Assembly (NCBI RefSeq): GCF_002234675.1
Contig: NC_019868.2
Span: 18,942,743-19,006,742, forward strand
Source: Oryzias latipes
Taxonomy: Eukaryota > Chordata > Actinopteri > Beloniformes > Adrianichthyidae
Reading direction: 5' to 3'
Length of the DNA: 64,000 nt
Under the pieces are notes generated by a model that saw nothing but the letters and a program-made list of their open reading frames with translations, searched no databases and was not told where the DNA came from. The position numbers were made by a program, and so were the translations under genes. This document shows, piece by piece, positions 1 to 64,000 of this stretch (positions are counted from its first letter, which is position 1; each line of letters starts with the position of its first letter).

Positions 1-928
1 ACGCCACATCATCAGCGGCGGTGGATGTGTCATTACTTTTTATTAATAAGTAAACAAAGGATGTCCCTGTCACACGCGCCACTCATTTTTATGGAACTAT
101 TTAAGCACTGGTTGTTGTGTTACCGCAACATTTTGATGTGTTTTTGTTTCCACAGAGTTACCTATAGTCATTAGTTGATGCTTGTGTCTGTCCATTTTCA
201 GAGAATGAAGAGAAATTCAACATATATTCTTATTTTAAGAATAAAAGTGCAGCAGAAGGAGTGAAAGAGATGGAAGGGGAGCAACAGAGGAGTAGTGAGG
301 AGGAGGAGGAAGATGAGACAGAGCAGCATGAATGACAGAAGAGAATGAGGAAGACAAAGATGAGACTCTCAGCATCAGTCAGCATCATTGGTCAGAGAAA
401 CAAGGCAGAACTCAGCATAAGCAGGTGCTCCACCTGTTCCTGGACCAACAGGTGAAGTTAGAATTATGTTACCCTAATAATAAAAATGTTTCATGATTAT
501 TAGTCTGAATAGAAATGTCTACAGATATAATTAATAATTAGGAGGATATTTTTATTATTATTTCAGAACAACAGATTTCATTTTTTGTTCATTATAGATA
601 TCTCTCAGTCAAGAGCCGAACACCCCAAGCAGACACACCAAAGCATTAAATATAAACAAAAATATATATATATATATATCAGTAGTAGTATCTACTAATG
701 GTATCTACTAGTATCTATTAGTTATTATACTAGTAGTATCTACTATAAGTTCATGTTCTACAAAATATCAGTAGGCATTTATCTTTCTGTTGGTTTTCTA
801 AAGGTTGTTTTACTACGTTTGGTAGAATGAATTTTAAAAATATAGCTCATGGTTTTTGTGTGCCACCCCAAGATTTAATGTGGCCCCCCACTGGCCACCC
901 CCATGAAAAATTTCTGGAGGCGCCACTG
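1..928 (+). mobile_element. hAT DNA transposon relic, transposase N-terminus and 3' terminus
   Basis: Near 206-345 a short exon-like stretch begins Met-Lys-Arg-Asn and, after a frame change, continues SYFKNKSAAEG followed by a Glu-rich acidic run. This resembles the N-terminus of Ac-type hAT transposases (MKR...SYFKK). It is broken by the frameshift and by a stop after EQHE. A splice-like AG (about 201) precedes it and a GT follows at about 451. The block at 840-928 ends in GGAGGCGCCACTG, a hAT-type terminus (CAGTGGCG on the other strand). No DDE catalytic core is visible, so this is an internally deleted or decayed copy. The other terminus is probably the inverted piece at 2904-3007. The family assignment rests on motif resemblance only. 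Confidence 0.55.
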
Positions 929-1330
929 TGCCTTAGAGCAATGTCAATCAAACAATCTCAGTTTACCTGATATTTTTAACAATTATTTCTGTTCAGTTGG
1001 GAAAAGTCTCTCTCAAAACATTCATCCACCAGGTGGTGCTAATTACAATGTTTATCTTCAGGGAAATTACCCAAATTCATTCTTTCTAAAACCAACCTGT
1101 AAAACAGAAGTGGTGAATATTATAAACAAGCTAAGATCGTCCTACACAGTTGGTGCTGATAACATAAGTAGTAACATCATCAAAGCTATAGTAAATGAAA
1201 TTGCAGAACCTCTCGCTTACACCATTAATCTTTCATTAACACATGGCAAAGTCCCAAAAATTACTAAAATAGCTCAAATAATACCCATATATAAGTCTGG
1301 GGACAAAAATGATACTAAAAATCACAGAGG
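929..1330 (+). pseudogene. Non-LTR retrotransposon reverse-transcriptase fragment (downstream half)
   Basis: The reading frame from about 931 runs ALEQCQSNNLSLPDIFNNYF, then a typical pre-RT linker, and reaches the RT entry motif IPIYKSGDKND at about 1285-1320, normally followed by NYRPISLL. The frame ends abruptly after KNHR (about 1327) and unrelated sequence follows, so the palm domain with its YADD motif is missing. The first codons (ALE) duplicate the last codons of the minus-strand fragment at 3008-3240. This shows that the two are halves of one ORF separated by a hAT insertion. It is not a host gene. Confidence 0.75.
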
Positions 1331-1356
1331 AGGTATCGCGGAGGTATTGCAGGGGG

Positions 1357-2903
1357 GGCGCGGTGGAGTTTTTTTTTTTTCATACTTTATTGACAAACAA
1401 CATAATACAATAACAATGTGAATGTCTCAGGGGGAATTGAAATGTGTACATATTGCAGAAAAATATAGGAAATAAAACAAAAACTATATACATATACATA
1501 TACAACATAAGAGAAAAAAGAATAATTCCTTCAAAAATCTTTGGGGTTTAATAAATTTTAAATCTTTCAAAAATTAAATTAGTTGGATTGCTTTTTTGTT
1601 TTGCAGATGTTTGATAATGGTACAGTACTGATTGATTTCACTCAGAAACTGCTGGAATTTAGGTTTGGAGTTTGACCGTTTGGCTTTATGGATATGGAAT
1701 TTTGCCAATAATAAAAACAATTGTGTAATGAAGATACAATCTTTGTCTACTTTGACATTAAGGTAACCCAGAATAATGTCTTTATCTAAAAATGTAACAG
1801 TTAGTTTAGTTATATTTCCAATATAGTTTCCCACTTCAATCCAAAACATATTAGTATGTCTGCAGTCCACAAACAGATTATAAATAGTTTCCTCCTGAGT
1901 TCCACAGAATGAACAAAACAGGTCCATGTCCACAACAAATCTACTCAAAGTTTTGGTAGGATATATACAATGCAATATTTTGAAGGACACCTCTTTTATT
2001 TTGTTATTTAGACAGTATTTATTACTAATAGTCCAAGCATAAGCCCATTTTATGTCCACAAATTTGGATTCCCAGTAAAACCTCCCAGCAGGTAAGGTTG
2101 TGGTCTGTAAAAGATTTCTTATTTGTTTATTGGAAACTGAATTAACACACATATCCACATTGTCCAAAAAAATTGTCTGGGTTCTTAATTGACTTATGTT
2201 ATAAATCCCTTTAAACAGTTGAAGTAGACTGGTTGGAATGGCATCTAACACTATTGCATATTCTCTGGGTGGAACAGGAATACCGAATTTTAAAAGAAAT
2301 TCTTCATTCGTCAGAAGATGTCCATGAGAATTGAAAAGTTGTCTGATTAAAACAATATCATTATCATACCATCTAGGAAAAAAAGTGATTTATTCTAGTA
2401 TTGTACATTACTGTTATTCCAAATAAAACAAGTTGTTGGAGAAAAATTATGTTTATAAAGGAGTTTCCAGGCCAGCAGGGCTTCATTGTAAAAGTTTGAA
2501 AGTTTTGTGGGTAATTTTTCATTTTTACAATTACATTTTAGCAAGAATTGAATGCCTCCCATTGTGTCAAATATATATTTGGGAAATGCATTCCAGATAT
2601 TGTCTTCCCCTTTCAATAAATTACTTAACCACTTTATTTTAAAAGAGTTGTTTAAAGTTTCAAAGGTTAATACATCCATGCCCCAATGTTTTCTGCTGTT
2701 ACACAAATATTTTTCCTTAAGTAATGACATTTTTTCCTCCAAAATCAAATAATGTTTTGTTTAATAGGTTACAGATGTGTTTTGGCATTTCTAAAGACAG
2801 AGACACATAGACAGATCTAGAGATTCCTTCAGCTTCAGATAACAGAATTCTACCGTTCAGAGAGAGATTTCTCATTAACCACATGTTATAAGGCGCAGTG
2901 GAG
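1357..2903 (-). mobile_element. 5'-truncated Tx1-type L1 retrotransposon (ORF2 C-terminus)
   Basis: On the minus strand three ORF pieces in consecutive order (2891-2717, 2748-2395, 2251-1574) match the fish Tx1/L1 ORF2 C-terminal part. They run from NMWLMRNLSLNGRILLSEAEG, through a conserved stretch with IKWLSNLLKGEDNIWN, to a C-terminal Cys/His module with CSFCGTQEETIYNLFVDC. Frameshifts separate the pieces. The 3' end is a poly(A) tail, seen as T14 just after 1367. A 12-bp flanking sequence, GGCGC(G/A)GTGGAG, lies at 1357-1368 and 2892-2903 with one mismatch, as expected for a target-site duplication. The insertion is therefore a classic truncated target-primed copy, and it sits inside hAT-derived sequence. 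Confidence 0.8.
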
Positions 2904-3007
2904 TTTAGAAACAAAGGATTTGTATGTTTGTGTCAGTGTGGGGGGGGCTCGAAAATATTCTAATCTTTAGAAAGGGGGGCCCTGCAGAAAAAGTTTGGGA
3001 ACCACTG
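2904..3007 (-). mobile_element. hAT transposon terminus, inverted
   Basis: Read on the minus strand, this block starts CAGTGGTTCCCAAACTTTTT, a well-known type of hAT terminal inverted repeat, and is followed by a C-rich subterminal stretch. Immediately outside it lies CCTTAGAG (3015-3008). The same 8-mer follows the other hAT terminus at 931-938 on the plus strand. It is interpreted as the 5' end of the hAT whose 3' end is at 928. The two termini now point away from their original arrangement because of an inversion. Confidence 0.6.
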
Positions 3008-3240
3008 CTCTAAGGCATCAGGGATGACTGTAGTTTTTGTTCTGCGGCTGAGAATGTCATTTAACACCCTCCAAGACTTTTTTTTTTTTTCGATCTCCAG
3101 ATGCAACCTTCAGTTGTGTAGTAAAATGATTTTGTTTGCAATAAGTAAAAATTTAAGAAACATAAAGATTACCATAGTCATTAAAGTAAACTCAAGTCAA
3201 ATTTCTCTCTCCCGAGGAGTGCAATTCATTCAATACCCTT
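3008..3240 (-). pseudogene. Non-LTR retrotransposon ORF fragment (upstream half)
   Basis: The minus-strand frame ending at 3008 reads KSWRVLNDILSRRTKTT then VIPDALE. This is the linker between endonuclease and reverse transcriptase in CR1/L2/RTE-like elements (compare TWKVLNEIL...). Upstream the frame decays after an A13 run at about 3079-3067. The frame continues without loss in the plus-strand fragment starting at 931 (ALEQCQSNN), because the ALE codons are part of a 10-bp duplication. This half is 5' truncated and non-functional. Confidence 0.7.
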
Positions 3241-3316
3241 AACAAACATTAGTCATTCATTACTGCGACGTTTACTCACCAGATTATTATTGAGGTTGGA
3301 ATAGAAGAACAGTACC

Positions 3317-3571
3317 TCATTTGTGGGCAATTTTTAGAAATAGTTCAGCCTCTTTCGAGTCTCTGAAAGTCTTTTCAGGTCCGTTGATTGTGAAGGACAG
3401 TGTTGCTGGATAAGCCATCTGGAAGCGTATATTCCTCTCGATGAGGTGCGCGCACACGGAGTTGAACGCTCTTCTGGCGATACGAACGCTTTGTGGAATG
3501 TCGGGAACGATCTGCAGGTATGAATCCTCATACACTATTTTCCCCCGTCGTTTTGCCTCTGTCAGAAACAA
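3317..3571 (-). pseudogene. L1 ORF1-like C-terminal domain fragment
   Basis: An 84-codon open frame resembles the C-terminal domain of L1 ORF1 RNA-binding proteins. It has an RRGKIVYEDSYLQIVPDIP strand, then a helix with RRAFNSV, an FQMAYPATLSF strand (compare the family's mainly [FY]PA.L pattern) and a final SKEAELFL (compare S.EEAE.FL). No coiled coil or RRM precedes it. It lies on the same strand as the L1 ORF2 piece at 1369-2891 but is separated from it by other elements, so it may come from a different copy. The basis is motif similarity recalled from the family. Confidence 0.6.
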
Positions 3572-4114
3572 TTATTTCATTTAAGGGAACCTGAACGAAT
3601 GACACTTTGTTCATACATATAGCACTTTACAACTCCTTGAAGGTGCGAAAAGGGCTTTGCGATAAAATAAAGAGAAAATACATTGATTCTGTAGACAAGG
3701 CCTGAGGTCACCATCACGCCCCTCCTTAAAAAAAAAAAAACAGATCTAGCAAACACATTTAAGTAAAATCCACATCTACTTTAAGATAATGCAAAAGTTA
3801 TATAAAAGTTTCAGCAGTTTCAATAAAAGTGTTCAGCGTAAACATAAACAAGATTATAAGCTAAATGGTAATAAAATGATTATCGGCCTTCAACACACAC
3901 ACATACATTCATACATACATACATACATAAAATGCTGGTCTATCCCTCCTGCACCTCTCCCGATCTGTATTTTTATTTATTTTTTAAATGTATTTTGGAC
4001 TTAAACACTGTCCACATAACCTAACCTGACAGAATCAAATTTAAAAGGATTTATGCTAAAGGAACAAGCAAAAACGGGAATAGAAAAGCATGAAACCTAA
4101 AAAAACGTTAACCT
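3572..4114. other. Gene-free AT-rich stretch with a short CATA microsatellite
   Basis: No coding frame with recognisable content is present. A short (CATA)n tract lies near 3906-3930 and an A-run near 3728. The wording around 3622-3690 (GCACTTTACAA... AGGGCTTTGCGATAAAATAAAGA) resembles decayed 3' tails of fish LINE elements, but it is too degraded to call. Confidence 0.4.
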
Positions 4115-4401
4115 TAATGTTTACACAGCCCTTAGGTGGATGGTTTCAAGGTGGGTTCCTAACAACAAATCAACGAACCAGCACATTTTGTCAGTGATCA
4201 ACTCGACAAGAAAAACTTAATTCCTCAGAGATTTTATCTGACAGGACCTAAAAGGGATAAAAGAAACTTCAACATCAGTCACCAGGTAATGTTTACACAG
4301 CCCTTAGGTGGATACCTTCCGTTTCAAGGTGGGTTCCTAACAACAAATCAACGAACCAACACATTTTGTCACTGATCAACTCCACATCAGTCACCAGGTA
4401 A
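4115..4401. repeat. Imperfect tandem duplication, about 172 bp period
   Basis: The stretch beginning TAATGTTTACACAGCCCTTA at 4115-4206 recurs at 4287-4384 with a small insertion (ACCTTCCG) and a few substitutions. A second shared phrase, CATCAGTCACCAGGTAA, occurs at about 4273-4289 and 4384-4400. The copies are diverged, so the duplication is not very recent. Neither copy has a coding frame. The remainder up to about 5090 is AT-rich sequence in which I see nothing else. Confidence 0.8.
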
Positions 4402-5175
4402 GTTTGGAGGATGTTGGGGCTTTATTTTTACATTATCCAGCAGTTCTGTGCAGCTGCGCAATTAACTCACGTTATCGTTTTGTTTCATTGTTTTGGTAAC
4501 ACATATTTAGTGCGTTCTGCATTTTTCGGTTTATTACAGCATAAAAACTGCTGTTTATCTGTTATAGACAGTCAGGTAGTCTGAGTTTTACAACGAGTGT
4601 GTCAGGAAATAAAGGTTCTCATCTATAAATGACAAACAAAATAAATGTACTAATTTTAAAATTATGAACATACAAAATAATACAAAAAGAAGTGTATTAA
4701 AGGCTTATATTTCCACTTATTCTCAAATTAGTGTTCACATTTTATTATTTATAAATAGGTACATTTATTTCTCATTTATATTTTGCAGTTTTAGTTTACA
4801 TAATGATGATGTTTTGCACAGTTCCATCTCAGCCGACAGTTTCTTCTGCTCTCAAAAAGTATTAAAAAGTGTTGGAGTAATAAAAAAAAACAGTGTCTGC
4901 ATAATGAAATATGACCTTATGCAAATATACAATCAAACAATAAATCTCTCATAAATATATAAAAAGATCATGAAATTGTGAAAAACCTGCACACAGATTT
5001 TAAACGAGCCAATATATTATTATTCTGCTATAGATATTTTATTGGCTTTATCATTGATTATTGTACAATAATAATTCTTGTTTTTTATCTGCAGAAGAAA
5101 CTTCTGTCACCACATCTACTGTTGAAAGGGAAACATTTGACTGTTTTTCTTTTAACTGTTTGCTTTTATTGTAGC

Positions 5176-5345
5176 TCTGTATCTTATGTTCCAGAGGCTC
5201 CAAGAGAGGCGTGTATGGAAGAGGAACAGACTGGATCCAAAATTCGCCCAAACTTAAATCCAGTTGATCCAGCTGAATGACCAACCACACTCTCTGATCC
5301 AGTAAGAATGGATTTGGTGCAAAGAGGTCCTTTTCAGACCGATAA
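5176..5345 (+). pseudogene. hAT transposase (TTF/ZMYM-type) N-terminal exon relic
   Basis: After an AG preceded by pyrimidines (TTTTATTGTAG) the frame reads through a short acidic linker into NLNPVDPAE, a stop codon, then PTTLSDPVRMDLVQRGPFQ and FPN. The combination DPA.WP..LSD..R..LV.RGP.Q...FP is characteristic of the TTF-type zinc-finger region of hAT transposases and of domesticated ZMYM1-like genes. The stop (TGA at 5278-5280) sits exactly where Trp is expected, a one-base TGG to TGA change. Downstream homology fades at about 5350. The exon is dead and is distinct from the hAT at the window start. Confidence 0.65.
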
Positions 5346-5602
5346 AGACTTTCCAAACAGGTTGGCAGTGGATTTTGTTGTGGAGAATGCTGTCACCTTG
5401 TGGATGAAATGTGCAAAAGCTGCAGGGTTGTTTTTTACACAATCACTTACAGCCACTCAAGAGATTGAATTATTTGAATTATCGGTTTTCTTTCGTCTTA
5501 ATCACAAATGTAACTTTACCAAAAAGGTTGTATTTCTTTTCTGTTTTGGGCGAATAAATTGGCTCGTCCGCACTTACATTTAAGCTCAACTCTTGAGATT
5601 TT

Positions 5603-6245
5603 TCAAAGGTCAAATGTAGAGAAAGTCTTATTTATGAACAAATCTGCTACTAAGTGGATCCCTTTAGAGCCCCATTGTTTAAATGTATCATGTGATAGTA
5701 ATTTATAAGCTTGATTGTTGGTCAACGGCATTTGTACTGAACAAAAATTCCATTTAAAATGTTTTCTTATATGGGACCAAATTTTTAGGGACTGAGATAC
5801 AACTGGGTTCTGGCATTTAAATTTAGAAAGATCTGATGTACAATATAGCAGTGACTTTGCTGTGTTTGGGAAGAAAGCTCGATTTTCCAACCGTTCCCAG
5901 TCAGGTCTGGTTTTTCCGTCCCAGAAGGACATACATCAAATATTACATGACCAATAATACAGACTAAACCTAGGCAGTCCTAATCCTCCCAGGAATTTTG
6001 GTCTTTGCAAAAAAACTTTTTTAATTCTGGGTGTTTTTTTATTCCAAATAAATGATGAGACAAGAGAATCGATTTTTTTTTAAAAAACTTTTAATGAATT
6101 ATAATAGGGATGCATTGGAAAAGGAATAAATATTTTGGCAATACGTTCATTCTAACTATATTTACACGACCAGCTAATGAGATGGGTACATTACCTAGAC
6201 GCTTAAATTGTTTGTCTGTTTGTTGGTAAAGATTCAGAAAATTTT
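5603..6245 (-). mobile_element. Second Tx1-type L1 ORF2 fragment
   Basis: Read 3' to 5' on the plus strand, the translated pieces in order are LAGRVNIVRMNVLPKYLFLFQ, SSFIWNKKTPRIKKVFLQRP, LGGLGLPRFSLYYWSCNI and then a 109-codon piece including KSLLYCTSDLSKFKCQNP and FKQWGSKGIHLVADL. These correspond to the post-RT region of fish Tx1-like L1 ORF2 (LIGRINA.KMN.LPK..., SSFIWN.K.PRI, LGGL.LP.F). Several frameshifts and a stop after SCNI make it non-functional. It covers the region just N-terminal to that retained in the copy at 1369-2891, so it is an independent insertion or a displaced part. Confidence 0.75.
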
Positions 6246-6486
6246 GTTTAAAAAGTCCAGATATATCTTTGTTATGTTATGTCACAGAGTTTAGTATTAA
6301 AAACCTCCATAGATTTAAATCTGTGTGGGTTCTGAGGTGTCTGACATGACATGGCACAATGATAGAATAGCTAATTCTGATCCTTGAGTTAAAATGTATG
6401 TGTTTATGGTAAAGGAGCAACCATAAACTTGGGAACTTTTGATTTGCTCCTCAACCTTATTAGGAAGTCAGACTCCAGACAGAGGA

Positions 6487-6498
6487 TTTAAATAAAGG
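6487..6498 (+). promoter_or_regulatory. TATA-like box of the unrecognised two-exon gene
   Basis: TTTAAATAAAGG lies about 52 bases before the first in-frame ATG at 6550. That spacing gives a 5' leader of roughly 20-30 bases if transcription starts 25-30 bases downstream of the box. Assignment is by position and composition only. Confidence 0.4.
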
Positions 6499-6549
6499 CC
6501 TCCCCATTCTACTTCAGGCTTTCCCCAGGACAACAGATTGGAGCACAAG

Positions 6550-7152
6550 ATGGAAGATCTTACCATTATTCACGAAAGAAATTTAGACGGGACAACTTTT
6601 ACCCCTTCATTTTTTTCTGCAGATCTTAAGGACCTCCAAGGTTTTGGTTCACCTGAACCTGGCTCAGGGAAGAGGTGTTTTTGCCTCTGTGGAGGACAAT
6701 ACCTGTGCTGTGAAGGCATCAATAGAAACCTAACCAGTTTCCAAGATGAAAAGATGATAGAAGATGTCACATCTTCAACTGAAGGCACTCCAACAGCAGA
6801 CAAACCTGCGAAGATTGACAAAGGCGTGCAGACAGAAAGTGAGGAAAAATTCACTTTGAAGACAAAAAACCAGAGACCACTTTCAATAAACCATAACATG
6901 CAACCCAACCAGGTAATGTATTGTTTTTTTTTTTACTTTTCAAGCAATTTTGATTCATTATTCTTTAATGAATAATTAATGCAATTACACATGAAATTTC
7001 CCTAACATCTTTTACAGATGGAAATCTATGGGGAACATGCGATACCTTACAGTCATGTTGGAGTCATTTATATCGGCAGTTCTTCTGATGAGGACGACGA
7101 TGACATGAAGGAAGATGGCGCTGATGTGGACCGGACCTCCCCCCCAGAATGA
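6550..7152 (+). CDS. Unrecognised two-exon gene, 165-residue acidic protein
   Basis: Exon 1 is 6550-6912 (121 codons) and exon 2 is 7018-7152 (44 codons plus TGA). The 105-base intron has GT/AG ends and is phase 0. The first ATG of the open frame is at 6550; the frame is open for four codons upstream, but only with TTG. A Cys-rich patch lies at residues 43-54 (CFCLCGGQYLCC). It is followed by a polar Ser/Thr/Lys region containing KIDKGVQTESEEK, and by a strongly acidic tail with SSSDEDDDD near residue 143. There is no signal peptide or membrane segment, so a cytoplasmic or nuclear protein is likely. A TATA-like box and an AATAAA frame the gene. I do not recognise the family. The clean splice, maintained frame and gene-like ends amid dead transposons argue for a real, possibly lineage-restricted gene. 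The alternative is a transposon-derived ORF. Confidence 0.55.
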
Positions 7153-7589
7153 CATGTTATTTTCGTTACTTTTCAAGCCACATATAAGCTCTTTATAAAA
7201 GTAATAGCAATCATTAATTGTAATCAATATATATGTAACCAACGTAGTTCGACACGTGTGCATCGCATAAGAAAATGTAGAAAAATATTATATCATCATC
7301 TTTGAGTTGTCTTTACATTTTAAGAAAAGTTTTAATCTCTATTTTTGATATATCTGGTAAGTGGCTCCTTATATCACTTAGCTAAATGTGACACGAGTGT
7401 ACTTCATAGATATTCTTCAAGGTAAAATGTCTATATTTGTGAGTAATTACACTATCAAGAACTATTGCTTCTGAAATTTGTTTGATGTATCTGTGGTACT
7501 TGGAGTCGTACATTCGTTTTTAATTTGATTTAATCTGACACTGCATATTTTCAAGAAATGTATCCTTGATTATGATTATACTGTATTAC

Positions 7590-7595
7590 AATAAA
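7590..7595 (+). terminator. Poly(A) signal of the two-exon gene
   Basis: AATAAA occurs 438 bases after the TGA at 7150-7152 in an AT-rich 3' UTR-like stretch. It is the first canonical signal downstream on this strand. Confidence 0.5.
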
Positions 7596-7610
7596 AAATC
7601 TGTGACCTAG

Positions 7611-8740
7611 ATCGGTTTGAGTTCACCTGGGTTTTTTGTGTGTTCGGACTCATTGTCTGCATCCTGTTATTATTTAATAGCGTTCACAATTTTACATTCT
7701 TTTAAGAATCTGAACGAAAGAATGTTACCTAAAAGATCATTTTATATTAAAATCCATAAAATCATTCTTGCTGCATCAGATGCAAATTCTATTAAAGATG
7801 GTAATTCCTGTTGGTTTTTTTTTTTCTCTTCAATAAAATTTAGAACACTGATTACGCAAATGACAGTGTTTAGTAAAAGCAACAAGCCCACATATGACCG
7901 GGAAAACTCACCGTTTTGTAACAAAGCCATGTAAACACGTGAAGCTTGTAAACATTAAATCTCAAGGTTACAAAAGTCCTGAAAATCTGTGTCCGAATTC
8001 CCTCCCTAATCGATAACTATAACGGCATACAGTGCTGCACAATTTAGTGTTTATAGTTTTTAAAAGCAATTAAATGCGTGCGTGGTAGACCGGATAGCTT
8101 CTGATTTCCGGTTCCTGCAGCTTGACAAGAAAAACAGAATGGTGCAATACTGCCACCACCTGGTGTGGAGGTATTGCACCAACTGCTCCTGTCTTAAAAC
8201 TGATTTTCCAAAAAGCGAGCTGAGACACAACTTTTTATTTTTTGAAAGCAAAAACAAACAACAAAAAAAGAAAGCAATAAATAAATAAAAGGTATTTAAT
8301 AATAATCTAAAGTCTTACAGTTGCAACAGGTTTTTTTTTTTAAAAAAAGAAAGACATAAAACATAATCAAAAGTCCCAGCTAAAAAGAAAAAGTCGCTGT
8401 AAAGTTTACTTACCTTGACTCATGCCTTGCTGGAGTGAAAAATGGTTGAAAGAAAAAAAAAACAACAAGGAAAAAAACATATCAACTCCATTGTTTTATT
8501 GAGTTTCACAGGCAAGTCAAGTAACACAAGCAACAGTGAAAAGACAAAAGCATTTTTTTTTACAAAAGAAACAACAATATTTCACACACTCAAAGCGTCA
8601 CAGGAACAGGCTGGACTGCGAATAGTAGTCGCAAACTCCACAGCGCGAGGGGTATGAAAATAAATTTTAAAAAAAATTGATACCCCCCCCCCCCCTCCCT
8701 CTCCACCCCCTGGTGGTCTTGGGGTGTAAGGAAAATGAAG
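7611..8740. other. Gene-free stretch between the two-exon gene and the minisatellite
   Basis: No convincing coding frame is present. It holds several A-runs, an inverted repeat at 8141-8180 and a C13 run at about 8684. A short stretch at 8700-8722 (CCACCCCCTGGTGGTCTTGGGGTG) forms a rough palindrome abutting the minisatellite. Confidence 0.5.
8141..8180. repeat. 40-bp near-palindrome
   Basis: GGTGCAATAC at 8141-8150 and its exact reverse complement at 8171-8180 enclose a further partly complementary core (TGCCACCACC / TGGTGTGGAG). The arrangement could form a hairpin or mark the fold-back of a small DNA element. No target-site duplication is evident. Confidence 0.75.
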
Positions 8741-9989
8741 AGAGGATGGAAAGAGAAAAAAAAATAAAGTATTGTCTCGTGGGGTCACTTATGCCCGTTA
8801 AAACAGCGGAGGGAATGGGTTTCGTGCTGGCCACCGAGAAATGCATCGTGGGGTCACTTATGCCCTGTAACACAGCGGAGAGGATGGAAAGAGAAAAAAA
8901 AATAAAGTATTGTCTCGTGGGGTCACTTATGCCCGTTTAAACAGCGGAGGGAATGGGTTTCGTGCTGGCCACCGAGAAATGCATCGTGGGGTCACTTATG
9001 CCCTGTAACACAGCGGAGAGGATGGAAAGAGAAAAAAAAAATAAAGTATTGTCTCGTGGGGTCACTTATGCCCGTTAAAACAGCGGAGGGAATGGGTTTC
9101 GTGCTGGCCACCGAGAAATGCATCGTGGGGTCACTTATGCCCTGTAACACAGCGGAGAGGATGGAAAGAGAAAAAAAAAAATAAAGTATTGTCTCGTGGG
9201 GTCACTTATGCCCGTTTAAACAGCGGAGGGAATGGGTTTCGTGCTGGCCACCGAGAAATGCATCGTGGGGTCACTTATGCCCTGTAACACAGCGGAGAGG
9301 ATGGAAAGAGAAAAAAAAATAAAGTATTGTCTCGTGGGGTCACTTATGCCCGTTTAAACAGCGGAGGGAATGGGTTTCGTGCTGGCCACCGAGAAATGCA
9401 TCGTGGGGTCACTTATGCCCTGTAACACAGCGGAGAGGATGGAAAGAGAAAAAAAAATAAAGTATTGTCTCGTGGGGTCACTTATGCCCGTTTAAACAGC
9501 GGAGGGAATGGGTTTCGTGCTGGCCACCGAGAAATGCATCGTGGGGTCACTTATGCCCTGTAACACAGCGGAGAGGATGGAAAGAGAAAAAAAAAATAAA
9601 GTATTGTCTCGTGGGGTCACTTATGCCCGTTAAAACAGCGGAGGGAATGGGTTTCGTGCTGGCCACCGAGAAATGCATCGTGGGGTCACTTATGCCCTGT
9701 AACACAGCGGAGAGGATGGAAAGAGAAAAAAAAAATAAAGTATTGTCTCGTGGGGTCACTTATGCCCGTTTAAACAGCGGAGGGAATGGGTTTCGTGCTG
9801 GCCACCGAGAAATGCATCGTGGGGTCACTTATGCCCTGTAACACAGCGGAGAGGATGGAAAGAGAAAAAATAAATAAAGTATTGTCTCGTGGGGTCACTT
9901 ATGCCCGTTAAAACAGCGGAGGGAATGGGTTTCGTGCTGGCCACCGAGAAATGCATCGTGGGGTCACTTATGCCCTGTAACACAGCGGA
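8741..9989. repeat. Minisatellite, nine 138-140 bp units with internal dimer structure
   Basis: The word TATTGTCTCGTGG recurs with steps of 138-140 bp (starts near 8770, 8908, 9047, 9187, 9325, 9463, 9602, 9741, 9880). Each unit has two related halves of about 69 bp, each opening with CGTGGGGTCACTTATGCCC. The halves then differ: one has GTT(A/T)AAACAGCGGAGGGAATGG and the other TGTAACACAGCGGAGAGGATGG. Length differences between units arise in the A-run before TAAAG. Two unit variants, GTTAAAAC (A) and GTTTAAAC (B), follow the order A B A B B B A B A. Near-identity between units implies recent expansion or homogenisation. Reading frames that cross the array are shifted by the A-runs, so it is non-coding. 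Confidence 0.95.
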
Positions 9990-10755
9990 AGGAGTTACAT
10001 TTTTTGCAGGGGGGTCATGCAGACCCCAAAGCACATGCCAACCTAAGCGAGCGGAAGGGTTATACGGGAAGTTTCGTATTAACACTGTAGTTTGTTTTTA
10101 CTGTCTTGCCGTTTATTTGAATTTGGATCGTAATTTCTTTTTACCTTAACAAATTATGTGCCTTAATAGTAAAAAGAAAAAGATGATATCTCCTGATTTA
10201 AAAAAAAAGTGCATTTCCCAAACCTTTGCTGATTTATTTAAAACTTGTAAGAATGGCTGTAATACAATTAATAAAGAAAAGTACGTTTTTTTAAGACTTA
10301 TCCACAATGTCTGATTTGTTTTTTACTGTTCATCTGCACACAGATTCATTCATATCATGTTTATTATTCTCTTTCGGTGCAAAGCCAACCTGGCATTTCA
10401 CAAATCAAACATCCTTCTTCATAAACAGCATGGACACCCCTTCGAACAGCTGCAACCTCCCTTTTTTTTTTTTTTACTCAAATACAGGCTTCAATCCATC
10501 TTTGCGATTTAGAATCCTGATTGCTTTGTCATCGGGAGCTTTCAGTTGGGAACAATGGAAAATATGGCTAGGATTGTTAGCATATTTATTTGGACAAACG
10601 CTGTTACAAAAGTCTAAGGCACTAGAAGTCACAGCACATGCTCTGCTGAAGAGCATTACAAATGTAGGACAATGAAAATACAAAGAAACAGAAGGTCTTT
10701 CCGCTCAAACAAAGGTATTACGTTAAAAATACAAAAGGAAAAATGTGTTTTTGTC
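9990..10755. other. Gene-free stretch downstream of neurl1b
   Basis: I see no coding frame of substance. There is a T-run at about 10460-10473 and general AT-rich sequence. Part of it may belong to the neurl1b 3' UTR if a distal poly(A) site is used. Confidence 0.4.
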
Positions 10756-10761
10756 TTTATT
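10756..10761 (-). terminator. Candidate neurl1b poly(A) signal
   Basis: TTTATT on the plus strand reads AATAAA on the minus strand, about 200 bases after the neurl1b stop codon. Other candidates lie further downstream (near 10583 and 10360), so the used site is uncertain. Confidence 0.35.
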
Positions 10762-10963
10762 TTTCACCCGTGCACAGCCGCTTACTGGGGATATGAAAAT
10801 GATTCCCAGTCTGGTCTGTTTCTATTGATTACATTTGCCCACACAGCGTGGAAGAGAAGCAGCACAGTCCTGGCATCTCTGGTCGGAGTCGAAACCCATC
10901 TTCTGCAAAGCCTGAGGAGAAAATAAAAGGTCGGAAGCCATCCAGACCTAAACCTCGGTGCCA

Positions 10964-11211
10964 TCACGGCCGGTACGTCTTTATCACGTCTTTGATGGGC
11001 CTCCTGCATATTGGGCAGCACACGTTGATCTGTCTCTTCAGCTTCAGGCCGCAGTCGTTGCACAGACACATGTGTCCACAGGTGTAGATAACAGTGTCCA
11101 CCTCCTGGTCGAAGCAGATTGTGCATTCTCCGTTTTTCCCAGCAGGGGGCAGCTTCTGAGCAGTGAGGGGAGGAGAGGTGGGAGGACTGAGGGGAGAGCT
11201 GGGAGCTGTCA
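10964..11211 (-). CDS. neurl1b: neurl1b exon 6, RING finger
   Basis: Residues 491-572 and the stop. The zinc ligands are C520, C523, C535, H537, C539/C541, C544, C556 and C559 in [26 protein letters not shown] and [14 protein letters not shown]. The acceptor lies at 11212-11213. Confidence 0.96.
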
Positions 11212-14200
11212 CTGAAGAGGAGGCGGGAAAGAGATGGGAAGAAAGGTGGGTTATCATACTCAGGCTTTAAAAGACTAAATCACAGCTGATTCTGGAATAT
11301 TTTTGATTTATAATCCCGTTTTGCATAGTGGGTGGTGTTAGACTTAAATAAAAAATTCTAGCTTTATATGCTTTACCATGCATCTTTCAAAAAAATCATC
11401 TTAATTCCAGTCTGAATATCACAAAAAATGAATAACACACGACAAAAAGTCTATTTCAAATGTATCTTTGGATATTTGGAATTGAATCCAACCAAAAGCC
11501 TCTAAACCCCACTGTGGTGGCGTTGCAAACAGCGGCAGCATTTGATAACTTACCCAGAGAGGATTCTGACGCAGAGGAGGATCTGTTGACACTGAACGCC
11601 GGGTCTGAGTCACTGTCATCTGGGCTGCTGCTCTGAGAAATGGTGGGGGATGTGGAAGGAGGGCTGGACTGCAGCGTTCCTGTTTCACAAGAGCATGTCA
11701 ATTATCGGCATAGCGCTTTCGGATTTTTTACCGCTACACCGAGATTGCTTTCATCTGGCAGAGTCAGGTGTTTTTTTAGTCTAAAATGTAACTGAACCTG
11801 AACATAGGAATTGTGTATCAGCACATGAAGATACTAGTCAAAGAAGATGCAGAGTGATTGCAGTTTCTGGCACATCTATTTAATACAACATATGGGAGCT
11901 AATCCTCTTCTTTGTCTGGATAAGAACCTGGTTTAAGTTTGTTTTGATGTTACTTTGTGTATCTTTGGGTGTTATTGCACTGCTGCCTAAATTTGTGGAA
12001 GAAAAAGCGTGCAGGTGTCAGAGTACAGGTGGTTTTTGGTTGACGGAGGGTCCCACAGTTTGAGATAACACATTTATGGTGTTATTTTTCAATATCTTCA
12101 TGCAGTAGTGGCCACCCTGGATTTTGTGCTGGAAAGGATCATCAGCATCTTCATTAAATGGGAACATGAAGCCAAAAGCCTGTTTTGTCTTAACAAAATA
12201 CTGGAATTGTTCTTTGTCTCTACCATTTTCCAGTTTCTATTCCCACAATAGATACGAATTGCAAAAAGTGATTCTATTTAACTACAGAATAACATAAATT
12301 GGATTGAAGTAAAGTTTTGCGGTTTTGAAATCCTCGAAAAGCGATATCTTTTTAAAAGTGCAGACTTACCGAGTATCCTGAGTCTGTTGACAGCTCCATG
12401 CAGGGTGAAAAAGGCCCACAGGACTTGAGAGGAGTCCACACAGAGCAGCCTGCCACGCCCCACTCCATTCACCCCATGATGCACCTCTCCACTGGACAGT
12501 AGGCTGAAACTGAGGACATCTCCTGAACACGGGATGGGGAAGCCTCTGTGCATCACCCAATACTCCTTCCGGTCCAAAAGAACCTCCGGGTCGGCTGGTA
12601 GATCCGCGGCATGCAGACCGGCCGGGTCGCATGATGTAAGGCCAAAAGACAGAGCCCCAAAGTACGGTAAGCCCAGGTGACCAACCTCCACGTATAGAGT
12701 CTCGCCTATATGAAGCGGCCGGTCACTAAACACCAGAGTCCGACTGCTGTCCAGGAAATGGATGCAGGCAGCTGAGCGGTCCGCAGAGAGAATCACATCG
12801 GAGCCACGGGTGGGGTGAAAGTGCAAATCATTGTCCAGCAGGGGTGGCGAGCTCCGGAGCAGCCTCGGTAATGCGGTGGAGACGGACGAGGATGTGGAGG
12901 AGGCAGAGGGGGAGGAGGAGCAGCAGGGGATGATCTGCGAGTAGCTGTTAAGCTGCAGGTTGGCCATCTTGGCGGCGGCAGCCTGGTTGTTTTCCAGCTG
13001 GTTGTTGTTGTAATTGGCCGAGTCGTGGCTGCTTTGGGGCACGTAGGCACTCAGGCGGGCCGAACTCAGGCAGCTGGACCCCACGCTCTCAGCAAATTTG
13101 ATGTCTGGGATGTAAAACAAGTACATGAGAGGGAATTCATGAATTTCTTCCCAATTCCTCCTATTTAAGAAGTCACAGAAACAGTTGCAAGGAAGAATGG
13201 CAAATCATTTTAGGGTTGTTTGAGATTATTGAAAGCATAAATTTATTCATTCATCTTTTAATCTGTTTTTCCCTTTCGGGGTCACGGGGCTGCCGGAGCC
13301 TATCCCGGCCACTTGTGGGTGAAGTAAAAGCATAAAATGAACACAAAATTCACTTTAAGCAATTTTAAAAGCTATATGTCCTTTAGAAATGGAATTGTTT
13401 TAAAACCTTTTTTTTAACTTAAATATTTCAGATCATCAATCAAATGATTCATTCCAAAGATATAATGAAGGTAAATTCCAAAGGCATCTGTTAATCTGTC
13501 CTCACCTGGACAGGTCTATTAGGAAAAGGTCATTATATAACGAGAGCTTGTGTTCAGTCCTCAGCCCTGATGAGTCAAAAGCAATACTTCATGTGCTGCT
13601 TGACATAGTGAATTATTCCAAAACATGAAAAACAGAAGCAAAAAAATAGGTGATTCAGTCTTGAAAGGAAAATAATTTGTCCCCAAATTGGCAAATGAGC
13701 CAAAAAAAAGAGATCCGGAGATACCAATGAGCTGTGAGTACTTGTCAGAACTCTGTCTCCCCCTCTGATCACCGGCGAGAGTTCTAGCCACACTACATCT
13801 CCCAGCAACCCCAGCGCACAGTTCCTGGATGCCGAACAGCTGACTCTCATTCACTCAATCAACCTCAGACACCTAACCAGTGAAGCTCAGTGTGAAGTAT
13901 TGTTTGTGCCACTTTCCCTTCACTGCTGAGTGTTATATCTGGACCTGATGTTCTGTCTCCTGACCCTGTTTCTGACTCTGCTTGCCTGCCCCGACCTTCG
14001 CCTAGATCCTGACTACCCTGTCTCTTGGATGCTCTCATGTTGACACCTGCCTGCCTCACCCTGATTTAGCTTGGAACCAGCCGTCCTCCTGTTCCTGCGA
14101 CAGTACAGCAATAGGCAGGTGAAAATATAGAGAAATTATTTAATGTAAAAATACTTTGCCGTCTCCTCCTCTGCTGTAAGTTGTAGGTGTCAGACATGAA

Positions 14201-17200
14201 GACGATTTTTGTATCTGAATATCACTTTAACCCTTCAATAGCCTGCTCAACTAAACAGTAGAGCACCTTCAGAAAACATATTATTACAAACATTGATTGG
14301 CAATAAGCAGCAGGAAACACAAGTGTTAATTGATTTTGTCTTGGCTAGTTAGTTAAAGGGTTAAAGAGCGGCAGCCAGAAAATTGTTGGACACTTTTTAA
14401 TTACACTTCTTGGAAAAGTGCTTAACAAAAACAATTATTTTGGCTTATTTTTCTGATTTGTTCTCTGGAACACACCTTTAAAATCCTAATGCACAGCCGT
14501 CACATCATGCCAGAGTTTCTGTAGTTTCAACGGCTTATCAAAATAAGTCTGTCCGCTACTAGTCCTCCGTTGACTTCTAGTACATTCCTCTTCCACTATT
14601 TCGAGTTATCCTGGAGCAGCTGAGTGCACCGACCCCTCACTAAAGCTCCTGGGATCTCTGCTGTCTTAACCAAACAAGGCCATGGCTGCTGCCAGACGGA
14701 GGATAAACATCCCAGTGAGTATGAACGGAAAACGCAAAGAAGGTGATGGAAAGGAAGGCAGGAAAAAGGGGGACCGTTTCCAAAGCAAGGCCTAAAGCAG
14801 AACAAGCAGGTTCCTTTCTGTTTACCTCATTTGTCTCATTTGAGGAGATTACTTTTTTGGGGCTTTGGACCAACAGGTATTAGTTTTGATAAACAAATTA
14901 TTGATTAGTGAGCCTTCACAGAACATGCAACAAACGTTGATCTGTGCTGCTAAAGAGATTTGCTGTAAACGTTTCAGTTAAGCTGTGAATATGAAGGTTT
15001 GTCAAAGTTGTGGTCTGAACACACTGTCATGTATACAACTGAATTAAATATATCAATAAAATCTTCCAAAGTCCTTTACCTCATGGAATCAACTAAATAT
15101 ATTTTAAATAAGAATTGGCTACTAACAAAAAGATCAAAACTTATGAATGTATACACATTTCTATGCTTGCATAGGGATCCAGTCTGTTTAGGCCAGTTAG
15201 AAACCACTAACTGGCCAAACACACTGGTTAACTTTTAGAGCTCCTGTGTTTAAAGTGATTATGTGACGTAAAGAAAAGCAGCTTTAAGCCATCACATAAC
15301 ACTTTACATTAGTAATGTGTTGCATTTTGGCACTAAGCTGATAAATAAAGCGGCTTTTCTCTGCTGAATCCCATTAATCGAGTAACTGGTTATTTAGGCG
15401 TCGCCGATGACATATAAACAGGGTTAAAGGGTTAACAACTTTTAACATGCTAACTAGTTAGCAGAATAATTTAAAATGTTTTGTTGGCATAAAATCTGTG
15501 TCTTGACCACGCCCCTAACTTTCATTCCCAAATTTGACACAAACAAGGAATGTTGCAGTTCCACCTTTAACCACTGGAGGCAGGTTACAGAAAGTAGCAA
15601 ATCCCTATTGATTCCCATGTTAAACTGTCTGATTTTACTCCAAAAACAGTCTTGTTCCATGATATTTTTGTGTAATTTGCTTATAAATTGCTTGTGACAT
15701 TTTCTAATCATTGGCTGTATTCACTTTATTAGAACTCACATTTGCATAGTTTTTTTTTTGTCAGGTGGGCGGGCCCAGCAGAGCTTCAAACTTTGTTCTG
15801 CCCAAATGGCATTTTTATAATATTGGGTTTGGGTGGAGAAAATTCAAATTAACATGCCAGACCCACTCAAAGTCATCATTTTTGCTTTGCAGCGTCCCAT
15901 GGGGGATGTCAGAGATTACATAGTTCTAGGGTTGGAACTTAAACGTGTAACGTCTCAAGCATAAACTCTTCAGACTTAAGAACCTTCCACAAAAGGTATA
16001 GATTGTTAAAAAAAACGAATCCGACAATACATTTTGTACCTAGTAATATGACCTCCTGGGTGATGCCGTAGATATCTATGATGGCCCAGAGTGGACAGCC
16101 AATGCTGAGCCCACAGTGGAAGAGGATGGGCTCTCCATCATTGATGTTATAAAAAACACGCCCATGGCGATCAGCCCAGAAAGACAGAACATTGTCCTTC
16201 ACAGCCAGTCTCTCGGGCAGAGCCTTTGCCCAGTAACCAGGGCGTGTGACCAGGTCAGGGCAGGCATATTTAGGAATGTCAGCAGCCACCAAGTCATTGG
16301 GATCCAGACTGGTAAAGCCAAAGCGAAGGGCTCCACTCCAGCCATTGTGTACGCCGGTCAAGCGCAGACGTACCTGGATTTGAGGGGGAAAAAGTCTAGA
16401 ATTAGCGTTAATTCTTGTTTCTTTTACTCTTCCAGACATTTTTGGTAGTCAAGAAAGAAAGTAAACCTTTTCGTAAAGGTGGATGGGCCGATGGCTGAAA
16501 GTGATGCCATTGCAGAAGCTGTTCTTGCGAGTGGCGCGGCGAAGCTGCCCATCGAGCCTGATGTTCTTGCCTTTGGCACGCGGGTGAAAGCGAAGGGGCT
16601 CCAAGTTGGCACCGACCGGAAGAGCAGACGTTCTTCTCTCTACACCGGCCACACTGTTGGGAAGGGTGTAGTACTGCCTTGTGGCCACCAGACGGGGTTG
16701 AAGAGTCGCATCTAGAAGAGGGAAGAAACATCAGGTTAAAGCGAGGAGAAAAGAAAAGGCCGTTAATGATTCCTCTAAGCTGGAGAGGAAATGGCATGTG
16801 AACTGCAGGCCCCCGCTGGGATGTGACTCAAGCAGGATCAAAACTGCTGCGTTTGTGACACCAGCTGTTGGAAAAACAACATAATCAGGACTCCACTAGT
16901 TGTTGGCAGTGCGCTTATGGCAGCTAGCTCACAGTCTTTTACTTTTCCTCTGCCATTATAGATTTGACGCCTCTATGATCTTTAAAAAAGAAGCACTTTA
17001 AATAGCCTCTATAAGCCAGAAACTCACATTTGTCATGTAAAATAACTAAACGTGCTAAATAAGCCTTCATGCATACACAGACAAAACACCATGTGCATAC
17101 ATCACAAGAGAAAAAAAAACATCTGGCTTCAGGTCGATGCAAATATTTGCACCACTGGACAAGGGAGAACGTATACAAAACAGGGAAAGAAACTCAGCCT

Positions 17201-20168
17201 TAACTTGACAACAGACACAAGGGTCCATTATATTTATGGATGGTACACACCCTTGCCTACAGTATAAACAAGACCCAAATGGCCTCTTTGATTCCCCAAG
17301 TCTTCAGAGGAGGGGAATGAATCACACAGTACCTTGCATATAAAAGACCTAATCTTTGAAATAATCTCTGCAAGAGAATCCAGTGTCCTCCTTTGGCTAA
17401 AAGAGGCCCCGGTTTAACAGCATGAAGCAAATAAATGCTTAGTGTAAGGGAAATTCACATCATTCTGAAATTCCTTTCAGGTTTTTTCATGCTTATGGTA
17501 TAGACCTACTGAAATTTAAAGTTGGAGGACGGTAGATTTGCTGCCTTTGTTCCCCTGCAGGGCTCCAGTGATTACACTTGTGTTTAGAAATCTATGCAAT
17601 CTGGTGTAAAGACAATAACTCAGCGAAATGTTTCATAGTACATTTCCTAAAACAGACATTATCACTGATTATATTCTAAACTATGAAGCCGAGGCAAGAA
17701 CATCTGTAACATCTCAAGTGATTCTGCGGGCACCTCATCCTTTTCGTTCTTTGGGAATTCGGTATTTGAGATGTGCTTTGGGTAAACACGCACAAAAAAA
17801 ACAACATGCTGGGATTGAGCTTAAAGGGGTCAGGCTCAAATGCCTCGCTGGCTGAGTGACATACTGGGAATCTGCAGTTAAATCACCTCCAGTGTAGCCT
17901 GATATAGACACTCGTTTGCCGTTTTTAGATGAACGACACAGCTTTTACAGCTCACACTGCCCATGACAGATTCTTATCCAGTTTTTTTTTTTTTTGGTTT
18001 CAAAGAACATTTTTAAAAAATCCAATCATGTAAGTCTTTAAAAGTTTCACTTTCCTTTTTTCTACATTTATTTTGCCTTCTGTACAGTTGCAAGGGCACA
18101 TTACTCCCAAAAGTGGTGATTAAAAAAGGCCCATGAAATGGAATAATGTCTTCCAATGCCTCTCCCAACCCTTTACTTCTGAATCTGAGTCACAGGAGCA
18201 TAATACATCACAGATATTTTTCAACATCAATAGCAGCCCGGATAGCTTAAGGGAGAGATCAGCTGCTCCGTTTAAAGACGAGGCACTGACTGCCATGGGT
18301 ACAATAATAAACAAGCACTGACAAGACAATGACAATGAAAATGCTGTTTAAAATAAATGTTTAAAATGTCTGTGGCTTTTCAGATGGAAAACAAACAGAG
18401 ATTTTGTTAAGATAATGCAATATCTTTTGCCCCAGCTTCTTCCAGACTGTGTGGCACCTGAATGGTGCCACCTCACTTCTTCCATTCCTCGTTTTGTAAT
18501 GGCAACTGGAGGACGATATTCCAGATTCTGGTATTCCAATATGAATTACAGTAAATTGTTTGCTGAACACATCCTTTTTACTTCATATAAGGCCACTGTT
18601 AGTTTGGTGGTGCCAAACTAACAGTGGGACAATACTGTTATTTATAAAGTTACACCAATGACCTATGTCCTTTTTCATGATCTGTCCTTATAACTGTTGT
18701 TTCAACCTATTTAAAATGAAAAAATATGTTTTTTGCTTCAAAAAAGTGTCATGTTTTGTCTGTATGATCCAACTTAACTAACTTGAGCTGTTTTGGTTAA
18801 CAAAGAGGACAATCCATTCAATAAAGATTCAAACATAAAACATTATGCAATTAAATTTTACTTAATAACCCATGAATCAAATTCCCTTTGAAATATCTCT
18901 TAAATTTCCTTTAGGCAAAAGAAAGATCATTTATTTTGTTGTGTAAAAAAAAATGTAGTTTATAGTTTTGAATGGAAAAGGTTAAGGAAAATCCTTGTTT
19001 AATTGTATTGAAACAAAATATATTGGTAGCTCTGAACATTACCAAAGTATTCTAGCAAAATGCTTCTTTCTACAGGATAGTAGGGCATGGGGGTTCCCCA
19101 AAATCTACATTTCAATCATTTTAAGAATTTCTTTGATTTAGGAAATTCTGGATCATCACTTCTAGTTTGTTACTTTTTGTAGCAAAACAAAGCTTAAAAC
19201 CCAAAGTTCATTTATTCCCTAGGACTAAATTAATAAAAGAAAAATCGGTGGAAATCATTAAGAGGAAAATAAAATCTAAGTTATGAAGCAGATATTGGCT
19301 GTGATGGTGAACAAATTAAGCTCAATCACTCTGAACACAGTATATTGATTACTTCAAATATTTAAAGTAAAAACTATTTAAATTGTCAAAATATGGTCAC
19401 AATGTTTACCCCAAACTTAATTTTCTACTTTTGATAGAAAACCCCATGTCTAGGTGTAAACCAAAAACCTCCAATACTTAAAGATCAGTCTTAAGAAAAT
19501 GTAGAAACCACATCTTTCCACAGCTAAAGCCGGTGGGCGTGCAAGTGTGACAAATATTATTCAAAGATGAACTGATGATGAAGTAATGGGCTCTGTGTGA
19601 CATGACAAAGTGGTTCCGACTGAGGTATTCTGAAAACTCATAACCAGAAAGATCAGGGCTGACAAATCAAACACAATTCCAGAATGACAAATCCCACATA
19701 TTAGGAGAGTTTTTATGTTTTCACCGAAAGGTTATATGTCTAGTGTGTAATTTAAAGTTCTAGTTTGGGATTTGTCTTCAAACTGGTTAATGTTGTGTAT
19801 AAATGAGCAAAAAGAGGCCAGATCTTAGCAGGAGAAAGGCTAAATGAAAGAGGAGCATCAACAAATCCTTTGCTGAGGTTCTGATGTTTATTTTGGCTTT
19901 TTTTTTATTCTAGGAAACCAAACGATTATTTAAAAGGGTTTCTCGGATGCATATCGATAATGATGAATGAAAAAAAGTGGATGTGTGTGGAGCAGCTTTC
20001 CTGGGAATCACGCGTCGCTCTTGCGTGATGATGGGGAGCGCGTCCCCGCACGCTGAGCCACAACCGAACCATCAATGCCGGTTGGAGCTATAAGCAAAAT
20101 GACAATAATAGTATAAAAAACCGAATGCAAGTCTCACCAATTAGTGGCTTAGGTGTCGTATTCCCCAT
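10964..20168 (-). CDS. neurl1b: neurl1b, neuralized-type E3 ubiquitin-protein ligase 1B
   Basis: Six coding exons give 1719 nt and 572 residues (human NEURL1B is about 555). Every junction is GT/AG and all phases agree. The order is an N-terminal [10 protein letters not shown] (Gly2 could be myristoylated), NHR1 at about residues 50-203, a linker, NHR2 at about 297-448, a Ser-rich linker with DDSDSD and SSSASESSL, and a C3HC4 RING at residues 520-559 ending in KDVIKTYRP. In the family the NHR domains bind Notch ligands and the RING transfers ubiquitin, driving Delta endocytosis and Notch signalling at the membrane and endosomes. Retention of [15 protein letters not shown] and of the RING separates it from neurl4 and neurl2. 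Neighbourhood with dusp1 and ergic1 matches human 5q35. A distal alternative first exon may lie at 37917-38013. Confidence 0.96.
11554..11679 (-). CDS. neurl1b: neurl1b exon 5, Ser-rich linker
   Basis: Residues 449-490. [19 protein letters not shown] is followed by [20 protein letters not shown], nearly the same as the human linker between NHR2 and RING. It is phase 1 at both ends. Confidence 0.93.
12370..13104 (-). CDS. neurl1b: neurl1b exon 4, linker and NHR2
   Basis: Residues 204-448. A Ser/Asn-rich linker is followed by NHR2 from [17 protein letters not shown] through [19 protein letters not shown] and [16 protein letters not shown] to [18 protein letters not shown]. This one large exon of 735 nt carries the whole second repeat. 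It ends in phase 1. Confidence 0.95.
13242..13325 (+). repeat. Fish tail-type SINE-like repeat, copy 1
   Basis: ATTCATTCATC...CCCTTTCGGGGTCACGGGGCTG followed by CCGGAGCCTATCCCGGCC is a phrase seen repeatedly in teleost genomes. Related copies occur here at 22006-22132 (minus) and 33203-33330 (plus). It lies in the neurl1b intron between exons 3 and 4. Confidence 0.75.
13735..14105 (+). mobile_element. Possible LTR fragment in neurl1b intron 3
   Basis: The block contains CTACATCTCCCAGCAACCCC, then a pyrimidine-rich series of CCTGACC/CTGCCTGCC phrases. This wording resembles the solo LTRs of teleost gypsy-like elements. No target-site duplication, primer-binding site or internal region can be seen, so a decayed fragment is the most that can be claimed. 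Confidence 0.35.
14106..16039. other. neurl1b intron 3 interior
   Basis: No exon is seen. It holds a hairpin at 15191-15216. The stretch at about 15505-15625 (CCACGCCCCTAACTTTC..., AACCACTGGAGGCAGG) has the wording of a dispersed fish repeat but cannot be assigned. Confidence 0.4.
15191..15216. repeat. Perfect 10-bp hairpin
   Basis: GGCCAGTTAG, a six-base loop AAACCA, then CTAACTGGCC. GTTT and AAAC outside extend the pairing past a one-base bulge. It lies within neurl1b intron 3. Confidence 0.85.
16040..16373 (-). CDS. neurl1b: neurl1b exon 3, remainder of NHR1
   Basis: Residues 93-203. It contains [57 protein letters not shown] and [14 protein letters not shown], the highly conserved core of NHR1. 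It ends in phase 1. Confidence 0.96.
16467..16711 (-). CDS. neurl1b: neurl1b exon 2, start of NHR1
   Basis: Residues 11-92. It contains [34 protein letters not shown] and [11 protein letters not shown], the conserved opening of the first neuralized homology repeat. The acceptor is TTCTAG, the donor is GTTTAC, and it ends in phase 0. Confidence 0.95.
16712..20137. other. neurl1b intron 1 (proximal promoter form)
   Basis: The intron is 3.4 kb with GT/AG ends on the minus strand. No internal exon is recognised. Apart from the hairpin at 18593-18627 it is plain AT-rich sequence. Confidence 0.7.
18593..18627. repeat. Perfect 15-bp hairpin
   Basis: CCACTGTTAGTTTGG, a five-base loop TGGTG, then the exact reverse complement. 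No mismatch is present. It may be the fold-back end of a small DNA element or an RNA hairpin within the neurl1b intron. No miRNA family is recognised. Confidence 0.9.
20138..20168 (-). CDS. neurl1b: neurl1b coding exon 1
   Basis: It encodes residues 1-10, [10 protein letters not shown], plus one base (phase 1). The ATG is chosen because NEURL1/NEURL1B proteins begin MGN and the donor GTGAGA follows at 20137. The upstream region is CpG-containing. Confidence 0.9.
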
Positions 20169-20450
20169 TATATCCGGGAATTTCTCGCACAGGCTGAAAA
20201 CTTAAATGCAGGATGATCCCTCTGCGCATCCATGTATCCAGGCTTCCGCGTGCCTGCCTCCGTCCCTACGCGCGCTTCCAGGTCTCCGTGCAGCTCCAAG
20301 CTGGAGCATGGACGCGCTCCTCTTAATGTCAAGCCGCTGCGACAGGCAGACACTTCCAACTGGCGCGCAGCAGCCCCCTCCTTTCTGCACTATCTGCTCC
20401 CTCTGCTCGACTTTAAAGACGCAGTAAGCAGAGACCCCCCCCCCCCCCTA
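20169..20450 (-). promoter_or_regulatory. neurl1b: neurl1b proximal promoter / 5' UTR region
   Basis: The region immediately upstream of the ATG is richer in GC and CpG (GCGCGC, CGCGC, ACGCGC) than the surrounding AT-rich DNA. It ends in a C10 run near 20440. No clear TATA box is seen, so a CpG-type promoter is inferred from composition alone. Confidence 0.4.
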
Positions 20451-22005
20451 AGAAAATATCACGCAGCCTCTAAATAATTTAATCACCTCCAAATTGACTT
20501 AACTAATCCTTATTACTTTGAGACTAATACAGCCTGGAAGTCAAAACATTTGAATATAAAAGTTATTTGTTGCAAAATTCCGTGGATGTGATCATCCCTA
20601 ACCCAATCAGACCCTCTTGAACAAAACGAGAGCCCTCCTATGATAAAAGTCAAAGCACCATATGAGGAAATCCCCCTCCCCACCATCCTCCGCTCCCCCA
20701 CAGGCCCAGAGTTCTGGGCTTCTCTCAAGCTGCTTCCTGTCTTCTGGACCACACCACCCCTCTAAGGAGCCATGCATGCACAGCCTGCAGGGCCTGCAGG
20801 AATGACAGCATCAGTGGGGCTGCAGGTCTCCCACAATAAAGGACCACAAGAGGGCTTGAGGTGCTATAAACAGCAGCTGAGCATGGAAGACATGCAAACA
20901 AAGAAGTGAAAAAATGTATGCAAACATTTCCTATTGATGCCAGTGGAATAAGGGGGATGAAAGGCGACATTAGCATAAATCTGGGAAGTTCATGTGCATG
21001 CAGGGAAAGTGCAAATGAGTGTTGGAGCTCAAAAACATCTATGATTCCTAATCGTACAGGGAAAGCCAATGGGTTGAGGGCATAATACTAAAATAAAATG
21101 GACTACAAAAGCATTTGTTCCTGCATCCTTACTGCGGTTTGTTTTAGCAGGATACGGCGGCTCCCTGCATGAGCTGTAGATGAATGGTGTTTGGGGTGAA
21201 GCAATGCAGAGTGAAAATTCCTCTCCACACAAACACACTCACAACCTTGTCCTGCTCTAAGAAAAAAAAGAAGAGCTGCAGTAGCAACGGGGGATTAACA
21301 CGGGAAGTGAATGTGAGGCTGCGATGATGTCTGCAATCAAGCCTTCCGTGTAAATACAGGAGAGCTGCAGCACCAAGCGTCGCTTCTCGCTGCGCTTGGT
21401 GCTGCCTGAGCAGAGATTATCGGGTGTTAATAAAAGTATGATGATTGCAGAGCTCGTTTTATTCTCACAATGAGGATTTTATCTCTGGTCCTGCCTGATG
21501 TCTGCCCATCTAGTTAACACCTCTGAAATGCTTTTAGAAAGCGTGGTGTGCTATAACATTGTTTATTTTGGTTTCAATAAGTTTAAAGTGATCTAAATCC
21601 CTTTCTTTGTTGAAAATTTGATGCCCAAAAAACCCGTACCAGTAAATTGAAAGTCAAATATGTTGAAACTGGCCAGTTTGATCATTTTCACAGTCAGACA
21701 TTAAATTCTGATAACGGTGGTGCTTTTGTTTTATTCCTCCCAAGCTTAAATGTATTGCCTCTAAACCATGCATCATTTTTTTCCTACTTCAGTATGTTTT
21801 ATTTTATTTAGCAAAACACGAACACCTGGTTCCACGGAAAATTAAACTGTTTACTTGTAAATGAACCCTGATGCGTTTAGCAGCAGTTCAGAAGTCATGC
21901 GATCTAGTGGACCAACAATAGACATTTACATGCAGAAGTTACTTCAGGCTTATTTCAGAACAAAAATTTCAATGCAGTTGCCTCAGAAATGAAACAGATT
22001 AGTAG
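20451..22005. other. Gene-free upstream flank of neurl1b
   Basis: No exon or repeat family can be named. An imperfect inverted pair around 21361-21410 (GCAGCACCAAGCG...CGCTTGGTGCTGC) forms a strong stem of 13 bp. Otherwise nothing specific is seen. Confidence 0.4.
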
Positions 22006-22132
22006 GGGTGTCTGCGACAGAATGGTAACCTGTCCAGGGTGACCCTGCCTTCGTCCACAAGTGGCCGGGATAGGCTCCGGCAGCCCCGTTACCCCGAAAG
22101 GGACAAAACGGTATAAGATGACTGAATGAATA
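22006..22132 (-). repeat. Fish tail-type SINE-like repeat, copy 2
   Basis: On the minus strand it contains ATTCATTCAGTCATC..., CCCTTTCGGGGTAACGGGGC and CCGGAGCCTATCCCGGCC, then GGGTCACCCTGGACAGG. It is the best preserved copy of the family in the window. Confidence 0.8.
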
Positions 22133-23074
22133 GTAGGGTTGTAGGAAAAAATTGATTCTGCCAAAAATCGCAATGTTTCATTTGGCGATATTTGTATCGA
22201 CTTAAAATACCGTAAGGACAATATATAATTATTCATGGGCGTCTTTCAGCATCTGACTCTTGTTTTCCACTTAAACACACGACCGCTAGTTGGCAGCACA
22301 AGACACTGAGCCACTTTGAGCAGCTCTACACCGCACAAAACAACTACAAGATCTCAGAGAGAAGCAGTTTTTTTATGTGGCATGTACTACTTAGTTTTTA
22401 CTTGGGATAGGTACCGAACCGAAACCAATGTTGCTGCCAGTGACATAGAAAAACGCGGATTGCGGTGCTTTGTAACAGGCTCAGATAAGAACGAGTTAAG
22501 CAGCGCCGCTGCACAGTGGCTAAAGCACGGAGCATCAGCCAAAAGGTTGTCGGCAAAGCGGGTCAAAGTTCTGCGGAACCTCACAGCAATAGATTCTAGT
22601 TTAGCGACCTGATGGATTAGAGTGATGTGTACAAGGCTCTGAAAAAGGCCAACGTCATGGCGATGAGAGGTGAAAGACGTGTTTACTTCTTACTGAGAAA
22701 ATGAAGCTGCATGTATACAAAGCATCTTAGCCACACTAAAGCGCTCTCCTTCACCCTGTCATGCCCTATCACACTTTATTGTTTCTGGAAAGAATTGGTG
22801 TTTTCTTTTTTTTCCTTCTTTTTTTTGAAGCACCGTTCAGGCTCCTGAACCGTTTAAAAGTACTGGAGAAGCTATATTAAGACAATTTGGAAATTAAACA
22901 ACTATTTATTTTCTCAATCATACTTTCAGAACCTTATTGGTTAAGGCACATTTATTCTATTTATTTTTCTTATATTGAAAAATCTTTTGTTGTGGAAATC
23001 AGACAATGTTGACTGTTCCCTTTAAGAACAAATATACTTTAAGTTACCAAAATAAAAGCACTATGAATCTGCTT

Positions 23075-23115
23075 GGGTAAAAGCAACTTGTCTCTGAGAC
23101 AAGTTGCTTTTACCC
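23075..23115. repeat. Perfect 20-bp palindrome with one-base spacer
   Basis: GGGTAAAAGCAACTTGTCTC, then T, then its exact reverse complement. Such a perfect 41-bp palindrome is rare in complex DNA. It could be the joined ends of a fold-back transposon. Confidence 0.95.
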
Positions 23116-25482
23116 AGAGTTCTTAACATTGTGATCATTAGATCAAATGAATTTGACCATTTTATTACAATGAAAGGCATGTTAATATTCAGGTAGAGTT
23201 TATTCATAGTCATACCCTCACAATCTTGCGATATGTACCACATTGTAGGACGCGTATCGAGATAAGTATCGTATTGCCAGACTCTTGCCGATCCCACAGG
23301 ATTACTAAATGATTGACAGAAGACTAGCTGGTTTGCCTTTCTTTCCAGGACAGAGCTCCGTTAAGGAAATACCAGAAAATAGCTGCTGGAGCCACATTAT
23401 GTCTACAACCAATTTGCTTCGGTCAAGGTAAAAGCAAAGCAACAAAAATGTGAAACATTTCCGCATTTCTTATTTTTAGATGGACTGGTGTTATGATATT
23501 CAAAATCTTGACATTTAAAGAAAGATGAATTGAACTCTGGTTAGTCTTTCCTTTACCTTGAGAAACATTATTAAATTATTTGCCTGACCTTTGCAAATGT
23601 TTGTCTCCAAATGGTTTTCCAGCATTTTGATCCACAATAAACAGTTTCTTTTTAAATTATTTATTGTGACAAATTCTCTCAACACGGATGTCAACTGGGA
23701 TGATCAAAACTACTTGGTTTTAGAGGTCAAAGGGCTGGAGGTGGATGATGCCTTGATAGCTGCAAGTCATTAAAGTAAATAAAAAAAAAAAACAATACAG
23801 TAAGTGAGTTCTATAAGCACACACATATTCTTCTATTTATGGCCATGTGACAAACATGTATTTTCTTCAGGTGGCATTTTTACATTGGTGGAAAGTGTTG
23901 CTGTTTTCTCACCTTTCAAGTCTTTGCAACAATAGTAAAGGCATGTTTAATATTAAGTTCAGTTGCTAGATAGGACAACTGAGTGGACACAAGGCCAGAT
24001 GTTGACAGATTCCCCATCTAGATTAATACAAAAAAAGGACCTGTCATTTTAAGCAGGTAGTTATTTTAATTAGCTTACTATTTCAAAGGTGGGGGGGATT
24101 TATTACTGGTAGTTACAGAACAAAAACTGGGGACACAAGTTTTTCCTACAGATTTAGATAAACTATTCCATTCTTGTAAACCCTGCAAATAAACAGTTAT
24201 CCTACTAAAAACTAGCATAGAAATATAAAAATACACAGCTGTGTTTCTGTGAAGGAAAAACAAACTGCATCCACTGCTGCTTGGTAAAAGTTTAATAGAG
24301 TAATAAAAAAAACTTTTTTGCTCTTCATAGCCAAAAACCCTAGACATCCACAGAAAAATATAGATCCCAAATATTAACAAATAGCATTTCAAAGGGTTAT
24401 GGTAGACTTCCTTACAACATTTAAAAACAATATATTATACTTTAACACAGAAAGACCATTTTTCTTGTAAGTATGGAATATTATTTAACAATATGTTTAA
24501 ACATTATCAGTTGTTTTTAACGGAAGGATTTTTAAACTATCTAAACACAAATTAAAAAAACATAGCATAAAACCTACAATTTTATGTATGATCAGTTTTA
24601 CTCTCTTTTGTATACTGGAAATTTCTAGGAAATATTGTGAAAGGCTGAGGCTGTTGTTTTTGCTTTTTATTCTTTCAGTTTGAACGTTAAACTTTCTTTT
24701 TTTGCTTTCGTTGAACTAATTTAGTTTATTGCATTAATACACAGTAAAGCAACTTGATTGAGTTTAGATGTCAAAAAGTGGTTGGGCAAAGAAAGTTTCT
24801 GGTTGAGGTTATGAGAACACATTAAAGTTTTACTACAAAAGACTTTGCCATTTTCCACCATGGCTTGGCAACATTTTGTAACCTGTTTTACTACCAGCTG
24901 AGGGAATCCTGCACATCGAAGAGTGACCCTGTTCTACCTTTTGGGATCACTTTGGACACATCTAGGTTGTAACAATTACATAAACAGAAATTGGGACAGA
25001 AGCAGAATTTCATTTGCAATGCCCAGCTGTGATACAAAACCATTAAAATAGTTGATTCTTCAAGATGTTGGTGGGAATGTGGAGTTTATGGTGTAGAACT
25101 TATTAGATTTACAGTCAAAATGTAAAAAGAAGAGGAGAAAAAAAACTTTTTAATATGCAAAAGCTTGTAAAGTAGCATTGCAATACTTCTGCGATGTAGC
25201 AATCTCCAGAGGGTCTCTGCATGCATGTAGTTATTTCCAGAAGGAGGGTAGGCTTACCTCTTTTGCTTAAGGAAAGTTGGCCGGCAGCAGTGTGAGTGCT
25301 GCTATATAGAACGCAGCAGTGACGGCACTTTGGGATTGCAATGTGGTGTATTTTGCTGAATTCTAATCCTACTCAAGGATCCAAAAGTAGAATTGTTGTA
25401 CAGATGAATGCTTGGAAGGTTTTTTTGAGTGGTGGTCTTAGGACAGCGGGAGAGGGCTGTTGTCCAAACCTCAGCCACTGAT
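23116..25482. other. Gene-free AT-rich stretch
   Basis: Only short frames without recognisable content are present. No repeat family can be named. Confidence 0.4.
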
Positions 25483-25716
25483 CTAATGGATGAAGTGAGT
25501 TATACCAACCTTCACTAAGAAAACCGCCATCTGCATTGAACACAATTGAGCCAGCACAAGCATGCACACACAAAAAAGAATCACGGTCAATTCATTTTCT
25601 TGGAACGCTGTAGGTTCTTTTTTTCTGTTCTCCAACAGTCTATCCACATCTGCTCTCAATATGTGCTCCTGTCTTTTCATTATCTCCAATGCTAACAAGC
25701 CACTGGAGTCAAACAC
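25483..25716 (-). other. Exon-like open frame of unknown origin
   Basis: After an acceptor-like TTTTTAAAAAGCAG the minus-strand frame reads VFDSSGLLALEIMKRQEHIL, a charged helix-rich stretch, ending in a hydrophobic segment (VILFCVCMLVLAQL). The composition is protein-like, with heptad-friendly spacing. No family is recognised and no donor is obvious, so it may be chance or a relic. Confidence 0.2.
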
Positions 25717-26755
25717 CTGCTTTTTAAAAACACAGTTGGAGTTTGTAAAGCTGTTGTTTTTAGTAAAAAGTCTCTAAAAAGTGAGGAAATATGCCAAGCT
25801 AAAAAAGATCTTTCATCACAGCAGCAGCAGCACTTGGGTTTTATTGTAGACACTTTAGGAGGAGCTCTTGCCATGTGCCTAGTGCCCTCACAGACTGTTC
25901 TAATTTGCAGAAACCTTTAGATCACAAGACTGAATGCTGTGGTAGTCACAAGCAGACAAAATCGTTGCATACTCCGTTTTACTGCTGCAATTTTAGATTT
26001 CAGTAAATTAAAACCATCAGCACTTTGTGGATGACTTGCATGCACTGTAAATTTGGGAAACAGAGTAGTATTGCCAGCATGGGCACAACATCTTCATGCT
26101 GTTTACTGAGTACTGATGTTTTCCTAAAAAAATCTGTCTCATATCAAAACAGCTAATAAAGCCATGCCAAGAAAAAACCAGAGGAATTATGAAACAGACA
26201 AAATAAATATAGCTTTGACCACAAAAGTGACTCAAAGTTTTTGTTTTTGAAGATGTCTTCACAAAGAAATGATAGAAATAGAGTGTAATTTCTGGTAAAA
26301 AAAAAAAAAAAAAGCATATTTATACATTAAACAGTGGAAGCTTTCTTAAAAACTAAAAAAAAAAGAAAAAAATAGACTATTGAATTATTGCTGAAACATT
26401 ATGTAACTAAATCAGCTGAGGAAGTGAAACAGCCAAAAAAGGGTCAAGAAAACTAATTATGGTAAAAATGTAACTAGAGGGTGCAAATTAAAGAGTGTCA
26501 ACTAAAGTAGGTGAAAACAGTCCTCGTCTCTTGAACATTTCATGTATTAAATCTCCTTATAAGTCAAAAAATGTATGAGATTTTAATAAAACTACAACAA
26601 ACCACAAGTAACAGCTACAAATGAACAAACCCAGCTAAATAGTTAAAATTGTAAAGTTTTTTTCTACTAAAATAATCATCAGTTATAAACTCGGGACAAA
26701 AACATTTCTAAACCCATATAAGTAGTAAAAGTACAAGTCCCCATCTCCTAGGGAG

Positions 26756-27146
26756 CTACAGTAAATACTTTGGAACCAGATTGCTTGAATCAGCTGAGCA
26801 ACCTGGAGATGCCAAATAACATTCAGAAATAGAGGAGGATCTCAGTTTTCTAAGCCTTTCCGCAACAAGATGGACCTCTGACAAAATTCCCTGTGTGAAT
26901 GCAGACCAGTCCAAACAACTTTTGCCATAATGGGCCAATCAGAGGCAAATGTGGGCAAATTTCCACTCACAAGCCCAACAAATGATGTTTCACCTGCACA
27001 AACATTTGAGTTGGCCAAGTCTTCAAAGGTTCCGTTTTTTTAGTTTTAGTCAAATACAAGACCGTATATGTGAAATGTGAGGTATTTCTGAAAACAAAGG
27101 CCTCTTCTGTATTCTTCTTTAAGCGGTTTGAATCTGATGAAGACAT
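26756..27146 (-). other. Possible small two-exon gene, 95 residues
   Basis: Exon A, 27146-26994, starts MSSSDSNRLKKNTEE and ends at a CAG/GTGAAA donor in phase 0. A 103-base gap ends in TTCACACAG, and exon B, 26890-26756, continues in phase 0 (GILSEVHLVAERLRKLRSSS) to a TAG. No homologue is recognised, and neither a promoter nor a poly(A) signal stands out. It could be a minor gene, a relic or chance. Confidence 0.22.
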
Positions 27147-27514
27147 TTTCACAATCACACTCTTACACAGCGAAAAAATAGCTCAAACCCAGATGAGACT
27201 AACGTGAGCTGAAACATTTGAAGTGAGTGTTTGGTTATCTGTGTGTTGGGTGGGAAAACAGTTTCTTCCTTGGTAGTTTAATGCCAGTGTAATATGAGTC
27301 AGTTACTTTTTAAATCATTTGTTGAGTAATATTCCCATTACTACTCATACATAAACAAGAACATAAGGATAACTATGTTATCTTGTATACATAATTAAAG
27401 TGAATGCATATTGAGGATGTGATGCCTTTTATTAATTTACAATAGTCCGTTTTCTTCTGCTTTTTTTTCCCGGTTGTTTGCATTCTTTAAAACATTTCTA
27501 CATTACTACCCACG

Positions 27515-27920
27515 TGCCATGTTAGTGCCATATGAACCTTCTCGGACTCTAAGGACCTCAGTGACCGGCCTCCTGCGGGTCCCCAGAGTCAGGACTAACC
27601 CTTATGCTATCCAAGGCACGTTAACATTGGGAGTGGGGTCATCTGGACCCCACTAGACAGTGCGCTGAACCTTTTTTCTTCAATGATTTGTGATCTTCAC
27701 TGCTGTCCATGCATTACATGAAATCCTCTACACCTTTATCCACTTTTGTCATGGTAGGGATAACACGTCAATGTAAGTGTGTGGTCATCTGGACCCCAAA
27801 ATATAGCACAAGGGGAATCAGCACTTCAATCTTATGCAGCTAAAAGCTGGAACCGTCTCCCTGAGGTTGAGACAACCCTACTTTATTAATGTTCAGATCT
27901 AGACTAAAAACACTTATAAC
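27515..27920 (+). mobile_element. L2-type LINE 3' fragment interrupted by a MITE
   Basis: Residues MLVPYEPSRTLRTS..GLL.VPRVRT at 27520-27598 match the intact stretch of the L2 copy at 30449-31393. The match resumes at about 27808-27915 (ACAAGGGGAATCAGC...). The copy is truncated at both ends and carries frameshifts. Confidence 0.8.
27599..27807. mobile_element. About 209-bp MITE-like insertion
   Basis: It begins CCCTTATGCTAT. Its right side, with the following bases, reads ATAGCACAAGGG, nearly the inverse. Near both ends sits the near-palindromic phrase GGTCATCTGGACCCC (about 27639-27653 and 27783-27797). The terminal CCCTT and the size suggest a piggyBac-like non-autonomous element, but no TTAA duplication is visible. 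Confidence 0.5.
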
Positions 27921-28838
27921 TCCCAACCTTGTTTAAAATACATAAAAAACAGACTGATAAGGCTAGAACAAATTTTACTGTCCCCACATGAACTCCCAAT
28001 CTCCCAGAAAACCTCCCAAAAATCTCCCAAAAACACAGTCCGACACAGCAACATGTTAGCTGCGTGAGCTTATTCCCAATAACATTCAAACTTGTTTGAA
28101 ACTCGTAAATAAAACAGACTGACATTTTGACATAGTGCCGTCTAACTACAAAAATCACTTCACAATCAGTAAGCATGATCAGAATTAATCCATAAATAAG
28201 GCACTCCGAATTATAAGGCCTACTGTGTTTTTTTTGTGTTTTTTTGAGAAAATTAAATTTAAGCTTTTAAGTGTGCCTTGCAGTGAGGAAAATAAGGCAC
28301 TCTTTTAATTCTAAGATAATGGGCTTAATTTCTTGTTAAACTGGGCTGATACTAACAAAAGTCAGTTTTCCATTAGAACCACGTTTTTAAATGCCAGGTC
28401 TATTCTCTAAAAACTTGTTAACTAAAAAAACATAAATGTGTTCTAGGATTTCATACTAACTCCCTGAGATGTTATTTTAAGCTGTGTAGACCAGCATACA
28501 CAGCAGGAAGTTCACGTGACTGCTGCCTTGATTCTGTACTGGGCTGCCGCGTTAACTTTGATACTATACATTTCCATTTCCAGAAGGGTCTTCTGCTGCA
28601 GGGAGACTAAATCATAGCATTACATAACAGGCCAGATCCCCACATAAATATTCTCTGCAATGCAAACAATGGAAGCTGTCCGGAGATGGAGCATACCTTA
28701 AAATACACCAACCTGGATCTAAATCAAAGTAACGTTAGCTATACAAAGTAAACTTGTACTTTTTGCTAGTGGAAGATGAAAAGCGGCTTAGCTATTCTCA
28801 AAATATTGTTTTAGGCTTCTCTGTCTGTGGGAGACATG

Positions 28839-29114
28839 CTAAAAATGTCCTTTCAATGCAGTTAACCAGATGCATGGACAGTGCTCTTCCTCCATCTGTT
28901 CCATTGTCTCAGCGTTCTCTGGGATGAGAAGCGGATGCCCCACCAAAAGAGATGCAGGAAACAGCTCCTTGTCCAGAACAACGTGGCCAATTTCTTTTGG
29001 CTTGTCTGTTCTACCTTTAGACTTAAGAGTAGTTAAAGGTGTTTTATCCTCTATGGCCATAGCTGTTTCCCAAGTTCCTACATTTTCAGAGACACAGGAA
29101 GCACAAACATTCTT
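28839..29114 (-). other. Exon-like open frame, 91 codons, unknown
   Basis: After GGGTTTAG the minus-strand frame reads KNVCASCVSENVGTWETAM, then a Lys/Thr-rich part, then LDKELFPASLLVGHP and a Glu-rich end before TAG. Codon content looks coding, but no family is recognised. It may be the last exon of an unannotated gene or a relic. Confidence 0.22.
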
Positions 29115-29832
29115 CTAAACCCAAGAAGTCATGCCTGATTTTGTCTTTGCATTTTGAACTAGACTAGTCCGAGAACTAACCAACCTGATTGGGAGTCGGA
29201 AGAAGCAGGAGGACATTCTAAAGTCTAAGTCAAGGACTTTCTCTAGTATAAGTTGACTTGACACAAAATGAGTGGGAATGCTCTGAACAGTGTTTCAGCC
29301 ACATTCAGAGTCTCAACTTTTACAAGGCTCTATATGTTTATATATTGATATATTTCGACTTTATTTTTAATAAAATGTTATCAAACAAAAGGAAAGGTTG
29401 TAGGGATGGAAGGTGTGTAAAGTTTAATAAAGACAGGTCCGTATAAACCCCAAGAGGAATCAATCTGAGAGTGCATGTAGAACAATAAATATGTTTACAA
29501 GGGGTATCATTATAAAAGGCAGGATGGTTGCTATTGACCCACAGCTTTTCACTGCTGAACCACAGTTATAAAAGTTTTTTATGCCATATTCACGTTAATC
29601 CTCTGAAGCAAATGAAGGGAAAGCAGTGAATTCTTGCGGTGCACATAAACCAACAAACCTAGAGTTAAGAAAATCCCAATTAAGCCAGATAACATCATTA
29701 GAGTTTATGACACAGTTCAAAGTCAATTGTTCTCAAGTAATTTAAAGCTCGTTAGAATTTGCCTAGAGGCACCCAAATTGGGACCTCTTAATTTCTTAAT
29801 TTTTCCCACTCCCAACATCCTGCATTCACTTA

Positions 29833-30341
29833 AGCCTCGTTTCCACTGAGCGGTATGGTATGGTACTGTCCAGTACCGTTTAGAGGCATTTCCCCTCAAA
29901 GTTGGACCGTAACTGCGCCTGCAGGGTGTAGACCGATTGCATAGCTGTGTGTCATGGTAGTGCGAAAACAGCAAGAGCGAAGGTATCAACAACAACAATG
30001 AAAGTTATCCACCAGCTCCTTTTTTCTCTTTGCTTTTGGTAATTCGTATAAACAAGTCATTTTATGTTGTTTGAGAGAAGATTGCAGGCAGCAAGGAAGA
30101 ATACACTGGTTTGCTATTTTCTTTGGTTGTATAGATCTTCCGCTAAATTAACGGGTTTCCTTGTGTGACGACATTAGCCATGCCCTTACTGGTCTGTTTT
30201 TTATTTCTATGGACCTACAACCAACAGTGGCCCAAAAATTGTGCGGTTTAGTCCATCTAAATGGGTCCGTTTTAGACTGGAAACGCTCAAAAGACCGGTC
30301 TGGTCTTTTGAGCGGTCTTTTCTCTCAGTGGAAACAAGGCT
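29833..30341. mobile_element. Harbinger-like MITE with TTA duplication
   Basis: The left end AGCCTCGTTTCCACTGAG and the right end (read inverted) AGCCTTGTTTCCACTGAG match at 17 of 18 bases. TTA flanks both sides (29830-29832, 30342-30344). The GAGCGGTATGGTATGG phrase after the left end is typical of teleost PIF/Harbinger elements. A 13-bp perfect hairpin (30284-30314) sits by the right end. No transposase is encoded. Confidence 0.85.
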
Positions 30342-30354
30342 TTAGTAAACTATA

Positions 30355-31590
30355 AGAGAGCATCTCTGGATCTGCCCTAAGTTGGCTCAAGTCTTATCTG
30401 GAAGACAGGAAATATTTTGTTGAAATTGGGAGTTGTGTCTCAGACTACATGGGCTTGAATTGTGGTGTGCCCCAGGGATCGATCCTGGGACCCCTTCTGT
30501 TCAACCTCTACATGCTGCCACTAGGGCAGTTAATACGCAGTAATAACATATCTTATCACAACTATGCAGATGATACTCAGATCTATGTGTCACTGACAAC
30601 AGGTGAATATGGGCCAGTGGATTCTCTCAACCACTGCCTCCAACAGATCAGCGCGTGGATGCAGAACAACTTTCTCCAGCTAAACTCAGACAAGACCGAA
30701 GTTATTGTTTTTGGCCCACAGAAACAAAGAGAAATTGTCAGCAGCTACCTTCATTCTCTGTCTCTCAAACCCTCAAATCAAGTCAGAAATCTAGGGGTAA
30801 TCATGGACTCTGACCTGAACTTTAACAGCCATATCAAGTCAGTAACATCAGCGGCATTTTACCACCTGAAAAACATTGCCAAAATCAAAAACATAATCTC
30901 AAAGCGAGACCTGGAGATACTTATCCATGCATTTGTCTCCAGTAGGTTAGACTACTGTAACGGCCTGCTCACCGGCCTGTCCAAACGAGCTGTAAAACAG
31001 CTTCAGTACATCCAGAATGCTGCTGCTCGAGTCCTGACCAAAACCAGGAAGTATGATCACATTAGTCCTGTGCTCAGGTCTTTGCACTGGCTCCCTGTAC
31101 CTCAAAGAATAGACTTCAAAGCAGCTCTGCTTGTGTACAAGTCTCTCCATGGCCACGCACCAAAGTACATCTCTGACATGTTAGTGCCATATGAACCATC
31201 TCGTACTCTGAGGACCTCAGGGACCGGCCTCCTGTTGATTCCCAGAGTCAGAACTAAACAAGGGGAATCAGCGTTTCAATATTCTGCAGCTAAAATCTGG
31301 AACAGCCTCCCTGAAGGCGTAAGACAGGCCTCTTCTGTGTTCATGTTCAAATCTAGACTTAAAACATTTCTGTTTAGCCGTGTATATGACTGAAAGGTCC
31401 TATCTGCACCTTTCTTTCCTTCCTTTCTTTTTAAATCTTTTTTTTTTTCTTCCTTTTCTTTTAAAGTAAATTTTATGTTGATTATTTCTATGATGTATTG
31501 TGATTTTAATGCACTTTTCTGTTTTGTGAAGCACCTTGAATTACTTTGTGTACGAATTGTGCTAAACAAATAAACTTGCCTTGCCTTGCC
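30355..31590 (+). mobile_element. L2-clade LINE, 5'-truncated, RT C-terminal half
   Basis: An open frame of more than 330 codons runs from about 30358 (ISGSALSWLKSYLEDRKYF) through CGVPQGSILGPLLFNLYMLP and the catalytic YADDTQIY to the C-terminus KSRLKTFLFSRVYD and stop at 31391. The 3' tail ends in TTGCC repeats at 31574-31590, as is usual for L2 elements. The frame has no stop, so this copy is young compared with the other elements here, though truncated before the endonuclease. Confidence 0.92.
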
Positions 31591-33202
31591 TATGCGTAAT
31601 AATAGGCTCCGAAGATGCCATTCTCATGAAAGCTACATGGCAAAAAAGCCACAAACAGCTATGTTCAATAGGGGTCTGTTTTGTCTCAATGTCTAGTAAA
31701 GAAGAGCAGCAGGGATAGCAGACAGCTCCAGGTATCACTTAACACACCAGTCTTCTCAACCCCACTGTCTTTTCAAGTTGCTGTATCTGGAATAACCTAT
31801 TTGTAACTCTTGGTGTACTGTCAAATATGTTTCTATTACTCACCCAGCATGTCTCTTGGGGTTGAGGAACCAAACCCTTTTTTCCATAGAAGGCAAAAAA
31901 TTAAGTCTGGTTAGAAATTGCTCATCTGCACAAGTTAAGACATGTTTTGTTGCTGCTCAGGTCAATGCTGATTTCTTTGTTTCTGAAAACATTAAAATTT
32001 GGGATTTAAAAATTGGCTTTTTAAACTATTTGCCTAATGACTGCTTATTTGTGTTTATTATGTTGCAATGTCTACCTTCTTCTTCTTTGATACCTAATTT
32101 AAAACTCTACAAGTTGCGGTAAAGCAAATTGCCCTACGAGAGCAAAGTGTTCTTTTGAGGAATGGTAGAAACAAGGTGATTTTTTTTAAGTTAATGTGAA
32201 GCTTTTCCAATGTGGGCTTTGTAGTTAATGGTTTTTAATTGTAGAATGCTCATTACGCACAGAAAATAATGACATTTGGCTGCACCAGTCTGCATTTTTG
32301 GATCAGCTAAATGATGATCAAGGACTTTGTTTTCCAGCCGTGGCTTACCTTCAAAAACATCTATCAATTTTCAATACCAGTGGGGGGCACAATCCCTGCT
32401 TCTGACAGGGCAAGAGGCAGAGTTCAATCCAGACAGGTTGCCAGCCTATCAAACACCCACACAGGATTTATAAAAGCAATTTAAACAACTATGTGGGATC
32501 CAAAAGCAGGTGCAGTTCATGAAATATGAGAACAAACAAAAGCAACATTTACTTCTAAGTCAAAGGATCACGAAGAGCATAAGCTGACACTCTCATGGGG
32601 TAGAGGGTGGGGAGCGGCACAGAGGCCAAGCCTTTCATTCCAGAGCTTCTGGTGAATAGGTCGCTCATCAACTGTCATAAAAGACATTCACTGGCAGAGC
32701 TGCTTTAGGCAGTCCAGCAATAACATACTGTTCTTTATGGTGTCAAGGGCGATTTGAAGGCCTGTTTTCCTCATGACTAAATGAAGGCCAACAGGGTTCC
32801 CCTCAGTGTATGCAGCATGCCAACCAGCCAACTCGAAGAGGAAAGCTTTGCTCTTGTCTGATTTCTATTAAGCAGAGCAGAGTCTAAATAATTACTTTGT
32901 CATTTTTTACCCTTAAGTTTACCAACTAGGTTTCTTGACTAAGCCAGCCTGTCTGGTCCCCATGCTGCACCAATGTGAAATCTTGTTGTTAGTGTGCTGC
33001 ACATTTATGGTCTGTTTTCATCCGACAGGTTCTGATCCTCCTCCTTTTCTCTCTTATTAGGATTTGGTTGAGTGAACATATAAGAGGAAATAGCTGCCAT
33101 TCATCCTGGGTCTCCACTCACTGAGTATATTGAAGCTTTGTGCTTTAAAGCTACCTAATGCGTACATGCATCTTCACCTCATCTACTCTGACAAGGTCAG
33201 TG
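31591..33202. other. Gene-free stretch
   Basis: No exon is recognised. Around 32365-32460 there is a decayed phrase (GACAGGTTGCCAGCCTATC) like the end of the tail-type SINE-like family. Confidence 0.4.
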
Positions 33203-33330
33203 TCCATCCATCCATTTTCCAAACTCGCTTAGTACCTTACAGGGTCACTGCGTTGTTGGAGCCTATCCCAGTCACTGGTGGACGAAGGCGAGGTACACCT
33301 TGGACTGGTTGCTAGCCCATCACAAGGCCC
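33203..33330 (+). repeat. Fish tail-type SINE-like repeat, copy 3
   Basis: CCATCCATCCATTTTCC starts the copy; TTGGAGCCTATCCCAGTCAC and GGTACACCTTGGACTGGTTG follow. Diverged relative of the copies at 13242 and 22006. Confidence 0.75.
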
Positions 33331-34096
33331 AAAGTCAGACTCAAGATTAAAAATCACTTCCTAAATACTGAACTGATGGGATTTCAAGTCAACAACTTGA
33401 TTTGATTCACAATTCACATTCTGTGATTTTTCCCAGAAGTGACATTGAATGAGCAAATGTGAAACTTTTCATTGTGATATTTTGAATTATTTTCAACTTG
33501 TATTATTTAGAAGTAGATTTTTGCCCCAAAGACACTACTTTAAAGGAAACTGATTGGAAATGGATTGATGGTTTAAACCTTTTAAGACCCGAGCTAGTAT
33601 TTGAGCTAACCGTGAAAACATGAAACATGTAGCCACAGGGATCCAGTTAGGTAGAATTGACTGTGATGTTCACGCATATGGATGTTCAAGTAAAGCTTCC
33701 TAGTAAAGACCAAAGATTATTTGATCGATTCTGTATTGGTTAATCGATTTTCAAATCCGGACCTAATGATACTGGCTTAGTAAATACTCTCACTGATGAA
33801 TACGGGCTGTCTGGGCGATTAATGGGAAATCTTGTATGGGACACCCAGGCGACCCACACAAAATGTGCGTGTTTTTTCTACGGCATTCTGTGAGCGACAG
33901 GTCAAAGTGAGTACAAGTTCAAGATACAGGCGTGTTGTGTGGGCTTTTCATTTTTTCAACCTCCCAGAAACCCTGCGGACTTCTCAATGGGCCAATGACT
34001 GCTGTCCTTACGTGTCTTGTACAGGTTTGCCCCCCTCGACAGCCCGTTTTTAGCCATAAGGGCAGTTGTGACTAATACTGTAATAATCACTAGAGT

Positions 34097-34138
34097 ATGA
34101 CGTAAGGGTACCGTACAATACTGTCACCCGTACGTCAT
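34097..34138. repeat. Inverted CRE-like motif pair
   Basis: ATGACGTAAGGGT at 34097-34109 and ACCCGTACGTCAT at 34126-34138 are reverse complements at 12 of 13 bases, with a 16-base spacer. Each carries a TGACGTA core. It may be part of a transposon subterminal region. Confidence 0.75.
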
Positions 34139-35597
34139 TCCATTAGCCTGATAAATACTTCATAATACACTTCCCACACGCTCCACAAATGTATGTTCCA
34201 TTTTCAATGAGCTTCAAGAGTGCAAGACACACTTGCCCTCCCTTTACGATGCGCTTTGAACCAGCCACTCCTCTCTTCAATCCTCCACTGGCCCGGACAA
34301 CCCAAAAACCCGGTCCAGGCTTATGAGTCAACACCCATTCGGGTGCATGCTCACACCTTAAGGTTCTTGAATTAAGTCAAAGTAGACATTTTCTTGCTGA
34401 GCCTTTGATGTCGAAACCTAGAAAACCTTTGAAAAACTAAACACCCCCTACTCTTTCCAAGTTCATAACAGAAGTAGATGTCATATTCAGGGATCACACA
34501 CGCCTGCCGTGGAAATATATGGGTCGATGGGAACTCTGTAAGATGAGCCCAGGACGCTGTGACATGTTCAAATGTTCATTATGCAGCCAACACATTCAGA
34601 TAGGTAAATAACTCCCGGAAGCAGGTAGAGACTGCACGTTTTGAAGCTTGCTTTAAGTTATCAATGAGATGAAAGAGGGAGTTGACAGGGGAGTGAATGT
34701 CCTACTGCGTAATCATTGCATTTGATTTTACACAGGGAAACATGGAGGTCCGTTTTATGTTACATCCCTTGGTGTTTCCGACCATCTGTGCCCTTTTTCC
34801 TGCTCCTTTTTGCTGCAATCACTTCACTTCAAAAGGCTTCTGTCACAACCCCTGTCTCTTTTTAAACTTGTATTCTACTTAGTCCCGCCGCTCCTTGAAG
34901 CTAATCTTTGCTTCCCTCCCATTCCTACCCTCTCTGCTGCTCCATGACTTCAGCGTATAGCACTTGTGGGAAAGTTTGTTGGGCCCCTGCTTCAGACGGG
35001 ACACTGATATATGGAGAGTGCTGGGTGATGGGGCTATTTTAAGAACTTGTAAATATGAGAACTTCCTTTCTGCAAGTATGTCTAATATCCCAGAGGATTA
35101 TAAAAAAAAGTGGCAACAGAGCAGTAAAAACCAAGCTATCGTTTACACTGCAACTTCCTCTCTTCCTGAAAATACACAGCATAAAAATTTATGAATTCTG
35201 TTTACAACAATATTTTCATTAGGAAAAATTACTTTTCTGTTAATTTCTGAAGTTAAAATTCCTACTTTTTTGCAGAAAGTTTAAATCAAGAAATATGCGA
35301 CAAAGGTTTTTCATTATTAAACATATTTACACTCAAAAAAGTATTAAAGTCTTGCAGAAATGGAAAGTCTAATTGAACTGCAAACTTGTGAATCAAACTT
35401 AAACCGTTTGGCCCTAATTTTACAGTGTTTTATTTTTAATTTTAACAATAAACTTTAAAAACATGAGTCACAAGGATGTAAATATTGCTCTGACAACTTT
35501 TCTGTTCCTTGTATCCTAAGGTTTTTGACAAACAAATGAGCAAACTGTTGATTAACTTTAAGGGCTACACTGGCTAAAAAAGGTTATCCTCAACTTT

Positions 35598-35626
35598 GTT
35601 GAGAGTGAAACCTGTTCACTCTCAAC
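35598..35626. repeat. Perfect 12-bp hairpin
   Basis: GTTGAGAGTGAA, a five-base loop ACCTG, then TTCACTCTCAAC. It has no recognised family. Confidence 0.85.
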
Positions 35627-37916
35627 CTGTTCAAGGTGGATCACAAGGGACCCTTGATTACATTGATTGGAGACTAGATCAGGTTCATTTTAATGAATTT
35701 GACCAACTAGATCTAAAAACAAGTCATCGTCTAAGCTTTGTTTGATGTGTTCCACACACAACCTTAAAATGGATCTTTAATTTCCTCCTTTTTATCAGAT
35801 TTGACAGGAACAATGAAGGTTGTATCCACTAACATCTATCACAGCTTTACTTTCCATAGATTTAGATGTTCATGACAGATAAGATGAGTAATGTAATACA
35901 ATCTAAGCACTAATTGGCATCTGGACATTCAACAAACAGTGTCTTCTGCTTTTAGTACAGCTGATCATACTAGTCTTTCACTGTCACTTAAAGGACATGT
36001 CAAAGAGATTCTTCTTGCTCTGTCCGGCATTCATTTGTGGAGGACGCTTCAAAAATAACACATACCATTAACAGGGCAAACATAATAAACATGTGTTTTT
36101 GTGAAGCTTCATTGCATTGGGTTAGGGTTACGTTTGGACAAGAGATGCTTCAGGGAAGATGATGTTTACTCAGAGACTTCATACTAAGAGAATTGTGAGA
36201 AGAGCAGTTGAGCTTAGCTGATATAATTCAATCAACTCATCCTCTCAGTTCCTGAAACACTGACCCCAATCTGGGACGTGGATGTGATGCAGTGCCGCCA
36301 CCTAGTGACAAATATGACCTTACAATCTCAGTTTACGCCATTAGCCATTACATTCAGGGTTGTGTACACTGCTTTTGTAAAATACTCTGCTCTAGATCTT
36401 TCGTATAACTTCTGAAGTGTTTAACCAGTGAATATTGACAGTCATCATCACTCAGAAAAATCAAGAAGCCACATTATTATAAATTTGGTACTGAAAAAAA
36501 TGTGTCAAACTCATATCTGTGTTTTTTTTGTACTTCTTGCATAAAGAAAAGCTCAAAACAGGACATGTGAGGAGTCAATGATGGACAATAACAACAAAGT
36601 GAACACACAAAAGGTTAAATAAACAGAGGAAATGGAAACCAATAGTAGAGGGGGTTTTAGAGAGTTTATAAAAAAAGCAGTCTGCTTTGGTGGTTTGTTG
36701 AATTTTTTTCATGATTGTTTTGGTTCTTGTCCAAAGACTTCCTTGTGTATTCTCACAGGCATTTTGGATTTTTCTCATCAGCCCTCAGGGGTCTGGGAAA
36801 GTAGTGACATTCACTCTGTGAACTTCACTCGGCACAGCGTCCAATGACAAACAGGCATTTCCTTTCCATCTAAAAGCAGACGTGAATGTGCTGGAGTCAT
36901 GTCCACGTATATCAGGCTTTTGGTCAGTCTGTCAGTCTGCTCTATTAATGTTTGCTAAAAATAAATAAATAAATAAAAAGTCCAACAACTGTGACTGCAT
37001 CAATACTAACAGAAATCTTTGTGTTGGATCAGTAGTCATTTGCTGTCTTACAGTCTTCTCATTGCAAAAAAATATGTTTATGCAATCGTCCAATGATCCG
37101 CAAAGCTTTCACTTGACCTAAATGTGGACCAAAATAAATGATCATGTTTTTGTGTTCCACTTCCAAATTTTTTTATAAAGTCTATTTTTTATATTTTTCA
37201 TTAAAAAATAAAATACATAATTATTAAGAGTCTGAAGGTTAAGCAGTAGTTTCAAAGCCTGTAAGGGTTTGTCATTTCACTAACGGATTGACAACATTTT
37301 GACCATCATCAATTATTAACAGATTCTCACAATTTCTCCAAGTTTAACAGAAAATTTATCATTCATTACACAGGTTATAGACTAACTAATTATTATTGAG
37401 CCTGTTTAAATGAGCACAAAATCAGACAAAATTAGAGTAAATTAAATATTTAAAAAGTAAGATCTAGGTTGTTCACTAATATCTAAATATTTTGTTGCAT
37501 GTTTTACTTGCATAATTATATCAGAGTTGTTATTTTGGTCTCCATAAAGAGAAAACTTTTGGCTTTAATTTAATTAAGTTATTGTTTTTCTTCAATTCTT
37601 TTGACCCCCCCCCCCCCTTTTTTTTAACACATTTTCTGACAGAAAAAAATAATGATAAAAAAATCAATGGTAAACATTGAGAAAAAATTAAGTATTGTGT
37701 AGAAATATTGCCAGACCATAACACAATCTGAAAACTCACAAACAAACTTGAATATTTGTGTAAACTGATAATTAAACCTTTTAATCAATTTGTAAGTAAC
37801 CATTAGTAAGTCTCTAAACTTACTAATTATGTATTTTATAGGGTTACAAGTGATTTGGACTAAAGTCTTAAAGTTTAACAGAAAATCTAAAGTAATTTTT
37901 CAATATAAATGCTTAC

Positions 37917-38013
37917 CTTCTTTGCTAAAATGTGTTTTCCTTTCCCTGCTGGAATGATGCAGTTTCCTGAAAATGGAAAAAATGGAAGACATTGAGCACT
38001 GGCTGCTTCCCAT
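37917..38013 (-). CDS. Candidate distal alternative first exon of neurl1b
   Basis: The minus-strand frame starts ATG at 38013 and reads MGSSQCSMSSIFSIFRKLHH, then SSRERKTHFSKE, ending one base into a codon (G) before a strong donor GTAAGC at 37916. The known exon 1 also starts Met-Gly and ends in phase 1 with G. Both would join exon 2 to give the same Asp codon. It follows a CpG-rich promoter-like block at 38184-38245. The mammalian NEURL1 locus uses alternative MG-type first exons, which supports the idea by analogy. No transcript evidence is available; it could be the first exon of some other gene. Confidence 0.35.
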
Positions 38014-38183
38014 GATGCTTTCCTGACAAACTGTTTTCTAGATCTGCTAGCAAAAATAAGATGTCTCCCTCGGGTGTGCTCTTCTCTAACATCTGTCAGT
38101 TTTTCTCACAAAAATCAACTCCCGCCTGAAATTTGAAATACTGTAAACAAAAACACGTGCCTGAGGTTACTTCATGATTTTGG

Positions 38184-38245
38184 CCAATCACCTGTTGACA
38201 GGGGCGGGCGTTAGGACGTCACCGCGGACCGTTGACGTTCACGTG
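38184..38245 (-). promoter_or_regulatory. CpG-rich promoter-like block
   Basis: Within 62 bases lie CCAAT (38184-38188), a GC box GGGGCGGGC (38201-38209), a CRE-like GACGTCA (38215-38221), TGACGTT (38233) and an E-box CACGTG (38240-38245), in otherwise AT-rich DNA. It lies 170 bases upstream of the Met-Gly exon on the minus strand. Confidence 0.5.
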
Positions 38246-39631
38246 ACCAGCATGCACGAGCCCGCAGGCTGGAGAGGAGAACGAGGCAGTTTTGATAAAC
38301 ATAAAAAGTTTTGATAAAACATAAAAAAGGTAATACTTTTAATTTGGAAAGGTTTCAACAAAAGTTATAATTAAAAAAATAAATCAAGTGTATTGTTTAA
38401 AGCAGGTTGAGAGGAGTTTACAACAACACATACATACTTTACTATTAAAAGCTTTTTACCTTTTATTGTCAATGTTAATCAAATACACATTAATGCAAGG
38501 AGATAACATTAATAAAAATAATATAGAATGAAGTAAAAATAAAATACATTGGGGGGGGGGGATGATCCACAAGTCCAACACTAACTTCAGAAGAGAAGAT
38601 ATAGTTTTGAATTTCAATCATCAAAACATTGACCAACAAATCAGACAAAACATTTTGTTAACGTCGTGTTCATGTTTGTTTTAGTGTCATATAGCAGGCC
38701 TTTTATTCAGTGGAAATATTCATCTGTTAAAATAAGCTGATATGACTGATGATAGACTATTGTAGCTTATCAGCACCATTATTTCTCATTTATATTTTCT
38801 CATAATAATACTTTTTCATGAAAAGTATTATTAGGTTACATTGAACAATATTTATATATATATATATATATATATATTTTACTAGTTTGTGCATCAGTTA
38901 AATCCTTGATCCTTGCTTTGTTATTTATTTACTCATTCATTCATTTATTTATTTTATTTTGGGGGGAAATTTCCTTGTGAGTTTTACTCTTATGTTGCCT
39001 GATTTCTAATAAGAATGACTTAAACAGAGTTATTTCAGCCATGTTTTCTTTTTAGGGAATTACTACAATTCTAATTAACGTCATTAATCAGAGATTTTTC
39101 ATGGTTTGAGCTCTTTAGAGCTCGAAGAGAACCTTGTGAGTTGAAAGATTGTAAAAACTAATTAAACTGATGTGTATGTGTTTTAATTTATTGATCAGAT
39201 GTGTTCAAGTCGTTACTCCATAAATAAGAAGTTCTTTCGCATCTCTTTGCCTTTGAGTTTCTCAAGCAGTTAATAAACAACTTCTAAAACCCACTGAAGA
39301 CTAAAAGGTTTCCAATAAGAGGGCAGAGGGCATATGGGCCTTTTCTTAGATTAAAACAATCAATATCTGAAGAAAAAGGCGTAGCTAAAGGACAGCAAAT
39401 GACGTTAATTCGTTTAGAAAAAAAGACTGGATCCAATAGGCTCAGTTGGTGACAGCCTCATTTGACATCTGCATGGTTATTCATTGACAAAACCTATCAG
39501 AAATCTACAGTTTGAGTCAGAAAATCTGACCAGCTGTGATCACGTCATTTCTGAGTGTGTTTGTTTAATGCAATGCAAGATGTGATAAGCTGCAGAAGAT
39601 ATACCTCAGGGTGATTCTATTGTGCAAATCC
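38246..39631. other. Gene-free AT-rich stretch
   Basis: It holds a G10 run near 38552 and a (TA)n tract near 38852-38876. No exon is recognised. Confidence 0.5.
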
Positions 39632-40020
39632 TAGATAGATGGGGGAAAAACTGTCAATTGATCAGTATATTGTAGTGGTGGATAAAGAACAGAGGAAAGC
39701 CGTTGTGGTGGATGTGGCAGTGCCAAGCGATGGGAACATCAGGAAGAAGGAACATGAGAAATAGCAGGGATTCAGAGAAGAACTGGAGAAACCCTGGAAA
39801 GTGAAGGTGACAGTGGTGCCTGTGGTAATTGGAGCCCTCGGGGCAGTAACCCCCAAGCTGGAGGAGTGGCTACAACAGATACCTGGAAAGACCTCAGACT
39901 TCTCAGTCCAGAAAAGCGCATAGCTAGGAACAGCTAAGATACTGGACCCTCAATCTCCCAGGCCTCTGGTAGAGGACCCGAGCTTGTGAGTTACCACCTG
40001 CAAAAGGCTGAGAGGGGCGT
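39632..40020 (+). mobile_element. Non-LTR retrotransposon C-terminal remnant
   Basis: The plus frame reads IVVVDKEQRKAVVVDVAVPS, DGNIRKKEHEK, a stop, then EELEKPWKVKVTVVPVV and IGALGAVTPKLEEWLQQIPG. These are the highly conserved last residues (endonuclease-like domain) of a common teleost LINE (compare ...VDKQ.RKAVVIDVAIPSD.NIRKKE). Stops break it, and no RT remains. It is followed directly by the (TA)n tract. Confidence 0.75.
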
Positions 40021-40024
40021 TTTT

Positions 40025-42927
<2,903 letters not shown>

Positions 42928-43125
42928 ACCCGTGTGTCGAAGTGTCCTTGGGCAAGACACTGAACACCGCTCCTGGGGGTTATTGGTTGATGTCAGTGTT
43001 TGACAGCGAAGCAGCCATCACTGTGTGAATATGTGTGTGTGAATGGGTGAACGGTGACTGTACAGCACTTTGGGCCTTCAAGGAAGGTAGTAAAGTGATA
43101 CATAAGTATACATCATTTACCATTT
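42928..43125 (+). repeat. Dispersed fish repeat (SINE-like, CCTTGGGCAAGACACT family)
   Basis: GTGTCCTTGGGCAAGACACTG, GTGTGTGTGAATGGGTGAA, ACAGCACTTTGGGCCTTC and a final CATCATTTACC tail follow each other in the order usual for this abundant teleost repeat. Confidence 0.75.
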
Positions 43126-44265
43126 TAAAATGACAAGATCACTGGATGAGATGCCAAAACCTATCAAATTCCTTTGCACATTTTTGAATCAAATTATTTA
43201 GACAAGTTTTAAGTCTATTTAAAGGCAGTAATGGTTCTTCTTTCCATGAATCATTATCATGCAGTAACACATGTAGAGCAGATCATAACGGAGCACCAGC
43301 TTCCCACTTTCACACAATACAGACAAAAGCTTATACTCCCACCAACCTCCCTCCCAACAACAGGAAATCTAAGCACACGAATGGGAGCGGGAGTGGAGGG
43401 GGGTGTCACACATATGTCACCAATACAACAGCTTGTACAGAGGAGCTATGAGGTAATGAATGTGCCTTTCATCATAGACACATGAGCTGTGTAGTAATGG
43501 TTGCCTCACCGTGACATTTGTTTTTCTTATCTTCGTAGTAAAAGCATTGTGAACCTGCGCTGACGGCACAGTTGTTCGGAGTGCATCACAGGGATGTGAG
43601 GAAGTGTTTATCTCGCTCACACCACCACCTCAGGCCACAGCACACGTTTTGGGTCATTTGCAAACCAAACATGTCCTTTCCCTCTCCGTGGCTATCGCCA
43701 CTCTCATTGGTGGCCCTCCGAGCCCAGAGAGCTCATTAATTGTTGCACTTTCCCAAACGCCTTGCAGCTGCCCCTATTGTTGCCACGGAGGGGAGGGCTC
43801 CTTCGTCGATTCTTTAGGCCTCCTGCTGTCGCTCGCATCTTAGATGGACTCACAAAGAGAGAAGTTTGGCTCCAACAATTGCTGAAACCATGACATCGTG
43901 CTTCTCATTTTGATGAGATTTTGAGATTCCATCGCACAAAAAAAAACAATGGAAAAGAATAAAAGACTGTCAGTCTGTTTATGTTTAATTATCTTTTTAT
44001 CTGAAATATACATAGAAAAGCATACCTACAACTTTTCTAGTCTGTTTATTCTTTGTGCAAGTATAAGAAAAAACTGCAAATCTTCTCTTATTGTCATATT
44101 TCTGGCTAAAATATTTATAGAATGTACTTGGAAGTTTTAAGACTAGTTTATTTCAGAACACATCTAAGTATATTTCTCGAAAGCTTTAATTTTAGAACAG
44201 TGCGTTCTATGTCTCAAGCATCAATAAGCAGAACATCTTCAGCTGATTACAAAAGTCAAGTGGCA
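43126..44265. other. Gene-free flank downstream of dusp1
   Basis: A block at about 43600-43850 is GC-richer than its surroundings, but I see no exon or repeat in it. Confidence 0.4.
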
Positions 44266-44271
44266 TTTATT
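44266..44271 (-). terminator. dusp1: Candidate dusp1 poly(A) signal
   Basis: AATAAA on the minus strand about 750 bases after the stop codon, close to the 3' UTR length of mammalian DUSP1. An AU-rich ATTTATTTG lies between (about 44729-44737), consistent with the short-lived mRNA known for this gene. Confidence 0.45.
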
Positions 44272-45017
44272 CAGATGTATAAAAAACATTTGAACAGACA
44301 TGTAAAAATAGATACAAATATATTACTTTGCTTAATAAATAGAATGCAGGCGAATAAGACGGGTAAGCCCTGTTTTAGTAGTTTCTGGGCTTCTGTACAT
44401 CTCAGCACTGCCGTACACACACACACAACACAAACATGAGGTATTTTGTGGTCAGCTCTCCCAAGATCTTAGGATTGTCAGCGATGGCTTGGAAAAGGCA
44501 AAACATTTGGTTTTAGATCTGCGACTGATCGGGAAGGGTTATTCAGTACTCTGAAGACAGAGGATACATTCATTGATCATCACATGATTTGACTTCGGTT
44601 CAACGTAAGGCGTTAACTTGCTTCGGGACAAGCCCAGAAATGCAAGATGGACATTAGAGAGACGTCAGGATGAACCCTCTCTTTTTCGTTTCAAGGGATT
44701 ACGATTATCAAAAGCTGTTTCTTCATTCAAATAAATGTTTAGACATCGTCTTCTACAGATCTATTCCTTTACAGCCATCTCCCAAGCCCTTCAGATTTAA
44801 AAGCTCAAAAACTTTTACATAAAAAGTTAACAAATACTGTCTGGCGGTAGATATCAAATCTCCCTTTGAAATAACGAGACCAGCTTACAAAGAACTGGTC
44901 TGACATATAGTGATCTTTATGCCTGGTGATACCAGACATCCTAAGGTATCACAACCAGGCGTGTTCTGTTGAGTCCTCTCTACAAAGTCTCCTGTGAGGT
45001 TAAGTCTCTTAATATCC

Positions 45018-45373
45018 TCAGCAGCTCGGCGAGGTGGTGATGGGACTGTGGAGGAACGAAAGCTGGCTGGCTGAGGAGTGCACGGGGATGGAGACGGGAA
45101 AGTTGAACACAGTTCCGTTGTTGCCCATTGCCGGACTGCCCGCCTCTGAGGAGCAAGTGGACGAGGCCAGAACCTGGGACTCGAACTGGAGGAGCTGGCC
45201 CATGAAGCTGAAGTTGGGAGAGATGATGCTGCGGCGCTTCTTGACAAACTCAAAGGCCTCGTCCAGCTTCACGCGGTTGGTGCGCATCAGATAGGCTAGA
45301 CAAATGGTTGCAGAGCGGGAGATGCCTGCTTGACAATGGACAAACACCCGTCCTCCTTTGTTTCTCACTGAAT
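45018..45373 (-). CDS. dusp1: dusp1 exon 4, active site and C-terminus
   Basis: Residues 244-361 and stop. GGRVFVHCQAGISRSATICL holds the P-loop, and KKRRSIISPNFSFMGQLLQF the last helix. The tail has SP sites (HSPITTSPSC); the matching Ser residues in the human protein are ERK targets that control stability. Confidence 0.97.
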
Positions 45374-47017
45374 CTGTTAAAAAATAAGATTGAAAAAAAT
45401 GAGTTAAGGCCTTCTTTTCATTTATGACAATTTGTCACAGGAAATGTAAAGTCCATGCACTATTTTCAGTTAAAGGCATTCATCAGCATACAGGAAAATA
45501 ATTAATAGCTTTGTAGGGTGTAATCCCCAAAGGAGATTTAATGAATGGACGAAAAAGGGGGAACAGACCCCCACTAAGGATATTGATCCAAGAGGAAGGC
45601 TGACAGTGAGTGAGAAGTTGCCTTTTGTTAGGCTAGAACAAAGAGGTGCGGGGAGGAAGCTATTCAGGCACAGCCAGTCTATCCACTGGAGAACTAATTC
45701 AGGGCTGCTGCCCCCATTTCATTAAATAAGAAAAAAAAAGATGTGTGTGGGGCGGGAGGTCTCCTTCTCAATGGTGATAACGTAACCACTATTGTGATGG
45801 AGCAGGGAGGCTGTCCCAAGACAGCTGGTCGGTTTTGGAGGGAACTTTTTTCAAAATTTAAATCCAGGACTCAAAAGAGAGAAACAGGAAGAGGGGGGTT
45901 GGGCGCTATGGTTGCTTTTCATCAACGGCCGCCTGAGCAGCAGCTGTGACGGGCTGGCGGAGGGACATGTGTACTCACCGATGAACTCGATCGCCTCGTT
46001 GAACCACGAGCTGATATCGGCTTTGTAGTTATCCTCGACGGGGATGCTCTTGTAGAGGAAGGAGTCCTCAAAGTGGTTGGGACAGTTGGCAGACACATTG
46101 ATAAGGGCGGTGATCCCCAGCATCTCCAGCATGTCTTTTCTGGAGGCATGGTAAGCGCTGCCAAGGTACAGGAATGGGAGGATCTCCACGGGACCCCCCT
46201 AAACAGAAATGAAAATAAACCCTTCAGTCACTTCTAATAAAACCTAACAGAAAGTCAGGAAAAAAAAGTGGGATGAGCAGGAGCAAAATAGTTCAAAATA
46301 AAACACAAACCTGGTCATATAGAGGTGTATTGCATGGACTGTAGCTTGCACTGTCTGGGTTTCTGGAGCTCAAAGGTAAGCTAAGTCCTTGTGGAGGAGA
46401 AGACTTGGTACACATGTCTGGGTACTCCGTAGAAAAGGCATCAAATCCACCTTAAAAAAGACATGAAAGCAGGTCAGATTACAACTATATTTGAGATCAT
46501 TTCTATAAAGAGGATAACAACTGCCTTCCTGTGGGGCTTTTTTAACTTTAGCACCAGCTGGTATGGTGACAGCTGTGGCCCACATTTGTCGCCCCCTTGT
46601 TAACAGCAAATCATAGGTGTCAAAGTATTTTAAAGCCCTTTTCTTACCTTTGAGGATATAAACATTGGCTCCGCAGGGGTCACGGCACAGAGCTGTAACA
46701 GCAAGCATCAGAGTCCCGTCTTTTTTCACCTGGCCCAAGTCCAAACTCCGGTCGTCCAGCAGAACCACGGACTTGTAGTCCCCGGACAGCAGCCGGTTCC
46801 GTGTGTCCTCGTTTGGGACGATGTGCTCGAGGCCCAGGCCGCCCCTGGCCCTCCGTCTCACTATCGTGCTGAAGCGAACGTTGCTGGAGCCCGAGATGTG
46901 CGACGAGTTAAAGGAAAGAAATGAGCGGCAGTCCAGCACCAGGCAGTCCGGGACGTCTCTGTCCAACAGAGCGCGGAGGGACGCGGAGTCGACGGTTAGA
47001 ACCTCCATTATGACCAT
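45018..47017 (-). CDS. dusp1: dusp1, dual-specificity MAP-kinase phosphatase 1
   Basis: Four exons give 1086 nt and 361 residues (human 367). All junctions are GT/AG with matching phases. The N-terminal rhodanese-like domain has LDCRSFLSFNSSHISGSSNV and the kinase-docking basic motif RRRARG at residues 54-59. The catalytic domain runs from VEILPFLYLGSAYHASRKDM, with VEDNYKADISSWFNEAIEFI, to the signature VHCQAGISRSAT, with nucleophile C257 and R263. It ends ITTSPSC as in mammals. The family dephosphorylates Thr and Tyr of ERK, p38 and JNK in the nucleus and is an immediate-early gene. NVRFSTIVRRR and the C-terminus pick dusp1 over dusp4, dusp5 and dusp2. ATG 47017 is chosen; Met4 is an alternative. 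Confidence 0.97.
45979..46198 (-). CDS. dusp1: dusp1 exon 3, first half of catalytic domain
   Basis: Residues 171-243. GGPVEILPFLYLGSAYHASR opens it, then ALINVSANCPNHFEDS and the general-acid loop VEDNYKADISSWF. It ends in phase 1. Confidence 0.96.
46311..46450 (-). CDS. dusp1: dusp1 exon 2, interdomain linker
   Basis: Residues 124-170. GGFDAFSTEYPDMCTKSSPP then GLSLPLSSRNPDSAS and CNTPLYDQ, closely matching the human linker. It ends in phase 0. Confidence 0.93.
46648..47017 (-). CDS. dusp1: dusp1 exon 1, rhodanese/docking domain
   Basis: Residues 1-123 plus one base. MVIMEVLTVDSASLRALLDR starts it, and CRDPCGANVYILKG spans its donor (GTAAGA). It contains the docking arginines R54-R56. Confidence 0.96.
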
Positions 47018-47317
47018 AGTAGAACAGCGGGTTAAATCCAAATACGTAAAGCTTCGACGGAAGGAAATGTCTCACAACAAGACGTTTACTTTACAGCTTT
47101 TTTTCTCCGACAGCTACGGTGACCTGAAACCTTTGAGCTGTAAGCTTTTGTAAAAAAAAAATAATAATAAAATAGAATAAAGGACTTGGTTAGTCAGTTC
47201 CTATGCTATAGTAAATCCAGTAGTTGTGGTCCTTTTTTTTTCTTTTCAAAGAAAAAGTTGTAACAATTAGGTCAACAGCAAGTACCTTCTCTTAATGCGC
47301 GCGTGGACTCGCTGCTC

Positions 47318-47384
47318 TATATATAAGAGCATTGACGTAAGGGCTCCACCCCCTTTGGCTCAGCGCCACAGGCGCAGACGTCAT
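47318..47384 (-). promoter_or_regulatory. dusp1: dusp1 core promoter: TATA box and two CRE-like sites
   Basis: A TATATATAA-type box lies at 47318-47326, about 300 bases before the ATG. Just upstream in the transcription direction are TTACGTCA (47340-47333) and TGACGTCT (47383-47376). Mammalian DUSP1 also has a TATA-proximal pair of CREs that mediate rapid induction, so this layout is conserved. Confidence 0.7.
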
Positions 47385-47399
47385 TGTGTTCATTCAGCA

Positions 47400-50300
47400 C
47401 ACAACAAGGGCTCGCGCACATGCGGGACGATTCGACGCGCGCGTACTGCACGTACGCCGGCGCGCGGAGCATCCCTCTCACACGGACTTAAAATATGTAA
47501 ATATTTACAAAATACAAGTCTGTTTACGTCCTTATTTCTCAAATTTAACAATGTGAGGAGAAACTTTTAATTTCCCGTTTAACCTGTTTTAACAACATGA
47601 TTAGTATTTATTCACGGAAGCGATTTTTCAATTTAAATTTGTGTCCTTATACCTTTAAAAAATACACATTTTCAACATTTGGTATGAGATTGCTTTTTCT
47701 TAAAGAACAATTAAATAAACAGATAGATGAATTAAATAGATTATCATTGTCAAATGTGATGTGATTTTCACATTTACCTCACTAACCTTAACTCTTGACA
47801 GTGACCTAATATTGGTTTTACTGGAACATACCATTTACTCATAATTGGGTGGGTTTCTGATGAATAAAAAACGTTACTCATCAATTTTTATTTTTTACAG
47901 TTTAGCCATTGATGAAAGCTTAATGCTGACAAAAAAACACAAATGTAGTTCATTTAAATTTTATATTGAAAATAAAATTTTGGAACGTCCTTTTTTTATG
48001 TCTTATTTTTATTTGGAAGGTTCCAGACCTCATATGGCTACCTAAATCTACATTTATTGAAATTAATTTATTGCCACAATATTTATGTATTTTATTTTAT
48101 TGCTAAAAATTACTCATTTTAATTTATTAAAGAAATGTAGCTTGTTTTGTTTGATTTTTGAGGATTTATTGTTGCATCATAACATATAAAACTTCACTTT
48201 TGAGTTTTAGCTCTAGTAATAATAAACTAAACTGATTTGACTGTCTTTTAATCATTCATTAGACATGCTCAAGCTGTTACTCAGTAGTTGACTTGTTATT
48301 TCACTAGTTACTTTTTTGTTCTTCAGAAAATGTTTAGCTGACCTTTTTTAAACTTTAACTTTCGTAATACTATTGAAAGTAACATTACTCAAACTTGAAA
48401 ACTGTTTTTTTTGACTTGCTTCTAATTAATCCTTCCTGTTTTTTTGTCTTTGCCTAAATGTTATTATATAAAAGAAAATTAGGAATTTACAGAAATTTCC
48501 ATGAGGTGGCCGTTTAATTAGATTCCTATTTTGCCCCTCTAACTAAGAGTTGACAAATAACAACATAATAAGTAAATACTTGCCATGGATGTCATAAAAG
48601 TTTATACTTTGTTTTTATTGGTCAAGGTACATAGTGTTCAATGCTCCGAGAGCAAAGGCTAACCATAAAAGTTAATCACTGTATAGAAATCTGAAGTCCA
48701 GTAAATTTCCACACGCTGAGAAATGATACAGGGATTTACCAGAAAAATAGCAGGTGGAGGTCTTATAACTATAGGTTTTGCTATTGATGACTAAAAAATA
48801 TGATGACAGGAACACAAAAACCCTATTTCTCTTTCCTCCACTGTTGGGCTAAGGGGAAAAAAAAGCTATACACAGTTGAAGTCGCACTGGGAAACACTTT
48901 TCATTTGTTGGTGTGGCTTGCTGACTCAGACTGCATTAACCTGACTCATAACACGGAAGTGAGATGATCTTTATTATTGGAATAAGTGCATCTGCTGGCA
49001 GCATGGTTGTGTCAAAGCCTTTGTGTCTTGAAACCAAATCCCCACATGCTGATGGTGATTTGTTGTGAAACAAATCTGGAAGTGTTGCGACACAGAGTTA
49101 CAGTTGTGTTAGTAGAAGCTAAACAAATTGCTCTTCACAGTGTCCTTGAAGCTCATATTAAATATGTAGCCATGTCATTTTTCAGGTTATATTAATCTCC
49201 TAAATCAGATTGTGACATCACAATCAATTTACTGTGATCTAACCAAAGTGGAATCTATCAAGTCAAAGAAAATGGGACGTGTTCTAAACTCTCTGAATAC
49301 GGCCAATGGCTCTAAGAGACGAAGAGGGGGGAATCTTGAAAGACAGAAACTTAACAAATCCCAACAGAGTTTTAAAATCTCAGTTTGACCTTACACCATC
49401 ACGCGATGAGTCAACGGTGAGGCACAAACCACAAAGCAAGAATGTTTCAAACTACAGCGGAGGAGGGTCAAACTTGTGCTGAAGACAGTCTGTACCTAAA
49501 CAGTTTTTTTTTCCTGTTTTCCCTCAAGTCATGAAGAAAAAAGATTTGGAATTAAGCAACAGAAGAACACTAATGGTTTTTGACAACACAGAACAACATT
49601 AAGGTCTTTATGTTTTCTAAATTTAATTATCTTTTATTTATTTACAGTTTCTGCCTCTAGTTTTATGTACATTATATTTTTTTAATAAAAAGTTTAATCT
49701 GGCCAAACTTTAAAAAAACATTTGTGTGGAAATGATGACTAACAGAAACCAAAATGTACATTTCTTTGATAAAAGGGGAACCTTTTTATGGAGTAACAAC
49801 ATAAGCTATTGCAAAGTAATAAAACAAAGTGTGTTTCTGTTCTGAAACACCATAGATACTGAGCACTGAAAACACATCTTGAGCTGTTGTGATGTATTTG
49901 TTTTCAATACTTTTGACATAAAAGTACTACCCAAATCCAGAAAGGGAAGTGAAATAAAGGATGAAAGAGAGGTATTTCCTCCAGTCCAATTTCTGCTGTC
50001 ACTTGCTGTCAGCCCTGTCTGTTTACTGTCATTGTCTCTATGGGCAACAAGGGAACCACACAGGAAAAACACAGGACATGTCCTCATCATCTAATGTCCT
50101 AGCCACAAAATTTAGTGAAACATCCTTTGCTTCCATATCATGTGTTTGTGGGGATAGTAAAAAAACAGTAAGGCAAGTGGTGTATTTTCTGTTCTTGGTT
50201 GTGGCATTTGGAGAATTCCTGATTTTTAAATTTTGCTTACATGGAGGAGGCAGGAAAAAAAGTTGTTTAGTCTATTGGCTTTGCCTTTATATATATATAT

Positions 50301-50780
50301 AAAAATATTCATGCTATAAATATATTATAGTTGTTTGGGAATATTATAGGTAGCAATTCTTGGGGCACATTCTTTTAAATAAATCTTCATGTACTTTGTC
50401 AAATTTGTTTTTACTTAAAAAATATTTTAACTATTTATCATATACATTCTGAAAGCTCATTGCTTTTTCTGTCTGTTCAATGTAATTTTATTGTGGTCAA
50501 TTGTTTTTTTTTGCATAAATTTAATTTTTGAGCTATATGGGTGCCTTATGTATGTAGGTGAATTTGTGTTTTGCTTTGGTGGCAGTTTTTGTTACCAGTT
50601 GTGATTCGGTGCTTACTTTGCTGTTTCAGTCATGTTCTTTCACTACTCTTTTTCTGAATCATGTACTGTACAGCAACTTTAAAAATAACACCTTAAAAAC
50701 TAAAACAGCAAAAACATTTTTAAAAATCCACGCGGAAGTTACTTCAGCCGCCGTGGAGGAAGTAGAATCCCCACAGACAG
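47400..50780. other. Intergenic stretch between divergent dusp1 and ergic1
   Basis: It is AT-rich apart from the CpG-rich first 90 bases next to the dusp1 promoter. No exon, RNA gene or named repeat is seen. Confidence 0.5.
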
Positions 50781-50794
50781 GAAGTTCCTGTCAG

Positions 50795-50831
50795 CCAATC
50801 AGAATCTGCAAAGCGTACTAAGCTGACGTCA
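50795..50831 (+). promoter_or_regulatory. ergic1: ergic1 promoter: CCAAT box and perfect CRE palindrome
   Basis: CCAAT at 50795-50799 in CAGCCAATCAGAA and TGACGTCA at 50824-50831 lie 95-130 bases before the ATG. TGACGTCA binds CREB/ATF-type bZIP factors. No full ERSE (CCAAT-N9-CCACG) is present. Confidence 0.6.
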
Positions 50832-50925
50832 ACCCGGTACCCATAAACACCCGGTAGCATCAAGAAACACTGTCCGTTTTCTGTATTTTTTCCCCCTAAA
50901 AACTCCCGTTAAACGAGCATAAATC

Positions 50926-50945
50926 ATGCCTTTCGATGTTAGAAG
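50926..50945 (+). CDS. ergic1: ergic1 exon 1
   Basis: Residues 1-6 and two bases (MPFDVR), ending at AGAAG/GTGAGT. It is a 20-base coding exon, as short as in other vertebrates. Confidence 0.92.
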
Positions 50946-53900
50946 GTGAGTACGAGGTTTACGTTTGTTTAGGTATGAAAAAGACGGCGCATTGACGGTT
51001 TGCCGCTTTCTGTGAGCTGAGACATGAAATGCCAGTTTTTGCACAGCAGCCTCCACAAGAGTTGGTTAAAGTTGTAATTGCTTTCCAATTAGCCAGAATA
51101 AGCTACTATTGTCATACGGGGCGTGGGTTCTTTGACCAAAACAGTCTCCAAGGAGTTTTTTTTATTTCACATGCACTAGTTTCCTCACCAGAGTTAATTT
51201 TGCATGACGTGGTGGTGGTGTGGAGCGGTGATTCCAGTAACTCAAGGAAGGAGAAGTTAGCATCACAAAAACTCCAGTGTTGACATCTTTTCGTTGCACA
51301 AAAGGAAAGCAGTCTCTGTCTAGGGTTGTTGAACAAACAATAGCCACAAATAAACATTTAAACTGTAGGAAATTCAAACCATTTAAATAGATAATGCGAA
51401 ACGTGAGTACCACATGGAAGTAAGTGCTATCCGTCTTGGACACACCTTAAGAAAATAAAAGACCGGATGTTTATACTTTCCACATTGTTTTGAATCCTGT
51501 TAATGCTCTTAAGACAATAAAACCTGAAATTTTGTCATGCTTACTAGTTAAAATCTGTTATTTTGGCTATAAATATTTAAAATTGTTAATATTTAGATTA
51601 CCTATGTAAAAAATGTGTACAGATGAAAGAACATTATTCAATAACTTCACAGTGACAGCTTTTTTCAGTCTTTTTTAAATTTATCTGGTCATAGTTGTTT
51701 CTTTAAATCAATCTACAGCTCAGGGTGTTGCATAGTTTTTGCTATGACCTCTACACTTGCGCTAACTCCTGTGACTGCAGGTCATGGTGTGGTCATGTTG
51801 CCCTCTGATGCCTCATCAGTTCCCTGAACCATTACAACAGCTGGAAACAGTTCTGTTGACCAATTTGGTTGGTTCAAGGTGTTGTCAGTTGAGAAAAATC
51901 CTGCTGTTAGTCATCAATGTGAGAATGTCTGACATGGATTTCACTATATGGATGGATTTTGTGCATCATAAGACGCATGTCTGTCAAGTTTCGATTCAGA
52001 ATGTTTAACAGAAACACTTGTAGTTATCCCTTTTTTCAAAACAAACTAATAAATTCAATGAACGCTAATCTTTATCTTTGTGTTTGTTATGAGGTGGTTT
52101 AATGTGATGCCTGCTTTAATATTAAAGAAGGAATTAATATTGGGTAGATTTTTAATGGATATAATACTTCAGTCTTTGACAACAATTAAGGAAAAAGTTA
52201 AGAATTTTTCATTTAAAGCTATGCAGAGGCAAACATAACTGCATTTTGGCTTTTCACTTGCATTAAATAGATGGTAATTGTTGTCAGCAGATTGAGTCTA
52301 AAAGAACAAAGATCATTTTAAGGGGTTTAAGCAAGGTATAGGATTATTTAAGGTGGAGTTTTTTGTACTGCTTTTGTTGCTCTTATTCTTTGAAACTTCA
52401 GATACCATGATAAATGAAAGCTCTGGTGCGTCTCCATCAGCGGAGCTAACGTGCTAAAGTCTGTTGGATACAATGGAAATGCTCTTTCCTGCTGTCAGTC
52501 GGCTGATTCTAAAATGTTGGAGTTTTATTTGCAAACACAGTGGTACCAGTTTGGGCTGTTTCTGAAAAGCAAATGTATACAGATCTGGTGCAACTGTTGC
52601 ATGTAAGAGGAGCATGGTCTTTTGGTAGTTCAACAGGAAATGGTCTTATCCTAAAAGCTGTGATCTTGGTGCAAAGTACTTTTTCACATGAACGTCACTG
52701 TTTGGCCACTCAGCTTCAAAGATGATACAGTAGGTGCTAATCTCGCCTCCCAATGGAAGAGGGTCAAAACCTCTTTAAGTCCAATAAACCTCATTTAAAA
52801 GTCTTACACCTTCTGCAAACATTAGTTTAAAAAATTCTTTTAAAAGGGCAGAATCCCAAACTATGTACTAAAGGGGTTATAGCAGAGCTGAAAATGTCTT
52901 TATAGTTGGATGTTTATTTCATAAAGTTCAAGTGTTTATTTTATGTTTTAAATTGCAATGTTTTTTTCATCACACATTTAAAGTCTATAAAATAATATTT
53001 ACAGCTCTTAAAATGTTCTGTTACTCTAAAAAGTAGTTAATTACGTGTCGATTTTCATCTATATAGCCTTGCTTTTACATGGTTAAATGGTGAAACAGTT
53101 TGTTCTGTGGTGTCTATTTATAAAGGTCACATCATTCGAAATGACTCAACTGCTAAACCCAGAAGAAACGAGTTAATGATAAGAAGACTTTCCACCTCAG
53201 GTTTAATTAAACCTCTCTGACTATGTCATTTATTGACACAGGAAGTCTTGGTTTGAGCCAAACAGATGATCCACTGTGTGCAAGTTGCTGACTAGATGGG
53301 GGTGATTGCAGCGTTCTGGTTAGGCGTTTTTGACAGTCAAAGCGATCGTGCCGGTAATCTTGACGTGCTGCAGCGCCGTGTCTGACGCTTGTTGTGTACC
53401 CTCAGAGCAGGTGATGCTTACAGGTCATGATGCCTGATTCTTATCTGTCCGTCTCGTGTGGTATTGGAAGCAATATGTTGAAAAGATGAAGTGCTGACGG
53501 TGACTCATCTCGAGATTCAGTTTGTTTGGTAAGACCTTTCCTTGAATAAAACGAGTGCTTTCATCTGGCTGTGTTAAGAACAACCTGTCCTTGCCACAGA
53601 CATAACAAGTGGGAACACAGAACCTGAGCACTGACATGTCACGGAGAGAAATGGTTTGACTGTAATTCAGGAAATAATGACCCTAAGGGAGAGGTTAATA
53701 CTCAGCGTTTTCACACATTTATTGCTTTTATCGCCATTTTAAAGCGTTAACAGTATCGCTCATGAATTCTATTGTTATTTTTGGTACATGATAAACTGAT
53801 GACAAATTCATGCAATCAAGTTGGCTGCAGTTTGTTCAGCTGGGTTTAGTTTCCTCCGACTGAGTGAGGGAATGATGGGAAATATCTTTTAACTAACAGC

Positions 53901-56900
53901 TGATTTACATTTGGGTTTTGTGCAAAATGCGTCTTACTTTAAAGACAAAAAAGGCTTGCTCATAAATCACGCTTTAGTTTAATGACCTATTAGATGATTT
54001 ATCAAACCTTCTGATTAGTAGATGCAAGTCTCCACATGTCATAAATTTATGAGGTTATTGCTGCTGCTTTGTTTTCTTTGATAGCTGCAAAATGTTTACG
54101 TACAAATTATTTTAAAAAATGTGTAAAAAAGTGGGTGTTTGCTCATATAATGGCTTGTTAGATAACCTTATTATCAAAAATCAAAAAGCTGCTTTGCTTA
54201 AATCACCTTGATTTCTTGTGTTATGTTGAATTATGTCAACAGTAAAGCTATTTACAGTGAGACTATTCCTTATGTCTGTTTTGAGTTGAACTGTTCTCTA
54301 CTGCAGTTGTTTGTCCTCTTGCGATGGCTTCCTAACACAAACATAGTATTTGCAGCAGACGCTCCAGTCAAGATTAGACAGTTTTCAGGGACGTCCTGGG
54401 ATATTTCAGCAGAACAATGCAAACCACATTCTGCACGTTTCCCACCCATGACTGTGGAACAACAACATTGACTTTCTGCAATCCTAAGCCTGTCCACAAA
54501 TGAGAAAACGTGAAGTATCTCAAAAAAAGAAGAAAAGATTCTAACTTACCAGAAAATCCATTAAGAGATGTAAAATATTATCCATAGAACTTATGTAGAG
54601 TTTTGGGGAATTAAACAACATAAATAAAGCTTTTTGTGACGTTTTTTAGGCTTGCAGGGAGCCATGTTAGCTTATCTAAGATATTTTAAATTTTCTTAAG
54701 TGCAAATAATCTATTTACACTGTTTTTTTGTTTACGGTGAAACAGTAAAGTTTTAATATTGATACTAGAACACGTGTTCATCAGCAGCATACATCTTTAT
54801 TTTTAGCTCAATCTCTTTGTTATAATGTTGAAAAACATCACATTGTTGTCTCCAATAAGAGTGGTATTGGGTTTATTTTGAAATACAAATATTTAGTGGT
54901 GTAGCACCTCAAAGAAGAAAATGAACTCTCAATTTTTTTGTCTTTATTTTAATCACTCTGGCTTTTATTTTTCATTTTTGTCTTGTCTTTTTTTTCCAAC
55001 TTAATCCTAATTAAATGGATGTTATTTTTAAATCTTAGCTTTAAAGTTATTTTTACATGGTTATACAAATGTTTTATGCAAATGTATAACACACTGGAAG
55101 TGATTCCAGTTGAATGATTGACATAAAGCCAACTTTTTTGCTTCTTTTTAGGTTGCCAGATCTTAAAATAGCTTTTTTTTCAGTATCATAGGAGTTTAGT
55201 GAAACACACAAACCAACAGAAAGACATTAGATTTCCCTATAAATCCTTGTGTGTGTGTGCGCGCGTGCGTGTGTGTATGAAGAAATGTGCAGATTTGGCT
55301 GAATGTGGGCGTTTGGATTTCACCACTGATAGTTCACCCAAAGTATGGTAAATGATGAAAATTTGAGGGTAAAACCGAATAGCGTGGTAGGTCTCCTTTA
55401 TGTGAGAGTTGCATTGCTTTTCACCCCTTCCTTGTTTTTAGGTCGAAATGTAATAAAACTGATACTCGTATGGACACTAGCTGGTATAGACCAGCGCCTC
55501 TCAGTGCTTATGGTCAACCTCACCTCTGTATTGTCTGTTCTTCACTCCTGTACTGACAGCGATCTAAAGACAATAGAAAAATAGTTTACAGAACTGTAGA
55601 ATCCAGCACTTTCTGATGTAGATCAAAAAGGGAAACGGGATTTAGAGTTCGAGGAGGCGCAGTGCGGTCTGGGGTGGACAGGAAGCCCAGCATCCCGCTT
55701 CCTGCCCCCCCACCCTCTATTGCATCAACTGTGATTATTTCTGGAGATGTTTTCAGTGGATGAATTATGTGGAGATCCGAGTGTGTCACAGCTGGAGTGG
55801 AGCGTTAAAGTTTTCACTACCCAAAAAGGACAAACGCAAGAGCTCCTGAATGTGAATCGTTTCTGTGTTGAGCAGCACTTTTTTTGTGTGTGTGTGTTTC
55901 TCCTTAATATGCCCAGATTTCACAGAAGATCCGAATGTACCAGGTGGAAGTAATTATGGTCCTAAAACAAACCAGCAAAGCATTATTTTTCTAGCTGTAA
56001 ATACGTAGACTGTGTTTTTGGGGACAGGTCATAAATTAAAAGCACACATGCAGAGGAAAGAGGTGTAACTCTCCAAAGTAAGTGTCTGCTTCTGAGATGT
56101 GTGATGGCCGAGGTCCAGAGCTAACATTCCAGCTCTCTGGTATACTGTGGAGCATAATAAGTACAGAATGTGCTACTTTTCTCAGCACATAGTGTTCGCA
56201 TTGCCTCTCTTTTTCTCTCACTCCCTTTTCCTTTTTGTTGGCCCCCCCCCCCCTTGTCTCCTCTCAGATTGGACATCTACAGGAAAGTGCCCAAAGATCT
56301 CACCCAGCCAACATACACAGGAGCTTTCAGTGAGTCGCTCTTCCAGGTTTTTGATGTTGTTCTTCTTCCTGTGTTGGAATCTTCAATCGGTAAACGTCTC
56401 ATGTCAATTAACCTGTGGTGTCAAAGAGTGATTGCCTTCATCGTGAACTTTTGTTTTCTTTCTATGCATTTTTGTCACCTTAAAATTTTTCATATTTAAA
56501 AAATACCCCCCCCCCCCCCCCCCCCCCCCGCTGTAAAAATATGTTATCTATTACAAAGAAATAAAGGTAATTTAGAGATCCAAAAACGGCATAAATGCTC
56601 GTTATAGGTCTTAGTTTTTGCCAGAAAATGTCTTGATGATCTTCAAGACTTCTGGGAAAACACTGTGGGCTGAAGAGTCTAAAGTTTTGCTTATTGGAAG
56701 CTTTATGTGGTATTAGATCTGCACAAAAGTACCTTAGCCTTTCATAAAACGAACATAACGCCAACAGCAGAACATGGGGGTGCTGGCATAATGATGAGTG
56801 ACTGTTTTTGATGCTTGAGGAAAAAGGCTTGCTGTATTGCTGTTGTTAAATGATATTGAATTTTGTTGTCTACCAAAAAAATTCTAAAGGACAATGTCCT

Positions 56901-59900
56901 TCCTTAGGTGACCTTTAGCTCTTTGGTTGAAGTAGATTTTTGTTTTAATTCAAGAAAAAAATGAAATCAAATTTAAGACGACAAGACAAAGTTTTCACTT
57001 GATTCTGGTTTGAATGCTTTCTTAGGACCTTTTAGACACATTGATTAACTGGAGTTGTTGATGCTATGAATGACTCAGCAAGTTATGGTTAAAAATACCA
57101 ACGTTTTTCACACATTGGTTTAGAATTGAATTCTTTTTCTAGTCTATACATAGTAATATAAAAAACTTATGTGTTTACTTATGTTTTCTGTACTATCTTC
57201 TAACATTTGGTACTAAAAAGCATGTAATACTCAGAAAACAAACTAGAATACTACGGTACCACATTTCTGTGTCTTGATTCAAAATTTAGGGATGTCTTTC
57301 ACAATCAGTTTTAACTGGCCTTAAAACGCTCAGTGTGTCTTTTTTTAAACCTAAAATAACCAATTTCTTCTCTCGTGTATCAGCTGACATGTTTTCTGAA
57401 TAATTACAACATATTTTAGGGAGCCATGTCACATTGATGTAGATAAATGAATAAAAATTGATGTTCTAGAATTTGAAAAAAGCAGCATTTCTGTTTTAAA
57501 AACATTGATTTTGACACTGCCGTGTACAATCAGGGTTCAACAGCAGGAAATTGAGATAAAATAGAAAAAAGATCTCAAAATGACAAAATGATTTCCTATA
57601 AATAAGCCTATTTTGAAATAATAATATATGATCTTATAGGTTTCACAGTTTCATGCCATGTCTATATGGCTCAACAGTCGTAGCAATAGTTTTTAAAGGC
57701 TGGAACTCAAAATTTCAACTCGTCCAAAGTGTGTTTTGGTTTTAGTTGATGCACTGAAATTGAATAAGATGATCAAATATGAAAACTTCTTCATGATTCT
57801 GTATCAACTGTTACACTTCATGTATTTAGTTGCTCTTTTTTGATACTTAAGTTTCCCTGAAACTGTACATTTCAGAGTTCCGTGAAAACTTTTTCTGTTT
57901 GTACTTAAAGCCCTTGAAGCCCCTTCCACTTTACATAACAGAACTACTCTCCAGTATTTACTAGGAGGCCGCTATTCTCGATAGAAGACCAAACCATATT
58001 CTATACCGGAAAACCGAATCATGGGGAAAGTGAATCACTTACTGTGTAAGCTTACTTTGAAAGCGTCAAACGATTGTGCTAAATTAAGAAGGATTTGGTA
58101 TTTGTTGTTTTATTACACTTGATGATAACACCATAAGCCATAACCCAAATGAAACTGGTTTTTCATAGTTACTTGCTTATTAAAACACATAGAAGGATAT
58201 GAACCAAATTTTTAGTTTTCTCTTGTTTTGTAATAAACAAGTCATATGTCAAACTGCAACAAACCCCAGAAATAGAAGTTTCAGATCGGATCATGGGGAA
58301 AGTGAATTGATGCATCCTTGATATTTACCTGATGTGGTCAGCTCTTATTCATTTACGTTTTTATCTGCCTCTTGTATATTTAATTCCACTTTGTATTTTT
58401 ATGCTGTCATTTTTGATTGTTCTTAATTGGCTCATTGAATGTTCTCTTTTTCATCTCTTTTTATTGTAAAGCACTTTGATTCTCTGATGTTGTAAAGGCC
58501 TATATAAATAAAGATCATTCATTCAAGATCATAAATTCTGAATATCATCCCTTCCATTTCTCAGAAGTTATGTGTAAATCCTTTGCAGTTTTTATTTTGA
58601 CTCTAAACGGCTTGACGGTGCTGGTTGCGCTTTCTGGAGTCGACAGGATTGCAGGCACCGGCTTGTCCCAGCACTCCAGTCATCAAGACATTCAACCGGT
58701 TTTAGTTTCAGTAATTTAGTGAGAAATGCAATGATCATCTGACATTCTACTGCGCAACAGCAGTCAATAGTGATGCGCTTAATGTTTTTTTCCTCCTTTC
58801 ATGTGTTTTCCTGTTTGTCATCGATAAGTCATGGTGCCAAAGTGGATTGCACTGATTAATCACAGCACAAAATAGATATTTCAAAAGACCGGATGACACG
58901 TTTTTGCTGCCTTAGACATTTTCAACGGTCAGCTGATGAGAGCCGACGAGGAACATCGTCAAAGCGGAAGTGGTGGTACAATGGACCGAGCTGATTGTAA
59001 CTCTCTCCTGGACGGCGGAATGAAAAGATGGCAGCTTCCGCCATGAAGGAAATGGAAGTCCATGAAGCAGCCTCCCTTCCTGTCTCCATCTGCTGTCTAG
59101 GACGGCAGATATTACAAACTCATATTGGAAGGGAATTCTCCGCCACAATAAACACAAAAGACTGAGTATCCTGACACCATCTGCTTTTGCTTTGCCTTTC
59201 AATGGAAGACATTTTTGTGGTATTAAGCTTTTTTGTTGTTGTTGTTGAAACAGCCCGAGGTATTTTGCGTTCAGAATTTTCAGCCTCTTAATTCGCCTAT
59301 TCTGACCCCCCCACCCCAAAAAAAGACAAAAGAAAAGTCGAACAATCTTTAGCAGAACTGTAGAAGAATAAATGTCTCATCGGATCATAAAAATGTGGGG
59401 TTGGCTTTAATGTCATCCACTGATTCATGGTCCTATTGCTTGAGACTTATATTACAGTACAAATGAGCGGTTTGGATGAGCCGGAGCTTAAAGAAAAGCA
59501 TTCATGTTAAATCTTTTCTAAACCATTTGGCTTGTCAGTATTTACAGTGCCAGGAAGTTGAAAGGCAGGAGTTGCTCTAACCTTTTACTAATCCCCGTGG
59601 CATTGTGTGCTGTTGAAGCAAGAATAGAATTACTTTAAGCCCTTTGATGAACCTGAACGGGGTGGCCCTTTGTGTCAGAGCAACGCTCCCTGTTGCTTTT
59701 TGGGTAAACAGTCCTTTATGTCCCAACGCCCTGCAAACCACACATTTGGGTTGATTGCGAAATCCTAGGAAACAGTTGCCACGTCAACACACCTCACCTG
59801 CATGAGGGCTTCCTGACTGTGGTGCTAACCATACTGGATAGACCAGTTAAGCATACACAACATCAGGTTTTTGAATATATGTTGGCAAATACATGGCAAC

Positions 59901-62900
59901 GCTTTATGTAAGCCTTTGGCCACATTTGAAACACACAAAACACACTTAGTTTGGGAAAAATACACTTTTAAAAAGGTTTCTTCCCCATTTTTTTTTCTCC
60001 CGCTCCAGGTTCCTCTGGGATTTTTAGGTCCAAGTACAGAGTTTGAAAGCTTTAAGTCAGCTGTCTTTAGTAAATAGCATGAGCTCATCCCCGCCAAAGA
60101 AAGGATGTTAATGTGCTGGAAGTCATTGGCTAATTAGTGTTGGATGGTTTCTAAAAAGAAAAACGTTGCTTAATGGCAGGGCGAACACCAGCAGTAAAAT
60201 TGCTGTTTTAATAGCAGCTATTGTGATTTCATTCATGTTAATAACTGACGTCAGTCCCTCCTAAAAACAACTTTAGTGTGTCTTTTTAGCGTTAACACGA
60301 AAACATGCCACAAAAGCATTTTCATTGCGATGTTTTAACCTTCTGCTTTTTTTTGTCCACAGTTTCCATTCTATGCTGCTTCTTCATTCTCTTTCTATTC
60401 CTGTCGGAGCTGACGGGATTTATAGCCACTGAGATGTAGGTATCACACCACCCACCTGAACTCCAACCTTCACACAAGCTGAAAACACACCAGGACTTAA
60501 TAATGGTTATGAACGCTGTCTTCACTATGTACTCTGCCCAAACCAATGAAAAGGCAGACTTCTCCTCACAGGAAATTGGCTTTTTGTGTGCGTCAGCCTG
60601 TTGGCAGACTGTAATAAGAAGATGACATGAGAAGGGTTTGACAGGAAGGAAATTGCATTGGCGGAGACGCACAAAGACACTTTTTTATTTTTTGCTATTT
60701 TTATCATAATTCCTTGTATATTAAAACAGTGAAGGTGCCATGCAGGTCCAAAATATTTTAATTTCTGAATATCCCAACCTGTTCTTGTCTATCTTTTTGT
60801 TGCAGTGTAAATGAACTGTATGTGGATGACCCTGATAAAGACAGTGGGGGGAAGATAGATGTGAGTTTAAACATCAGTTTGCCAAACTTACACTGTGATT
60901 GTGAGTATACACACAACTCTCTTTGTTTACTTTCTCTTTTACAGTAAATTTGAATTATTTGTTAAGTAAATGTTCTGCTTTAAATATTTCTTTGAAAGAC
61001 CTACTCCAATGAAAATTGGGTTTTTAATGTTTTTAACAAGCTTCTTGTTCATGATGCACAACATATATCAAGACAATGTAACTTCAAATTGTGTTTCTGA
61101 GTATTCCTTTATTCAAATTGTTGTGAATCAGGCACAACTGTGATGTCCAAACGACAATCAGCGGCTCTGCTCCTTCTAAAGCATCTACTTGCAGACAAAT
61201 ATCCCTGAATATCTTTGTTTGTCTCGTCCGAGCTGGCATCAGGCTCTAAACTGTACGACTGGATAGCTCCGATATTACTCGCCATTTTTGTTGCACCATT
61301 GATGTTAGGTTAGGGTTGTGAGGGGCTGTAAGTTGGCGGGAGAGAGTGTAAACTAAGGGATGATGGGAAGTGTGGGCAAACTTACACCACGCCAGCGGTC
61401 CCACTCATTAGACAGGTGAATTCTAATGAAATACTGCCGCATTGCAAAATATGTCCTTGAAAACGACAGTTTTTTTTGGTTTGTTTTGTTATTTTGGCTA
61501 AAAACAACATACCGATAATCATAATTATAAGACTACTGGGAATGCTTTGAAAATAGATCAAAAGATAATGGGAGTGGGACTTTAAATGGTTATGTTTTCC
61601 AGAACTTTAATAATTTTACACGTTCAACAAGTAGTAAAACAATCTTAAATCAATGCAACTATTGCATGATTGAGGTTCTCTTTTTTTTTTTTCCCCAGAG
61701 CAAAATGATTCCAGAAACAACAAAAATGAAAAGATCCAAAAAGTGTTGTGGCACATACATATATGTATAAATATGGCAAAATATAGTTTACTCTTAAATG
61801 ATTTTGACTTGTGATGAAATATTTGGCGCTCAAAGTCAGGTATGTTCTGGAGAACTCCAGTCCAGTGACGGCTCCAACCCGTTTTGCAGCATTGCTGAGA
61901 TCCAGATTTTTCTCGTTGGCTCTGCTGTCAAAGAGGTGTGCAGGCAGGTTGAAGCGAGCCAGAGCGTGGAGCAGTCGAGGCTAATTTCCTCCTCATGACT
62001 CCTTTCAGAAAGTATGCCCATTGACGAATCCCACACACAAACAGTGTCAGAGCTGTGGTGGTGCAGCAAACACACACTCATTCCTCAAACGTTCCCCAAA
62101 AATGGCAAAGCTAACAAAGCTCGTGTGAAAATTGAAGCCAGGTTTTCCGTATGGAGGCTCTGGGAGGCGAGCCCACAGCTGCGAGCCATGTGTTTTGATG
62201 AGCTCACTCCAAGCCTGCCTTTTCCAAATAAAGGTCTTGATGACTTTATGGATTGTGGCTTTGTTGTTTTGAAGTGCCTGAGATGTGGGGTCGTGTGAAG
62301 TGACGGCTGGTTTAAACAGAAAAGTGGCTGCGTGCAACGTGCAGAAACGGCTCTGCCTGTTTCCCACAGCGAGTTCGTGTTCCTCCGTTTTCTTTTCCAG
62401 GCCTCCGAGCAGGTCGTCATCCGTTCCAAATTTACTTGCAGAGAAGAAACCGTTTCATCACGGAAAGCCTGGCACGTCTTTTCATTATTTATCTCTGCTG
62501 CTTTTCCAGAGTTAAACACCGTCTCCCTCCGCTGACCTTTACGGTTTTGCCTCGGCTTGATTTGTGACTTCATGGAAAAACACGGGCGCATGTAATAGCT
62601 TATAACAACCCCCCACCTCACCCCACCACCTCCCCATCCCGATCCCGATCCTCTTTCTATCATCCTGCTCCCAGTCGGCGTCTTTACGTTTGAGTATTTC
62701 TAGATGTGGACAGGTGGAGTTGGAGTAGCAAACTGGAATGTCAAAGGTCAGAAAGGCAGCATGTCGAGGTTTTGTAGCACAGGCGGGAGTGCGCATACCT
62801 CTCTGAAATAGGCCACAGCCACTTTGCCAACACAGCAGCCTACAGGATGGAAGGGGGAGTGGAAAACCACACACACTAACGCAGGTTTCCTTTGGGTCAT

Positions 62901-63669
62901 TCTATGCCAGGGGCGTCTTGAATGTGCGCCCTAATGTTTTCTTTTTTGCCTAATAAAATGTGCTAAAGTAGTTTAGAGTCAGACAATGTTGTCCCAATAT
63001 CAGACTTTTTTGACTATTAGTCAATTGGAAATGAAGATTTAGCAGCAAAAACAAATATAAAGTTGTTTTCTGTTTTATTAAAGCTTCCTAGTATCAAAAA
63101 ACTTAAATTAAAGCATGAAATTTAAGGCCATTGTTTTTTTTAAGTATATTTTTAACCCTTTAACACCTGAAATGTTGCTTGTTACACCTAAATAACATAT
63201 GGTTCTTGACCTACCGTTACTCTTCAACCGTTTACACAATCAATTGGCTGATTTTGACACAGAGAAAAGCAGCTTTTCATGTCGGTTCTGCACCGATATG
63301 CAACTCATTACTAAGGCAAAGAGTTGTAGAGCAGCATAAATCTGCTGATTCTGCGCCTCAGAATCTACTGGAATTACGTTAATTGCATAAATATTGTTGA
63401 GTTAGAGTAGTTGGAAAAATGTAAACATTGGAGCTAAAGCTCTGGTGTTAAAGCAAATGACAACGTATCATTTTACCTTTTCACAATCACAAGTCCAAAG
63501 TTTGAACTGTGTGTTGACCTGATCTCTCCTCTCTGTGTTTTGAGTGGTGGGTCTGGACATTCAGGATGAAATGGGCCGCCATGAAGTCGGCCACATCGAC
63601 AACTCCATGAAGATTCCCATCAATCAAGGCGAGGGCTGTCGGTTTGAAGGAAAATTCACTATCAATAAG
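50926..63669 (+). CDS. ergic1: ergic1, ER-Golgi intermediate compartment protein 1 (5' part)
   Basis: Five coding exons (375 nt, 125 residues) are inside the window; the human protein has 290 residues, so the gene continues to the right. All splice sites are GT/AG and in phase. The cytoplasmic N-terminus MPFDVRRLDIYRKVPKDLTQ is followed by a transmembrane segment at about residues 27-47 (SILCCFFILFLFLSELTGF). Then comes the luminal start with VNELYVDDPDKDSGGKID, NISLPNLHCDLVGLDIQDEM and GRHEVGHIDNSMKIPIN. The family (Erv46/Erv41 type) cycles between ER and cis-Golgi with ERGIC2 and ERGIC3 as a cargo receptor complex. NISL is a possible glycosylation site. The start is fixed by the conserved MPFD.RR.DIYRK. 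Confidence 0.96.
50946..56267. other. ergic1 intron 1
   Basis: A 5.3 kb intron with GT/AG ends. It contains a (TG)n/(CG)n tract at about 55248-55277 and a C-run at 56243-56253 just before the acceptor. No other gene is recognised within it. Confidence 0.7.
56268..56329 (+). CDS. ergic1: ergic1 exon 2
   Basis: Residues 7-27, RLDIYRKVPKDLTQPTYTGA. The acceptor is CTCTCAG after a pyrimidine tract; the donor is GTGAGT. Confidence 0.95.
56506..56529. repeat. C24 homopolymer run
   Basis: Twenty-four consecutive C bases, an unusually long C-run. Length is likely variable or uncertain in assembly. Confidence 0.9.
58425..58527 (+). repeat. LINE-type 3' tail remnant
   Basis: GTAAAGCACTTTGATTCTC, TATATAAATAAAGATCATTC and a CATTC repeat follow the usual order of L2/RTE-like 3' ends in fish. 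Only the tail remains. Confidence 0.6.
60363..60435 (+). CDS. ergic1: ergic1 exon 3, transmembrane segment
   Basis: Residues 28-51, SILCCFFILFLFLSELTGF then IATE. It carries almost the whole first membrane span. The donor is GTAGGT. Confidence 0.95.
60806..60900 (+). CDS. ergic1: ergic1 exon 4
   Basis: Residues 52-83, VNELYVDDPDKDSGGKIDVS then LNISLPNLHCD. The acceptor is TTGCAG, the donor GTGAGT; it ends in phase 1. Confidence 0.96.
60995..61583. mobile_element. MITE-like element in ergic1 intron 4
   Basis: The left end AAAGACCTACTCCAATGAAA and the right end (inverted) AAAGTCCCACTCCCATTATC share an imperfect terminal inverted repeat. The phrase CACTCCAATGAAAATTGGGTTTTT is repeated in many fish genomes. 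It is about 589 bp long and has no transposase frame. Confidence 0.55.
61584..63544. other. ergic1 intron 4, distal part
   Basis: GC-richer sequence at about 61830-62900 contains several chance frames on both strands, the longest 192 codons on the minus strand, with no recognisable content. Confidence 0.5.
63545..63669 (+). CDS. ergic1: ergic1 exon 5 (last in window)
   Basis: Residues 84-125, VGLDIQDEMGRHEVGHIDNS then MKIPINQGEGCRFEGKFTIN and K. It ends in phase 0 before GTACGC. The human protein continues VPGNFHVSTH, which should begin the next exon to the right of the window. Confidence 0.96.
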
Positions 63670-64000
63670 GTACGCTTTTGATCCCTCTGACTAGAGGAAT
63701 GAAAAGGCCGCTCTGTGTGCAGAGGATGGAAATGCAGATAGCACTCTTCATCTGGAACTCAGTGGAGTAAAATGTTATAAATTAAGTTGTGCTAAATTGA
63801 AGAGCTCAGGGATTCAATTACCTCCTTGTGTGAGCTCTGTGGACCTTTGTTTGCTGCATGACTTGTGCGTCAGTCTTTCCGTTTCCTCTAAAATGATTAA
63901 CCCAGAGAGTAGAGATTTAACACCCTTCTCTGGCAGAGAGTTGGGGAAAAAATCAAGTGGACGAACAAGCCCAGTTACATCTGGCTTTTGGTTAACCGAA

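What the first reader, a model, noticed from the sequence alone, without database searches (positions are those of the whole stretch)
37917..38245. Candidate distal promoter and alternative first exon of neurl1b, 18 kb upstream
A CpG-rich block with CCAAT, GC box, CRE-like and CACGTG motifs sits in an AT-rich desert. On its minus-strand side is an exon with a Met-Gly start, 32 codons and a strong GTAAGC donor. The exon ends one base (G) into a codon, exactly as the known neurl1b exon 1 does, so either can join exon 2. Two promoters would give NEURL1B forms with different N-termini, both MG and possibly myristoylated, and so different membrane targeting.
Basis: partly seen in the sequence, partly recalled or inferred. 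Interest (0 to 1): 0.7.

Follow-up and report, generated by a model that had tools for sequence, protein, structure and literature searches.

The report
Possible second start of neurl1b
A promoter-like patch of fish DNA far upstream of the Notch-pathway gene neurl1b may give that gene a second front end, as a sister gene in the same genome appears to have, but no RNA evidence was available and a non-coding transcript remains a serious rival.

Summary
The observation largely holds. A block unique in the genome carries E2F/CHR-like, CCAAT, GC-box, two CRE-like and two CACGTG motifs at 38.12-38.25 kb. Four of these classes fall within 160 bp nowhere else in the window, and in 2 of 200 shuffles. 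Downstream on the minus strand, an MG-starting frame of 32 codons ends at a strong AAG|GTAAGC donor, in the phase of the known neurl1b exon 1. Domain searches show no other gene between it and neurl1b, only a reverse-transcriptase fragment.

New support: the same scan upstream of a sister gene on C1 ranks two MG first exons on top, 16.4 kb apart, both in that phase.

Against: the frame holds one of the strongest acceptors of its strand (37966); another lies at 38268. With a donor at 38192 they fit a non-coding transcript that removes the MG start. An overlapping upstream ORF, uninformative codon usage and a peptide without a relative do not help.

No transcripts or other fish genomes could be searched. 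Alternative neurl1b first exon: favoured, about 0.42. Interest moderate.

The parts
38120..38245 (.). Promoter-like motif cluster: E2F-like 38120, CHR-like 38132, CACGTG 38154 and 38240, CCAAT 38184, GC box 38202, CRE-like 38216 and 38233
   Evidence: only place in the window where CCAAT, GC box, CRE-like and CACGTG fall within 160 bp; 2 of 200 shuffles reach that
37917..38013 (-). Candidate coding part of an alternative first exon: MGSSQCSMSSIFSIFRKLHHSSRERKTHFSKE + G (phase 1); A at -3 and G at +4 of the ATG
   Evidence: peptide found only here in the genome
37911..37919 (-). Splice donor AAG|GTAAGC
   Evidence: score 11.2; 8 of 3,485 GTs on the strand as good or better, itself included
37917..37966 (-). 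Rival: 50-nt internal exon with acceptor TTTTTTCCATTTTCAG|GAA; it would make the MG start intronic
   Evidence: only acceptor/donor pair above 13 and 11.2 on either strand; 1 such pair in 40 shuffles of the minus strand
38192..38268 (-). Rival: 77-nt upstream non-coding exon, acceptor score 13.25 at 38268, donor CAG|GTGATT (8.45) after 38192; stops in all three frames
37925..38092 (-). 55-codon ORF (MLEKST...) plus stop, overlapping the MG frame out of frame; weak start context
20138..20168 (-). Canonical neurl1b exon 1 coding part, [10 protein letters not shown] + G (phase 1)
16467..16711 (-). neurl1b exon 2 (acceptor score 10.9; low end approximate); accepts either first exon in frame

Best explanation
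The block is a distal promoter on the minus strand. Its start site is inferred at about 38.10-38.15 kb, just downstream of the motif cluster. It drives a first exon ending at 37917 that is spliced about 21 kb downstream to neurl1b exon 2 at 16711, replacing [10 protein letters not shown] by the 32-residue MGSSQC...FSKE. NEURL1B would then have two N-termini: a short proximal one, and a longer, more basic distal one with Gly2, Cys6 and six Lys/Arg. The longer one could be acylated and bind membrane differently. This would match the distal-plus-proximal MG first exons seen upstream of the paralogue on C1. Shown: motifs, frame, donor, phase, uniqueness, paralogue layout. Inferred: start site, splicing, translation, lipid addition, function.
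For: Motif cluster beyond chance. Strong donor. Of 91 other donors scoring 8 or more in the window (both strands), 2 have an MG start within 220 nt with a purine at -3, phase 1 and an open frame. Scanning the 47.3 kb upstream of exon 2 for MG + phase 1 + last base G + donor of 5.5 or more gave exactly 2 hits, the candidate (11.2) and canonical exon 1 (7.3); 180.7 kb of control strands gave 6, of which 2 had donors of 9.5 or more and none reached 11.2. Upstream of the C1 paralogue the two top hits of 3 are MGNNVTGVPGLQRGEHAGFQRLRNSQK (donor 12.4) and MGGQITRSALY (10.4), 16.4 kb apart, phase 1, both CpG-rich; its exon 2 opens after a phase-1 acceptor. No domain was found by Pfam on the minus strand from 20.3 to 45.1 kb, nor by PDB sequence search from 20.3 to 35.3 kb; neurl1b and dusp1 served as positive controls for Pfam.
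Against: Strong acceptor inside the frame (score 13.1; 7 of 3,871 AGs; 0.8% of 97-nt stretches on the strand hold one), better than the real acceptors of neurl1b exon 2 (10.9) and of exon 2 of the C1 and C15 paralogues (8.4 and 6.6); another at 38268. An overlapping out-of-frame ORF starts upstream at 38092. Raw codon score is that of intergenic DNA (52% of 7,745 open intergenic windows as high; below all 547 coding windows, which were the training set). Corrected for composition it is neutral (z 0.41; 29% of 335 intergenic windows as high, 14% of 21 coding windows as low), and canonical exon 1 does worse (z -1.3). The peptide has no relative in the genome, and its resemblance to the C1 distal peptide is not significant (0.054). 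The two C1 frames hold 6 and 4 CpG and no acceptor above 5.1; the candidate frame holds no CpG. The C15 paralogue showed no distal hit with a donor above 7.5 in 70 kb. In phase 0 the controls also gave 3 MG hits with donors of 9.5 or more, so such hits do occur by chance. No RNA data.
Confidence: 0.42

Rival explanations
1. The block starts, or lies inside, a non-coding multi-exon minus-strand transcript. An exon ending at 38192 (perhaps 38268-38192) is spliced over 225 bases to a 50-nt exon 37966-37917 and then to unknown exons. The MG start is intronic and no NEURL1B is made from it.
For: The pair 37966/37917 is the only acceptor-donor pair above 13 and 11.2 on either strand of the window; 1 such pair in 40 shuffles of the minus strand. 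Two of the seven strongest minus-strand acceptors (38268, 37966) lie about 300 bases apart. The donor after 38192 scores 8.45, among the best 30 of 3,485. All three frames of 38268-38192 hold stops.
Against: It leaves CCAAT in the intron and the GC box, CREs and one E-box in the exon, an unusual order (inference). It makes the MG frame, phase and start context coincidences (2 of 91 donors). No downstream partner exon was identified: the other strong pair nearer neurl1b, 32401-32349, lies in what looks like a decayed repeat (resemblance recalled).
Confidence: 0.28
2. The cluster is a regulatory element (enhancer, or a promoter firing on the plus strand or both ways) for neurl1b, dusp1 or an unknown RNA. 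The minus-strand exon is a chance donor plus a chance frame.
For: Read on the plus strand, the order CCAAT, GC box, CRE, E-box also fits a start near 38.27-38.30 kb (positions; inference). The block lies in the roughly 25 kb between neurl1b and dusp1.
Against: The plus-strand donor listed downstream of such a start is weak (5.4 at 38329). No protein domain passed its cut-off on the plus strand from 35.2 to 45.1 kb; one sub-threshold match was taken as chance. The strong minus-strand donor would be coincidence.
Confidence: 0.22
3. First exon of another, unrecognised protein-coding gene on the minus strand between dusp1 and neurl1b.
For: Short or unstructured proteins would escape domain searches; 17 kb of room.
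Against: No Pfam match in any minus-strand frame at 20.3-45.1 kb and no PDB sequence match at 20.3-35.3 kb, at E up to 0.1.
Confidence: 0.08

Closest known systems
neurl1a-type paralogue on C1 of the same genome (two MG first exons)
   Same: Two MG-starting first exons, distal longer (27 codons) and proximal short (11), both ending G in phase 1, 16.4 kb apart (17.8 kb here), upstream of the exon that opens the first Neuralized repeat after a phase-1 acceptor
   Different: Its frames hold CpGs and no strong internal acceptor; peptide sequences are not significantly alike. Its use as alternative promoters was not shown here either; resemblance to mammalian NEURL1 N-termini is recalled
KChIP (KCNIP) and DPP6/DPP10 genes: alternative promoters and first exons giving variable N-termini, in KChIPs with different lipid anchors (PMC3973911, passages seen)
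   Same: Alternative N-termini on a common core that change membrane association
   Different: Unrelated proteins; there the transcripts and localisation have been studied
NEURL1 membrane targeting by N-myristoylation (Koutelou 2008, seen only as cited in passages of PMC6506465)
   Same: MG start with a potential myristoylation signal in the same protein family
   Different: NEURL1, not NEURL1B
Drosophila Neuralized binding to phosphoinositides (Skwarek 2007, seen only as cited in passages of PMC2516928)
   Same: A Neuralized protein held at the membrane by lipid contact, which basic residues here could also favour
   Different: Fly protein; no sequence comparison was made

Membership tests
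Alternative first exon of neurl1b | Spliced reads joining it to neurl1b exon 2 | not testable with these tools
   No RNA data available
Alternative first exon of neurl1b | Same strand, upstream, no other gene between | tested here: met
   Domain level only: Pfam in all six frames at 20.3-45.1 kb gave no host gene, one reverse-transcriptase match on the plus strand and one sub-threshold match; PDB on the minus strand 20.3-35.3 kb none; controls
Alternative first exon of neurl1b | Open frame with start, phase 1, functional-looking donor | tested here: met
Alternative first exon of neurl1b | Coding signature or conservation of the peptide | tested here: inconclusive
   Codon test neutral and uninformative; no relative in own genome; 0.054 against the C1 distal peptide; no other fish genome reachable
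CpG/GC-box promoter | Cluster of promoter-proximal motifs beyond chance | tested here: met
CpG/GC-box promoter | Capped 5' ends, open chromatin | not testable with these tools
   No CAGE or ATAC data
Non-coding spliced transcript | Acceptor and donor pairs flanking exons without a long open frame | tested here: inconclusive
   38268-38192 closed in all frames; 37966-37917 has two open frames; no RNA
N-myristoylated protein | Gly2 with small residues at 3-4 and a tolerated residue at 6 | tested here: inconclusive
   M-G-S-S-Q-C read by eye against a recalled rule; no predictor or assay

The most novel reading that the evidence does not exclude
neurl1b in this fish has a second, distal promoter whose first exon gives NEURL1B a Src-like N-terminus (Gly2 for myristate, Cys6 for palmitate, a cluster of basic residues). 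The dual-promoter design would then be shared by both branches of the NEURL1 family, letting a CRE/E-box/NF-Y/E2F-type promoter switch membrane anchoring of a Notch-ligand ubiquitin ligase.
Probability: 0.3. Interest if true: 0.5.

Novelty: new member of a known kind. Interest (0 to 1): 0.36.

Why it matters
NEURL1 proteins ubiquitinate Notch ligands at the membrane, and how they reach the membrane bears on signalling. A second N-terminus under a different promoter would be a simple switch of that step, testable with one RT-PCR. If it is instead a non-coding transcript, it is a caution that an MG frame in the right phase can arise beside real splice sites.

Tried and rejected
Domain and PDB-sequence searches for another gene: minus strand 20.3-45.1 kb, no match (PDB 20.3-35.3 kb); plus strand 20.3-45.1 kb, one reverse-transcriptase match near 30.4 kb and one sub-threshold match. 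At 49-64 kb all six frames gave only sub-threshold matches (each repeated a frame already searched, and supplied the missing ones). Rfam at gathering scores and a tRNA scan (bacterial code): nothing. Bacterial promoter scan: not applicable to a fish, ignored. Codon-usage test: raw score looks intergenic; corrected for composition it is neutral; canonical exon 1 has z -1.3, and a presumed ergic1 exon has raw -9.1 but z 0.93; dropped as uninformative. Candidate exon 32401-32349 set aside as part of a decayed repeat (recalled resemblance). Peptide against the C1 proximal peptide: 0.022 by shuffling, resting on a few letters; C15 0.44, neurl1b exon 1 0.55. Papers: eight searches; the listings shown, several of them capped, held no description of alternative neurl1b first exons, and neurl1b + medaka + exon gave 0 papers. 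Passages only were seen of PMC6506465, PMC10741450, PMC6082886, PMC7385960, PMC3973911 and PMC2516928; those of PMC10741450, PMC6082886 and PMC7385960 led nowhere. Splice scores use weight tables recalled from memory, not trained on fish.

Full report
Setting. The window is C10:18,942,743-19,006,742 of a genome of 734 Mb in 25 contigs. That fits medaka, Oryzias latipes; the species name is my inference, no tool gave it. neurl1b lies on the minus strand at about 11-20.2 kb (two Neuralized repeats and a RING) and dusp1 on the minus strand at about 45-47 kb (DSPc). The gene names are my reading of those domains and translations. A sub-threshold ERGIC_N match near 60.4 kb on the plus strand and an exon read by eye near 60.8 kb hint at ergic1. 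The block in question lies in the roughly 25-kb gap between dusp1 and neurl1b exon 1.

Observation. All stated motifs are present, in kilobases of 28% and 33% GC. CCAAT, GC box, CRE-like and CACGTG classes fall within 160 bp at one place in the window; 2 of 200 shuffles reach this anywhere. CpG density is real but moderate: 13 per 200 bp, tied 9th to 11th among the window's CpG peaks. A 451-base query over the block matches only itself in the genome (that search skips very common words). The minus-strand frame 38013-37917 encodes MGSSQCSMSSIFSIFRKLHHSSRERKTHFSKE and ends one base into a codon at AAG|GTAAGC, a donor matched or beaten by 8 of 3,485 GTs on that strand, itself included. Canonical exon 1 is 20168-20138, [10 protein letters not shown] plus G, donor 7.3; exon 2 starts at 16711 with an acceptor of 10.9. 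Both first exons read through into exon 2 in frame.

Is it more than chance? In 40 shuffles of the strand no MG phase-1 frame of at least 90 nt with so strong a donor arose; with donors of 8 or more and a good start context the mean was 0.15. Among real donors of the window, the candidate left out, 2 of 91 scoring 8 or more, 3 of 253 scoring 6 or more and 8 of 664 scoring 4 or more have such a start upstream.

The paralogue. The Neuralized family search found 23 matches in the genome. On C1 and C15 the exon opening the first repeat follows an acceptor in phase 1. I scanned the 50 kb upstream of each with one rule: ATGGG, open frame, phase 1, last exon base G, donor of 5.5 or more. C1 gave 3 hits; the top two are MGNNVTGVPGLQRGEHAGFQRLRNSQK (donor 12.4) and MGGQITRSALY (10.4), 16.4 kb apart, both in CpG-dense DNA. 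C15 gave 3, the best MGGQMTKIPYY (9.8). From memory these resemble the known mammalian NEURL1 N-termini; no call confirmed that. The same rule on the 47.3 kb upstream of neurl1b exon 2 gave exactly two hits, the candidate and canonical exon 1, 17.8 kb apart. On 180.7 kb of control strands it gave 6 hits, 2 with donors of 9.5 or more and none at 11.2; in phase 0 the controls gave 3 hits at 9.5 or more, the sense strands none. So the layout proposed for neurl1b matches that of its C1 paralogue. The C15 paralogue showed no comparable distal exon in 70 kb: the hits there other than MGGQMTKIPYY have donors of 7.5, 6.3 and 5.6.

Evidence the other way. Inside the MG frame lies the acceptor TTTTTTCCATTTTCAG|GAA (first exon base 37966), one of 7 of 3,871 AGs that score so high and better than the acceptors of exon 2 in neurl1b (10.9), C1 (8.4) and C15 (6.6). 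With the donor at 37917 it forms a 50-nt exon, the only pair above both cut-offs on either strand; 40 shuffles of the minus strand gave one such pair. A second such acceptor lies at 38268, and a donor CAG|GTGATT after 38192; the 77 bases between hold stops in all frames. Read together these give a non-coding transcript from which the MG start is removed. An ORF of 55 codons starts at 38092, in a weak context, and overlaps the MG frame. Raw codon score is intergenic-like; corrected for composition it is neutral (z 0.41), but canonical exon 1 (-1.3) does worse, so the test decides nothing. The frame holds no CpG, unlike the two C1 frames (6 and 4). The peptide matches nothing else in the genome, and its similarity to the C1 distal peptide is reached by 5.4% of shuffles.

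Other genes. Pfam in all six frames from 20.3 to 45.1 kb found one family over its cut-off, a reverse transcriptase on the plus strand near 30.4 kb; PDB sequences gave nothing on the minus strand at 20.3-35.3 kb. A gene without a known domain cannot be excluded.

Mechanism and verdict. On the minus strand the order of motifs (CACGTG, two CRE-like sites, GC box, CCAAT, CACGTG, CHR-like, E2F-like, then the frame) suits a start near 38.10-38.15 kb, which would leave 37966 unused and make the MG exon the first exon. It also suits a plus-strand start near 38.28 kb. I favour the alternative neurl1b first exon (0.42) over a non-coding spliced transcript (0.28) and a regulatory element with chance splice signals (0.22). 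Lipid anchoring is inference: Gly2 and Cys6 are present and the peptide holds 6 Lys/Arg and 3 His against 2 acidic residues. NEURL1 membrane localisation through N-myristoylation is reported (Koutelou 2008, as cited in PMC6506465, passages seen). Alternative promoters that change N-terminal lipid anchors are known in KChIPs (PMC3973911, passages seen). Eight paper searches showed no description of this exon in the listings returned; open-access text only and several capped listings, so absence there is weak evidence.

Noticed in passing
C1:7672189 (L016) and C1:7688580 (L015): The paralogue on C1 appears to have two MG first exons 16.4 kb apart, a longer distal and a short proximal one, both in phase 1 and CpG-rich.
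   Followed up: partly
window 11000-61000: neurl1b and dusp1 are in tandem on the minus strand here, with ergic1 possibly on the plus strand (weak); from memory mammals have neurl1b in the opposite orientation to dusp1, which would mean an inversion.
   Followed up: no
window 30356-31390 (+): 345-codon open frame with a reverse-transcriptase domain match, E 1.2e-15: a fragment of a LINE-like element.
   Followed up: partly
window 8670-10097: Repeated open frames of near-identical sequence on both strands, an apparent long tandem array just downstream of neurl1b.
   Followed up: no
window 32349-32401 (-): Strong acceptor-donor pair (11.1/11.2) with all frames closed, inside what looks like a decayed repeat tail (resemblance recalled).
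   Followed up: partly
window 40031-40163: TA dinucleotide run of about 66 copies between dusp1 and the block.
   Followed up: no
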